From Acorus gramineus (lineage: Eukaryota; Streptophyta; Magnoliopsida; Acorales; Acoraceae): DNA of 64,000 nucleotides. The stretch covers positions 10,846,034-10,910,033 of the forward strand of contig CM060853.1 of assembly GCA_030737835.1 (NCBI GenBank). The letters run 5' to 3'. The translations under genes and the position numbers were made by a program. Below the pieces are notes generated by a model that did not search any database, was not told where the DNA came from, and was given only the letters and a program-made list of their open reading frames with translations. This document shows, piece after piece, positions 1-64,000 of this stretch; the stretch's first letter is position 1; every line of letters starts with the position of its first letter.

Positions 1-330
1 CCACAAAACTCGCCTACTAAGCATCCATTAAGGGAAAATTGTTATAACGGCTATGAGGCCAGTGACAACGACTATCATACCCATGAACCTTATAAAAGGG
101 AAAGAAAGCAAACAGCAAACAGAGGGAACAAATTTCATATGAGTTCACTTTGCTAACAAACTACCTTGATATTATTCCCCTTTAAATTATCTTATTGATA
201 TATCTCTTCGGAGCCCTTTTGACAGACATCACACTGATATCCCACTGATTCCCTTTTGAGTGCATCCACATTCGATCGGGTCCAGATTTGAGAAGGAGTC
301 TCTGATCGATAAAGATTGATCGAAGAAAAA
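1..330 (+). mobile_element. Possible LTR fragment, truncated by the window edge
   Basis: This is moderately GC-rich sequence with a TATA-like box (TATAAAAGGG, about 92-101) followed by a leader-like stretch. The layout resembles the promoter half of a plant LTR. No coding domain and no second LTR are visible, so family and limits are unknown. It could equally be a fragment of a host promoter. Confidence 0.25.
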
Positions 331-3300
331 AAATACCACTCCAATTATAACTTTTATTCGCCTTCAAAGACCTTAATACCAAAAAAATTTAAAAACTCTT
401 CTACAAATGCTAGGACACAATTCCGCCCTCAGGCCACTGCATTCAGTTCAAAAGTGCATTATTGGCTTCAAAGCAAGTGACATACTAATAATAAAATAAA
501 CCCCATATATATATATATATGTTGTGGGTGAGGTCATCAAATCCATGAAATGATTTGAAATATTCCCCCCTCTCACTCAATCCAGATGAAAACATACACG
601 ACAATGTAAGTTTAGGACAGCTATACAAAAATGTGACACGCATTAGATGGGGTGGGCATTGAATCCCTACCTTTCATTCAAGTGATGGGAACCCCCCCTC
701 ATCAATATATTCACATTTTTTTTAGTCTATCACAGTCACTCTCAATTTTTTGTTGGGTCCCCTTCTCCAACTAAAACCCTAGCTTTTAGTGCCTCCAAAA
801 AAACATGTACTACTCGTGGCTTCTTTTATATCCACATTGTTGTTTCAAAATCATTAGGTTTTATGTGTTGAAGTGTTGAAATAATTTGTTATTTGACCAT
901 ATATTATATATGAATTTTTAATAAAAATGTTCTTCATTTCTTAAGTGAAGTTCAAATATTTTATCAAAAAATATGACTCATCATTCATGTATAGTCTTCA
1001 CGTATTTTGATTTTTTAAAATATATATTTTATGTAACGAAATATATAAATTCATATACTGATTTATATACTTCAATAATTGTATATATTTACTTATACAA
1101 GAAGCAAAAGATTATTTGATTCAGCTAATAAGGTAATTATCACATTGGACATATATTTGACTGCATGTGGTGTTGTAAATGAAACCGTACAATAACATCT
1201 TTTAATGATTGTTTCAAACTAAGTTAGTCAAGGCTCGAAAACTCTGGTCAGTGGAGTAGATTGGATCATTATTATTTTTTTTTTATAGAGAACAAGGGTG
1301 ATATGTTAAAAACATGAGTTCAAGCCAAGGAGAGCTCAGTGGTAAGTTTGACAAATAAAATTGTCCATACCTTATTTTATTTGAAATTCTACATCTTATA
1401 GTCGAATGATACGAGTTTTTTGGGTTACATTTGGAAGGAAACTGGTTTCAGCCATTGCTAGATTTGACCAATTTAATCAATATCTAATAGTAGTCTGACA
1501 TGTAAACAATTACTAGCATGACATTTGTAAGGGGTTACATGCTGTGTATGTGCCCATTCACTTGGCAGTCCGTTATTCAGCACTGACTAAGTTTGATTAT
1601 TTTGAAGAGCTAAAATTTACTACTGCATTGCAAAATATGGAATTAAAAAAAAAAAAAAATGTTTGGCAAATTGATTTAAGAATTTTTTGAGATCCAAAAG
1701 GACCCCAAGTTTGTGACATTGTTTAATAAAACAGATCACGTGTTTAAATGAAAAAAAAATCCCGCAATTTTCCATACAAGGACATTTCTTTAATATATAA
1801 TTCAATACAAAATGAATATAAAAAGAAGTTTTTTTAAATATATATATATATTTTATAACATTAAAAAGGACACCCGACAGGGGGCCATTTGAAACTTGGA
1901 GCTTTCAATGGACCCAATTATTTATCATGAAAAATCCACCGTCTAAATCGTTGATCACACGGTCAATGACCCACTGCACTTCGGTGGACCCTGGCCCCAC
2001 ACAAAGCCCATCAAAGTGGCTCATCAGTGACCGTCGAGTGCGCCTTGGACGCTTGGAATCCTTTAGTGCCTCTGATGGTCAAACCTTCCTCTGATGGTCA
2101 AACCTGCCCGTAGTTGCTTATCCTTCAATAGTTGTCTATTAATTATAGTACTAACGTAGAATTATGTATTTTATTTTTTATAAAATTATATATCTTATTA
2201 GATGAGATATATTATTTTTAAATCAAAATGTCGATGAATAATCGATGGAGCTGCAAATAGATGTCTAACATCCCCCCAAATTGTTGAACAAGAGTTGTTG
2301 CGCAAAGTACTTATATTGCAACAGTGTATATTAATTATACAAACCATGCAATCTTAATTAATTAATTTTATGTTATACAATTAATTAAGAGTGCATAGTT
2401 TATTTTACATAAAATATATATACACCTTCAAAAAATATTAAAGTCAGTGGAACTATATGCAGGACAATGCGACGTGAGTGTTCTTAGCACGCCCCTTTTT
2501 CGAGTTGGGTGCCAATATATCTTCATAATTTTTGTAGTCCCCACTTTCTCCTAATTAGCAAATATATTAGATTAGGCTGACAGATGTTATTTTAGAAAAA
2601 ATATGAAAGTGCATGTGTTCAATACAGTGATTATATATTTTTTTAAAACATGTATTTCAATGAACAAATAATATATATCATAGTGATTAAAAAAAGAAAC
2701 TTCTATGAAAGAGGATATAACTAAAAACAAATGCATCTTTATTCATTACAACCCCCTCCCTGGTTGGAGTGAAGCATAAGTAAGGGGGGGGGGGGGGGGG
2801 GGGGGCATAAAATGGAATAAGACAAAAATTGTTTGTTTAAGAAGAACTAACCTTAATAATTATGTCTAGATAATTTAGGAATAAGCCAAATAACTATTCT
2901 AACGATAGGAGTGGAATTGTGTATTATAACTCATTTATGTTAATGGATAATAATATCATTTTGTGCATTCTGAAATTGCTTATCAGAGCTTATTTATGCA
3001 AATGGATAAAAATATCATTCTGGATCATTTTAAATAAATTAACTTAACTAAACTCTCATATATATAAAAAAAATATTTCATATATATTATATCACATACA
3101 TATCTCTCACACTTATTCCCAAATACAAACAATTAATGCAGTGGTATAATTGACATTTAAAAAAGTCACAAACTCTTCATCACTTATCATCACTTTATCT
3201 AAGGTGAATTAACAACAAAAAGATTACTTTTACGTTTTCCAATGAGAATAACAACAAAGACAAGCGAATAAAAATTTACTTATTCTGCATGGATTGTTAT

Positions 3301-3750
3301 TGATTCTGGTATAACTATTATGGGCGAATAACTCTATGTCACAACTCAAAAGGGGGTTACATTTAAAAGATTTTGGGCCCCCTGTTGAAGAGTGTTTGGA
3401 CAAATTCTTCATTTGAAAAGCTGAAAAATTTTCAATGGCAGATCCAAGATAAAATAAGCCATTTCCAATATTGATGTTTTTTTAGTTATTTTTGTTGGAA
3501 ATTCAATAATGAAGTTTTATTGTTTAATTGACTAAGAATAAAATGTGGATAAAATGCAAATAAAATATGAATTATGATTTATAAAAGGTAAAAAATGATT
3601 TGACATGTGACCATGTGGATCATTATTATATCAGTGGAATAATCCAATTCCAAGAGTAGGTTGATATCAATACCAGTTTATTCTCAACTATTCTGGTATT
3701 ACTATACTCATCTATTTTATTTATCTATTCATGTAAATAAATATCCTTGT
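331..3750. other. AT-rich intergenic DNA, no gene seen
   Basis: I see no supported coding region here. The stretch holds AT microsatellites, a G run at about 2782-2804, and a GC-richer island at 1860-2120 with an 18-bp direct repeat (CCTCTGATGGTCAAACCT, about 2070 and 2089). Around 2.85-3.75 kb there are decayed pieces resembling the MITE families seen elsewhere in the window (GAATAAG-type internal motifs). Short open frames here have no recognisable protein character. Confidence 0.5.
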
Positions 3751-3751
3751 G

Positions 3752-4615
3752 GAGGGAAAATCTTATTCTCTTCCTAAAAGCACCATGTGTCTTCATTAGT
3801 CGGGTAAATGGGTAGCTTAGCCTGGCCCAAAAGATTACTACTTAATACTGACTCCATACTTAAGTAGCTTGGGCGATTGACCCGTCACCCGAGAAGGACG
3901 GTTCGGATTGCAAATCCCCATCAAAGGCATATCACTGAAGATTGGCCGAAGGCAATAAGACCAACAACCCAAGGAGGATCGAGGTTAGTCATCCGGTCTA
4001 ACCCCCTCCGAAACATGACTGTTGAAGCACCCCCAAGTCCAACCAGATGAACCTAAGTTCAGACCTAAACATGGTCACAAGAGGAGGGTGACCATTAACA
4101 TTGTAAGGCATGGTCAGAGCTACTCTTCCCTGTTAAATTGGCATAAACGTCCCCTGAACCCGACAAGTAATCTGTGATTGCTCGTCGCAGTCACAATTAG
4201 AGCAAATTAGCAACTCCACATGGCCATGACATTATAACAAACCCCCAGTTCTGTACCTCGCGGAATCTTCCAGGTCATAAGATATTCACCGAAATAGAGA
4301 GACATTTGGGCGGGAAAGACAAGGCTACTCACTTAGCTAAAAGGGGAAGAGAAAGAGGGGGAGAAGAGACTTTCACAAGTAAGGACTAAAAACATTGACC
4401 CAGTCTTCTGGTTCTGATTATTTTCATATGTATCTTCATCTTCTTCATTTCATGGACTTGAGTATCAAAGTCCCATTGGGCGGTACCACACTAGTATTCT
4501 AGACTCTTTGGGAGTAGGATTTTCAATAGGAGGACCCAGATCTTCACTCAGAGCGGAGCTCTGATCCATTAACTCTTATTGAGGATAAACACCACTTTAA
4601 ACCTCTATTCCAACA
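3752..4615 (+). mobile_element. Solo-LTR-like fossil, family A copy 1
   Basis: It shares a long colinear, diverged block with 21362-22210. Both begin with a TGGAGGGAAAATC motif. Both share landmarks such as ACAAGAGGAGG, 'TACCTCG.GGAATCTTCCA' and TTAGCTAAAAG. Both end in a GACTTGAG...TCTGATCCAT.. TTATTGAGG tract typical of the 3' part of plant LTRs. No internal retroelement genes lie beside it, which suggests a solo LTR or fragment. The divergence suggests an old insertion. Exact termini and TSD could not be fixed. Confidence 0.45.
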
Positions 4616-4925
4616 TTTTTTTCAGTGCTATTTCTTTATCCAAACAACATTTTCATAAGCTAAGATAAAATTGTGATTTTTTTTTTCTTCCAAAAATCTC
4701 TCCCGAGATCTGGGTAACAAACAAACCTAACCTACTCCGCCGAAGCACCCGACCACAACCCGTCCGGGTCAATTTTCAAACGAACAGGACCTCGGTCGCT
4801 TTCGAGCGGCTGCGAGGGTACTACCGTCATTTCACAGATTCGTCGGCCATTGTTAACACGAGGAGCGTCGGTGGGTGGGTTAAAATTTAACCATGGTTAT
4901 CTCCGTTTTTTTTTTATACGTTATT

Positions 4926-4933
4926 TATTTATA
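4926..4933 (+). promoter_or_regulatory. TATA-like box upstream of the NDL gene
   Basis: TATTTATA lies about 100 bases before the NDL start codon and is followed by a GA-rich leader (GAGAGAGAGAGAG, about 4973-4986), a common plant core-promoter and 5'UTR layout. The transcription start would fall near 4960. This is inferred from position and composition only. Confidence 0.35.
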
Positions 4934-5028
4934 CCAATCGAACTCCTGAAAATAATTTTCGAAGTTTGATCGAGAGAGAGAGAGAGGAGGGTTTGGGTTT
5001 TCCGTTGGAGGCTTGAGAACCATTGGTC

Positions 5029-8000
5029 ATGGGCGAATCTAGCGGTTCAGTCTCCGTGGACATTGAGACCATCTCTCTCGGTGGGAAGGTTGATCTTTTT
5101 TTTTTTTGAATTTTTTGGGGAAATTTTGGTTGTGTTTTGTTTGGGTTGTGGAAAGGTTGGGTTTTTGGGGGATGGGTTGGGGTTTTTTTTGGTGGGTCTT
5201 GTTTCTTTTACTCGCATTTGGTGTTTTTTTTGTTGGGTTTCATTGGAAATTTTGGTTTTTGAATCGGTTTCGAAGGTGGGTTGGTTGTTTTTTTAATGGG
5301 TTGTTTGTTGGATTTCGTTTTTTAACGAAGCTTTTGGTTTTTTAGGTTTGAAGTGTGTGTTGGAATTGTATTGCTTGTTTAATTTTAAAAAAATAATTTT
5401 TTTTTGGTTTGATATAATCTGTTCATTAATATTGTTGGAAGATTATTGTGTTTTGTTGCGGATTTTGAGTAACTCAATTTTGATTGTTGGGAAATTTTCA
5501 ATGTAGTATTTGATTAACAGTATATCTCAGTCTATCTATCATGAAAAACCATTTTTGTTATAATTATTGCAAGGGTTAATAATCTTCTGCTGTTTGTTTG
5601 TTTTTGTTTAGATTCCATGCTTTCTTTATACATCATATATACATGTATATTTGCCTTTTGCAATCCCTTGATTCTTGCCTTTTGATAGAATGAAGCATTT
5701 TATGTAATCTGAATCACTTCAGAGGTTGGGTTAGGTATTTAATGTTTTTATGCTGTAAAATTCGATTCCTCGGGCTTTTTCACTTGTTTCTTTTATGACA
5801 CTGCATTATCAAGGCTCCAGCATATGCTTTTCCAATGGTCCTTGTCGCAATTTTTATTACATATAGCTTCCATTCACATGATCAACCTTAATATTTCCTT
5901 TGTTGTTGAGTGGTGAATTATTCTCTTCAAGCGTCCTTTGCTTCATTTATATTTTGGTTGTGTTTTTCTTTGCGCTTCTGCAAGAATGGTGTCTTTGGAT
6001 GTAGTAGTCTCATGTTGTCGATGAAGATTTCTGTCATTGTGTTAGTCAAATGACTCACGCTTTCTTAGCTTTTCTTAGCATAGAATGGATCAGATGTTAG
6101 TCAGTTGGATGATGTTTGCAGCCACTCAGTGTCAGTTGGATGAAATTTATCTGCAAAACATGTTTTAATTTTGGGGGTGGGGTGGGGGGGATCTCTCTGT
6201 TTTTTTTTTGTTTTTTTTTGAATTGGACTCTTAGCAAAAAAACTATTTCCATGCTGAAAGTGTGTTGCATAAAATTTTTGGTTTCTTTAATTTTGTATTT
6301 CATAGATTTGTTTGGACCTCCAGGAACATATTATACAGACTGGCCATGGTTCTGTATCAGTTGCTGTGTTTGGGGATTTGGATAAACCTGCGCTGGTCAC
6401 ATACCCTGATGTAGCTTTAAATCGTAAGTGTGATTCCTTTATATTGACTTTACCCATTATGGGTCCCATATATACTAAAGTGTCAAAATTCTTTTTTTAT
6501 TTTTCTTTTTTCCCATTGATTGATTAATATTCAGATTATTATGCACCTAAATAAATTAATTTTTCCATCTGTTTTGAGCAGATATGTCATGCTTCCAAGG
6601 ATTATTCTTTTGCCCTGAGGCGGCTTCTCTGCTGCTTCACAATTTCTGCATCTATCACATCAACCCTCCAGGGCATGAGGTCGGTAATTTGTTCTACTCA
6701 CTTCAATCTTTGAGTTGGTCACATTAATAATTGCTTCCTTTTACAACATGATGTTCACATAGTTTCCTTTGGCACTTTCCTCAAGAGCTCTTGCAGTTAG
6801 GGGCTGCTCCGATTTCTTCTGATGTCTCTGCTCCTTCTGTCGATGATTTAGCAGATCAAATTGCCGAAGTTCTTGACTTTTTTGGGTAATATTTCCTTTA
6901 GATTCTTTATAAATTCTATACGTTAATGGCTTAATGCCTTTTTGTAGGGATTTGAAGCATTTGTTTGATAGTGGTGACATTTAGCTCCAAGATGAAAATG
7001 TATTTATTGATATTGTTATACTTAATATTGTTCTTATTTTAAAAGCTATTATTTGTTTTAATAAGAATAGCAATAACAATAAGAATAACAATAAATCTAA
7101 TAACAATAGCAATAACAGTAACAATAATATATGATAAGAATAAGAATATCAGTAAGAATAACTTTAATTACAATAACAATTATAAGAATAACAAAGAACA
7201 ACTTATTGTATTTTTATTTTTATTATGATATAATTTTTTCATGTTGGTTCATCCATATATTTATTTTGTTATTTCTTTTTTGGCCAGGCTTAGTGCAGTG
7301 ATGTGCTTGGGGGTGGCAGCTGGTGCTTACATCCTTACACTTTTTGCCGTGAGTATTTCTCAAATGACGTCTTGAAATTGAATGTAATTGCATCTTTTGA
7401 TTGAATGGTTCGTCTTTCCATTTACTTGCCACAGATGAGATATAGGGAACGCGTCATTGGTTTGATGCTTGTTTCCCCTCTTTGTAAAGCTCCTTCTTGG
7501 ACTGAATGGTTGTACAATAAGGTACTAGTTCAATCCCTTAAATTAAAATTATGTGGCGTTCAAGCTTTGAGATTGATATCTTAATAACATCAATGAATCA
7601 ACTGCAGGTGATGTCAAATTTGCTTTATTTTTATGGGATGTGTGGTGTAGTGAAGGAGGGTTTGCTGCAGCGTTACTTCAGTAAGGTATTCTGATTTTTG
7701 CTATTTCTTGTAATTTTGGTATTGTAATTTCGGTGATTTTGATCATCTGATTGACTTGGAAGACTTGTGGCTATCAATTGGCAGGAAGTCCGTGGAAGTG
7801 TACATTTCCACGAATCGGATATCGTGCAAGCCTGCAGACGTGTGAGTGGTTTTGATCATTCTTACATGCAAGCACGTGAGTGTGCAAACCTGAATTTATA
7901 ATTGGTTTTGACTTGCAAACTTTTTGTGTGGGCAGTTGCTTGATGAGAGACAGAGTACAAATGTGCTTCGGTTTCTTCATTCAATTAATGGGTATGCCTG

Positions 8001-8869
8001 ATGAGATTAGAATTGCTTGATTTTATATGATTTATATCATGTACAGACTGTATGAATTAAATGCTTCCAACTTCTGCAGGAGACGTGACCTTTCAGAAGG
8101 ATTGAAGAAACTTCAATGCCGAACTCTAATATTCGTTGGTGAGAACTCACCATTCCATGCCGAAGCCCTCCACATGACATCAAAACTCGATAGAAGATAC
8201 AGTGCTCTAGTCGAGGTATTTTGATTGTTCACATTTAGTCTCCCAAATTAAAAAGATACATATGGTTATGATGATAGTTGCAAAGCACTTCGATAGATTC
8301 CTCGCATTCTTTTCAATGGAACATACTACCGTTCGTCTAACTATGCGTTTATTATCTTCAGAAACTGGATATCCATATGGTTTGGATAATTTATCACATT
8401 CATTGTAATTTAAAAAAACTAACCTTATTTATCATTGTTGCTTTCACACCCAGCATAAAAGTTTTTGCATGTATTTTTCGTACTATGACCAAATATATGT
8501 AAAAAATAATTTAATCATACTTTTACCGTGCTTCTCCCAAATGATTTATGAATTTACACGTTTCTTAAGGACCAAAATCCTTGCTGAATATCTGTTGTAT
8601 ATGAACCTTGTGATTATGTTTTGATAGAACCAATTATGCCAATATAGGTTCAGGCATGTGGTTCGGTTGTGACAGAAGAGCAGCCCCATGCAATGCTGAT
8701 ACCAATGGAATATTTTCTCATGAACTATGGCCTCTACAGGCCTTGCCAGTTCACTGGCAGCCCTCGGAGCCCCCTAAGCCCTTCATGCATCTCACCTGAG
8801 CTCCTCTCACCTGAAAGCATGGGACTCAAACTAAAGCCTATAAAAACTCGTGTCTCTCTCGAAGTTTAA
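5029..8869 (+). CDS. NDL: NDRG/NDL family protein (N-myc downregulated-like, SF21 type), 11 exons
   Basis: The spliced reading frame codes for about 347 residues. Exons read by eye: 5029-5088, 6324-6423, 6582-6679, 6797-6885, 7288-7348, 7435-7521, 7608-7685, 7785-7841, 7936-7991, 8080-8215, 8648-8869. All junctions are GT-AG and keep phase. Recognisable family blocks are [15 protein letters not shown] at the N-terminus, [40 protein letters not shown], and a C-terminus with repeated SP(R/S)S motifs ending in [11 protein letters not shown]. The fold is alpha/beta hydrolase, but the nucleophile-elbow position reads G124-V-A126-A-G128, with Ala in place of Ser, so a scaffold rather than an enzyme is expected. 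In Arabidopsis, NDL proteins bind the G-protein beta subunit and affect auxin transport; in sunflower SF21 is pollen-expressed. Assignment to one paralogue is not possible here. The start was chosen for the family N-terminus and the leader upstream. Intron 1 is long (1235 bp). Confidence 0.93.
7050..7200 (+). repeat. AATAAC/AATAAG microsatellite-like tract in an NDL intron
   Basis: This is an imperfect run of AATAAC, AATAAG and AATAGC units between exons 4 and 5 of the NDL gene. It is low-complexity and probably neutral. Confidence 0.7.
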
Positions 8870-9495
8870 ATAAAAACATATTCTTGGGCGAGTGTAGATA
8901 TAAATGAAGCGATCAAGATGGTTAGAGATTCAGATTTATTCATTTGTAGTCATAAATGAGAGCTCTGTGTACATCCTTCCATTTATTGTTTATGACGATG
9001 AAAAATAATAATAAGAGGCCGCGGTGTTTGTGGTGGGTGTTCACGGTGGTGGTGGTGGTGGTCCTCAGATCATTAAATTCATAACTTTATTATTGTTTTG
9101 CAAGTCTGTTATACTATATTTATCTGTGAAGTGAATGCATCCAGATTATGTTGTTTAAAAGGTTCTGTGTAAAAGGTGTTGTTTATATGTTTCTACACAG
9201 GTTTTTTTTTTTTTAAAGGTTCTGTCATATGTGTAGAGATATGGGGATTGAATGATCGGTTGATCCCACCATGTGTTGGAGTTGTGATTGGGTGACGGAT
9301 GACATTTTAACTTTGTTGGTGCTTCAGTTATTTTTTATACTTATTTTTTCAGAGTTGTCAATGAAGTAGAGTATGGCTTCCAGTGTGGGAGATTCCCTTG
9401 ATTGAAGCATGGTACATACAAATTCATATGATATTTATTTAAATGTATATGAATATCTAGTGGAGTTTTATATTGCAGCAGTCCCCGCCTTTGTT
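8870..9495 (+). other. NDL 3' region and intergenic DNA
   Basis: The first roughly 150 bases after the NDL stop probably hold the 3'UTR (AAATAAAAAC right after the stop, AATAATAATAAG near 9006). A GGT repeat tract lies at about 9045-9062. Nothing else is recognisable up to the Mutator-like element. Confidence 0.4.
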
Positions 9496-9504
9496 TTCTT
9501 TTCA

Positions 9505-10369
9505 GGGCACGGCTATCTCCACCGAGGGTTTTTCTTACCCCACCAATCGAAAAAAAAAAATCGGTGTTTTATCTTTTCCCACCGATCCGGCCAGGTCGAC
9601 CAGATTTGGTCGCCACTTCAGGTTTTGGACGACCGGACTTGGTCGCCATTTCAGATTTTGGGCGACCGGACTTGGTCGTCATTTCAGGTTTTGGACGACC
9701 GAACTTGGTCGAACAGGATTTGTAATAAAGTTTATAATTTTTTTCTTGGAAACATAATCCCATGACGTATATCTTCCTTGAATCCTTCATACCACTCCAA
9801 GTCTGAGTTGTAATGTAAGGAGAATCAATTATTATTCTTAAATGTAGAATATAAGAACAATTTTTTTTACATAAGTGACGGACTAATTTTCAAAAGCCAA
9901 ATATATAATGTGTTTGGATCAACTAATAGGTTTTTTTTGTTTTCAAACCAAGAATTCACACGAAGCTTAAAAATGATATATATTTGTCTAATAAGATATT
10001 TTTCTATAAAAATTTGAATTAATTGAAAGTATACCTACTTACATTTTTTCGGCCCCTTAGCTGTTGTTTGGATCAAAGAATAAATGTAGAATATAATGGA
10101 TAAACCCAAAAATTTATTTGTTTACAAAAAATAGGTAGATATAGTTTTGAACCATGTTCGACCAATTACAGTCGCCCAAAGCCTGAAATTGCGACCAATT
10201 ACTGTCGCCCAAAACCTGAAATGGCGACCAAGTCCGGTCGTCCAAAATCTGAAATGGCGACCAATTTCGGTCGATCTGGATTGGTGGGAACAGCCAAACA
10301 CCGTTTTTTTTTTTTTTTTTTTTTTGATTGGTGGGGTAAGAAAAACTCTTGGTGGGGATAGACACGCCC
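9505..10369. mobile_element. Non-autonomous Mutator-like element with tandem repeats inside its TIRs
   Basis: The element is 865 bp and flanked by an exact 9-base duplication TTCTTTTCA (9496-9504 and 10370-10378), the hallmark of Mutator superfamily insertion. Its long TIRs (about 9505-9725 and 10147-10369) begin GGGCACGGCTATCTCCACC on the left and GGGCGTGTCTATCCCCACC on the right, read inward. Each arm contains about three 33-bp tandem units of the type GGTCGCCATTTCAGGTTTTG... Each unit is bounded by GGTCG and CGACC, so it is itself a small inverted repeat. The AT-rich core (9730-10145) has no coding capacity. The perfect TSD suggests a fairly recent insertion. Poly-A/T runs interrupt both arms near their outer thirds. 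Confidence 0.88.
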
Positions 10370-10378
10370 TTCTTTTCA

Positions 10379-12570
10379 TCTATGAGTGGGTACACTCTGG
10401 CTCTGGCTGGTCCCACCCTATACAACACCCTATGCAAAAGGGGGTTGTTAAATATATATCTGTAGTGACAGCGAATGGTTTCCCTATATTTCTTTTCTTC
10501 TTTTTGGGCAAATTGGAAGCTTTGACTATGGGGGTGGTTTGCGGAATAACTGGAGAATAAGGAGAATAAGGAACAATAGATTTTTATTATTATTTTTTTA
10601 TAGAAAAGTACGCATTATCATTAAATAGAGTGTATAATAACAATGACCGGAAGAGAGATGAGAAGAATAGAAGAATACAAAAACATAGTAAATAAAAAGG
10701 CTGGGAAGTGCGGAGCTCAAATCCGGTGGACGAAAGGCCACCCGATTGAGAGCAACCTAAGTCTATTCCTCTAAATAGGCCACCCGATTGAGAGCAACGA
10801 AAGTGCGCCAGAGGCCCTAGAGAGCTGCGTGCCCCAATCCATGATAAACTGAGAAAAGTTATTTATTTTGTAAGAATAAATTCTGATAGTTATGTCTATA
10901 TAAATTGTTACAAGACATTATTAACTATTTTAAGGGGGTTTGGAATTGTTTATAAGTTATTTATTCAATATTAGTGGATAAAAATATTCTGTTATGTAAT
11001 TAAAAAAAAATCTCTATACATCACAAAAACATGTTACATCTATCATATCAAATGTGAAAATGTTACACTTAGTCCCATTTCTAGTTCTCCCATGTTTTCA
11101 TTTTTTTTTAAAATCATGCCTCACCTAATGAGGTATGTACGTACTAATGAATTGAATGATATTATTATAGAAAATGTGAATAATTTTCAACTAGATATAT
11201 ATCTTGTTATAGTAAGTGGAGGAGGTTAATAAGATATATAAGACTGTATTTGAATTGTTAAAAAGACCAAGTGTAACTCAAAGTGAAGTGGTCTTCAGGA
11301 TGGAACCCCAAACATTTATAATACAAGCTATCCTTGAACTGTTTCACCAATTTGGGATTTTGACCTCCCACCTTTTGTCCAAAAAAAAAAAAAAAAAGGA
11401 AGAAAGAAAAAATAAAAAAATAAAAGAAGGAAAAGAGGATGTTGACAATGGGGTTGGAAGATTTTGGTGGAGAATGTTTTATGTTTGCTTTTTTTGGTCA
11501 TACGATAGAATATAGATGTTTCTGGAGTCTTAAAAACTTTGTGATATAGATTCCATAACCACTGATTATTATAATTTTATTAAAGAACATTGGTTGTTAG
11601 GACCACCTTATAATGTCTAGTGGGGATGTGGTGTAGTTTGTCTTTGGAATTCTAGGTGCTTCTCAATATACTAATTTCTGTAGTGTGTGATGGAGATTTC
11701 TTGTAGTTTGTGGTGATGGGTTGCTCTAATTTATGTCAGTTGTTTTTTCCCTTCATTTATTATTATTATTATACATTGACGACAAAACAGATAAGCATGG
11801 ATAATAATTTATTTCAGTTTTTTTTTTATGATCAATGTTGAAGTAGCCTTGACAGTTGATTCATACTTGAAGTATGTAATTGATATTAGATTGTATTTAA
11901 ATGTTAAATCAGATGAAAAGTGTGTTGGGAATACGCAATTAATATTTAAACCCAATCTCTTGATTTATATGATTTGTTTGCTATAATTTTGTTAGGAGAT
12001 TAATTTGATAGACTCTTGAGATTTATCTATGAAAATATCCCTTAAGGAGAGACTTTGGTGCGTGATAATAATGGAGAGAGATAATGTTACATGTCAATAT
12101 TTTATTAGTGACTGATAATATCGGATGAGTTTCATCACTGACTGGATCCCATCACCTAATATACATGCGGAGCATATCAAAAGTTTATTGCAATAAATGT
12201 GCTAGGTAGGAGTGGAAATGGACATGGAAAATTCACCTTGAGAGAATATACATTTGTTGATATTAAAATTCCCAGAGGAATATATGAAGTCAGCATACAT
12301 ATATATCATGCACAAGGACTTCAAATTGACTTGCTATGTGATCTTTAATGTTCTTCCATTGGTGTAATGTCAGCACAAATGAGACGAGAGAACATTCTTT
12401 AAGTTTTTTAATATTGTTGGCATGTGGAAAATTGGAATAAAGGCAAGTGCTTGTAATACTTCATTGACAGTGTGAAATGAATACATTCCTGTCTTGCCTT
12501 ATAAGAATAGTAAGATCATTTTATTTGATACTGGAAATGAAAGACTTCTACATAAACAAATATTTAAGAG
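10379..12570. other. Intergenic DNA, no gene seen
   Basis: It contains a 43-bp-spaced direct repeat of GGCCACCCGATTGAGAGCAA (about 10737 and 10780), A-rich tracts near 11381 and scattered MITE-like pieces (10900-11160). Open frames are short and low-complexity. No RNA gene or protein domain was recognised. Confidence 0.45.
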
Positions 12571-12585
12571 AACTTAGCAAAAGTA

Positions 12586-12795
12586 TTTTTTTTTTTTGAT
12601 ATCAAAGGGACTCTCCGTGGCTGATTTTATAGTCGAGCTGGGAAGGTTACCTCCGCCTGTTTTTCCCGATCTCATGGAAAATTCTTTCGAATAATCGTCA
12701 ACAAACAGGTGGATAAGACAACGCCAAAACTCGAATCCAGGATCTATCAGTAACACCGCTAAATCCTGAACCGTTGTGCTATGACCACTGGGGAC
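12586..12795 (-). mobile_element. tRNA-derived SINE
   Basis: Read on the minus strand, the element has an A-box-like TAGCACAACGG (12771-12781) and a B-box-like GGATTCGAGTT (12728-12738) at tRNA-like spacing. A body follows and ends in an A-rich tail (T run at about 12585-12597 on the plus strand). It is flanked by similar 15-base direct repeats, AACTTAGCAAAAGTA (12571-12585) and AACCTAACAAAAGTA (12796-12810), which are probable target-site duplications with two differences. The length of about 210 bp fits plant SINEs. It has no protein. Confidence 0.78.
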
Positions 12796-13019
12796 AACCT
12801 AACAAAAGTAATGAGAGGAGATGTGACACATGGACAAGGGTGTCATAGATTTGTAAGATATATATCATTACAATAATAATTCAAGTATAATAGTGCATGG
12901 AGTCCTTGAATAAGGTAAGGCTTAGAAGGTACATTGCATTCTACTGAACATAATTGATACTTGATAAGTACCATAAAAATACAGATCAAATGATTTACTA
13001 GATGTATTTTGATTCTTAG

Positions 13020-13330
13020 TGTGAGAAATATATGTAAAAATTTTAGGGATTTTTATTTTTAAGTCCATGTAAACATGCTTATTTAGGAATCGATCTCTCC
13101 ATTCTTTATATTTCTTTTTAAGTCCTCATATTTAACCGTCTATTTGATTTTTAAGCCATCTGCCAAACATCCGTTCATACACCGTTAATTTGTGAAATGT
13201 GATTTTATTTTTAAGTCCCTGTAAACTATGTTATTTAGTGATCAGTCCATCCCTTCTTTATATTTCATTTTAAGTCTCTAATTTCAAACGCTTTTTTCTT
13301 ATTAGTCCATGGACAAAAATGAAAACATGT
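13020..13330. repeat. Two diverged tandem units, MULE-arm-like
   Basis: Two units of about 150-165 bp share 'TTATTTTTAAGTCC.TGTAAAC', 'ATTTAG..ATC..TC.ATTC' and 'TTTATATTTC.TTTTAAGTC'. The AAGTCCCTGTAAAC wording recalls the arms of the fold-back element at 61741-62697, so this may be a relic of a related family. No opposing arm was found. Confidence 0.4.
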
Positions 13331-14156
13331 GTAATCTGAGTTTTGAACTGTAAAAATGACCGAATCTAACATTTTCCTAAGGAAAATGATATATCCAGCC
13401 TCTCGTGCAGCTCTAATTGCAGTGTATACCATTTTTTTTTTAAAAAAAAATACACTCTTCCATTAAAGTTCATGCTATTATATGAATTAAAATATACTTT
13501 GAGATACACTAGTATATTTTTTTTAGTTGAAAAAATGATAAAAAAAAATTGCGCCATACACTATGGTAGAACTCCATATACTATGATAACGCAATTTTTG
13601 GTATATTTATGTGATTCTTAAGTAGATTTTGATTATAAATTTGATTTATTTAATAAATATAATCATACAATTTTATTCGAAACTATTTAAATATAAAAAA
13701 TGTATTCAAAATAATTTTTAATAATTTAAGAAGGACTGATTACACATGTTTTTACATGATAAAGAAATGAGGTAATCAATTGTTGACCTTTTATTGGACA
13801 ATGAATTTCTGAGTACTTTGTGACTGCATTTGAGTGGACTGTACAAATTATCATTTCCTTGTGGCTCTAAAATACTACTGTATTGATTTGATGGACTTCA
13901 ATGTCTTCTTCCACTTGACAAATTAAATTTTGCTTCCCACAATTAATAAAGCCACTCTTACAAGATCATCCATACCACCCAGCAAAGCAGACCATAAACC
14001 ATGTGATGTAAGCACTCTTTCTATTCATACATGTCTAACATTCAGAAATTTAAATCTAAAAACAAGATCAAAATACAACATAGCCAATGATGATTGTGAA
14101 ACTTCAAACAACCAACACATTTTTGTTCATTTGAGAGACCTATCATCAGAGCATGG
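13331..14156. other. Intergenic DNA with a MITE remnant
   Basis: The left part carries the end motif of the MITE family seen at 45024 and 50061 (GAACTGTAAAAATGAC followed by GAATCTAAC, about 13346-13370). The rest is AT-rich up to the 3' end of the phosphatase pseudogene. Confidence 0.4.
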
Positions 14157-15934
14157 TCAGTGGGGAACTTGGAGTACTTGTGGGAATGCCTTGTGTGGAA
14201 GTCTTGAAACAGTTGGGAACTTCCAGTCCATGGAGAGCAATTCAGGAGTCTTCTTATTAGCAGATAATGCTATGTTGATGAGCTTAAGTAGGACTTCCTC
14301 AAACTCCTCTGCATCGCTCCACTCGTGAATTTCGGCCTTCAACAATAAAGGGCTGCTGGTGATCAGCTCCCACACAGGGTAGTTCTTCCTTGGCATCATA
14401 AAATCTCCTTTGCCCAACTTAAGCGACGAGCAGTAGTCGCCTTTTCCGTCTCCAAGGTATATAATTCGTTTTTTTTCTTCTGATGACATCGAGTCTTGGA
14501 TTCGCTTGATGATCACACCCTGGGTATGGCAAAGGTTCATATCAGTTTGAGCATGAGCTTCCTTTATGTTGTGGAAATTGTGAGCATTATCATTGTTTTG
14601 ATTCATTAAATCTCAAAGCATCCTCATTGATTACCAATGTATGTTTATAACTGTTATATGTACTGCTAAATCACTCTTCTCATTAAGTATATGTTATGCA
14701 TAACATATTCCATGTTCATGTGTAGTTTCAGTTTTGCAGTGAATAATAGTACCTTGCACATGTTTGGAGGGCAGGGGTTGGAGCAGCCATGTGAGGCAAA
14801 GTTGAAGTCATGGTAAGGTTGGATCCTCAGCTTCCCTTCCTCATCTATGAAACTTTGATTTGTGTTGATCTCCGAAAAGCACTCGAACAATCCATGGTGC
14901 TTCAATATGGTCTCTATGAAGAAGTGATTTGCATCACTCACTATCCTCAATTCACATCTGTTGATGGCAACAAACAAACACATTTGAGACCATCAAAACA
15001 ATGCATTCTCATCCATAACAAGCACATATCATATATACCCCAAAGCATGGCTGTTTTGATGGCTGAGATGATCTGGGGATTCAGAGGAGCAGTTCTCAAA
15101 CAGTCTGCAATGTCTTCAATGGTCTTCCCTTGTGAGTGCAACTCACTCATCATTCTATCCTGGAATCAGTAACAAATTGAATTATCGATATCTCCATTGA
15201 TGGATTTAATGAAACCAGAAACTAACTAATATTTCTCTACGCACGACATGTGAGTGAAATAATATTAATAAATAATATGATAAGTTTATGAACTATTATG
15301 AAATAAATTATCAATGATAAAATAAAATAAATTAATTTGATGATCAAACCCTTTAATCCTAATGAATTTTTTTAAGAATACAATAAAATAATTTGATGAT
15401 CTAAACCCCTTTGATTCCAATGAATTTTTTTAATAATAAAATATAACATCATATAATAAAAAAAAGGAATCCACACACATCCCTATAACCCACCAAATAC
15501 TGTGATATGTTAATAAGCCACTAAGAATGAATAGAAAAATGCTCAAAACACAAATCACATATGTTTTTATTTTTTAAAAATAGTAAATAAGATTATATGT
15601 TTTGATGAAAAAAATGTACATCGCTCCATTTCGAATTGAATGAATCAATTTTCAGCAAATTTAAAAACAAAAAAATTAACTAGATATATACTTCGTCTAA
15701 CGATATAAATGTTTCATTGAATTTCTAATGATGTTAACTCACCAATAAAATAATTAAATTAAATTAAATAAAAAAAATAAACTAATGAGTGAAAAGATTT
15801 GACAAACCATGAGGGAGTTCCATGGCATGGTGGGGAGGAGTTCCTCGAAGAAGGCAGTGGCGCCCAAACCGTCGACAACCCAATTGTCGGTGTCGCAGTC
15901 GACGATCGTCGAAGATCACAACAACACCAGCCAT
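14157..15934 (-). pseudogene. HAD phosphatase pseudogene, PECP1/PS2-like, third copy
   Basis: It is colinear with the intact genes at 55332 and 58656. Equivalent exons on the minus strand are 15808-15934, 15039-15159, 14753-14957 and 14157-14519, with splice sites preserved. Exon 1 is 127 bases rather than 138: an 11-base deletion after MAGVVVIFD removes the second Asp and the Thr of the DxDxT catalytic motif and shifts the frame, and translation would then stop early in exon 2. Exon 2 lacks one further base near its end (ACAGCCATG where the others have a third C). Exon 3 lacks one codon. Exons 3 and 4 are otherwise well kept, including IVSDANHFF and LGDGKGDYC, so inactivation looks fairly recent. 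A shorter product from an internal ATG would lack the catalytic nucleophile. The upstream block with ATTCCTTTGGAATC and a TATA-like run (about 16050-16060) is still present. Confidence 0.85.
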
Positions 15935-17004
15935 TGAAGTTGGGATTTAGAGAGAATGAAAGAGAGTTGTAGAGAAGGCTTAACAATGCAAAAAAAGAAA
16001 AAAATGGTTTTGTTATGTTATGAGAGGAGGATGTGAAGGTTTATGTGAATATATATATAGGTGAGGATGGCACAAGTGAAGATTCCAAAGGAATAATACG
16101 CATAAAGGAAAGTTGTTTGAGAATTTCTTGGAGGACTTGAAAATAGAGTTGTTTTGATTATTAATTTAGATAATATTTAGTTATGATTTTTTTTACCATG
16201 TAATCATATATTGATATGTGGATTTGAAAATAAGTTTGTTAGGATTTTTTTAGAAATTTCAGTTGTTAGGTGCTTAATTATTATATATTGTTTGTTAAAA
16301 TGGATGGGATATTATCTCATTTTAACAAACTTTTATAAAAATTTATCAATCACATTAGTTCAGGTTGAGCCTGAATAAACTGTGCTGAATCTAGTTTGTT
16401 TGAGTTCGTGTTTAACCCAACCATTATAATCTCAATTTCAGTATGCAAAGTCGAGTTGAGTTCAACCTGCTGTCAATTTTAGTTGGCTTATAGATTAATA
16501 TGGTTTTGCATTTTTATTTATTTATTGAAATTGTTGGGATTGCAACATAATTGATACTGCTTCTATACCGTGGTATTATTTTTAAAGTCTTGATCAAATT
16601 ATTAAGGGCAATATTTCGATACTTTTTTTAAATTTCAAGACTGACCCTGGATCAGTTTTAATTGCCTATGGGTCAGTTTGACTAAGTTAGCGTTGTGGAT
16701 CTTTTTAACGTTAGGGACATAATTGTAAATTGTACGTATATGAGACATGATTTGTCTCTTATTAAATTTTAAATTTTGTGTTATTTTATAATTTAAATCT
16801 TATCCTAATTTTAAAATTTAAACATAATCTTAATTTTAAATTTTAAATTTGAACATTCTAAATTTTTATGGATAAATTTGATGAAGATTTTATAGACAAT
16901 GGAGTTCACGGTAAACTCATCATTAAATCTATCCAGAAATTATTTATAGTGTAAAAATATAAGATTTGATTTAAAATTTAAATTTGAAATTTAAGATCGA
17001 AATC
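15935..17004. other. Upstream region of the phosphatase pseudogene and intergenic DNA
   Basis: From 15935 to about 16290 the minus strand aligns with the proximal promoter of the phosphatase copy at 58656, including the AT-rich block missing from the copy at 55332. I found no P1BS (GNATATNC) site in this part. Further on, TTTAAATT-type AT-rich repeats (16740-16860) are seen and no gene. Confidence 0.5.
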
Positions 17005-17007
17005 TAA

Positions 17008-17308
17008 GCCCTCGTTTGGATGTGGAATGGCCCAGAGAATAAGTGAGAATAAAGCAGAATATGTATTTTTTTTTTGTTTGGATACATGGAATTCACATGG
17101 ATAAACTATGTCGAAATAAACTGGTATAAAGTGCTATATGGATTCCAGTCAACCCTTGAGATGAAAAACAAAATTTTACTATTACGTTTTTCAACGAGAA
17201 TAGTTCAAAACACATCCAAACACAAAATCATTTTATCCTTATTTATATCCACTTATGCCGAATTAATTGTATATCTAAAAATAAATCATATTCTGTATTC
17301 AAACGGGT
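17008..17308. mobile_element. Tourist/Harbinger-like MITE
   Basis: The element is flanked by TAA (17005-17007 and 17309-17311). The inverted ends read GCCCTCGTTTGGATG and CCCGTTTGAATAC (inward). About 300 bp, no coding content. The GTTTGG end motif and TAA target fit PIF/Harbinger MITEs. Confidence 0.55.
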
Positions 17309-17458
17309 TAAAAGTATTTGTACAAAAATATGTTGTTTATAAGAAACATGAATCGTAATCGCGTCACTCATACTTAAAAAAAAAACAATTTCAGGCTGGT
17401 GTTGAGGTGACATCACTAAGGTCAAACTTGCCCCTTCCAGTTTTACAATTAAAACTAA

Positions 17459-17911
17459 GGGGGTGTTTGGGTAGAGGATTAGAGGAGGAATAGGTGGGAA
17501 TAGGCATGGAATAGGAGAAAAAAAGTGTTTGGGTGAGGGGAATAAGGTGTTATTTGAATGCCAAAATAACAAAAAATAAAGGGGTATAGTAATTTCCCCT
17601 TACTCATTGAATTAGTCTATTTCAACAACAATCATAAGTGGGTCTCACTGTTTTTTTCTTTCTTTTCATTTCAAATCATCTGTCATTACCTCTTATACAT
17701 CTATGGGGCCCAAATGTTAAATCAACTTTTTACACCTTATTCACATTTTATTCTTCATCAACCAAACACTTAACCTTTATTATTGCGTTTCCTAACCCGA
17801 ATAACTAAAAATACAACCAAACAGAAAATCACTTATTCCATTAGTAAAATCAACAATTCCTGGAATAGGTATAAACCTCAAAATAGCTTATGCATCTATC
17901 CAAACGGATCC
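17459..17911. mobile_element. Tourist/Harbinger-like MITE
   Basis: TAA lies on both sides (17456-17458 and 17912-17914). The inverted ends are GGGGGTGTTTGGGTAGAGGA and GGATCCGTTTGGATAGATGC. It is 453 bp, with AT-rich internal sequence rich in GAATAAG-type motifs and no protein. Confidence 0.62.
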
Positions 17912-18067
17912 TAAGGGGCTTAAAATTATAAAAAAAAAATTGGGTTCATAATAAAAATTGTCCAATTATTAAATTTTTTTGGTGAACAGAACCAGACATA
18001 CATTGTAATTAGTTTAAGTTAATTTTATCAAATTAGTTTTTTTTTTTTAAATATGTTTTGTTTTTTT

Positions 18068-18594
18068 GGGTGCAGTTACTACCACCCCATCAATTCCTCC
18101 ACCCACCCCTTTTATATATATATATAATTTTTTTTTATCATAACCCATCCCTCCATTACAGAAAAAAAAAAAAAAAAACCCTCGACGCCCCCTCTACCAA
18201 TCGATCACCCACTCCCAAACCAACCCCCCCCCCCTCTCTCTCTCTCTAAAAAGAGGGGCCAAAGAAGACGAGCCCCCTCAGCTTCACCATCGCCTCCGTT
18301 GCTTCATGAGGGACCAACCCGTGATGGCAACGGTGGCGGCAAACGCCGTCGTCGGATGGGGGTACTCGAGGCTCGTGGTGATGGCCCTCGATGCCGCCTG
18401 GAACCTCGCGTTCGTCCTCGTTTCAGCGGGAGCTTTAACGTTGACAGCGAGGTAGAGGCCGTTGGTCCCAATTAGGGCCTGGATCGTCGAACGGTGGTCG
18501 AGGGTTTTTTTTGTAACGGATGGGTGGGTTAGGATATATATATATATATATAAAGGCTTGGTGGAGGAGTTGACGGGGTGGTAGGAACTGCCCC
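18068..18594. mobile_element. Pack-MULE-like element carrying a host gene fragment
   Basis: Inverted arms lie at about 18068-18186 and 18498-18594. Read inward they match over the whole arm: GGGTGCAGTTACTACCACCC versus GGGGCAGTTCCTACCACCCC, then TCCTCCACC, a TATATA tract, AACCCA.CC, ATTACA/GTTACA, a poly-A run and CCCTCGAC. The 311-bp core is strikingly GC-rich against AT-rich flanks and encodes a RING-ligase-like fragment (separate entry). Both flanks are T-rich (TGTTTTTTT / TTTGTTTTT), so a 9-base TSD is possible but not proven. TIR length, start with G and a captured GC-rich exon all fit a Pack-MULE. A (CT)n tract lies at the left edge of the core. Confidence 0.68.
18306..18490 (+). pseudogene. 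Captured fragment of a RIE1/At1g12760-type RING E3 ligase gene
   Basis: The plus frame from ATG 18306 reads MRDQPVMATVAANAVVGWGY, then SRLVVMALDAAWNLAFVLVS and an AGALTLTAR block. A stop at 18453-18455 sits where the family usually has Glu, and the same frame then continues RPLVPIRAWIV. Plant RIE1-like membrane RING ligases carry an N-terminal membrane segment of the form 'DWAYS.PVV..D..WN.AFV' followed by 'ERP..P.R.W..GY', which this matches. The RING domain itself is absent. The fragment lies wholly between the inverted arms and is very GC-rich. The match is from memory of the family and was not searched. Confidence 0.58.
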
Positions 18595-18604
18595 TTTGTT
18601 TTTT

Positions 18605-19560
18605 TTTCCCGTGTTGCTTTCCCGCACGTTTTCTTTCATTTATTCCCTCTCTTTTCGCGCCATATAAACAGACACGCATGCGTGGGCCCCAAACGACTTT
18701 TCTCCATAATTGATATTACATTTCTACCCTTTTGAAATAAAGATATCAAGGAAGACTACAAGGGTAGATTAGTAAGTTTAATCAGCCCAAACCGCCTCAT
18801 TTTCGTGGCGTGTTATATGTAATGCGTGGTGTATTTTGCAAGTTCCATATGTATCGCATGCAATCACTTGCTGTAATAAGAGATGGTGTTGCTGTAAATG
18901 TCATGTACATGATGATTAGTTTTATACACGTGTTAAAAATACATGACTTAGACATTTAATGTGTAATTAAATGTTCAAGATGTAAATATAATACTGATAT
19001 GAATAACAATATAAACCATCGAATATTCCTTTTAGAAGAACTCATTCACTTATCTAATTTACATGATGAACTCATTCATCATTGTGAAACACATGGGTTT
19101 TAGGCCTAAATTCATTTCGGACGGAAGGTTTATTGTACTTAATTCATTTTACAATCTCAAATGTGCTATCATATACCTCATTAGACCCTTTCACTCACTA
19201 TTATAAAGTATATAATTCATTATAAAATTTTATGATTTCTATAATTAATATCATTCAATTCATTTAAATATATAATTTATCTTTTAAAAATAGAAATCTA
19301 ATTAGATAAAATATATAATTTAAAAAAAATAAAAATATGTATCATCAGTGTTTTAAACTGATGGGCTTGCAAGCACAATATTTGGTTGGGTAGGGACAGA
19401 TGTGGACTGGGCCGCAAGAATGTGTGCAGACCCAAACAAATGATTGTGTTATCATATTTTAGGACAGGAGAGCTGATGCACTCAGTTCGTTTATAACTTT
19501 GTTTATAGTGTAGTGCAGTTATAATGCACTATACCACAGTGTAGAAAATTATAAAAAATT
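18605..19560. other. Intergenic DNA, no gene seen
   Basis: This is AT-rich sequence with tracts resembling dispersed MITE pieces (19200-19330), and small palindromes around GTGTAGTGCAG and TATACCACAGTGTAG near 19510-19545. No coding region is supported. Confidence 0.4.
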
Positions 19561-19571
19561 TAAAAAGAAAT

Positions 19572-20537
19572 GGGCCCCATGAGTTATATTACCCACCTTG
19601 TTTATTTAAATATAAAAAAATTGTATCTAACCGACCCCATGAGTTCCACATAGACGATGTCTTCTGTGTTTAAGTTGGTTCGACATGGAACATGTCAATT
19701 AAGAACCAAAAATCTAATCATAGTCACATTCTAGTTCCAATTCGACATAGATGATAATGCCTTTTGTGTTTAAGGTGATTCGACATGATTCATGTAGATC
19801 AGGTACATAAACCTTAGTCCATTCCCGTTCAACATGGACGATGTCTTATGTATTTAAGTTGGCTCGACATAGATTATATCGAATTGGGACCAGAAGGTTG
19901 TGCTTCAATTTTTGATATGAAATTGACGTAGTTATTATTGACAAATTGATATTAGGTCGACTCTTACATTGACGACCTAAACTTACTTTTATGATAAAGT
20001 GTTAAAATCTTTGATGTAATCAAATTTGATTGAATTATAATGTTTACGTTCCAATCACCAATATGTTTATCTTATGAATCTAGAAAAATAAAAGTGAGAT
20101 ATACATTGTTGATATCTTACACCCAATGGCCACAAACAACTTTGCTTGACTTTGTTCATGAAGGTTAACGATTCATCTAACACATGCCAACCCTCCAATG
20201 TTTTTGTCAGTTGGCGACACCGCAAAGAACAATCACCCTACACCAAAATGAATATAGGTTATCATATATATGGCTTATTAAAGTAGAGCAAAATAAACAA
20301 GATTTCATTTATCTCTGGTCCACCGGGTTCCTGATCGACATGATCCATGTCAAACCACCTTAAACATAGAAGACATCGTCTATATCAAACTGAAAATAAG
20401 GTTTCTGGTTCCCAATCGACACGATCCATGTCGATCCATCTTAAACACAGAAGACATTGTCTATGTTGAACTCTTGGAGTGAGTTAGATGCAATTTTTAT
20501 TTAAATAAATAAGGTGGGTAGAATAACTCATGGGTGA
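19572..20537. mobile_element. Fold-back element with tandem units in its arms
   Basis: The left arm (about 19572-19893) and right arm (about 20315-20537) are inverted copies. Outer ends read CCATGAGTTATATTACCCACC and CCCATGAGTTATTCTACCCACC, followed by matching TTATTTAAAT tracts. Inside each arm a unit of roughly 80-97 bp recurs, three times on the left (ACATAGACGATG 19648, ACATAGATGATA 19745, ACATGGACGATG 19832) and twice on the right (AGACATCGTCTAT about 20371, AGACATTGTCTAT about 20452). Each unit includes a near-palindromic CGACATGGATCATGTCGA-like motif. The core (19900-20310) has no coding capacity. No TSD could be fixed. Confidence 0.65.
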
Positions 20538-21361
20538 TTAAAACCGCTCCCTATTCAAATGGTTTAAATAACATGGAATAACTTGATTCTAGAGGGTAGC
20601 AGGAATAATTATATCACTTTATATCAATTAATTCTCACATACATATTCTCATTTATTCTAGCCTTCCAAGCACTCATTATATCATTATTAAACATTTATA
20701 CCCATTTATTTCACCCTCAACTCCCCAACCAAACATGAGCTAAGTATCTTAATGTATATTTCACTTTTTATAACAGTGTGTATTTCAATGGACGAGTATA
20801 TAATTTAAAGATATTTGATGAGGACTATGGACAGGGCTACACATAGAGTGGGGCATCATTTTCCTTCAGAACTCACATGTGTGAGGGTGATGCAGTTTCC
20901 CCTCTTTGAATTCTCACGTTCTCGAATCTATAGTCTCTGAGCAACTCTTTGAGTATGAGAAAGTCAAACAGTTACTTGCATAACGTGTCATGATTTATTC
21001 ATAATTCGATCAATTCTTGTATGCATATCTGACATGTTTAGGTAGATTTGAGCCTAATATTTGACAAAAATTTACTTACATGATGTGACATGATCACTGG
21101 TTAATTCATGATAAACATTTACTCATATGAGTTAGCATGATCATTGGTGAATGCTTGATAAACACTTACATGACATGCCTTGCTCTTGTTCATTATGATA
21201 TGGAATGGGGCACTCACCTATCGGGGGGGAGGGAGGTGCAACTTTGGCTTGAGGGAGATCAACTTCGCATCAAGGAGTAAGTGGAGATTTTGTGGCCTTG
21301 ATCCGGGTGGCCTCTCGTCCACCGGGCTTATGTTTCGGGCCTCACTAGCTTAATTTCTTTT
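20538..21361. other. Intergenic DNA, possible MITE remnant
   Basis: 20545-20745 looks like a decayed member of the GAATAA-type MITEs (ends near CTCCCTATTCAAATGG and CCAACCAAACATGAGC). No gene is supported in the rest. Confidence 0.35.
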
Positions 21362-22210
21362 ATGGAGGGAAAATCTCACGCTCTTCTTGAGGGCTCCATG
21401 TGTCATTATAAGTTGGGTAAACGAATAGCATGACTCGACCCAGATTATGATCGAATACTGATCAGCCGAGAAGGATGGCCCAGCTCTTCGCTCAAGGGAT
21501 CCAACTCGAGAAATGACACCTCTCCCAAGTAGAACTGCTCAGATCATAGATTTCTAGCCAAGGGTATGACCCCGAGGAGAATTCAAAGACGACCAGACCA
21601 GCAATGGCCCGAGGAGGATCATGGTTTACCAATGAGACAAACCCCCTATAAAACATGACCGTTGGAGTCTCCTGAGTCCACACCTATCCCTGGCCACAAG
21701 AGGAGGGGGGCCACTGACACTACAAAACAGGGTCAAAGTTGTTATGTTTCACCGAACTGGCCAAGACGTGCCCTAGCCTTGACAAGTTGTCGCCACTGCT
21801 TGTTGCAGTCACCATTAGAGCCAATGAGGCTACGCTACGTGGCCACAATATCATAAAAAACTTTCAGTCCTATACCTCGTGGAATCTTCCATGTCAGAAG
21901 ATTCTTGCCGAGACATAGGGATGTTTGGGAGGGAAATGAATGGTCACTCATTTAGCTAAAAGAGCAAGAGAAGGTAGAGATATACAAACAAGTAATAAGT
22001 ACTAAAAAATATCTTGGTCTTCTGATTCTTATAGTCATCTTCTTCACTCCACTGACTTGAGCATTGGAGTCCCTTTGGCTTGCACCATACTGGTGTCCCA
22101 GGTTCTCTTGGTGCAGGATCTCGGGCGCGAGGACCTGGACCTACACTTGGAGGCGGATCTCCGATCCATCCATACTTATTGAGGGAAAACACCACCTTCA
22201 TCTTTGTCCT
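21362..22210 (+). mobile_element. Solo-LTR-like fossil, family A copy 2
   Basis: It is colinear with 3752-4615 through most of its length, with shared GAGGGAAAATCTCAC, CACAAGAGGAGG, 'TACCTCGTGGAATCTTCCA', TTAGCTAAAAG and a 3' tract GACTTGAGCATTGGAGTCCC ... CTTATTGAGGGAAAACACCA. No retroelement coding domains are adjacent. The two copies differ widely, so both are probably old. Ends and TSD are not resolved. Confidence 0.48.
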
Positions 22211-23780
22211 TTCTCTAATTCTCCTCACCTCCAATTTTATCATTGTACTTTGATCTTATTTGAATACAATGTCTATCTTTCTAAAAAAAAAAAAAATTAC
22301 ATGACATGGCATGATCATATATCAAAAATTTCGTGTATATACTTGACACATGAAGATGCCTTTGTAATTGGGAAGGCAATGGAAAAAGAGATTTATAAAT
22401 TACATTTCAAAAGATGTGTTTACTGAGGGGATGCGTGCTCCTACAATAGAGTAAAAATATAAAAATCAATCATAGCAGTGTTGACTGGATCAAAGATTAA
22501 ATTCTACAAATAATTTTGGTGTGAAGTTGAACGAGAAATAAAAAAAATCAGGTTATTTCCAGAAATTGTATATATGGATGTGTTGGGAGGATTTTATTTG
22601 AGTTTGAAGTCTTGACCACGTTGTGGGGAATTGTTGACCATGATTTTTACGTGTTGTTTATTTGTTTGTTGGTTTGGGAAGAGACAAAGTCTGCCATGTC
22701 ATGTGTCAGGTAAAAAAATATGGCATGTTTTTAATTATTAAACTTTAAAATTGAGAAGTGGTCCTATTTAATTAGGGAGTTTTTGTTTTTAATTACTTGA
22801 TGATGATGTATATACTATCTCAACTATAGGTTAGTTTTAAATGTTCCCCCTTGCCACAAGTTAGTTGGAGTGGGTAGAGAAAAAATATATATTAATAGAT
22901 TATAAAAATTTGACTCGGGCATATTGTTATGTCTGCTTGAAGCAAATGTTTTTTTTTTTTTTTATGTAATCAGAATACAAATATAATGGCAATGTCTTCG
23001 AATTAGATTGCAATATGGATCTTGACCCTGGATTTCATTTCATACAATTGATAAAAAAAATATTTGATAAAAAGGCATGTCATCACATTATGAGAAGAGT
23101 TGGTTAATTTATAACACCTTGTTAAGAGTATAACATAGAGTTATTCACTCCTAATAGTTAAATCGGGATAAATAACTAACTATTCAGAATTAATGATTTT
23201 ATTTTATTCTCGCTGACAAACATAAAAGTGAATTTTTTACTGCTTGATTTACCTCCGATAAAAGATAAATATGAGTTTATTATTTTTTAAAATTAAAATT
23301 ATATTCTTGCATAAATTGTTGTATTTCAAAATATCCGCAAGATATATATGTATGATATGATAGATAGATATGATATACTTTTCTGAATGTTTGTAAGAGT
23401 GTTAGATGAGCTATATTTTTAATATGATTATTTATTGGCATAAATAAGCATTGATAAACAATTCTATTACCCCAGAATAATTAGCAAAACTTATGCTATC
23501 TTATCTATACATAACTATCATAATTTATTCTTGTAAAGTAAATAGCTTTTTTTTTTTTTTTACTTCTTTTGAAGGGCTTGCAAAACTCTGAAATAAGATC
23601 TGGACACCATTTTGCCTTCCAAACCAGAATTCACCTAAAACAGATTACAATGGATCATCAAAATGTCACCACACATTGGCATTACTGTACCAAATTCACA
23701 TTGCAATTTGTTATATTTGAACTAAATTAGATAACATGACTTTACAAAAAAAAAAAAATCAACTATACAAAATCTTCACA
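22211..23780. other. Intergenic DNA, no gene seen
   Basis: This is AT-rich sequence with poly-A/T runs (22283, 22950, 23548) and MITE-like GAATAA/TTATTC motifs around 23130-23530. No protein or RNA gene is supported. Confidence 0.4.
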
Positions 23781-23801
23781 AGACAAAAGCCACCTTGACA
23801 A

Positions 23802-24968
23802 TCAGAAGAGCTTCCCAGCAAACTCATTCTCTGCCTCTGCAAGTCCCTCCAACTCTGACACTCTCCTTCCAAGCTGCAACCCGACCTTCAACTCAAACAA
23901 CTCTCTGTCATCGTTGTTATTGTTCGCCTCCATTTTCTCCTCTATCGATTCCCCCAATCTCCGGTAGTACCCACCGCAGTTTCGGTACATCTCAAACACC
24001 ATCCCAACCTGTCCCCCGTGTTCAACCGTGTTCACAACCGTTGCTAAAGCCCCACCAACAACCGCCACTAAAACATTCCACACCCCATGCACCGGCGACC
24101 CGATCAACCCAGCCGCCACTGCCGCCGCCCCGCATAGAACCGGACCCAAAACCGCCAGGACCTTGTTCACCCTTAGCACCACCTCCCCAAGCCTCACGTA
24201 ATCTGCCACGTCTTTCCTCTCTATAACTTCCCTCACCCCCGCCATTACCGACGGTTCGGTTCTTCCCACCTTTACCGACGGTTTGGGTTTTTGCCGCCAC
24301 CACACCGCGGGTTCAACTCTCTCTGGGAACTTGTCGAGCATTGCCCCGAGAAGCGCGAGCGGGTACGCCACATCAATCGCGAGCACCCGCTCAACCGCCC
24401 TGCCAACATCCGAATTAGCGACGGTCCTCTGAAGTGCGATACCAGTGCGGACGTCGTTCTCGAGCTCCTTGAACAGGCGCGCGGCGTTCCTCTGCTCCTC
24501 CGCGAGCTGGGAGGGCTGGATCTTGTTGACCGCCACCATGAGGGCCGTCGTTGCCCCGTAAAGCAAGGCGGAGGAGACTCTGAAAGCGAGGCGCGGTTCG
24601 GGTCCGATGGCGGGGATGGATGCGAGCCCCGCCATGGCGGAGGCGGAGAGAGTGATTGAGTTAATGGAGTTCAAAAGGAGTGAATTCCAGTTGTTCCTCT
24701 GTTGCGCGATGTTTGAATGCATTTCAGCCCTGTCTGCCGCCGTGTCGGCGACTGCGTAAAGCTTGGCAATAGCGGCGGATTCACTTGTTTTGATCAGATC
24801 ATCTGTGGAAGTGGTGGGGAGCTTTGGGAGGGAGAGATGGGTGGGTTGTGGCCTTGGATTGGTGGGGATATGGAGGCTGGCATGCAAGGGGACCTTGCAT
24901 GGGGAGGAGGAGGAGATGGACATGAAATTCTTTAGGGGTTGTTTCATGGTTGTTGCTGCCATTGCCAT
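23802..24968 (-). CDS. Plastid-type membrane protein, 'probable F-box protein At4g22030' family
   Basis: A single uninterrupted frame of 388 residues, much more GC-rich than its surroundings. The first 50-60 residues are rich in Ser, Pro, Thr and Lys with few acids, as in a plastid transit peptide, and end in SLPKLPTTSTDDLIKTSES. An Ala-rich region follows (AAIAKLYAVADTAADRAEMH, QQRNNWNSLLLNSINSIT), then hydrophobic segments ALLYGATTALMVAV (about residues 135-150), NKVLAVLGPVLCGAAAVAAG (about 268-290) and VLVAVVGGALATVV (about 298-315), and an acidic C-terminus with ELFELKVGLQLGRRVSELEG. This pattern fits the plant family named after At4g22030. The F-box label is inherited: I see no convincing F-box motif. 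Function is unknown. The start was chosen as the first ATG with a transit-like N-terminus. The gene appears intact. Confidence 0.8.
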   Translation of the reverse strand: MAMAATTMKQPLKNFMSISSSSPCKVPLHASLHIPTNPRPQPTHLSLPKLPTTSTDDLIKTSESAAIAKLYAVADTAADRAEMHSNIAQQRNNWNSLLLNSINSITLSASAMAGLASIPAIGPEPRLAFRVSSALLYGATTALMVAVNKIQPSQLAEEQRNAARLFKELENDVRTGIALQRTVANSDVGRAVERVLAIDVAYPLALLGAMLDKFPERVEPAVWWRQKPKPSVKVGRTEPSVMAGVREVIERKDVADYVRLGEVVLRVNKVLAVLGPVLCGAAAVAAGLIGSPVHGVWNVLVAVVGGALATVVNTVEHGGQVGMVFEMYRNCGGYYRRLGESIEEKMEANNNNDDRELFELKVGLQLGRRVSELEGLAEAENEFAGKLF

Positions 24969-26570
24969 TGTTTTGGGTTTGTTTTTCTCTTGATTGGGTT
25001 TTCCTTGGGGACTGTTGGATTTGGTTTTGTGAGGGGGGTGTGATATTTATATTGGTTTGGTTTTGAAGGGGTTGATTTGACTGACTTATTTTGTTGTTGA
25101 CTTGCTGACAAGCATGTGATGTGAGTCTAAGGAAGGGGAACTGGTCCACCAAGGCATGAAAAAGGAAAGATGGTTGAATAGATTGGGTCAAATAGTAGAA
25201 TTGGTGTGGTGTGCTGGGCATGTAACTTTGGTTTAAAAGAATTTGAACGGATTCAAATTGGTTTTATTTCAGGTTAGAGGTCAATAATTTTCATGGTTTG
25301 GTTTGGATATAAATTAAAAAATTAATAAATTGACCTATATATATATATATGTAAGTCCTCAAAAAAAATGATCGCATGATCACATGCTAGTGGGCTAAAA
25401 AAAAATGATCGCATGCTAGAGAATTATCTATACTTAATGTGAAAGGAAGACATCAAGCTATTCTTATATTAATTATTATATTGGTAGAATAAGTCATTTT
25501 TAATTTGGTTGTGTTTTTTTGTTATTTTTATTGAAAAATGTTATAGTGAAATTTATTATTTGATTGACCATTGATGAATTGTAAATATGAATAAAATTTT
25601 GATAAAAATTTATAAAAGATGAAAAAATAATTTATGAGCTCTCTTATATAAGTGGAATAGATTGGATGGAGTAACACAATTTGAGAGGACCTAGAATATC
25701 AATATATACCAACTTATTCTCGTCTATTTTGACATAATTATGCCCACTTATTCCCGTCAAACAAATGCTTTTTTGGGCTTATTCACTCAACCCTATTCAA
25801 CATTTATTCGCTACCCCGATAGGAAATTAATTTATGGGTACTATTATAATCAGTCATTTCTACTGTCTAAAATGCAATCTATGTATATACTTCATCAAAA
25901 AAAAATTATACTTATTAAAAATGAGTTCGTTCAGTTCGAAATGAAACGATATATATTTTTTATCAAAACATATACTTTGTCAAACAATGTTTATTATTTA
26001 ACAAAAAAATAAAACTAAATGTAACATTTTCCTTAATTTTCACTCCTATGTACGTAGCCGCTAAATTTTTTTTATGTTTTCTATAAATGGATCGATACAA
26101 TTAATTTAATTATACATTTCATTTTTAAAATGAAATATTTTCATTTTTTTGTCATCATATATATATATATTTTATAAAAACATGTATCTTACTAAATAAT
26201 GTATATTATTTTTAAAAAAAATTAAAAATTTTACAGACACAATCTGGACTGCCATAAGATATTCCAAAAGAAAAACCGATGAGGTTTGTAGATGAGTCTA
26301 CACGCAGGACTGAACATATCATTTCCAAAAGTTTTGTCCATGTATACAATGGATTATAAATAGTACAAGGAGTTTTTACACTACAGCTGATGAACAACAT
26401 TCAAGCAGATATGTAGTGGTCCCATATACACTTTGCCCTTCATAAATGAACAAAATACCATCCTCTCATGGCTCAATCACTCATGTATTGGGTAACATAA
26501 AGGAAAGCCTAAAATATGAGAAACCAATGTGACCATGAATTTGATCAGACACACAAAATGTGGTACTGAT
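24969..26570. other. Intergenic DNA with MITE remnants
   Basis: 24969-25250 is the upstream region of the minus-strand membrane-protein gene. 25480-25800 and 25880-26060 resemble the two MITE families seen elsewhere (GAATAAGT motifs; AAATGAGTTCGTTCAGTTCG and ATATACTTTGTC motifs). 26230-26570 probably includes the 3'UTR of the homeobox gene. Confidence 0.4.
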
Positions 26571-29500
26571 TCAATCCATTTGAACTCGTTGACCAACGAC
26601 AAACGTGCGGCCTCTCCGGTCACCGCCAGCCCCTTCTTCAGCCCGGCTCCTCCTACTAATCTCTGTGTACATTTCCTCTATCAGTGGTTTCCAGAGTCGT
26701 ACTCGCGCATTTATAAACCAATTTGACACCTAATAACAAGCAAAAAATGAAATCACATAGCGACATTGTAATATGGCTCAGTCGATATAACTGATGAGCT
26801 GAGGATGGACAAAGTACCTGGTTTCTCGTCAGCCCGCTTTTGATCGCAAGCAAGTGCTTCTCGCTGTCTTTCGGATACCTGCAAAAGCAGTCCAAGAATG
26901 GACAAAGACCAATGGACATGCATGAGTTGTCCAGTTCAAAGTTTGTACAGATTTATATCCTATCCCTATGTTTGTTTTGTTAGGTGAGTGGATGTGGGAA
27001 GAATAGGTTTAATGTTCAAAATAAACATGTTTGTTTAGCATGCATAAAGTGCAATAATTTATAAACTCTGATAACTAAAGCTGAGGGACTCGGGTATTGT
27101 TTATTCTTGTTCATCCATCCAAAACTACACCTATATTATAACAAGACACATAAGATTAAAAAAGGATACCCAAACTGAGAAAGGAATAGCAACCAAACAG
27201 AAAATCATCCAATTCTCCAATTCTCCTCCATCCATGTATTAACAATTTTATGCTTGGATAAGCCATCTGCAAACCAGAAAATTATGCATTGACAGTGAAA
27301 ATTCATAGAGGAGAAGACTCACGGATGGAGGAAATTTTGGAACATCCAAGTGCGTAAAACGGAGACGGATTTCTCAGGCAAGCCTCTTTGAGGCCTCCAC
27401 GATTGCTGATCGCTTTTCCTTAGCTGCTGAAGAGCCCATTGTTTTTGGAGGAAGGCAGACTCAAAGGATCTCTCCTTTTCTTCTCTGCATTCTCTATTGT
27501 CCGGTTGCTGTCCCATCAAGAGAATCTGACTCATAATTCTCTGCTTCAGATTTTTATAAAGGACGGATACGGTGTGAAGGGCAAAACGAGCATGCGATGG
27601 AGGAGAGCTGGATTCAGTCGCGTCTTGAAATGCAGAGATGACATTTTGAATCTGATCGCAGCACTGGTTGTACCTATAATCCACCTGGAGTAAAGTAGAC
27701 AGTATGTAAGATTTCATGTTACTGTGTGGATGAGAAGTGATAGAAAAGTTTTGGAAAGAATTAGTCCTGCAATGCAATTCTAAAGTACACAAAAGTAACA
27801 AACACGTAATAAAATATACATGAAGTTGATGTGTTTAAATTATGCAACATCTGCGAATGCATATCTTCATGAAGAAATAGCGCACGTGTTACAGTCAGAC
27901 AAAATAAGCAGGCATCTGATTATATAACTGTCAAAAATATTATGATGTTCATGACAGGCCTAAAAAGAGAGACATGATAAGTTAAAATGTACATTTATGG
28001 ACAGGACTAAGAATAACCCTATCAGTTAATGCGTTTGAAACCTGTTATAAATAATGTCTCAATGTCACAACTTCTATGCATGTATCACCTGGTCTGTGGA
28101 CACTCACTATAGCTCACTATGGGACTTATTGTACCAGCAGACAGAAGACACAGAGCAAGCACGTGGTGTATTTACAGTTTGATTATGTGATATTTAAATA
28201 AATCCAAACTTGTTTCACTATAAAAAAAATTATCCATGGCACTTCCCATTTGTACTACATGAGCAGATTATACCGTGCCAGTTGCTTCGTACTATGGTTA
28301 TTAGTTATCAGTGCCAATAAAATCTTAACTTTAACCCCTGATTTGGCTCACCATTATAGAGCCAGAATAACAAAATAAGTGGTTTGCTTCGCAATTTTAA
28401 ATTTTGACAGTTCTGTCCTTATTGAGTTAACACGAGCACGTTAACAATTCCAGGGGGGAACTGAAATTTGTTATCCATCATTACCATGCTTGTAGATTAA
28501 AATATTTTTCTCCATCATTTAAAAAAAAACCTTTTCATCTGACTTGACTATTAATTTAACTTTATAATACAAACTTTTATTTTTAATGAATGTTAAAAAC
28601 AGAATGTTATAGCATAAACTATCATTTTGATGTGTTAAAATTTAAACTTTATAACACCAAAGATTTTAGCTTATGTTGAACACTAATAGCAGAAAATCAA
28701 TACCATTAAAGATGTATCCGATCAATGGTTTTTATATAAATAAATACCAAATGCACATATGATGGATGATTCTGATGAAATAGAAATAACAAACAATAAC
28801 AAATTATAGATGGACATAATTATCAATAAAAAACATTATAAACCCCTATATCTTACCTGCATCTTATGTTTAATTTATGGTGAACAAATGACAAAGAGGC
28901 ATTTTTTACATTTTTCTAATGAGAAAAAGTGAAAAGACAACCATACGGAAGTGCTCTGTCTGTTATCAATCTCAGAATAACTATATATGACTGATAAGAA
29001 CATGACATGGTTTAACATAATAACAGCCTGATGTAAGACAAGGTTAGAGAAGAAGAGAACAAAGATAGATGAAGGAAGAAGACAGAAGAAGATCATGAGG
29101 AAGACAGAGAAGGAAATCAATATTCAATATTATTCTAAAATCACCCTTCACCGTAGAACCTACAACTATGATTGTGTGAAGAGAACAAAGATAGATCAAG
29201 GAAGAAGAAAGAAGAAGATCAAGAGGAAGACAGAGAAGGAAATCAATATTCAATATTATTCTAAAATAACCCTTCACCATAGAACCTACAATTATGATTG
29301 TGCCTGACATAAATCAAAAGAAATTCCCGAGTTAGAAGAATTCCATAACCTTGTTCCTCATCACAAGCACTACATCATCAAAAAAAGGGCCCACCTAGAA
29401 AAGTCATTATTCATCATAAAGATGCCACACCAGCTTTTAACTTTCCATGGATATTTCTAATGCATATCATAAAGGATTTTTAAGCACTATAAACTTCTTT

Positions 29501-30682
29501 CATCAGGATATAGACAAGGACTGAGGTAAATATACATAACTCAAAGATAACACATTAGAAAAATAATATGATCATAAACCGTCATATCTTTGTCAGATTT
29601 TCTTTAATACAAATGGTTCACATGCTCTAAATATTAAAACAATGATAAATGTATCCTACTTCAAAAAAAGCATATACCATTTGCATCAGGGTTAACAGTT
29701 CAACTTTCTTGTTATTATTTCCTTGTCTTTGCAGAGGTAGCTCCGCGGAAGCCTGAGTTCTGATTTCACCAGCAGAAGATGGAAACTCATCATTATGCGT
29801 CACTGAAGGCCCACCTATCGAATCATCAACATCATTCTGGTCTTCTAATGCAGAGCTTGCAAATTCTGAAAGTATTTCTTGGGTCACATGGAGATACTTC
29901 GATCCTATCAAAACACGTAAAAACTGAACTGGATGAGAGGAACCACAATCCAAAGAGAGCTCGTTGTTGCTGTGTGTTTGTCCTGATTCTGAGCACATTG
30001 GAAATCGCAGATCATTCAAAGAATGCTGGATGATATAACTATGATCTCTCGATGTATCTTGAGTTATGCTCGAGGAGGTAATCCCTGAGCACTGGTCAGG
30101 GAGAGCCGGTATGTCCATGATTGAAGCTTGACATGTTCCAAGTCTCAGTGATAACTCGTTATTGGGTGCACCACAAACATATGAATCTCCTCCTACAACA
30201 TGATATGACGGGTGCACTCTACTAATGGTCCTCCCAGAAAACGCCTGATAGCCTAGAATTTCATCATAATCCAACCCTGTGTCATTTTGTGCACTGTATC
30301 CACAATTTACTGAGGTTGTGAGTGAAGAATCCGAACGATCATCCGAGACATATGTTCTCAACCCCTCCAACTGCAGTGATGGGTTTGCCAATGTGGAAAC
30401 ACCAACATGATTTTCTTGAATACTGGTACTTGAAGAGAGAAGGTTGGCAAGCGCATTGGCAGATAGTGGAGATCCCATGAAGTTATCTGTTATGTGAAGT
30501 CCATCCATGGAGGCTGACTGTAAGCTAGAAACCAAGGGATATCCATCCATAGCATCCCTTGGGACATTGCAATCTGAAGCAACGGGATAAAAGAGTGACC
30601 CTGAGAATATATGTGATGATGGAGAATCGATGGGGTTCTGATCTGTGATTGGCATTGGAGAATTGAATATGTTGTCCTCCAT
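26571..30682 (-). CDS. ATH1: BELL-class TALE homeobox protein, ATH1-like, 4 exons
   Basis: Coding exons on the minus strand are 29678-30682, 27323-27684, 26818-26878 and 26571-26729, all GT-AG and in phase, giving about 528 residues. The N-terminal region (residues 1-250) is Ser-rich and poorly conserved. The SKY box reads [20 protein letters not shown]. The BELL box follows ([11 protein letters not shown] joined to [20 protein letters not shown]). The TALE homeodomain starts [20 protein letters not shown], continues [20 protein letters not shown] and GLTRNQ, and ends in recognition helix [15 protein letters not shown]. The C-terminus is short. The SKY wording and the '[15 protein letters not shown]' block match ATH1 of Arabidopsis, a light- and gibberellin-linked regulator that pairs with KNOX proteins and controls internode and floral-boundary growth. 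Intron 1 (1993 bp) interrupts the BELL box and holds a tandem duplication. All key residues are present. Confidence 0.93.
29052..29303. repeat. Two tandem 126-bp units in intron 1 of the ATH1-like gene
   Basis: The units at 29052-29177 and 29178-29303 differ at only a handful of positions. Each begins GAAGAGAACAAAGATAGAT and includes CAATATTCAATATTATTC and TAGAACCTACAA. This is a recent local duplication, with no evidence of coding. Confidence 0.9.
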
Positions 30683-33600
30683 TAAGGTGCAAATCAGTTT
30701 AATTCAACAATTGGTAATAATGCGCAACACTGTGATGACTCAGATTCTTCTGAACAAATTCTGAATCTTTATGGGCAAACCAAAGAACAGGAGGATACTC
30801 TCTTTTTTCTTTATGCTTAAAAATCCTTTGATCAATAGTTGTTATCTGCATGCATTATAGACCACATTCAGAATTTATCAATTTAAATAATTGAAGACTT
30901 ATATTCAAAGTTTCAAACTGAAAGAAAAGAAAAAAGACTCATTCTCAAAATATGCATAAAATGTTGGTAGGCATCTCTGAAAGCATTCATAGATATAAAG
31001 AAACTCGTGATTCAGAAAACTCAGTTTGGATAAAGGCATTTATATCTTGGATAATATTCCCCTCTGATTTTCTAGATATCTGCCGAATTGCTTAAGTCCA
31101 CATCAATAAAAACACTGTAAATAGATATAACATATTATGTTCAAGGAAATTCTATTTACCAAATACCCAGATGGGTGACTAAAGTGGAGGGATCATATAA
31201 CATACAGCCAACTAGTTTTTTTTCTTTTGTTAGATTTTTTATTTTTAGATACAAGTTAAGTGAATACAATTAGAAGTCAGAGAAAGCTCCACACTCTTCA
31301 GATGCAATTTCTATCTTTTATGAGCTTCAAGACTCCTAACATGATCATTTGATGTTGCCAATGCTTTTCGATAAGAAGATAACATCAACTTTCTAATTTG
31401 CTTAACATTATCTAGGAAATCACAATTAATGGTAGAACAAAGAGTGAAGAAGCATATCTACTTTATTTCCAAAATGGTCAACAATCACATGAGGAACCAC
31501 GAACAGAGAAAATGAGGGAAATGAAATACAAGGAGAACAAGAGATGTCCCTATAGAAACTATGAATAGATAGATAAATATTTTTAACAAATTGCAAATAA
31601 AGCTTGTCGTGGGAGATTAGTTGTATTCTCCTATAAAGGTTATCAGACAAACAGTGGAACTTCAGCTACTTGCAAGGAACAAGTTTCACAAGAAAATTGC
31701 AAGCAGTCACATGTTGAACTTTAAAGAGAAAATTAAAGTGTGTAAAGCTTGGCCGAGGTTTACTAATAATTCTCTATTGAAAACTTCAGCAAAGCTGAGT
31801 ATTTACCTTTCAAGATACAATGTTGAAAATGATACTCACCTACAAGTACAAGAAATCCTTCTATAACCCAATAAAAATAGTTAACATACGCCATTAGAAC
31901 ATAACATGAAGCACAAAAGATACATGCATACGAGCATTCTATATAGAATGAGAAAACAATAAATGCTGAAAACAATAAAGATTCACACTAAAGAAGGTCA
32001 TGCTAATCACCAAAACAATTTGTCACCAGTATCACATTCATGATAGAAGTCAGCAATTTTACTTTGATAATACACTTAAAGTCATTCAAGGTAATTAATT
32101 ACAAGTCAAGATATATACTGAACCAATAACAAAACCCTTACATGTGAAGGGGGCTTTATCTAACACAACAGTGTTGCACATAAAATAATATACATGCCAC
32201 AGCAGAAGAAGATGTTGTTTCATTATTCAACAACAGGAGCAGAAACTGAAAGGCATACTTAAAATCCAACTAAAGCAAGAAATAAAGAATCTATGAAGTC
32301 CATAAAAACAACTCCAATGGTATGTGAAATACTGATGTGATCAAAGGAATGCATGGGAGTGAGAAAATGCAAGTGCCCACCTCTCTTGAGCATAGGAAAG
32401 AGCAGGCATCTCCATCTGATGGAAGGACTACTAGCAATATCTTCCTCAAAGCCTGTTTCAACACAAGGAAATGGACCTCAACATTCAACATGGAATAATG
32501 AGCTTTCAACCTCTTTTTTTCCTAGATGGACAACAATGTGATCCTCTCATGTTCAAAAAAACAGGAAGCATTATGGATTGCCTATTTATTAAAAAAAAGT
32601 TATATTACCTCAGATAACCAAAACAGGAAAGAAAGATGAAGTACATGGTTTCATCAATCACTCAGTATTTACACTCAAATGATGAGAATGAAAAGCCATG
32701 TGAGATGAAATAAGCTTTTTATTGACCCATCAGTGAATTGGATTTATCATAGAACACAAAAGACCAAATGAATGGGGTCCAAAGCTCATTTAAAGGAATC
32801 ATACATTTTCCCTTTCATCTAAAAACAAAATGCCAAAAAGCCATACACTGATTCTCTCCCTGCTGGTTCAGAAAGAATGACTTCTTTGATTCTTTCTCAC
32901 CAAAAAACATTATAAAAAAAAACTCAAAAGATAAAAATTCAGAACCAATCAAAAGACTCAAAAGTTCATGCAATTTGTTTTCAAAATTTCTTTCCTTTTT
33001 TTCCGCCACACTCTTATTCACAAAACCCAATAGTCCACTGTTCAAAAACAGATCCTTTCATGGGTACAATAATTTAAAACCCCTTCTAAGAAATCATAGG
33101 TTGTTTCCACTTTTCACCCCCTCAAACCCCAAATTCCACCCAACCCACAAACCAAAAGCAGATTTTAAAAATAAAAAAGAAAAGGGTGTTAATGGATGTG
33201 CTCTCCTTTTTCAGGCAGCCACAGAAAACCAAAAAAAAAAAAAATCAAAAAACAAGAGAGACCCAAAATTGGGAAACCAACACCAAATGCAGGAAACAGT
33301 CCAAAAACCCTTTATCAGAGGGAGTGTGAGAGGGGTACATACATGGCCCATCAATCAAAGCTTTGCATCCCAAAAGCTATAATGAAAAAAAAAAAAAAAG
33401 GGTATATAGAGAGTGAGGGAGAGGAGAGGAGGTGGAAAGAAAAAGAAAGAGAAGGTACAAAGAAGAAGAGCCACACAAAGAGAAAAAACAAGAATTGATG
33501 AGAGAGAGAGAGAGAGATTACTCTTTGGGCAGTGGCACTCATATCCCTTGCAGGCTTTTGGGGGCCCATCCCTTCTCCCCATCTGCTCTGCTTTGTCTTC

Positions 33601-33840
33601 CTCATCTCCATCTGATCTCTCTCTCTCTCTCTCTCTCTCACTCTGTCTCTCTCTGTTGATCAGTAGAGGCAGATAAATATCTGGAATCTCTGTACAGGGT
33701 ACTGTTTACGGGCAGCTGTTCTTTTTTATCTCTTTCCTCCCGCCCTTTTTTTGCAGAACCCAACTCAGAGACAGAAACTGCCTGCTTTTTATCCAACCCA
33801 CTCTTCCCCCCATCTTAAAGCCGAGAGGATCAGAGAGGAA
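30683..33840 (-). promoter_or_regulatory. Probable 5' leader, leader intron and promoter of the ATH1-like gene
   Basis: Directly before the start codon a leader-like stretch runs back to a good acceptor (TGCAG, exon start about 30845). About 3 kb further upstream, 33360-33850 shows dense GA/CT microsatellites (33500-33518 and 33615-33640), a TATA-like GGATAAAAAGCAGG on the minus strand (about 33782-33795), and no competing gene. This suggests a leader split by a long intron. ATG codons with short frames occur in the GA-rich part, so upstream ORFs are possible. 30860-33350 holds no supported gene. All of this is inference from layout; no transcript evidence is available. Confidence 0.4.
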
Positions 33841-33865
33841 CAGAGAAAGATATGACAAAAAAAAA

Positions 33866-34390
33866 AAAAAAAAATGGTTTATTTGTAAAGAATAAAAATG
33901 GTTACGTCAAAATATATAAGAATAATTTGGTATTCACATTCTTTAAGTCATTTTTAAAATTGTGTTATTCTATCCATCTATTCGTTGATTTAAAAAGGAT
34001 TTATATATCAAATCATTTGTCATCATTTTTATTGAATAAAGATATTCACGTGTCAAATCAATTTTTTATCTTTTATAAATTCTTATTCACATCTCACTCT
34101 TTGTTATTGACCAAACAATAAAATTTTATTATTACATTTTTAAAGAGAATAACTTATAACATAACCAAACAGAAAATGATTTATTCATTATTTATATTAA
34201 AATAGTTATCCATCCTAGAATAATTAATATCGCTATCCAAACGAGGGCTTAGCCTAGTTTGACAAGCAGAATAAGTGAATAATATGATGGAAATAAAAGT
34301 GAATAAGTCTAAAAATTTGTTTGTTTGCAAGAAAAAAAACAATTACAAATATGTTAGAATAGATAAAAATAAATTAATATTACTATTTCA
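33866..34390. mobile_element. Remnants of Tourist-like MITEs
   Basis: A right end (TCCAAACGAGGGC followed by TTA, about 34237-34254) closes an AT-rich piece whose left end is not recognisable. A further partial copy begins at GCCTAGTTTGACAAGCAG. The internal GAATAAGTGAATAA motifs match the MITEs at 17008 and 17459. Confidence 0.45.
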
Positions 34391-34399
34391 GACCTCCTA

Positions 34400-34829
34400 G
34401 TCTCTATTTGGGTGACAGTATAAGTGGAGGATAAGGTAAAATAGAGGTGCATAAATAATAAAAATAAGCGAGTATAGTTATGTTAGAATATGCAAGAATA
34501 AACTGGTATTGATATTTCATATCATCCATGAAATTATGTTATTTCATCCAATCACTACAATAAGGGGGTTCATATGTCTCACCTCTTAAATGAGAGAGCA
34601 TACATGTTAAATCATTTTTTCACATTATATAATTATTTATTTACACCTTATTTCACCTTTTATTCATAAATTATATATCCATAGTCAATTAAACAATAAA
34701 AACTATATTATTACGGTTTACAACAAGAAAAACTAAAAATACAATTAAACAAAAAATGTTTTATTCATTATCTATACTGATATAGTTATCTATCCCAAAA
34801 CGACTTATTTCATTACCCAAACGGGAGAG
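34400..34829. mobile_element. Tourist/Harbinger-like MITE
   Basis: CTA flanks both sides (34397-34399 and 34830-34832). The inverted ends are GTCTCTATTTGGGTGACAG and CTCTCCCGTTTGGGTAATG. It is 430 bp, non-coding, and shares internal motifs with the other GTTTGG-ended MITEs. Confidence 0.58.
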
Positions 34830-34903
34830 CTATCCATTGGAATACTTCGTTTTTAGAGGATTGTGTAAATGTTATAACCCAATAATCAACTCTAATTTAG
34901 TTT

Positions 34904-37004
34904 GGAAAATTATTCAGAGACCCCATTATATAGGCCACATATAAGCCCCATGATGTGGCATATCTTGTATTACTGAATATACCCTTTAAACAAATTTAAG
35001 TAACTCCTCAACGTAATTAATGGGTGCATTCAATAACGACTCTCTACAATTAATGGATGGTTACCGTTTCCTCATGTGGAACTGTGGGTGTAATGGAGTT
35101 TCAATCGCTTTTTTATTTTTTTTTAGTTTTGACAATTGAATTGGTAATTATCCGTTTTTCATTTTTCTTATTGAATTTATGTTTGATGTTGTTTGAATAT
35201 GTTGTTTTGATGTTAAAATTGTTTTTGTGAAGGATTTTTTAGAGTTTTGATGTTATATTAGCATTGGCTTTAATAACATTCGAAAATCAATTACATTTCT
35301 AACTTTTTCTTTGAACTTATATGCATTATTTTTCAAAATCAATTACATTTCTAACATTCAAAAAATATTAAATTATTTTTCAAAAGTCTATTACATTTTC
35401 AACTAATTTGGACCTTTATGTATTGCATTTTGTAATCCAGTTACCTTTTTTAATATAACTGATGTTTATATGTAATACATAGTAAAAGTCAGATGCATTA
35501 ACAAATGTAACTGAATTTTTTGTGCGATTTATTTTGAAACTAAATTACATTCACAAAATGTAATTGATTTTTTATCAGAATTTTGCATATAGGGAATACA
35601 GGGGATTCAATTACATTTTCCTTGGAAGGCAGTCTACAAAAAAATTCGATTGATAACGTTGAGTAGCAATGTGCAGAAGTAATTGTTCAAAGTGTTGAAA
35701 TGACATTTAATTCAGAAGAAGATGTGCGTATGTTGGTGAATGCATGTAAGGTTTTCAAGCCAACAAAAAAGCAAGTGAATAATTCTGAAAGTTGCAAAAT
35801 GTTAGTGAAACTGTTGGATGTGCTGCTTTTATATTCCTTTTTTTTTTCACCTTAGCTTTAGTTTCTCTTTCCAATAACATGTTTTGTATCATTTTTGTTG
35901 AATCTGTGTGTAATGTGCTTAATGAGAGAGTGAGTTACATTTATCATAATTAAGTTATATTTTTAAAAAGTTAGTTACATTTCAGTTTAAATTAGTTACA
36001 AAAAATTAAAATTTTACATTTAGACACATCACAATACATTTGAATTTGTTTGTGGTTTTTTGCAACGTTTACCATCTACATGTATGATAAAACACCTAGA
36101 GTCACTCATTATCGGATACATATACAACTAATGAATGATATCACATACTTCATAACACACATACACATGCAACATTAAGATACACATAATATTCATAATA
36201 AAAAAAAGTCAATTACATTATTTTAATAGTTAGTTACATTTTGGAGAGAAAAAAACATGTTACGTATAAGAATTTGAAATCCACATACATCCAATAATTT
36301 TGTTAAAAGTCAAATACATTTATACATTATAAAGTATAAACGAATAACAATTCAGCTACATTCCTTGTGCAATTAGGAAACAATATGTCATGTCCAGCAA
36401 TATTTCTGCTACAGGTGTATCAGAAACATCCGACACATTTATCTAAAAAGTTAAATGTGATCGAGGAGCTACATAAAAATTAGAATAACATCATATTCAT
36501 ATAGTTCTTCAAATCATTCATACAAAAAAAACTAATATACTAATCGCAAATAATTGTTTATGATGATTGAATTAGAATAATCATTAAAACAACAAATGCA
36601 TTTAAAAAAAAAATTGCTTACGCATTTTCGCTATTATACAATCGGATGAAAAAAATGTTTGATTTCTGGTTGAAAATGAAGCCGCAAACAAATTTTAGAT
36701 CTTTTTTGTTGTTTTATACGAAATGGAAAGAGGTTGTTGACATGATTTTGATCGTCAATTCCATTTTTGAAAACCCTAGATAATTTGAAATTTAAAATTT
36801 TATTTCTAAAATGGAAGGAAAAACAAAACAGAAAACAATAATAAGGGGGTTTTAACGTGAGAAACTAGGGATTTTAAATAGGGGTAGTTTTGTATTTTAT
36901 TTTTTTGTCTTTTTATAAAAGTCAATTAAACAGCCAATCATAATGTGACACTTCATAGGGCCTGTGAGTGGAGTATGTAAGATGGGACCAGTGTAACAAG
37001 ACTC
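34904..37004. mobile_element. Mutator-like element, 2.1 kb, exact 9-base TSD
   Basis: The element is bounded by a perfect duplication ATTTAGTTT (34895-34903 and 37005-37013). The TIRs are diverged but alignable over about 75 bp, starting GGAAAATTATTCAGAGACCC (left) and GAGTCTTGTTACACTGGTCC (right, inward), with shared GCCCCATGATGTGGCA / GCCCTATGAAGTGTCA. The interior is AT-rich and holds at least nine copies of TTACATT-type motifs (35290-36320). At about 35690-35790 a short frame reads VEMTFNSEEDVRMLVNACKV, reminiscent of the start of FAR1/FHY3-type MULE proteins. No full transposase is present, so this looks like a deletion derivative. Confidence 0.85.
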
Positions 37005-37013
37005 ATTTAGTTT

Positions 37014-39765
<2,752 letters not shown>

Positions 39766-39773
39766 ATCATCCC

Positions 39774-42700
39774 TATGGGTGGTGGCCAAATGGCCCGTGA
39801 GCCCGGACCCGGCCCATATATTTTCCGGCTTAAGTTGGGCCCGGGCCTTCCATAGGGTCGGGCTGGGGCCTTAGCAAAAACCCCAAAGCCTGGCTTGGAG
39901 CCCGGCCCGGGAAAGCCCGCCCGTAGGCCCGGGCCCGATCCGGTCATGGACCCAACGGATATTTTTTGAAACCCTCCCCAACGGTTATTTTTTGAAATTT
40001 GGTGGATTCCATTGTAATTTGAATTTTAAAATAAACAAAAACACTATAAATATCCCCATAACCTTTCAAGTTTCAATCACTTATCTCTCAAACTCTCTGA
40101 AGTTGCTCTACGAAGTTCAAGCGGAAGTTTTTATGTTATTTGCTAAATCATTTGATTGATCTCTCTACTCTCTTCTTCTTTCATATATTATTTATATTAA
40201 TATTTTTTAACATTACAATGGCTGATAGTTTTGCAGATAATGTTTTTAGAGTTGATGCTGAAAATCCATCAGTTGGTTCCCCCGCTATAGATGAAGTTGG
40301 CACCTCCAAACCAAAACAAAAACCTTCAGCAGCTTGGGACACTTTTGACAAGATAAGTGTTCAAGATCCTACAAAACCTGCGAGATTATTTCAAAACATT
40401 TGCTAAATGTCGTTTCTGTGGTAAGGAATTAACTGCTAATTCTTGTAGTGGCACTAGCCACTTAATTAGACATGCTGCTGAATGTACCCGTAAAATTGTT
40501 GGATCAAAATTTCAATCACAATTAAGTAGAACTTCGACTAGGCAATTATCAAATTTTAGTTTTAATCAAGTTGTTGCTAGAAGAGAAACTGTGAAATATA
40601 TACTCAAGACTGAACAACCATTTTCATGGCTTGAGCATCCTGATTTTGAAGAGTGGATCCAAAAAGCTTTTGGTCCTCAATTTCAACCAATTTCTCGCAA
40701 CACGGTTAAAAGAGATGTCGAAAAATTATAGGCTAAAGAGAAGACAGATTTACTTGTAACCCTTAGTAATATTCCTGGAAGAGTTTGTTTAACTTCTGAT
40801 TTATGGACTTCTAACCAACCTTTATGTTATATTTCACTAACAGCTCATTTCATTGATGCAAATTGGATATTGTAGAAAAGAATTATTTGTTTCTCTGATC
40901 TTGATGCCCCCTATATAAGACAAGTGATGGCAACTAGTATCATCAACCAACTTCAAAATTGCGGTATTTATGAGAAAATTTTTACAATTACTTTAGATAA
41001 TGCTTCTTCTAATGATGTTTTAGCTAGATTTCTAGAAAGATGCTTGCCTTCATGTACAACATCCAAATTATTAATGTTCGTTGTTGTTGTCATATACTCA
41101 ATCTTATTGTGCAGGATGGTTTAGAAGCCGTTAAGCCATTTATTGAGCGTATAAAACAATGTTTCATTTATATTTTTTCTTCTACAAGTAGATATCAAGA
41201 ATTTCGTCAAGCATGTAAAACTGCAGGCCTTAGAAGTAGAAAAATACCGACGGATGTTAGACATCGGTGGAATTCTACTTATTTGATGATTGAAGCAGCT
41301 CTTCCTTATAAAAATGTTATTAGTACATATTTGTTACAGAAAAATTATGATGATGAAATTAGTCTTGAAGATTGGGCATGCTTAGAAATGATTAGAGATT
41401 TATTCAAAGTTTTTTATAATGCTACTGTTTGTTTTTCTGAAATTATTATGCTACTTCCAACCAGGTACTACTCCATTTGTTCCATATTTGTGATGTTTTT
41501 AACCAACATAGAGATGAAGTTGCTTTTGAACCAATTTGTGAAGCAATGGAGGCAAAATTTCAAAAATATTGGAAAAAAATTCCCATCATTTTTGGATTAG
41601 CCACTATTATGGACCCTCGTTTTAAAATAAGTGGTCTGCAAATTTTAGTTGAATATATTTATCAATGTTTTAATGGTCCTGATAGTGGCACGGATTATGA
41701 AAATATTGCTCAAATTAATTCTGTTTTACAAGCTATGTTTGAAGAATACAGGTTTCAAAGGGAGAATACTCAAAGATAAAGCGTTGAAGCTGATACATCC
41801 TCATCACAACAACCGAGGGAAAAATCAGTGTCAGGGTGGAAACAATTCAAGGTGCGACTAAGCACTCTGAACCGGTCGCTAGGTGGCAGTGGTACATCTG
41901 AACTACAACGCTACCTTCAAGAACCAAATGTCGAAGAAGATGGCGAAGGGACTTTTGATGTTTTGGCATGGTGGAAGGGGCAAGAAAATCGATTTCCTGT
42001 TCTTTCTGCTATGGCTCGAGACTTATTAATTGTTTCTGCTTCACAAGTTGCTTCAGAATCAGCATTTAGCACTGAAAATCGAGTATTGGATGATTATAGA
42101 AGTCGTTTACATCCAGATGTAGTCGAGCAGTGCGTGTGCCTACGAGATTGGTACAAAGCACAACAAAGAACTCAGACTATCTTGGCTGAGGAGGCTCTTG
42201 AAGACCAATTTGATGATGTTGTAAATTTAAATTGAAATTTAGTTTAAATTTACTTGTTTTCTTGTCATTTCTTGAAGGATGGCTTTGGGTAGAGTTGTGC
42301 AAATGATAGATAAAATGGTAGGTGCCAACCTAGTTGGGATGTACTTATTTTATTGTGATGCAGTCATCACCCACAAGCTAATATTCAATCATTGTAATGT
42401 TCCATTAAAATATTTTTCTATGAGTTTATAGTAGCTATTCAATTAATGTTCAAATATTTCTTGTTGTAAACTTATAATGTGCAATTATTGTGAAGTTATA
42501 TCAATATTCAATTCAAATAGTTTTATTGTTCATAGTTCAATTCAAGTTATTCAACTTTTTTATTTACTTTATTGTATGTTTTAATTTAACTAAAAAAATG
42601 AAAAAAATAGGTGTGGGCACAAAGCCCGGCCCGAACCTTAAGCTAGGCCCGGCCCGGCCCGGCCTGACTTGGCCCGTTCGTGGCCGGGCCTATGGGTGGG

Positions 42701-42817
42701 CCCGGGCCTGATTTTGGACTTTAGGCCCGGCCCGGACCCGGGCCCGAAGCCTCTCAGGCCCGGTCAAGGCCCGCCCGAAAAAAGCCTCGCCCGAGCCCGG
42801 CCCATGGCCACCCCTAA
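39774..42817 (+). mobile_element. hAT-family DNA transposon, 3.04 kb
   Basis: An 8-base duplication ATCATCCC (39766-39773 and 42818-42825) flanks the element, as expected for hAT. The ends read TATGGGTGGTGGCCAAATGG (left) and TTAGGGGTGGCCATGGGCC (right, inward). Both subterminal regions (39790-39955 and 42610-42805) are packed with GGCCCGG/CCGGGCC motifs, strongly GC-rich against the AT-rich interior; these are likely transposase-binding repeats. The interior carries a decayed transposase gene. Confidence 0.92.
40219..42235 (+). pseudogene. hAT transposase, BED-finger RICESLEEPER type, decayed
   Basis: The N-terminus starts MADSFADNVFRVDAENP. A BED zinc finger follows (KCRFCGKELT...TSHLIRHAAEC, about 40405-40485), then hAT core blocks (RVCLTSDLWTSNQPLCYISL, FTITLDNASSNDVL, 'RCCCHILNLIVQDGL', IPTDVRHRWNSTYLMIEAAL, ATIMDPRFKI), and the C-terminal dimerisation domain (SASQVASESAFSTENRVLDD, YRSRLHPDVVEQ). 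The coding frame is broken: a frameshift just before the BED finger (about 40380), in-frame stops near 40729 and 40873, frame changes near 41060 and 41470, and a stop at about 41777. No active product is expected. Family members usually have about 650-700 residues, which the total length fits. Confidence 0.88.
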
Positions 42818-42825
42818 ATCATCCC

Positions 42826-43590
42826 TTTAATTCTTCCAGCCCCACAAAATCGTATTTTTCCCTCTGTAAGTGCATATATGTTTTCTATAACTTAGATAAT
42901 ACAAAATGTAATTTCTCTAAATATTATCTATAAATGCATATTATGTCATGTAAAAATAATAACTTGAAAAACACTAGAGAAACATACATTTCATATATTG
43001 TCATGAAGTACACTGGTTGGTGTTTGATTTATTTGAGTGTTCGACTAATTATCGCATCTCTAATATAGTTTGAAATGCGCGCGCTTTCTTTCTAATGATA
43101 TACGCTTGCTAACTCGAAGGTGTAACAATGGATTTGATTTTAACTAAAATGACATGAAGATGATCAGATTAAATACAACATCTTAGTTCATTAGGATAGG
43201 AAAAGAACATCGGAATGCAAACATTATATGAATTTAAGTGCTTTGATGTATTTATTTTGATAAAATATTTTCAGGTATTATGCATTAACGTATGTTTCTC
43301 TAGTATTTTGCAATTAACATTTTTACATGACATGCATAGTAATGCACTTACAGATAATATTTACAAATATTATATTTTATGTTCTGAAAGTTACAGAAAA
43401 CATATATACATTTACATGGGGAAAGTGCGATTTTGTGGGGCTTGGGGAATTAAATGAATGAGGGTAGAAAAAAAATTAGGTGTTTACTGCAGGGGTAAAT
43501 TCTTTTTCAAAGGTGGGGGCATAGAAAATATTGGGGGGGGGGGGGGGGGGGCTGCAGGGGTATTTGGACAATTAACCCTTTTTCTTTTTG
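42826..43590. other. Intergenic DNA, no gene seen
   Basis: This is AT-rich sequence with a G run of about 20 (43533-43551). No coding region is supported. Confidence 0.4.
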
Positions 43591-43593
43591 TTT

Positions 43594-44959
43594 GGTTGAT
43601 TTAATTTTCACCTCTCCTAAAACATGTGAAAAGACTCCTCCAAAACAGAGTATTATTATAAACCCCCTTAAAATATTAGATCGCTTTGTAAAAAATAGAA
43701 TAGTCAACAGATTAAGAATGTTAGGAGAATATTCTATCTCAATATTAACTATTTTATCCTTTCCATTAGTAAAAAAAAGTCTTTTGGAGTCAATATGGTG
43801 AAATATTGTATTTTAGGACTATTGATTTTTTTTGTTTTTTTTATCGAATGAAGCATTCTTCTTGAAGCTGTGTTTATGCTAAATATGAATCTTTAATGCT
43901 CTAAGGGTGTGTTTGTGCCTAAGAGAAAGTGAGGGAAAATAAAAACTTTCCTTTTAACCACTTAAAAATCTGGTGTTTGTGTCACACAAACACAGGAAAA
44001 TAATTTCCCCTCATTTTCCTTTTATTATTTTGTCTTATTAGGGTTTGGGGAAAAAAAATTTCCCCTCTCTAGAGGAGGGAAAGTGGGTGAAAGCGAGAGA
44101 ATATCTGATTTTCTCTTCACACCAATAAGAACAATATGATATGATAAAACATTCATGTAAGATCTCTCTCTCTCTCTCTTATCCTTGCTTATTTTTTTAT
44201 TCAATCTGATTTGATTTATTGAATGGACTAGATTTTTTTTTATTTGCTGAATAGATCTAGGTTTTTTTTTATACATATATATTTTGCTTAACCTAGATTG
44301 AAATCTTATATCCATTTTTGTGGTTTATTTGAGATCTTAGATTGAGACATTTTTCAATTCATCCAAATGCTGGGTCGAAGATCTAAAGCAATTAAAATAT
44401 GTTTTTTCTACCTACCCCATAAGAGTTTTTTTTTCTTTTTATCTTTTGGAGTAAGTGATCTCCAGATTTGTTAAAAAGGAAAAAACATCTAAAAAAAAAT
44501 GAAAACCCTCAATCTTTTGAAAATCTTAATATTTCAATTAAAAAAGTGGTTTCCAGGGATAATTCTCAAGTTTGTGGTAGCTTTCAAAAAATTAAAACCC
44601 TCATAGTTTGAAATCTCAAAAGTACATTGTAAAGTGAATTTTTGTTTAGAATAATAATATCTATTTGATTTTATATATAGGAAAAAATCATGTCGATTGG
44701 ATTTGACTATGCACAAACACACCTTAAGAGATTTCAAGATGTTGAAGAAGGTATTTAAGACTTTTTCAATAACAGAGATGATAAAATAGTTAATATACAT
44801 ATGTTGAGATGAAATATTCCCCTGACATTATTAGTTTGTTGATTGTTGTGTTTTTTACAAAGTCTGATAACATTTTAAGGGGGTTTATAATAAGAGTATG
44901 TTTTGGAGGGGGTTTTTAATAATTTGCCTATTTGAAGAGGGGTGGAAACTAAATAACCC
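43594..44959. mobile_element. TIR element with long arms, interrupted by a nested MITE
   Basis: Arms of about 180-190 bp (43594-43775 and 44770-44959) are inverted copies. Inward they share CCTCCAAAACA, TTATTATAAACCCCCTTAAA, CTTTGTAAAAAA, GGAATATT and ATTAACTATTTTATC. Between them lies the MITE at 43905-44724, so little other core remains. The flanks are T-rich and no clear TSD is visible. A Mutator-type origin is possible but unproven. Confidence 0.6.
43905..44724. mobile_element. Harbinger-like MITE nested inside another TIR element
   Basis: TAA lies on both sides (43902-43904 and 44725-44727). The inverted ends are GGGTGTGTTTGTGCC and AGGTGTGTTTGTGCA. It is 820 bp, with a TTTCCCCTCTCTAGAGGAGG mini-palindrome inside (about 44059) and a (CT)n tract at 44161-44179. 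No transposase was recognised. Confidence 0.6.
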
Positions 44960-45023
44960 TTTTTTTTGGGAGGGGAGGGGGGCGTTTTAAAATCTATTCG
45001 CTTGAAAAAGTGCACTGTAACAC

Positions 45024-45246
45024 TTACACTCAGTCATTTTTACAGTTTAAAATATAGTCCTGTAAATATCATTAGAAATCCAACAAAGCATATTTTTTAT
45101 ATTTATTAAAAATGAGTTCATTCAATTCAAAATTGAGTAATATACATTTTTTATCATAGTATATACATTGGTGAATGGTGTTTACTATTATTAAAAAAAA
45201 AATATATATAGTCTGCATTTTGAACTGTAAAAATAAGTGAGTCTAA
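45024..45246. mobile_element. Short MITE, GACTCAGTCATTTTTACAG family
   Basis: The inverted ends are TTACACTCAGTCATTTTTAC (left) and TTAGACTCACTTATTTTTAC (right, inward), continuing into AGTTTAAAATATAGTC and AGTTCAAAATGCAGAC. The 223-bp AT-rich body carries the ATATACATT motifs shared with 50061-50339 and other fragments. Confidence 0.65.
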
Positions 45247-45259
45247 CATTTTTCTTTTA

Positions 45260-47370
45260 GGAACAAATGTAAGTGGGTATAACCATATTAAAATATATGT
45301 AAATAAGTTGATTTTAATGGTATGGATCCTTTAAAATTTTTGTTATTCCATCCATATTTTATTCTACTGATATAACGGATCGGAGCACATATCTCAAATA
45401 ATTTGTCATCACTTCTTATGTTCATATGTGAAATTATTTTTCACATCTTAAGCATTCGGCTTTAATTGTTATTAAGAAGGGAATTGTTCAAAAATAATAA
45501 AATATACAAATCTAGTCAGAAGGAGGATAAGACCATAACACATCGCAAATGAGCGAGTAGAAGAGATGTCTGGTTCTCCTGCGATACACAAAACACACAT
45601 GCATAGCAACTACTCCTCTACATTTAACGATCCCCTAGAAAAAGAAATTGAGCTTGCTCCAGTGATGATAATGCCTCAGTCATTGATTTGATGCTTCACC
45701 ATCTTTGTAATAACCGAACCCTCTTATGCTGGATTATGCTAATATTTATGTGTTTGGATTGCAGGATAACATTTATTCTAAATTGGGTTGCAATCTTTAT
45801 TATCCTTGGCGTCGTGCATTCTGTGTAATTTCTGTAAAACATCTTCGAGACATATTCGGATTCGAGATAAGCAAATGAAGCCTTCTATTTTTAGTTCATT
45901 TTCATATAAAATTAGTTTTGAGTAACGTGGAGTTATATTGGAAAAGTTATAATTATTTTCCCATTACTGCCCTTAGAAGGAGGAAGTGCGGTGTCTTCTG
46001 TTCGTCGCTATTTTTAGCACAGTTGGAGGCTTCTTCTGATCTTGACTTAAACATAAAAGTTGTAGATATTTTCATTAACTTTCCAACAGAAGTTATATTA
46101 TTTGAAGTTGAGTTTTCTACAAGAAGATATGGTTGTTCGAGTTGAGGCTGTGCAAGTTTATAAGGAAGTGTATTTTTGTAATTTGGTGGAATCATAAAAA
46201 AGTGAATTGAATAGCTGAAGGTTGTTGTATTTTCGTATTCATTCCGCAGCAGCAGCCGAGGCTCATTTCAGCGAAGAAATCCAAGGGAGGAAAATTGGAA
46301 AAACTTTGTGAAACAATTTTCGTGCTGTACTGGGTAAAAAAATTGTTGTTCTTTTCATCATTGCTGTTCGTTTAAGTTGTTTTGTTTCAATTTTGAATAA
46401 AAATTTATGATTTGAGGCTAAAATATGAATATGTTTGTGGGGCTGGATAAATAGGAACTAGAGGGCTGTTTTTATTTTATCAGTTAGGGTTTGTAGTGGA
46501 AATACTTTGTTTGTCTTGAGGTATTTGAGAATTGCTTGAGTAATGGGGGTATGGTTTGATATCTAATTGAGATTTTTTTTTTTTATGAATGAGTTCCTCT
46601 CTGCGTGGTTTAGGAGCTGAGTTGGGGTGAAGCCAACTTGTGGTTGTTAATTGTGAGGTAAGTGACCTTACATTGTGTTTGTTCCTTCCATTTCCACTCT
46701 TCATTGTTGTTGATTATTGTTTCTATTGTCATTTGAGTTTCAGAATTATTTCTATCACTTTAGATTCGTAATATTTCCTATTATTGGTTGAGCTCTATGG
46801 TGTGCTTGGTATCATTGTTTGTCATATATTATCTTGGTGTGCTTGGAGATGGATGACTATGGATGACTATTGACTTGACTTTCTCAGCGCGTATGAGTTT
46901 GTAGGGGTGTTGTAGGGGGGCTCGAAGATAAACCCTACTGTGTCTAGACATTCTGAGGGTCAAGTAGTGATTCCGCGGTGGATGTTTCGAGGTCCACACA
47001 CGAGGTTTGTGTATGTGTGTATATGTGGAGTACACCTTAGATGCGGATGCTGAGGTGAAGTAGTGGAAGTGGTCAATCCATGCGTTGTGGACGTTTCGAG
47101 GGCCACAGTGAGGATAATTGACATTTTTTGTATTATTTAGATTAGAGAGAGTTTCAGTGCAATTCTCCCTGGGGATAGATTGTGTTTCAGAGCTTCATTT
47201 CTCAATCATGATGGGTGCACCCTAGTGATATCTATTGGCAGTATCAGTTGTGACGTGTTTGTTTGTGTATTCATTCTTGTTCATTGATGAATATCAACGA
47301 TGTTATTTATTTTTTCTGTTGATAATCATGCAGTGATTTCAATTGGTATTTTGTTTAGATGTTTAAGTTG
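45260..47370. other. Intergenic DNA, possible LTR-retroelement fossil from about 45740 to 47330
   Basis: No gene is supported. The part with 'GAGGTAAGTGACCTTACATT' (about 46654) and two diverged copies of GTGGATGTTTCGAGGTCCAC / GTGGACGTTTCGAGGGCCAC (46978 and 47087) resembles non-coding LTR or leader sequence of plant Ty3-type elements. No retroviral coding domains or paired ends were seen, so limits and family are uncertain. A frame at 45918-46145 has no family resemblance. Confidence 0.3.
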
Positions 47371-47374
47371 ATAT

Positions 47375-48010
47375 TGTTAGATTCTCAACATTCTTAATTA
47401 GAACCTCATACATACCGGAATCCATTTGATGAGATGAAAGAAGTTGAAATGAAATTACGGATGCCAAAGTAGGATGATGAAACCGAATATTCCTCTAGGA
47501 GATACTTCAAAGAAGATGAAAAGAAGAACACTTTGGTTTCCACTCTCTACTCAACTTTTCTTTAGACAACTTGGTTGATGGGATACAAGTATGTATTTGT
47601 GTGTGAGAGGGGGACCAAGTACTTGGGTATTTATAGGCATCACTACCCATCAAGAGATGTAACCTATAGCTTGTGTCATTAGTTACTCTCAATAATATGA
47701 GACATAACTTATGACATTTAGGTTTTCATAACCTATACATTTTAAACTCCATTAGTTACCCCATATTCTTTGAATTTCAAATGGTAACTCTAGCCTATGA
47801 ACATTCATACATAATTTCTCTTTTGGTTACTCTCTTTAATTTAGATGTTACCACATCTTTTAGGTTACAAGACCTTTAAGTTTCTCAATTGAAACTCATA
47901 ACTCTTTCTTTTTGAGCAACCACCAAGCCACTTTAAGCTTCCAATAGAAACTCATGGCTTTATATTACCCATTTGAGGAACCTAAGATTAGTACTCCATG
48001 AAGTCAATTC
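47375..48010 (-). mobile_element. Solo-LTR-like fossil, minus orientation, Copia-like
   Basis: Read on the minus strand, a TATA box (CCTATAAATACCCAAGTAC, about 47620-47638) lies mid-element and is followed by a leader-like stretch that ends in GAATCTAACA at 47375, a typical CA terminus. Repeated GTTACC/GGTAAC motifs lie in the upstream half. No internal domains or second LTR are visible. The upstream boundary is only approximate. Family and age are judged from layout only. Confidence 0.4.
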
Positions 48011-48479
48011 TCTGCATGCATGCCCAAGCATATAAATATGACTATGTGGGACACCTACGTAAAGAACCATTTTTATTTGAACCATTTTTATTATTTGAAC
48101 CATTTTTATATTGCCTACATCTACGTAAAGAAATCATGTATAGCTAACATAGGAGATCTCATCATGTCTATTAAGGTCTATGTATTAAAAAATATATATA
48201 TATAACTATTTCATTTATATGGGCATCACATCACACAAAAGGTCCCTAATTTTTGTTAAAGCGGGAACTACGTTATCATTTTTTAAATAAATTTAGTATT
48301 TCCATTTATCAACGATGTTACACACAATCCTTTTTATACATTTAATTTATATATTTTTTTATTTCATGTAATGAATATATAGATACGTTTATTTGATATG
48401 AAATATATGTCATTTCAATGTCTCTATCAATTAATGTTGCGATCTTTTAAATTTAGATCTATTTATTTTTTGGGTAAAT

Positions 48480-48590
48480 TTTTTTTTTTATCAAATCTTC
48501 CCCTATCAGCAGGCGGCAAGACTCGAACTCAAGTCCCCTCACTAAAAAGGGGTACATCTCCCATCCTACTAAGAGGAGTTTCGGTGAATT
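48480..48590 (-). mobile_element. tRNA-derived SINE, probable
   Basis: The minus strand shows an A-box-like TAGTAGGATGG and a B-box-like GAGTTCGAGTC at tRNA-like spacing, with a T run on the plus strand (48479-48489) as the A-tail. No clear TSD was found. Confidence 0.5.
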
Positions 48591-49860
48591 TAAATCTTTT
48601 ACAGTCATTCTCAGACCATTTTTTTTCTAATTTTCTCGTTCCAACAACTCCTGCAGCTCCTCCTGCAACCGCAACCCGTACTATATCAATTAAAAATGAA
48701 ACCAGATTGTCTACTGCATTAAACCTGGATTGTCTGCCGTTTTAAAAAAAAAAAACCCTGGGTTGTCTGCTGCTAAAAAAAAACTGCACAGAAAAAGCTG
48801 TTCTGTAAGGACTTTCAGAACATAAAAACTGGGATTTTAAGACTGGACTGAACTGATGTTTTTTTTAATGTGATTTCAAAGCTTCTTTGTTTACAGAACT
48901 AGGACCCACTTGTAGCAACTCAGTGGGCATGATTGATTTTATGGTAAAAAAAAAATGATATAAATAACAGAACAAGTTGGGGGGGTCTCCCCTCCATGCA
49001 TAATGCAGGGTACTGTTCATGAATATGAAAATTCAATGATCAAATAATTTAATCAAGAGAAGTGGTATAATCAATTAAGAGAAAGTTTGGGGAAAATAGA
49101 ATTATAGGTTCGATTGTATGAAATAAAACAAACAATCACTCTCAAGCCCTACAATTCAGAAAGTTCAAATGGTGGGTGTTGGAAGATTATTTGATGCTCA
49201 AAGTTTGAAGAATGAATAACATGGTTTATCTTTCTAAAGTTTCTATACATTTTCATTACTTCAATTTTTTTTTTTTTTTGTAAACTTATGTAATCCATTA
49301 AATAATTATATTTCAAATAATATTTAAAACATGTTGGGGACCGAAAAGTGAGAGTTATTGTCCCTAACATTTTCGTTTTTGAAGAAGGCTGCAATAATTG
49401 GACCCAGGGACTATTTGGTAGCAGATTAGAGTTTTTGGGTTAAATATACCATAATGTAGGATATTGTAATGCTGATGAACTTCATCCAATTTTTTATTTA
49501 GAAACTTAATGAGTTAATCATGTTTTATAAACCGATTTTATCTTTGGTTTACCTTTAATATAGTCTATGTATTTGTTAAAATACCAATTTTAACTTTAAT
49601 TAAAATGTGTGGTTATCTAAAAGATAGAAGACGAATAATTAATACATTTATCATTATTATTATTACAAACGATGAAATGAAATTAATTTTATTCTATTAG
49701 CATCATCATCATCATATATAACTATAAATGTATTATGAGAAAATGGTACGTCTTAATCTAATTTTCAATTTGACTGATTGCATCACTTTTTTATGGATAA
49801 GAAATTTGTGATGTAATAATAGAGATATTCCCAACATATACATTTTATTTTTATTATATT
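48591..49860. other. Intergenic DNA, no gene seen
   Basis: 48620-48830 has repeated GGATTGTCTGC/GGTTGTCTGC motifs separated by A runs, likely from a small repeat element. The rest is AT-rich with an ATC microsatellite near 49701. Confidence 0.4.
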
Positions 49861-49884
49861 CCACTGTTTATATACATCATTGCT

Positions 49885-50058
49885 TTACACTACCAAAGGG
49901 TTTGTCTGCCCAGACATGGATGGATTATGGACAAAACTGGGCCTTGAGGACCTCCATGGCTCCGTCTCTTTTGAGTGGGCTGTCCTCTCTGTGTCCACTA
50001 AAGGCCCACTCTTCTCCTCTCAAGGTCCATATTACATTGACAATCTTGTTGCAGCATA
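49885..50058 (+). pseudogene. Unrecognised coding-like fragment
   Basis: The frame ending at a TAA (50056-50058) reads LYTTKGFVCPDMDGLWTKLG, then LEDLHGSVSFEWAVLSVSTK and GPLFSSQGPYYIDNLVAA. Its composition and GC content look protein-like, unlike the surrounding AT-rich DNA. It has no start codon of its own in a good context, no neighbouring exons that I could find, and I do not recognise the family. It may be an exon relic or a captured fragment. Confidence 0.3.
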
Positions 50059-50060
50059 AA

Positions 50061-50339
50061 TTAGACGATGTTACTTTCATGTTTTTTTTACAATTCAAAA
50101 TACAGTCTGATATTCCTCGTTAGAATTTCAGTGAAATACAAACATCATCTAACGATGTATATAACATGATAAATTTTTTCTTACACTCACTAAAAATTAT
50201 TTTTATTTAATTCGAAATGGAGCGATATACATTTTTTATTATCAAAGCATATACCTCATAATTAGTTGATGTTATTATTTAAAAAAAAATAAAAACATGT
50301 GTGGTCGGAGTTTTGGACCATAAAGATGACTGAGTCTAA
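50061..50339. mobile_element. Short MITE, GACTCAGTCAT family, second copy
   Basis: The inverted ends are TTAGACGATGTTACTTTCAT (left) and TTAGACTCAGTCATCTTTAT (right, inward). It shares internal GAAATGGAGCGATATACATT and AAAGCATATACCTCAT motifs with 15560-15740, 38320-38560 and 45024-45246. No protein. It lies immediately after the coding-like fragment at 49885. Confidence 0.6.
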
Positions 50340-50704
50340 TATTTTCCTCATTATAAATTATAATATATAAATTATAGATTTTAACTTTTTTGATAAGTAG
50401 TAAACATGTTTGTTGTTTGTTATAATTATTTAAAAGTAGAAAATAAGTAACAGTGAATGTTTGTTAGAATAAGTTGTAAAACAGTTTTTTGATGTGTAAC
50501 TGTCAAAAATATCATTTTAAAGTCCCGTTTGGATTTGTGTTTGGGTAGATTCTGCGTTTGAAAAGCTAAAAATTCTCAAATGCGGATCCAAATACATTTT
50601 CAGTGTTGAGATTTTCAAACCTTCTTTTTTTTTATGCCAAAAAATATTGTGATTAAAATGTTAATAAAACAACGCTTTTCAAAAGTTAAGTTTAAAATAT
50701 AAGA

Positions 50705-52400
50705 TGTGACGCCCCCAACTTCACGACTCCTTTATGAAGCGTTAATCCGACGCACTATCTTAAGAATCCTCAATATTTCAGAGTTCTAATATTTTTTTTC
50801 CAAAGAACATAAGAAAATATCGTTATAATTTATACATCAATAATCAAGAATAAAATCCAACACAAGTTTTCAAAATACTGGATACATTAGGAATAAATGA
50901 AGCTAAATATTTTCACATTATCATATATATGGGTCATCTAACCTTCTACGCAAAGTCTAACATTTCAAAAATCATGATCTCGATCATAGCTACACGAGAT
51001 CCACCAATCTCATCTTTAATATGAAAGGGAGAAATAATGAGGGGGTGAACTATCACACGCCTAGTGAGTGGACATAGGTGTCCCAATAAATATACTATGC
51101 TTCAAAATAAAAAGTTTATAAAAGTGTCACGCATAATTATTTGTACAATACTAAAAACTTATGATAAATGTATCATTCAAAACATGCAAGGACATATTAT
51201 TCTTTTTTGAATATATGATATCATACATAACATTCTCATGAATTCAAAATTATATGATGTATATAAATGTAATGGACACTCATGCTTGTTTCCCACAACA
51301 CCTAGCCACAGAGATTTTATTTTGAAAATCGGGTCATGTAGACATGGTCACTTAGACTTGGGTCCATTTTAGACTGCAACCATCTAGACTGAGCCACCTA
51401 GACTGCGTCACCTAGACGATATGATACGTGCAAAATCAAAACTATTTATTCTTTCATGTATACAAGCATGCGACAAATTTCATAAATCCCATAAATCCCA
51501 ATGCATACGAGACATATTCAAAATTTCAACCTATATGATGATAACATGTTCATATGCTTCATACAAGATAGATTTCATAATCATAAAAATAACATGATGT
51601 TGACATGTATATATATATATTATGATTTTCAAATAAATATATAGAGACATTCATTTACCTCCGATCCACGCAATACAAGCCGACGTATGTGCATGAACGC
51701 CGCACACTCCCCCATTGATAACTTAGCATAACAATTATGTAACAATAAATCATTCAATCATGACTCATACAACTCAAAACCCATATCCATCAACACTACC
51801 AATAATCCCAAGAGCTATGTCAAATGGACCTACAATTCACAACTCAACTCACTCAAGGGCCCAACAAAAAGCCCAACCCCAAGTAATATTAAAGTATGCA
51901 TATATATACTTATAATGGTCCGATAATCAAGATTCATTTATTTCAAAAAACCCATATAATCAATCAATCATCAAATAAATAATTAGAGAAATCTAATAAG
52001 GCTCAACTACAAAATCAAGTATCCAAATGACTTAAACTCCACCAATTTACATCTCAATAATAATAATAATAATCATAATAATATTTAATTATTATTCATT
52101 GATCTCACTAAATATTACATTCCAGAATTATAATAAATTGAGTGACAAATGAGATTATAAAATAAAATATTATTAGTAAAAAATATTAAGGGTATGGGTG
52201 TCTAATTAAAATTCATTTAAAACATCTAATAAAACCTATAATCTCAAAAGCATCTCTTATCCTGCTTACAAATTACAACAATTTAAAGTTACTTTTAGCT
52301 TATATAATCTTTAATAAGTTTAAACAAACATGTCAGAACAGTTATTTTAAGCTAAAAGCTATAATTTACAGCTTATAAGTTTTAATAAACATGTAAATAG
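50705..52400 (+). mobile_element. LTR-retroelement fossil, probably Ty3 type, limits uncertain
   Basis: It begins TGTGACGCCCCCAACTTCAC, a start typical of some plant Ty3 LTRs, and continues through GGGGGTGAACTATCACACGC and CTAGTGAGTGGACATAGGTG. Repeated 'CACCTAGACTG' and TCTAGACTGAGCCACC motifs lie at 51350-51415. No gag or pol domains were recognised, so this is an LTR or LTR-adjacent fragment. The 3' limit is unclear; the AT-rich tail after about 52190 may belong to something else. Confidence 0.4.
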
Positions 52401-52424
52401 TTCTTGGTGACCAACATGGCCACC

Positions 52425-53520
52425 CAATAAGTGCCTCCCCCTGTGGGATGACCTTAATGTCGGTATTCAAAAACTCGTGTGTCGGTTGGGTTCTTCGGAC
52501 TTGAGTCTGGTTCGTCTCGCAATGAATCAGATCACTGCCCGGTGGGGGTCACTTCCTGGATGGCCGGGCAAGCCTTCTAGAATGACTGGATTGGTGTGAT
52601 CCCCACCTGCTTTCTCGAAAAGCAGGAAAAATTAGTGTTTGCTATTAATCGTCTCGTGGGGTAGATTGTGTGGGTCCTCCTCTCTGAGACACGGACGGCC
52701 ATACACAGAGGTGAAAACGGGAAAACCTTTCTGCTAACCGGGAATTTGACAAAGGGGGCTACTAAAAAGGGGAAGTGGGCGCCGACTTGTTGAATTGAGC
52801 CGCCTGGGACCGACAGCTGGTTTGGGCTAGCCGCCTGGTGCCTGGTTCTTTGGTTTTGAAAATTTGGGCAAAACTTAGGTAAGAAATTGGTTTGGCTTGG
52901 CTATGGTTATAACAAGGTTAACCAGGGGTTTAGAGAGGGTTTATGGAGAGTGGAATTTGGTGGAAAATAGATTTCCTTCTCTCAAATGAGGCTCTTTCTC
53001 TCTCTCTCTCAAAGGAGATTTAAAGTGGTGGATACGGCTTGATAGTGTGTATTGGTAGTGAATTGTGATTGTGGATGTGTTGAAAAGGTTTTGAACGCCC
53101 ATATTTATAGTAAAATTGATGCAAGTAAGTTACCTTTGGACAATAGATTGAATTAGATAACATGGTGGTTGATTTGACTCTCTATTAGATCTTTGTATTC
53201 TGAAACTTGGTTCAGGAAGGGGGCGGTTATTTCATTTGAGCCATCGGGCTCGGGTAGCTGGGCTTAAGAACCCACCTTGCATCATTATCTGCCATATGTT
53301 TTATCTCTGACTAGCGGTGGTTTGGGGCGGCTACTAGGATTGAGCTGTCCGAGAAGGGCGGCTACGTTTAAGAAACCACCACAATGATCAGCATTAAATG
53401 CCAACTTTATGTCCCATATCTGGAAAGCGATTTGGGGGGCGACTTGTTGTTCTTAACTGTTGGGGGAAGGCGACTACTTTGAAGTAGCCATCCTATTTCT
53501 GGCCACTGATTTTTCTAAGT
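52425..53520 (-). mobile_element. LTR-retroelement-like fossil, minus orientation
   Basis: This is a GC-richer island. On the minus strand it has a TATA box (CTATAAATATGGGCG, about 53095-53109), a CT-rich leader-like stretch (53000-53030) and, further on, GGCGCCCACTTCCCC (about 52776), which recalls the region after plant Ty3 LTRs. No coding domain is visible. It could be part of the same insertion as 50705-52400 or a separate one. Confidence 0.33.
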
Positions 53521-55054
53521 GTTGAGCCATGTTTTCTTTCTTGTCTTCTCCCTCTAATTCCTTAAAGTGTTTTCTATTTGATCCAAATATATTCATTCTA
53601 AAATATTACTTGGAGTATTTTTTTTTTCTTTGGACGCTTAAAATTGAGATATCTACGCTTAGGGCTCACATTTTTTGTTTCTCTGTATGGAATAAGAGAG
53701 CTTATACACGTAGTCTGTTTTGCAGCATCTATAGTACAGATTCCTCCCAATTGCTTATACACTATGATGATAATGCATTAACACTATTTTATCATAGTGT
53801 ATACTGAACTATCACAGTGCATGGAATTAATTATTTTTTTTTAAGAAAACATATACTATTGTATCTCAGTATATACTTCACTTTTCATAATAATATGTAC
53901 TTTAATTTTTTTTTTAAAGAAAAAACTGGTAAAGGTTGTGAACAAGGCTATACACATGGCTAGACATATCATTTTCCATGGAATAAAGTTCGGGAAATCC
54001 GTGGAACATATACACATGCAGTCTGTGCAAATTTTTTTTTTTTTTTTAAGTTGTAAACATGTTTTAATGAAGTATATGTTTTGATGAAAAATTTATATAC
54101 ATGCATGATGAATTGAATAGAATCATTTTTAACAAATGTGAAATTTTTTTAACAAGGAATATACCTTGTTAGAAGGCTATCTATCCATGAAATATATCCA
54201 TAAAAAATTTAAAATTCAAAATTTAATATTAGGTTAAGATTTAAAATCTAAATTCAAATAAGATTTAAAATCTAAATTCAAATAAGATTTAAAAATCGAA
54301 ATTCAAATAAAATTTAAAATTAATCTTATAAAACAAACATTCAAAATTTAAAGGGCCCTCAAGATCATCATGTTATTGTTTATTTATTTATTATTTTTAT
54401 TTTTTTGAGTAAGTGTTTTGTAACAATGAGGGGCAACACTAAAGTTCTGACTGCTGATATGATACGCAATCCTATTTTCTATAAAACCCTTAATATAAGC
54501 ATGAGATTGCTGATGGAATTGCTTGATTATTAACATCACCCTCTCAACTTTCAACCTTCTTTTGCAATCTGTAAACCAATCCAATCTTAAAATTCAGTTA
54601 TATGAAGTGGGTTTCTTGCCAACTTTCCACAAAGTTGTTGCACGTGTGCTTTACGTTATAACTTCTTTTTCATATTTGATGAAAACAAATTAAATATTCA
54701 GTTCACAAAAATCCAAAAGAATTGAAGAAAAGAAAGAATACAATAGCATTTTTTAAAGGCCAATTAAAAAAGTATTTCATGAAAAAAATGTCCCCACCAC
54801 ATCTTTTACGATAATATAAATATCGATTTAGATATTAATATTTACGATGTCTTTTTAAAATTTAAAATACATTAATTATAGATATATAGATAAAACAAAA
54901 TTGATTATATACATTGTGATAAAAATAACAACACGTTTTTAATTGCTTATACACAAAAAAAAAAAAAAAAAAATTGATTTTTACAAATGATTTCTAGATA
55001 AATTGGACTGGAAGGATATGAGTGGTATAAATCAAGTTGGACCATGCATCTATA
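53521..55054. other. Intergenic DNA, no gene seen
   Basis: MITE fragments (53740-53830, 54050-54190) and a tandem array of about three 25-bp TAAATTCAAATAAGATTTAA-like units (54230-54320) are present. No coding region is supported. Confidence 0.4.
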
Positions 55055-55060
55055 TGCAGG

Positions 55061-55068
55061 GAATATTC
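55061..55068. promoter_or_regulatory. P1BS site (GNATATNC), copy A
   Basis: GAATATTC matches the PHR1-binding consensus and lies 264 bases before the start codon of the phosphatase gene. PHR1 activates phosphate-starvation genes in plants. The same site sits at the matching position of unit B. The assignment is by consensus and gene family. Confidence 0.6.
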
Positions 55069-55213
55069 CATAATATAATTCTATTCTTCATTGTGGTGGC
55101 TTAGCCACCACCAAAAAATGAGAATTCAGATTTGCATGGCATCCGAAAACTTCTCAACAGCTTCCCTTTATACGTAATATTCCTTTGGAATCTTCACTTG
55201 TGCCATCCTCACC

Positions 55214-55221
55214 TATATATA
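55214..55221 (+). promoter_or_regulatory. TATA box of phosphatase copy A
   Basis: TATATATA within CACCTATATATATTCAC is conserved in all three copies (58545-58552 in copy B; about 16050-16060 on the minus strand for the pseudogene). It lies about 110 bases before the ATG. Confidence 0.6.
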
Positions 55222-55331
55222 TTCACATAAACCTTCACATCCTCCTCTCACAACAAAACCATTCTTTCTTTTGCATTGTTAAGCCTTCTCTACAATTCTC
55301 TTCCTTTAATTTCTCTCTAAATTCCCCTTCA

Positions 55332-56968
55332 ATGGCTGGTGTTCTTGTGATCTTTGATTTCGACAAGACGATCATCGACTGCGACAGCGACAACTGGGTC
55401 ATCGACGGTTTGGGCGCCACCGCCCTCTTCGAGGAACTCCTCCCCACCATGCCATGGAACTCCCTCATGGTTTGTCAAATCATTTCATTCATTAGTTTCT
55501 GTTTTCATTGTATCCGTTAATGGAGATATTCATAATTCAATTTGTTACTGATTCCAGGATAGAATGATGAGTGAGTTGCACTCACAAGGGAAGACCATTG
55601 AAGACATTGCACAATGTTTGAGATCTGCTCCTCTGCATCCTCAGATCATCTCAGCCATCAAAACGGCCCATGCTTTGGGGTATGATACATATATATATAA
55701 TAAATCTTGTTAACCAATACCCACTCATCATTTTGAGAATGTATGTTTTTCATGGTCTCAATGTGTTTGTTTGTGGTCATCAACAGGTGTGAATTGAGGA
55801 TAGTGAGTGATGCCAATTACTTCTTCATAGAGACCATATTGAAGCACCATGGATTGTTCGACTACTTCTCGGAGATCAACACGAATCCAGGATTCGTCGA
55901 TGAGGAAGGGAAGCTGAGTATCCAACCTTACCATGACTTCTTCAACTCTGCCTCACATGGCTGCACCAACCCCTGCCCCCCAAACATGTGCAAGGTACTG
56001 CTTTTTATTTTCTGTCCCTGAAAAACTAAAGCTATATATGTATATAAAACTGGATTGTTAACATAAGATCCTCCTGTGGTGGGAACTTGTGGTGCATCAT
56101 GTGATAAACTCATCACTTTCTTTCTTTTTTTTTTTCAATAAGTTTGACTATAACTTTGAATGATAAGTTTTTTTTTCCTTCCAGAGACATCTATTAGTTG
56201 TCTCTCTTTAAAAAAAAAGGTCTACATGTGTACCCAACTCTGTCAGCCATCATTTTCATATTTTGGACATCTCTTGTGTGTGTCAAATGGGATACACAAA
56301 TCATACATATCAACTATCAAGTAAGTCTTGGGAGATTTGAACTTGAGACTTATGGGAAGCAAATCCATGGCTCTGGCAAATTAAAAGTAATATTTCACCA
56401 AGGACCAATGAACAACATGAACAACATATCACTATGGGGAAGAATGATTTAGAAATACAGATAGATAACATTTATATATATACAAACAAACAATGAAGGT
56501 TCTTTGAGATTTTACGCAATCAACGCTATCACACTGGTCACAATTTCAACAATATGAAGCAAACCTTATGTTTAAAACTGATGTATATATATTTGTCATT
56601 CTCAGGGGTTGATCATCAAGCGAATCCAAGATGCGATGCTATCGGAAGGAAAGAAGCGAATTATATACCTTGGAGATGGAAAAGGCGATTACTGCCCGTC
56701 GCTTAAGTTGGGTGAAGGAGATTTTATGATGCCACGAAAGAACTATCCAGTGTGGGAACTGATCACCAGCAACCCCTTATTATTGAAGGCCGAAATTCAC
56801 GGATGGAGCGACGCAGAGGAGCTCGAGAAAGTCCTCCTTAAGCTCATCAACACAGTATTTTCTGCTGATAAGAAGACTCCTGAATTGCTCTCCATGGACT
56901 GGAAGTTCCAACCTGTTTCGAGGCTTCCACATGAGGCATTTCCACAAGTACTCCGAGTTCCCCACTGA
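55332..56968 (+). CDS. HAD phosphatase, PECP1/PS2 (PHOSPHO1-like) family, copy A
   Basis: Exons 55332-55469, 55558-55679, 55787-55994 and 56606-56968, GT-AG and in phase, give 276 residues. HAD motif I is FDFDKT (D9 and D11). Motif II is IVSDAN (S94). The acidic motif is LGDGKGDYCP (D180, D184). A Cys-rich stretch SHGCTNPCPPNMCK lies near residue 150. These fit plant phosphoethanolamine/phosphocholine phosphatases and related pyrophosphatases (PECP1, PS2/PPsPase1), which remove phosphate from small soluble substrates during phosphate starvation. Substrate preference cannot be read from sequence. It is intact, with a P1BS site upstream. Compared with copy B its proximal promoter lacks about 230 bp. 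Residue differences from copy B are few, so the duplication is fairly young. Confidence 0.93.
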
Positions 56969-58152
56969 CCATGTTGGGCTGTGGCCCTCTCAATCAACAA
57001 AAAACATGTTGATTGTTCATGTTACCTTAATACCTTTTGATGCTGTTTTAGATTTGAAATTCTGATGTTAGACATATATAAAGTGGAAAGAGAACTACAC
57101 AAAAGGAAAACTTGTTTTAGGAGGTACCAAGAGATGATTTGTAGTCTGCAATATTGGGTGGTATGGATGATACTGTATGAGGGGCTCTATCTAGTCCTCC
57201 TTTGGCATTTATATTTCCTATTGAAGACCAATTCTGCCAAAATAATTTTGAGAGGCAGAATTTACCCTGTCAAGATGGAGAAAGAAAACATTGAATTCTA
57301 TCAAATCATTACAGTAACATTTACAGTCACTAGCTATAACCATGATGATAGATTGTGTCAGCCATCCCACAAAACAGTTTGTACTGTCCAATTCAAAATG
57401 AAGGATCCAATTCCATGCTTTTCAATTATAGTTAAGTTTCCTTCTTCTTTTTTTCAGAAAACAAAAAATGGAGCAGAAGTAAACATATTATGAATGTCTC
57501 ATCTTCCATGCTTTTCAATTATAGTTAAGTTTCCTTCTTTTTTTTCAGAAAACAAAAATGGAGCAGAAGTAGAACATATCAGGAATGAGTTTATATAGTG
57601 CAAGAAAGAAAATTATACTGACAAAACTGCAAAGGAAAAATTTGTGTTGGAGAGTTGTATTGCTATGCAATATGTTTCCATGGTAAGATAGCTTGTTCCA
57701 AGGAAACATGATGCGCAAAATTCTCAGTTATTATTCAGTAGGAAGTCTATGTGCCTTCCAACTTTATTCAAATAGGACTCCATGCCAAAATATCAACCAT
57801 ACAGAGTTTAGATGGGTGCCAATGGATAGAGTATTGTTAAGCTTGAATTATTACTCATAAAAATATAATGAAGTATACACCTTACACATTCCTTCTGAAC
57901 ATCACATACATTGCCAAGTATCACTTTTAGAATCTCAACCGTTCCTTTACCTTAGCTGTGTTCTTATAAGATTTGCTAAAGGAATATATATTATTCTTTC
58001 ATTTCACCAGTATCAACAAAATAAGGACAAGACAGGAATAAATTCATTCACTGTGAATGAAGTGTTTACTAGCACTTGCCTTTATTCCTCTTAACACACA
58101 TGCAAACAAACTGTATTCCAGAATTTCAGAATGTTGTCTCATCTCATGCAGG

Positions 58153-58160
58153 GAATATTC
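58153..58160. promoter_or_regulatory. P1BS site (GNATATNC), copy B
   Basis: GAATATTC, the counterpart of the site at 55061, here 496 bases before the start codon because of the extra promoter block. It probably confers response to phosphate supply through PHR1-type factors. Confidence 0.58.
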
Positions 58161-58655
58161 CATCATATAATTCTATCCTTCATAGTGGTGGCTTATCCAC
58201 CACCAAAAATTAAGAATTCAAAAGAATGGATTTGCATGGTTCTCAACAGCTTCCCTCTCTATGTAATATTCCTTTGGAATCTTCAATATGCATCCGAAAA
58301 TAATTAACCAATCAACAACTCAATAAATTTCTAACAACCTAAAATACTCGTAAGTCTAAAAAATCATAACAAACTTATTTTCAAATATCAAATCTATAGT
58401 TAAATGAAAAAAAAAATCCTAACTAATTATTATCTAAAATAATAACCAAAATACCCCTATTTTCAAATCCTCCAAAAAAATTCTCAGACAACTTTCCTCT
58501 CTACGTAATATTCCTTTGGAATCTGCACTTGAGCCACACTCACCTATATATATTCACAAAACCTTCACATCCTCCTCCCACAACAAAACCATTTTTTTCT
58601 TTTTGCATTGTTAAGCCTTCTCTACAACTCTCTTTCTCTCTATATTTCCCCTTCA

Positions 58656-59964
58656 ATGGCTGGTGTTATTGTAATCTTCGATTTCGACGAGACGATCATC
58701 GACTGCGACAGCGACAACTGGGTTGTCGACAGTTTGGGCGCCACCGCCCTCTTCGAGGAACTCCTCCCCACCATGCCATGGAACTCCCTCATGGTTTGTC
58801 AAATCTTTTCACTCATTAGTTTCTGTTTTCATTGTATCCATTAATGTATATATCCATAATTCAGTTGTTACTGATTCCAGGATAGAATGATGAGTGAGTT
58901 GCACTCACAAGGGAAGACCATTGAAGACATTGCACACTGTTTGAGAACTGTTCCTCTGCTTCCTCAAATCATCTCAGCCATCAAAACAGCCCATGCTTTG
59001 GGGTATGATATACATAAATCTTGTAAACCAATACCCGCTCATCATTTTGAGATTCATGGTCTCAATGTGTTTTGTTGTCAGGTGTGAATTAAGGATAGTG
59101 AGTGATGCCAATCACTTCTTCATAGAGACCATACTGAGGCACCATGGATTGTTCGACTACTTCTCGGAGATCAACACGAATCCAGGATTCGTCGATGAGG
59201 AAGGGAAGCTGAGGATCCAATCTTACCTTGACTTCTTCAACTCTGCCTCACATGGCTGCAAAAACCCCTGCCCCCCAAACATGTGCAAGGTATAGCTTTT
59301 TTATTTCCTTTCCTGCAAAAATAAAGCTATGCATATATAACTGAATTGTTAACATGAGATCCTCCTGTGGTGATTTGGGAACGTGTGGTGCAGCGTGTGA
59401 TAACTCAACTTTTTGTTTTCTTCAATAAGTTTGTCTATAACTTAATAATAAGTTTTGTTGCCTTTCAGTGTTTAAATTGATGTATATATGTATTTTTCAT
59501 ATATACATTGCCAATCAACACTATGATACTGGTCACAATTTCCACAATATGAAGCAAGCCTTGTGTTTAAATTGATGTATATATGTATTTTTCATACTCA
59601 GGGTTTGATCATCAAGCGAATCCAAGACTCAATGATATCAGAAGGAAACAAGAGAATTATATACCTTGGAGATGGAAAGGGCGATTACTGCCCGTCGCTG
59701 AAGTTGGGAGAAGGAGATTTTATGATGCCGAGGAAGAACTACCCAGTGTGGGAACTGATTACCAGCAACCCCATATTGTTGAAGGCTGAAATTCATGAAT
59801 GGAGCGATGCGGAGGAATTAGAGAAAGTCCTCCTTAAGCTCATCAACATAGTATTATCGGCTGAGAAGAAGACTCCTGAATTGCTCTCCATGGACTGGAA
59901 GTTCCAACCTGTTTCAAGGCTTCCACATGAGACATTTCCACAAGTACTCCGAGTTCCCCACTGA
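58656..59964 (+). CDS. HAD phosphatase, PECP1/PS2 (PHOSPHO1-like) family, copy B
   Basis: Exons 58656-58793, 58881-59002, 59082-59289 and 59602-59964 code for 276 residues with exon lengths identical to copy A. Motif I reads FDFDETIIDC, motif II IVSDANHFF and the acidic motif LGDGKGDYCP, so all HAD catalytic residues are present. Differences from copy A include D-E-T versus D-K-T in motif I, SYLDFF for PYHDFF, and SHGCKNPC for SHGCTNPC. Intron 3 is shorter than in copy A. An upstream in-frame ATG at 58608 would add 16 residues, but copy A lacks a matching start and its exon begins MAGV, so 58656 is preferred. The role is the same as copy A; the promoters differ, so expression may differ too. 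Confidence 0.93.
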
Positions 59965-60426
59965 CCATGTTGGGCTGTGGCCCTCTCAATCAACAAAAAC
60001 ATGTTGATTGTTCATGTTACCTTTTGATGCTGTTTTAGATTTGAAATTCTGATGTTATACATATATAAAGTGGAAGAGAACTACACATATGGAAAACTTG
60101 TTTTAGGAGGTACCAAGAGATGGTTTGTAGTCTGCAATATTGGGTGGTATGGATGATACTGTATGAGGGGCTCCATCTAGCCCTCCTTTGGCATTTATAT
60201 TTCCTATTGAGCACCAAATTCTGACAAAATAATTTTGAGAGGCAGAATTTACCTTGTCAATCATCTGAAAGTTAGTTCATCAAACCAGTAGAAAGAGAAA
60301 GAAGACATTGAGTTCCATCAAATCAATACAGTAACATTGAGAAGCATAAGCTATAAACATGATGAAAGATTGTGTCAGTTATCCCACAAAACAGTTTGTA
60401 CAGTCCAATTCAAAATGAAGGATCCA

Positions 60427-60484
60427 TTTTCTTGATGAAATCGATTGGTAGCATGTGTTTACCTTTGTTAAAAAAAAAAAAAAA
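60427..60484 (+). mobile_element. Short poly(A) retroposon insertion in unit B
   Basis: The string AAAATGAAGGATCCA occurs at 60412-60426 and again at 60485-60499, while unit A has it once (about 57398). Between the copies lie about 40 bases ending TTTACCTTTGTT and an A run. This is the layout of a target-primed insertion, probably the 3' tip of a LINE or SINE, made after the tandem duplication. Confidence 0.7.
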
Positions 60485-61434
60485 AAAATGAAGGATCCAG
60501 ATGTAGAACTTTTTATCTTTTTGGACATTACACTTTGTCTAATTCTGTGTTCATACAATTCATTTCATTAATGAAGTTTTTGAATCAGGTAGTTCCATAT
60601 ACTTATAAGAATATGATGTGCAAGAAACAGTCAGTTGCTAACAGCTCATCTTCCATGCTTTTCAATTATAGTTAAAGTTTCCTTGCTTTTTTTTTTTTTC
60701 CAAAAAAAAAAAAAAAACAAAAATGGAAGAGAAGTAGAATTGATTATGAATGAAGATCTATATAGTGCCCTAATGCAAGAAAGAAAATCATGCAACAACA
60801 TGTTGACAAAACTGTAAAGGCCAATTTTGTGAGTAAAATTGATTAAACTAGGAAAAACTTGTATTGTTATGCAGAATGCAGAGCTAAAATATGTTTCCAA
60901 GGTAAGATGGTTTGTTCCAAGGAAATATCATGCGCACATTCTAGTAGAATTTTGTGAAATCACCAATATCAGAGGGAGCACAAGATCCTCAAGTTATTAT
61001 TTTTCAGTAGAAGTCCATGTACCTTTCAACCTTATTCAAATAGGACTCCATGTCGAAATATCAATCATACAGATTTTAGATGGGTGTCAATGGGTAGTAT
61101 TGTTAAGCTTGAATCATTACTCATAAAAATATAATGAAGTATACCTTATACATTGTCTTCTGAACATCACATATATTGCCTATCACTTTTAGAATCTCAA
61201 CTGTTCCTTCCACTACTTTGGCTGGGTTCTTATAAAGATTTGCTAAAGGAATATGTAAAATTATTTCATTTCACCAGTATCAACCAAAATGATATTCTTA
61301 TTCTTACAAGGACAAGACAGGAATATATTCATTTACAGTGTGAATGAAGTATTACAAGCACTTGCCTCTGTTCCTCTTGACACAAACATGCAAACAAACT
61401 GTATTCGAGAATTTCATAATGTTGTCTCATCTCA

Positions 61435-61740
61435 AGTGAACCTCATGAAGAGTCCTTATCCGGTGGGAATACTATAAAGAATGTTTCTTTATTGCAAGAA
61501 AATCATAAAGTGAATTTTCCAAGTCCACTTCCAATCCTACCTAGCAAATCTATTGCAAGAAACTTGTCCCTAACCACACTTTTATATACTCCACATGCAG
61601 ATGAGTGAAATGTGAGCACCAGCACATATTCTACTAAATTAGGCTCACTCAAAAAACAAAAAAAAAATCATAAATAACAATGGGGAGAAGGAGACAATGG
61701 GGATTTTTAAGACCCATAAATAAAAATCAACAAATTTTAG
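61435..61740. other. Intergenic DNA
   Basis: Unique-looking AT-rich sequence between the end of unit B and the fold-back element. No gene was recognised. Confidence 0.4.
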
Positions 61741-62697
61741 GGTTAAAGACATCTAAGTCCCTACAAACATGAGAAAACCCATATAAGTCCCTATTAAAAT
61801 TAGGACAGACGTACGAGTCCCTGAAAACTCATAAAAAACCCAATTATCATCCCTGAGTTAAATTTCCATCCAAACTTAACGGAATATTCCCAGAATATTC
61901 TGTCACATATAATTGTGTTGACATTGAAGTCCTTATAAACAGTCATAAAGACAAATTAGTCCCTCCAAAAGATAAAATTGCCCCTCAAAGACTTTTACAT
62001 TAAATTGTGTACACATTGCAGTCCCTATAAACAATCATAAAGACAAATTAGTCATTGCAAAAGATAAAATTGCCCCTCAAAGATTTTTACATTTAATTGG
62101 ATAGACATTACAGTCCTTATAAATAATCGTAAAGACAAATTGGTACATGTAAAAGACAAAAAATGCCCCTGAAGAATTTTTACATTTAATTGTGTAGAAA
62201 TTGCAGTCTTTTATAGGGTATTTAATTTTTAAATTGCAATGTATGCACAATTAAATGTAAAAATCCTTCAAGGGTATTTTTGTCTTTTAGAGGGACCAAT
62301 TTGTCTTTACGATTATTTATAAGGACTGTAATGTCTATTCAATTACATGTAAAAGTCTTTCAAGGGCAATTTTATCTTTTACGGGGACTAATTTGTCTTT
62401 ATGATTATTTATAGGGACTATAATATATACACAATTTAATGTAAAAGTCTTTTAGGGGTAATTTTATCTTTTGGCGGGACTAATTTGTCTTTATGACTGT
62501 TTATAAGGACTTCAATGTCTACACAATTATATGTGATGGAATATTCTAGGAATATTCCGTTAAATTTGGATGGAAATTTAACTTAGGGATGATAATTGGG
62601 TTTTTCTGAGTTTTCAGGGACTCGTACGTCTGTCCCAATTTTAGTAGGGACTTATTTGAGTTTTTCCATGTTTGTAGGGACTTAGATGTCTTTAACC
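61741..62697. mobile_element. Large near-perfect fold-back element with 92-bp tandem units
   Basis: Arms at 61741-62217 and 62230-62697 are inverted copies separated by about 12 bases. The outermost 30 bases are identical (GGTTAAAGACATCTAAGTCC and onward). Each arm carries three 92-bp units (starting about 61920, 62012 and 62104 on the left), each with CATTGCAGTCCCTATAAAC, TAAAGACAAATTAGTC and AAGATAAAATTGCCCCTCAA. The near identity suggests youth or ongoing correction. No protein is encoded and no TSD is visible (left flank AAATTTTAG, right flank ATACATTGG). The arm sequence style resembles MULE-derived MITEs. Confidence 0.85.
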
Positions 62698-64000
62698 ATA
62701 CATTGGATTGTTGTAAGTTGGGCCTGGGTGTATGAATTAAAAAAAAAAAATGGCATGGACTAAGAGCATTTTTAATGTATACGTTAGTTAAGCAAGATGT
62801 TAAAGTGTCCACTTTATACCTCAACTATATACTCATTTACTACATTCCTATTTAGTTGGTTGTTGTTGCTCCAATGGACTAGCTAAATAAATTAGCCAAA
62901 CTAGTAGTGGGCTCCACCTCTTCATCCACTCAACCTTTTAAATGTATTTTTTATTAATTTTTTAAAGAGAACTATCACGTGGGGTCCACATTTAGCTAGC
63001 TAAAACACTAGCTATAGTTAGTATGAAAGATAACACGTGACACGTGGGGCTCACATTTAGTTCTCTCTTAACATCTTCATTAGAGCAACATTTTTACATG
63101 TTATGTAAAATATAACACTAACATGTTGATTAAGATATCTATCGGAGATGCTCTAAGCCAATAAGTATATATTTTTCAAGATATGAGGCAGGGGCTCTAG
63201 ACTATTGTCTTGGTTTCCCTCCTGCTTCAGCTTTACCAATTCCAACTCTCTGGTGAACTGTCCATCACAGGCTCCGACACCGTCGTATTTCGTTCAATCG
63301 GCAGATACTCTTATCAACTCGCATTACGCAGAGGTACCAGTACCTCTTTATCGAATAAAAAAGTGTCTTGTCTGTTCAAAAAAAAAAAAAAGAAAAGGAT
63401 TTTTGGGGCAACTAAACCCACCCACCCCTCCCTGTTGGAACCCCTCGCATTCTAATTCCATATACACAAACATTCCATTCAGATGTTCTAAAAAAACAAA
63501 ATGACGCTTCTTTTGTATATGTAATGCTTACCGTTCATTTGACTTAGATGATTGCTTCTTCGATGTTTTTGAGAATAACTTAAAAGACATTTTTATTCTT
63601 TATAAGGATTTAAATGATTTAACATGTGATTATTTCCTTCAATACATAATATTGAATAATTTTTATCCTTACCATTATTCTTTGTTAAAAAAAAAAAAAA
63701 ATTATCCATTTGTGTAGCACTTTTTTCATTGATGATGATGTCACGTTAATTTCAATCAACCATGGTGCAATATTGCTCATGCAATTTCCTTCATTTTTGG
63801 AGAGTAAACACTAGCTTCCCAGCAAAATATTAATTTTTATATCAATGAACTAGTGACTGTCATATTAATTTTCATACATATTTGGATGAACAATACATAT
63901 TTCAGGGAATCTCATCAATATTCATTAATGAACACGTGTCAACATCAACAGATATATAAAATTTCCCCACAAATCAATATAAACATCATCTAGTGACTGT
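62698..64000. other. Intergenic DNA, possible retroposed fragment near 63185-63395
   Basis: 62780-63150 holds MITE-like sequence with repeated GTGGGGTCCACATTTAG / GTGGGGCTCACATTTAG motifs (62980 and 63044). 63185-63395 is GC-richer and ends in GTCTTGTCTGTTC plus a long A run, suggesting the 3' tip of a non-LTR retroelement or retroposed transcript. No gene is supported up to the window end. A CATCTAGTGACTGT/CTAGTGACTGTCAT echo occurs at 63850 and 63989. Confidence 0.35.

Follow-up and report, generated by a model that had tools for sequence, protein, structure and literature searches.

What is the short GC-rich island between inverted arms at 18068-18594 of the window, the 64-kb stretch of DNA analysed here? 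The original prediction had placed at this site inverted arms of about 100-120 bp around a GC-rich core in an AT-rich region, and both features hold on closer measurement: the arms span ~97-112 bp each, and the core has a GC content of 0.61 compared to 0.32 in the flanks and a window mean of 0.338. Arms of this size are long terminal inverted repeats (TIRs), which together with target-site duplications (TSDs) of 8-11 bp are reported for Mutator-like elements (MULEs) (PMC6446971). An exact 11-bp direct repeat, TTTGTTTTTTT, immediately abuts the ~527-bp element on both sides, at 18057-18067 on the left and, in identical form, at 18595-18605 on the right, with a best 9-mer match of 9/9. The duplication is T-rich, so its length is ambiguous between 9 and 11 bp (TTTGTTTTT(TT)) and slippage could account for part of it. 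The left TIR (18068-18179, plus strand) starts with GGGTGCAGTTACTACCACCCCATCAA, a motif that recurs genome-wide, and closes in an A-run; the right TIR (18498-18594, minus strand) is separated from the core by a short filler (18490-18497) seen in the alignment. The inner borders of both arms and those of the filler were set by inspection. The outer parts of the arms pair without gaps over 58 nt (18069-18126 with 18537-18594, 86% complementary) and the inner parts pair at 18171-18197 and 18486-18512 (81%). The predicted RNA fold of the element has an energy of -249.4 kcal/mol versus a mean of -165.2 for dinucleotide shuffles (z -14.2), and 0 of 100 shuffles folded as well. In this fold the long stem is built from arm sequence, while the ligase piece of the core occurs once in the transcript and forms short, imperfect helices inside the stem.

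The ends of this element belong to a family with members across the 398.6-Mb genome. A degenerate 22-base arm-end motif, GCNGTTANTNCNACCCCAYCAA, occurs at 168 places with at most one mismatch compared to 0 for a reversed-pattern control, which rules out the arms as by-products of TATA, poly-A or CT repeats; the inverted pairs, the genome-wide motif and the fold z-score likewise rule out a chance hairpin. The motif has two subtypes, TTATTTCAACC and the window-type TTAYTACCACC, and the window-type arm pattern was found at 80 ends within two mismatches (control 0). We then compared flanking repeats in the 24 family members for which both ends could be set, a set that leaves out loci with one recognised end (L016-L019, L037-L041, L048-L050, L052, L054-L057, L059-L061, L063 and L064, among others). 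The duplications matched at 9/9 positions in 14 elements and at 8/9 in 7, with one element each at 7, 6 and 4. Thus 21/24 real elements reached 8 or 9 matches, compared to 1.99% of 552 mismatched pairings of left and right flanks. The interiors of the 24 elements range from 0.42 to 0.69 GC and their flanks from 0.24 to 0.44. Eighteen of the 24 interiors are at or above 0.59, in agreement with the preference of Pack-MULE capture for GC-rich sequence published for rice and maize (PMC3310237, PMC4858842).

We next asked where the core came from. The segment at 18192-18489 (plus strand) aligns at 89% to C2:22727280-22727570 (query 125-422), with an identity of 0.904 over 292 aligned columns that include an ATG. 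This place on contig C2 is the sole core-only match (89-90%) listed in the search of the plant's own genome, and the arm motif was not found at this locus (L005 and L009). The match falls in the CT-rich 5'UTR and the beginning of the first exon of a multi-exon gene on the minus strand. Pfam returned nothing for exon 1 of this gene; its identity as a RING ligase therefore rests on a downstream exon that encodes a RING-H2 domain (zf-RING_2, E 2.8e-15, 56.7 bits compared to a cut-off of 27.3) and that has the RLIM RING as its best match among solved structures (E 3.6e-12). Translation shows, by eye, hydrophobic exons between the first exon and the RING exon, and the gene is a candidate for the RIE1/At1g12760 type of ligase, which has a hydrophobic N-terminal part and a C-terminal RING-H2. 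The claims that the core is a RING-ligase fragment and that its parent lies elsewhere in the genome are thus borne out, the former through the parent's own RING exon. The same match rules out a chance GC island. Outside the ligase piece, the 527 bp consist of arm sequence and a few filler bases, with no transposase inside.

The captured piece retains the parent's own ATG and, from it, an open frame of 49 codons (18306-18455, plus strand) that ends at a TAG (18453-18455), the single stop that had been predicted at 18453. The parent has GAG (Glu) at this position. The frame of the window copy from ATG to stop reads MRDQPVMATVAANAVVGWGYSRLVVMALDAAWNLAFVLVSAGALTLTAR, while that of the parent reads MRDQPATATTAANAVAEWGYSRPVVMALDAAWNLAFVLVSAGALTSTARERP and continues beyond.

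The genome holds at least four full-length places with this element, a lower bound since the genome searches score best candidates only: the window copy, on contig C7, and copies on C32, C76 and C4 that are 82%, 81% and 78% identical to it. Their TSDs match at 9/9 (window and C32) or 8/9 (C76 and C4) positions and all differ from one another. Four different duplications on four contigs therefore indicate four insertions. In the alignment, all four copies have both borders of the captured piece in common, along with ten changes relative to the parent. One of these is the G-to-T change that creates the stop at codon 50 (E50*), present in 4/4 copies; the other nine could instead be changes in the parent. 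The common stop and borders are most simply read as a single capture event followed by multiplication. The copies differ from the C2 parent at 8-12% of aligned sites. Transitions present in some but not all copies affect 25 of 74 CG, 9 of 21 CHG and 13 of 94 CHH sites, and 5 of 103 A/T sites; the difference between CG plus CHG (34/95) and CHH (13/94) has a Fisher p of 0.00067. This surplus of C-to-T changes at CG and CHG suggests, from the pattern of decay, that the copies have been methylated and silenced. By inspection, the sequence AAACCCT lies on the core-facing edge of the right arm and recurs in the 5'UTR of the parent, at the position of the piece's left border. Its presence at both places fits copying through short homology of the kind described for animal Pack-TIRs (PMC8277862).

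The long TIRs, the ~9-bp TSDs, the many related ends, the source gene elsewhere and the four copies with the same piece place this element in the Pack-MULE family, and we are highly confident that it is a non-autonomous Mutator-like transposon with captured gene DNA. The original prediction of a Pack-MULE-like element, made from the sequence alone, has accordingly stood, with duplications of Mutator length, a parent gene and an arm family all found. Alternatively, the element could be a miniature inverted-repeat element (MITE) or foldback, any likeness between its GC-rich interior and a gene being fortuitous. The element is indeed short and GC-rich, and a related cluster of loci (L013, L014, L015, L020, L025, L026 and L028) has GC-rich, partly self-complementary interiors. 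However, an identity of 0.904 over 292 columns between the core and a multi-exon RING gene, 5'UTR and ATG included, refutes chance likeness for this element and leaves such an origin almost no probability. A Pack element from another TIR superfamily, such as hAT, with its 8-bp TSD, is a second alternative; the assignment to Mutator rests on the lengths of the duplications and TIRs. Matches to PF10551, a domain of MURA-type transposases, occur at 150 or more places in the genome; none of the 150 listed (150 of 1162 candidates were scored) lies within 15 kb of the 180 listed TIR places, which are those listed for both end patterns and include 100 of the 168 for the 22-base motif. Inspection by eye of the long frames at L048, L049, L054, L063, L046, L062, L064, L037, L038 and L040 likewise revealed no transposase and hence no autonomous partner; L048 and L049 are two ends on C11 that lie 3.5 kb apart and do not necessarily belong to one element. 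Nonetheless, 9/9 duplications in 14 of 24 elements and the combination of long TIRs with 8-11 bp TSDs given for MULEs (PMC6446971) make membership of another superfamily very unlikely.

A history consistent with the Pack-MULE assignment would begin with an ancestral element that carried these arms and copied the 5'UTR and part of the first exon of the RING-H2 ligase gene, probably during gap repair between the arms and templated by the short AAACCCT match seen by inspection. The E50* stop would have been gained before the spread or early in it, and a transposase acting in trans would have inserted the element at four or more places, each on a separate contig. Methylation of the copies by the host, followed by decay mainly through C-to-T changes at CG and CHG, would account for their present state.

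Elements of this kind are already known, with about 3000 Pack-MULEs in rice (PMC8903248, PMC4858842, PMC3310237), and the element described here is a well-supported, ordinary further member. Like the Pack-MULEs of rice, maize, tomato and Arabidopsis, it is non-autonomous, with long TIRs, a TSD of ~9 bp and several copies of one capture, and it contains a gene piece without transposase whose source lies elsewhere; it differs in that the source is a RING-H2 ligase gene. In the tomato family PM-ZIBP there are also many copies of one captured piece with an identified parental gene, but the gene is another one and the TIRs are tandem in most copies (13, against a single TIR pair in one further copy), whereas the window element has single TIRs (PMC3310237). 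The working definition of Pack-TYPE elements used by packFinder, a TIR, a TSD and a hit to a coding gene, describes our element as well, although the elements newly annotated with that tool come from several superfamilies in rice and maize (PMC8903248). Among the publications on Pack-MULEs and RING fingers in the collection searched, no captured RING gene was recognised from titles or the openings of abstracts; the rice lists, with thousands of entries, may contain some. The locus is a clean example, open to checking, of how a Mutator-like family takes up gene sequence in a plant whose genome is AT-rich.

Does the captured piece do anything for the cell? Most likely, the window copy has no present role and is a silenced relic, with arms that could at most promote a short transcript containing the 49-codon frame. 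If that frame or small RNAs were active, the element would be more than ordinary; otherwise it is biologically ordinary. One way to activity, raised in the original prediction but given little support by the element's anatomy, would be a small-RNA locus, in which arm-folded transcripts are processed into small RNAs acting against the parent ligase. The strong hairpin (z -14.2) is in keeping with such a role, 24-nt small RNAs map to the interiors and TIRs of rice MULEs (PMC4858842), and the literature mentions that Pack-MULEs may regulate their parental genes (PMC3310237). However, the long stem consists of the arms, so that dicing would yield mainly arm small RNAs; because the ligase piece is not part of the stem, the route to the parent would need extra steps, for instance convergent transcription or the action of an RNA-dependent RNA polymerase. 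The copies also show 8-12% divergence from the parent across aligned sites, together with methylation-like decay, and we give an active small-RNA locus only a slim chance.

The other way would be a selected small gene, with the 49-codon frame, the parent's ATG and its first hydrophobic segment yielding a micropeptide. The frame is open to the common stop in two of the four copies (window and C4). When all of the coding core is considered, copies compared with one another have a dN/dS of 0.362 (neutral mean 0.654), with 5 of 1000 simulations as low, and copies compared with the parent have one of 0.302 (neutral mean 0.682), with 0 of 1000 as low. Within the 49 codons, however, P was below 0.05 for two of the six copy pairs (0.012 and 0.023; the rest 0.122, 0.22, 0.258 and 0.828) and for two of the four copy-parent comparisons (0.023 and 0.046; the rest 0.187 and 0.21), which also reflect the parent's own constraint; these pairwise tests ignore shared history. 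Purifying selection on the captured frame thus gives an overall signal that is inconsistent from pair to pair, and we do not adopt it. Moreover, in the C32 and C76 copies the frame is cut short at a Trp codon, and second codon positions have diverged more (0.118) than the 5'UTR (0.094). It is therefore highly improbable that the frame encodes a selected micropeptide. The more specific version, in which the arms would drive a 49-codon membrane micropeptide without RING that competes with the parent ligase as a truncated form and is weakly selected in the window and C4 copies, is just as doubtful.

If the arms define a gene-capturing family, other members should carry pieces of other genes, and the original prediction of elements with the same arms and other cores proved correct, with senescence-domain, P450 and C2H2 finger cores found. 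The core of L021, a two-ended element with window-type arms, is 75% identical to C10:14861521-14861925 (query 1-344 of 476), a match located inside a reading frame that encodes a Senescence domain (PF06911, E 1e-13). For two higher-scoring places, C8:4291501 (77%) and C7:4758743 (86%), a Pfam scan of one frame each gave no match. The C10 senescence-domain gene is a candidate source of the L021 core, though not necessarily the direct one. For the L047 core, the five near-full matches, itself among them, are all elements and have TSDs of 8/9 or 9/9 in 5/5 cases; the core is also 81% identical to C8:4569691-4569860 over 170 of its 901 bases, within a P450 frame (PF00067, E 6.2e-53). Collectively, there is fair to good support for the same kind of arm accompanying at least three gene sources, namely the RING ligase, the senescence-domain gene and the P450 gene. 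A C2H2 finger piece in L046 (28.1 bits, cut-off 25) and two neighbouring UDP-glucose dehydrogenase domain pieces in L037 and its relatives (22.8 and 22.1 bits, both short of the 27 required) are perhaps two further captured sources, which would make maybe five in all. Source genes for these two cores were not confirmed at the gene level, and no second arm was seen in the dehydrogenase elements: among L083-L088 a single end is visible in five and none in L087, and L037, L038 and L040 have one visible end each.

Several loci of the arm family have unusual structures. L021 (C7:14455961) and L043 (C7, about 14518000) lie 62 kb apart with cores that are 98.8% identical and near-identical TSDs, and are probably one insertion that was duplicated together with its surroundings; the same is probably true of L078 and L079, P450 elements on C11 that share a TSD. 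Such pairs limit the element counts given above. L064 (C7:10706509) is a tandem element, with the arm start in two direct copies 500 bp apart and nearly the same frame after each. At L046/L089 (C9:6911416-6913046), a single left end could pair with either of two right ends separated by 249 bp, each with 9/9 flanking repeats, indicative of a doubled right arm, and part of the interior recurs elsewhere at about 92%. The TTATTTCAACC subtype forms two large clusters with GC-rich, partly self-complementary interiors, one consisting of L022 (C83:147300-150000), L023, L024 and L027 and the other being the cluster of L013 and its relatives named above. The L022 core has many genome matches; 40 of its 97 candidates were scored and none could be recognised as a source gene. 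Some members of the two clusters may be foldback-like or very old captures.

Elsewhere in the window, the remains of a hAT transposon at 40357-42229 (plus strand) encode a BED zinc finger and a hAT dimerisation domain, and are followed by a GGCCCGG-rich tract at about 42630-42815. Pieces of a Put_Phosphatase gene (PF06888) lie at 55122-56962 and 59527-59958 (both plus strand), with a third copy or piece at 14163-14612 (minus strand). Among the few frames scanned, the nearest named genes downstream of the element are a 'Petal formation-expressed' gene (PF14476) at 23808-25046 and a POX-domain exon at 29633-30703, both on the minus strand. Finally, an AT-rich inverted pair at 42881-42939 and 43342-43400 (59 nt, 80% complementary, with 402 nt between) is perhaps another short inverted-repeat element.
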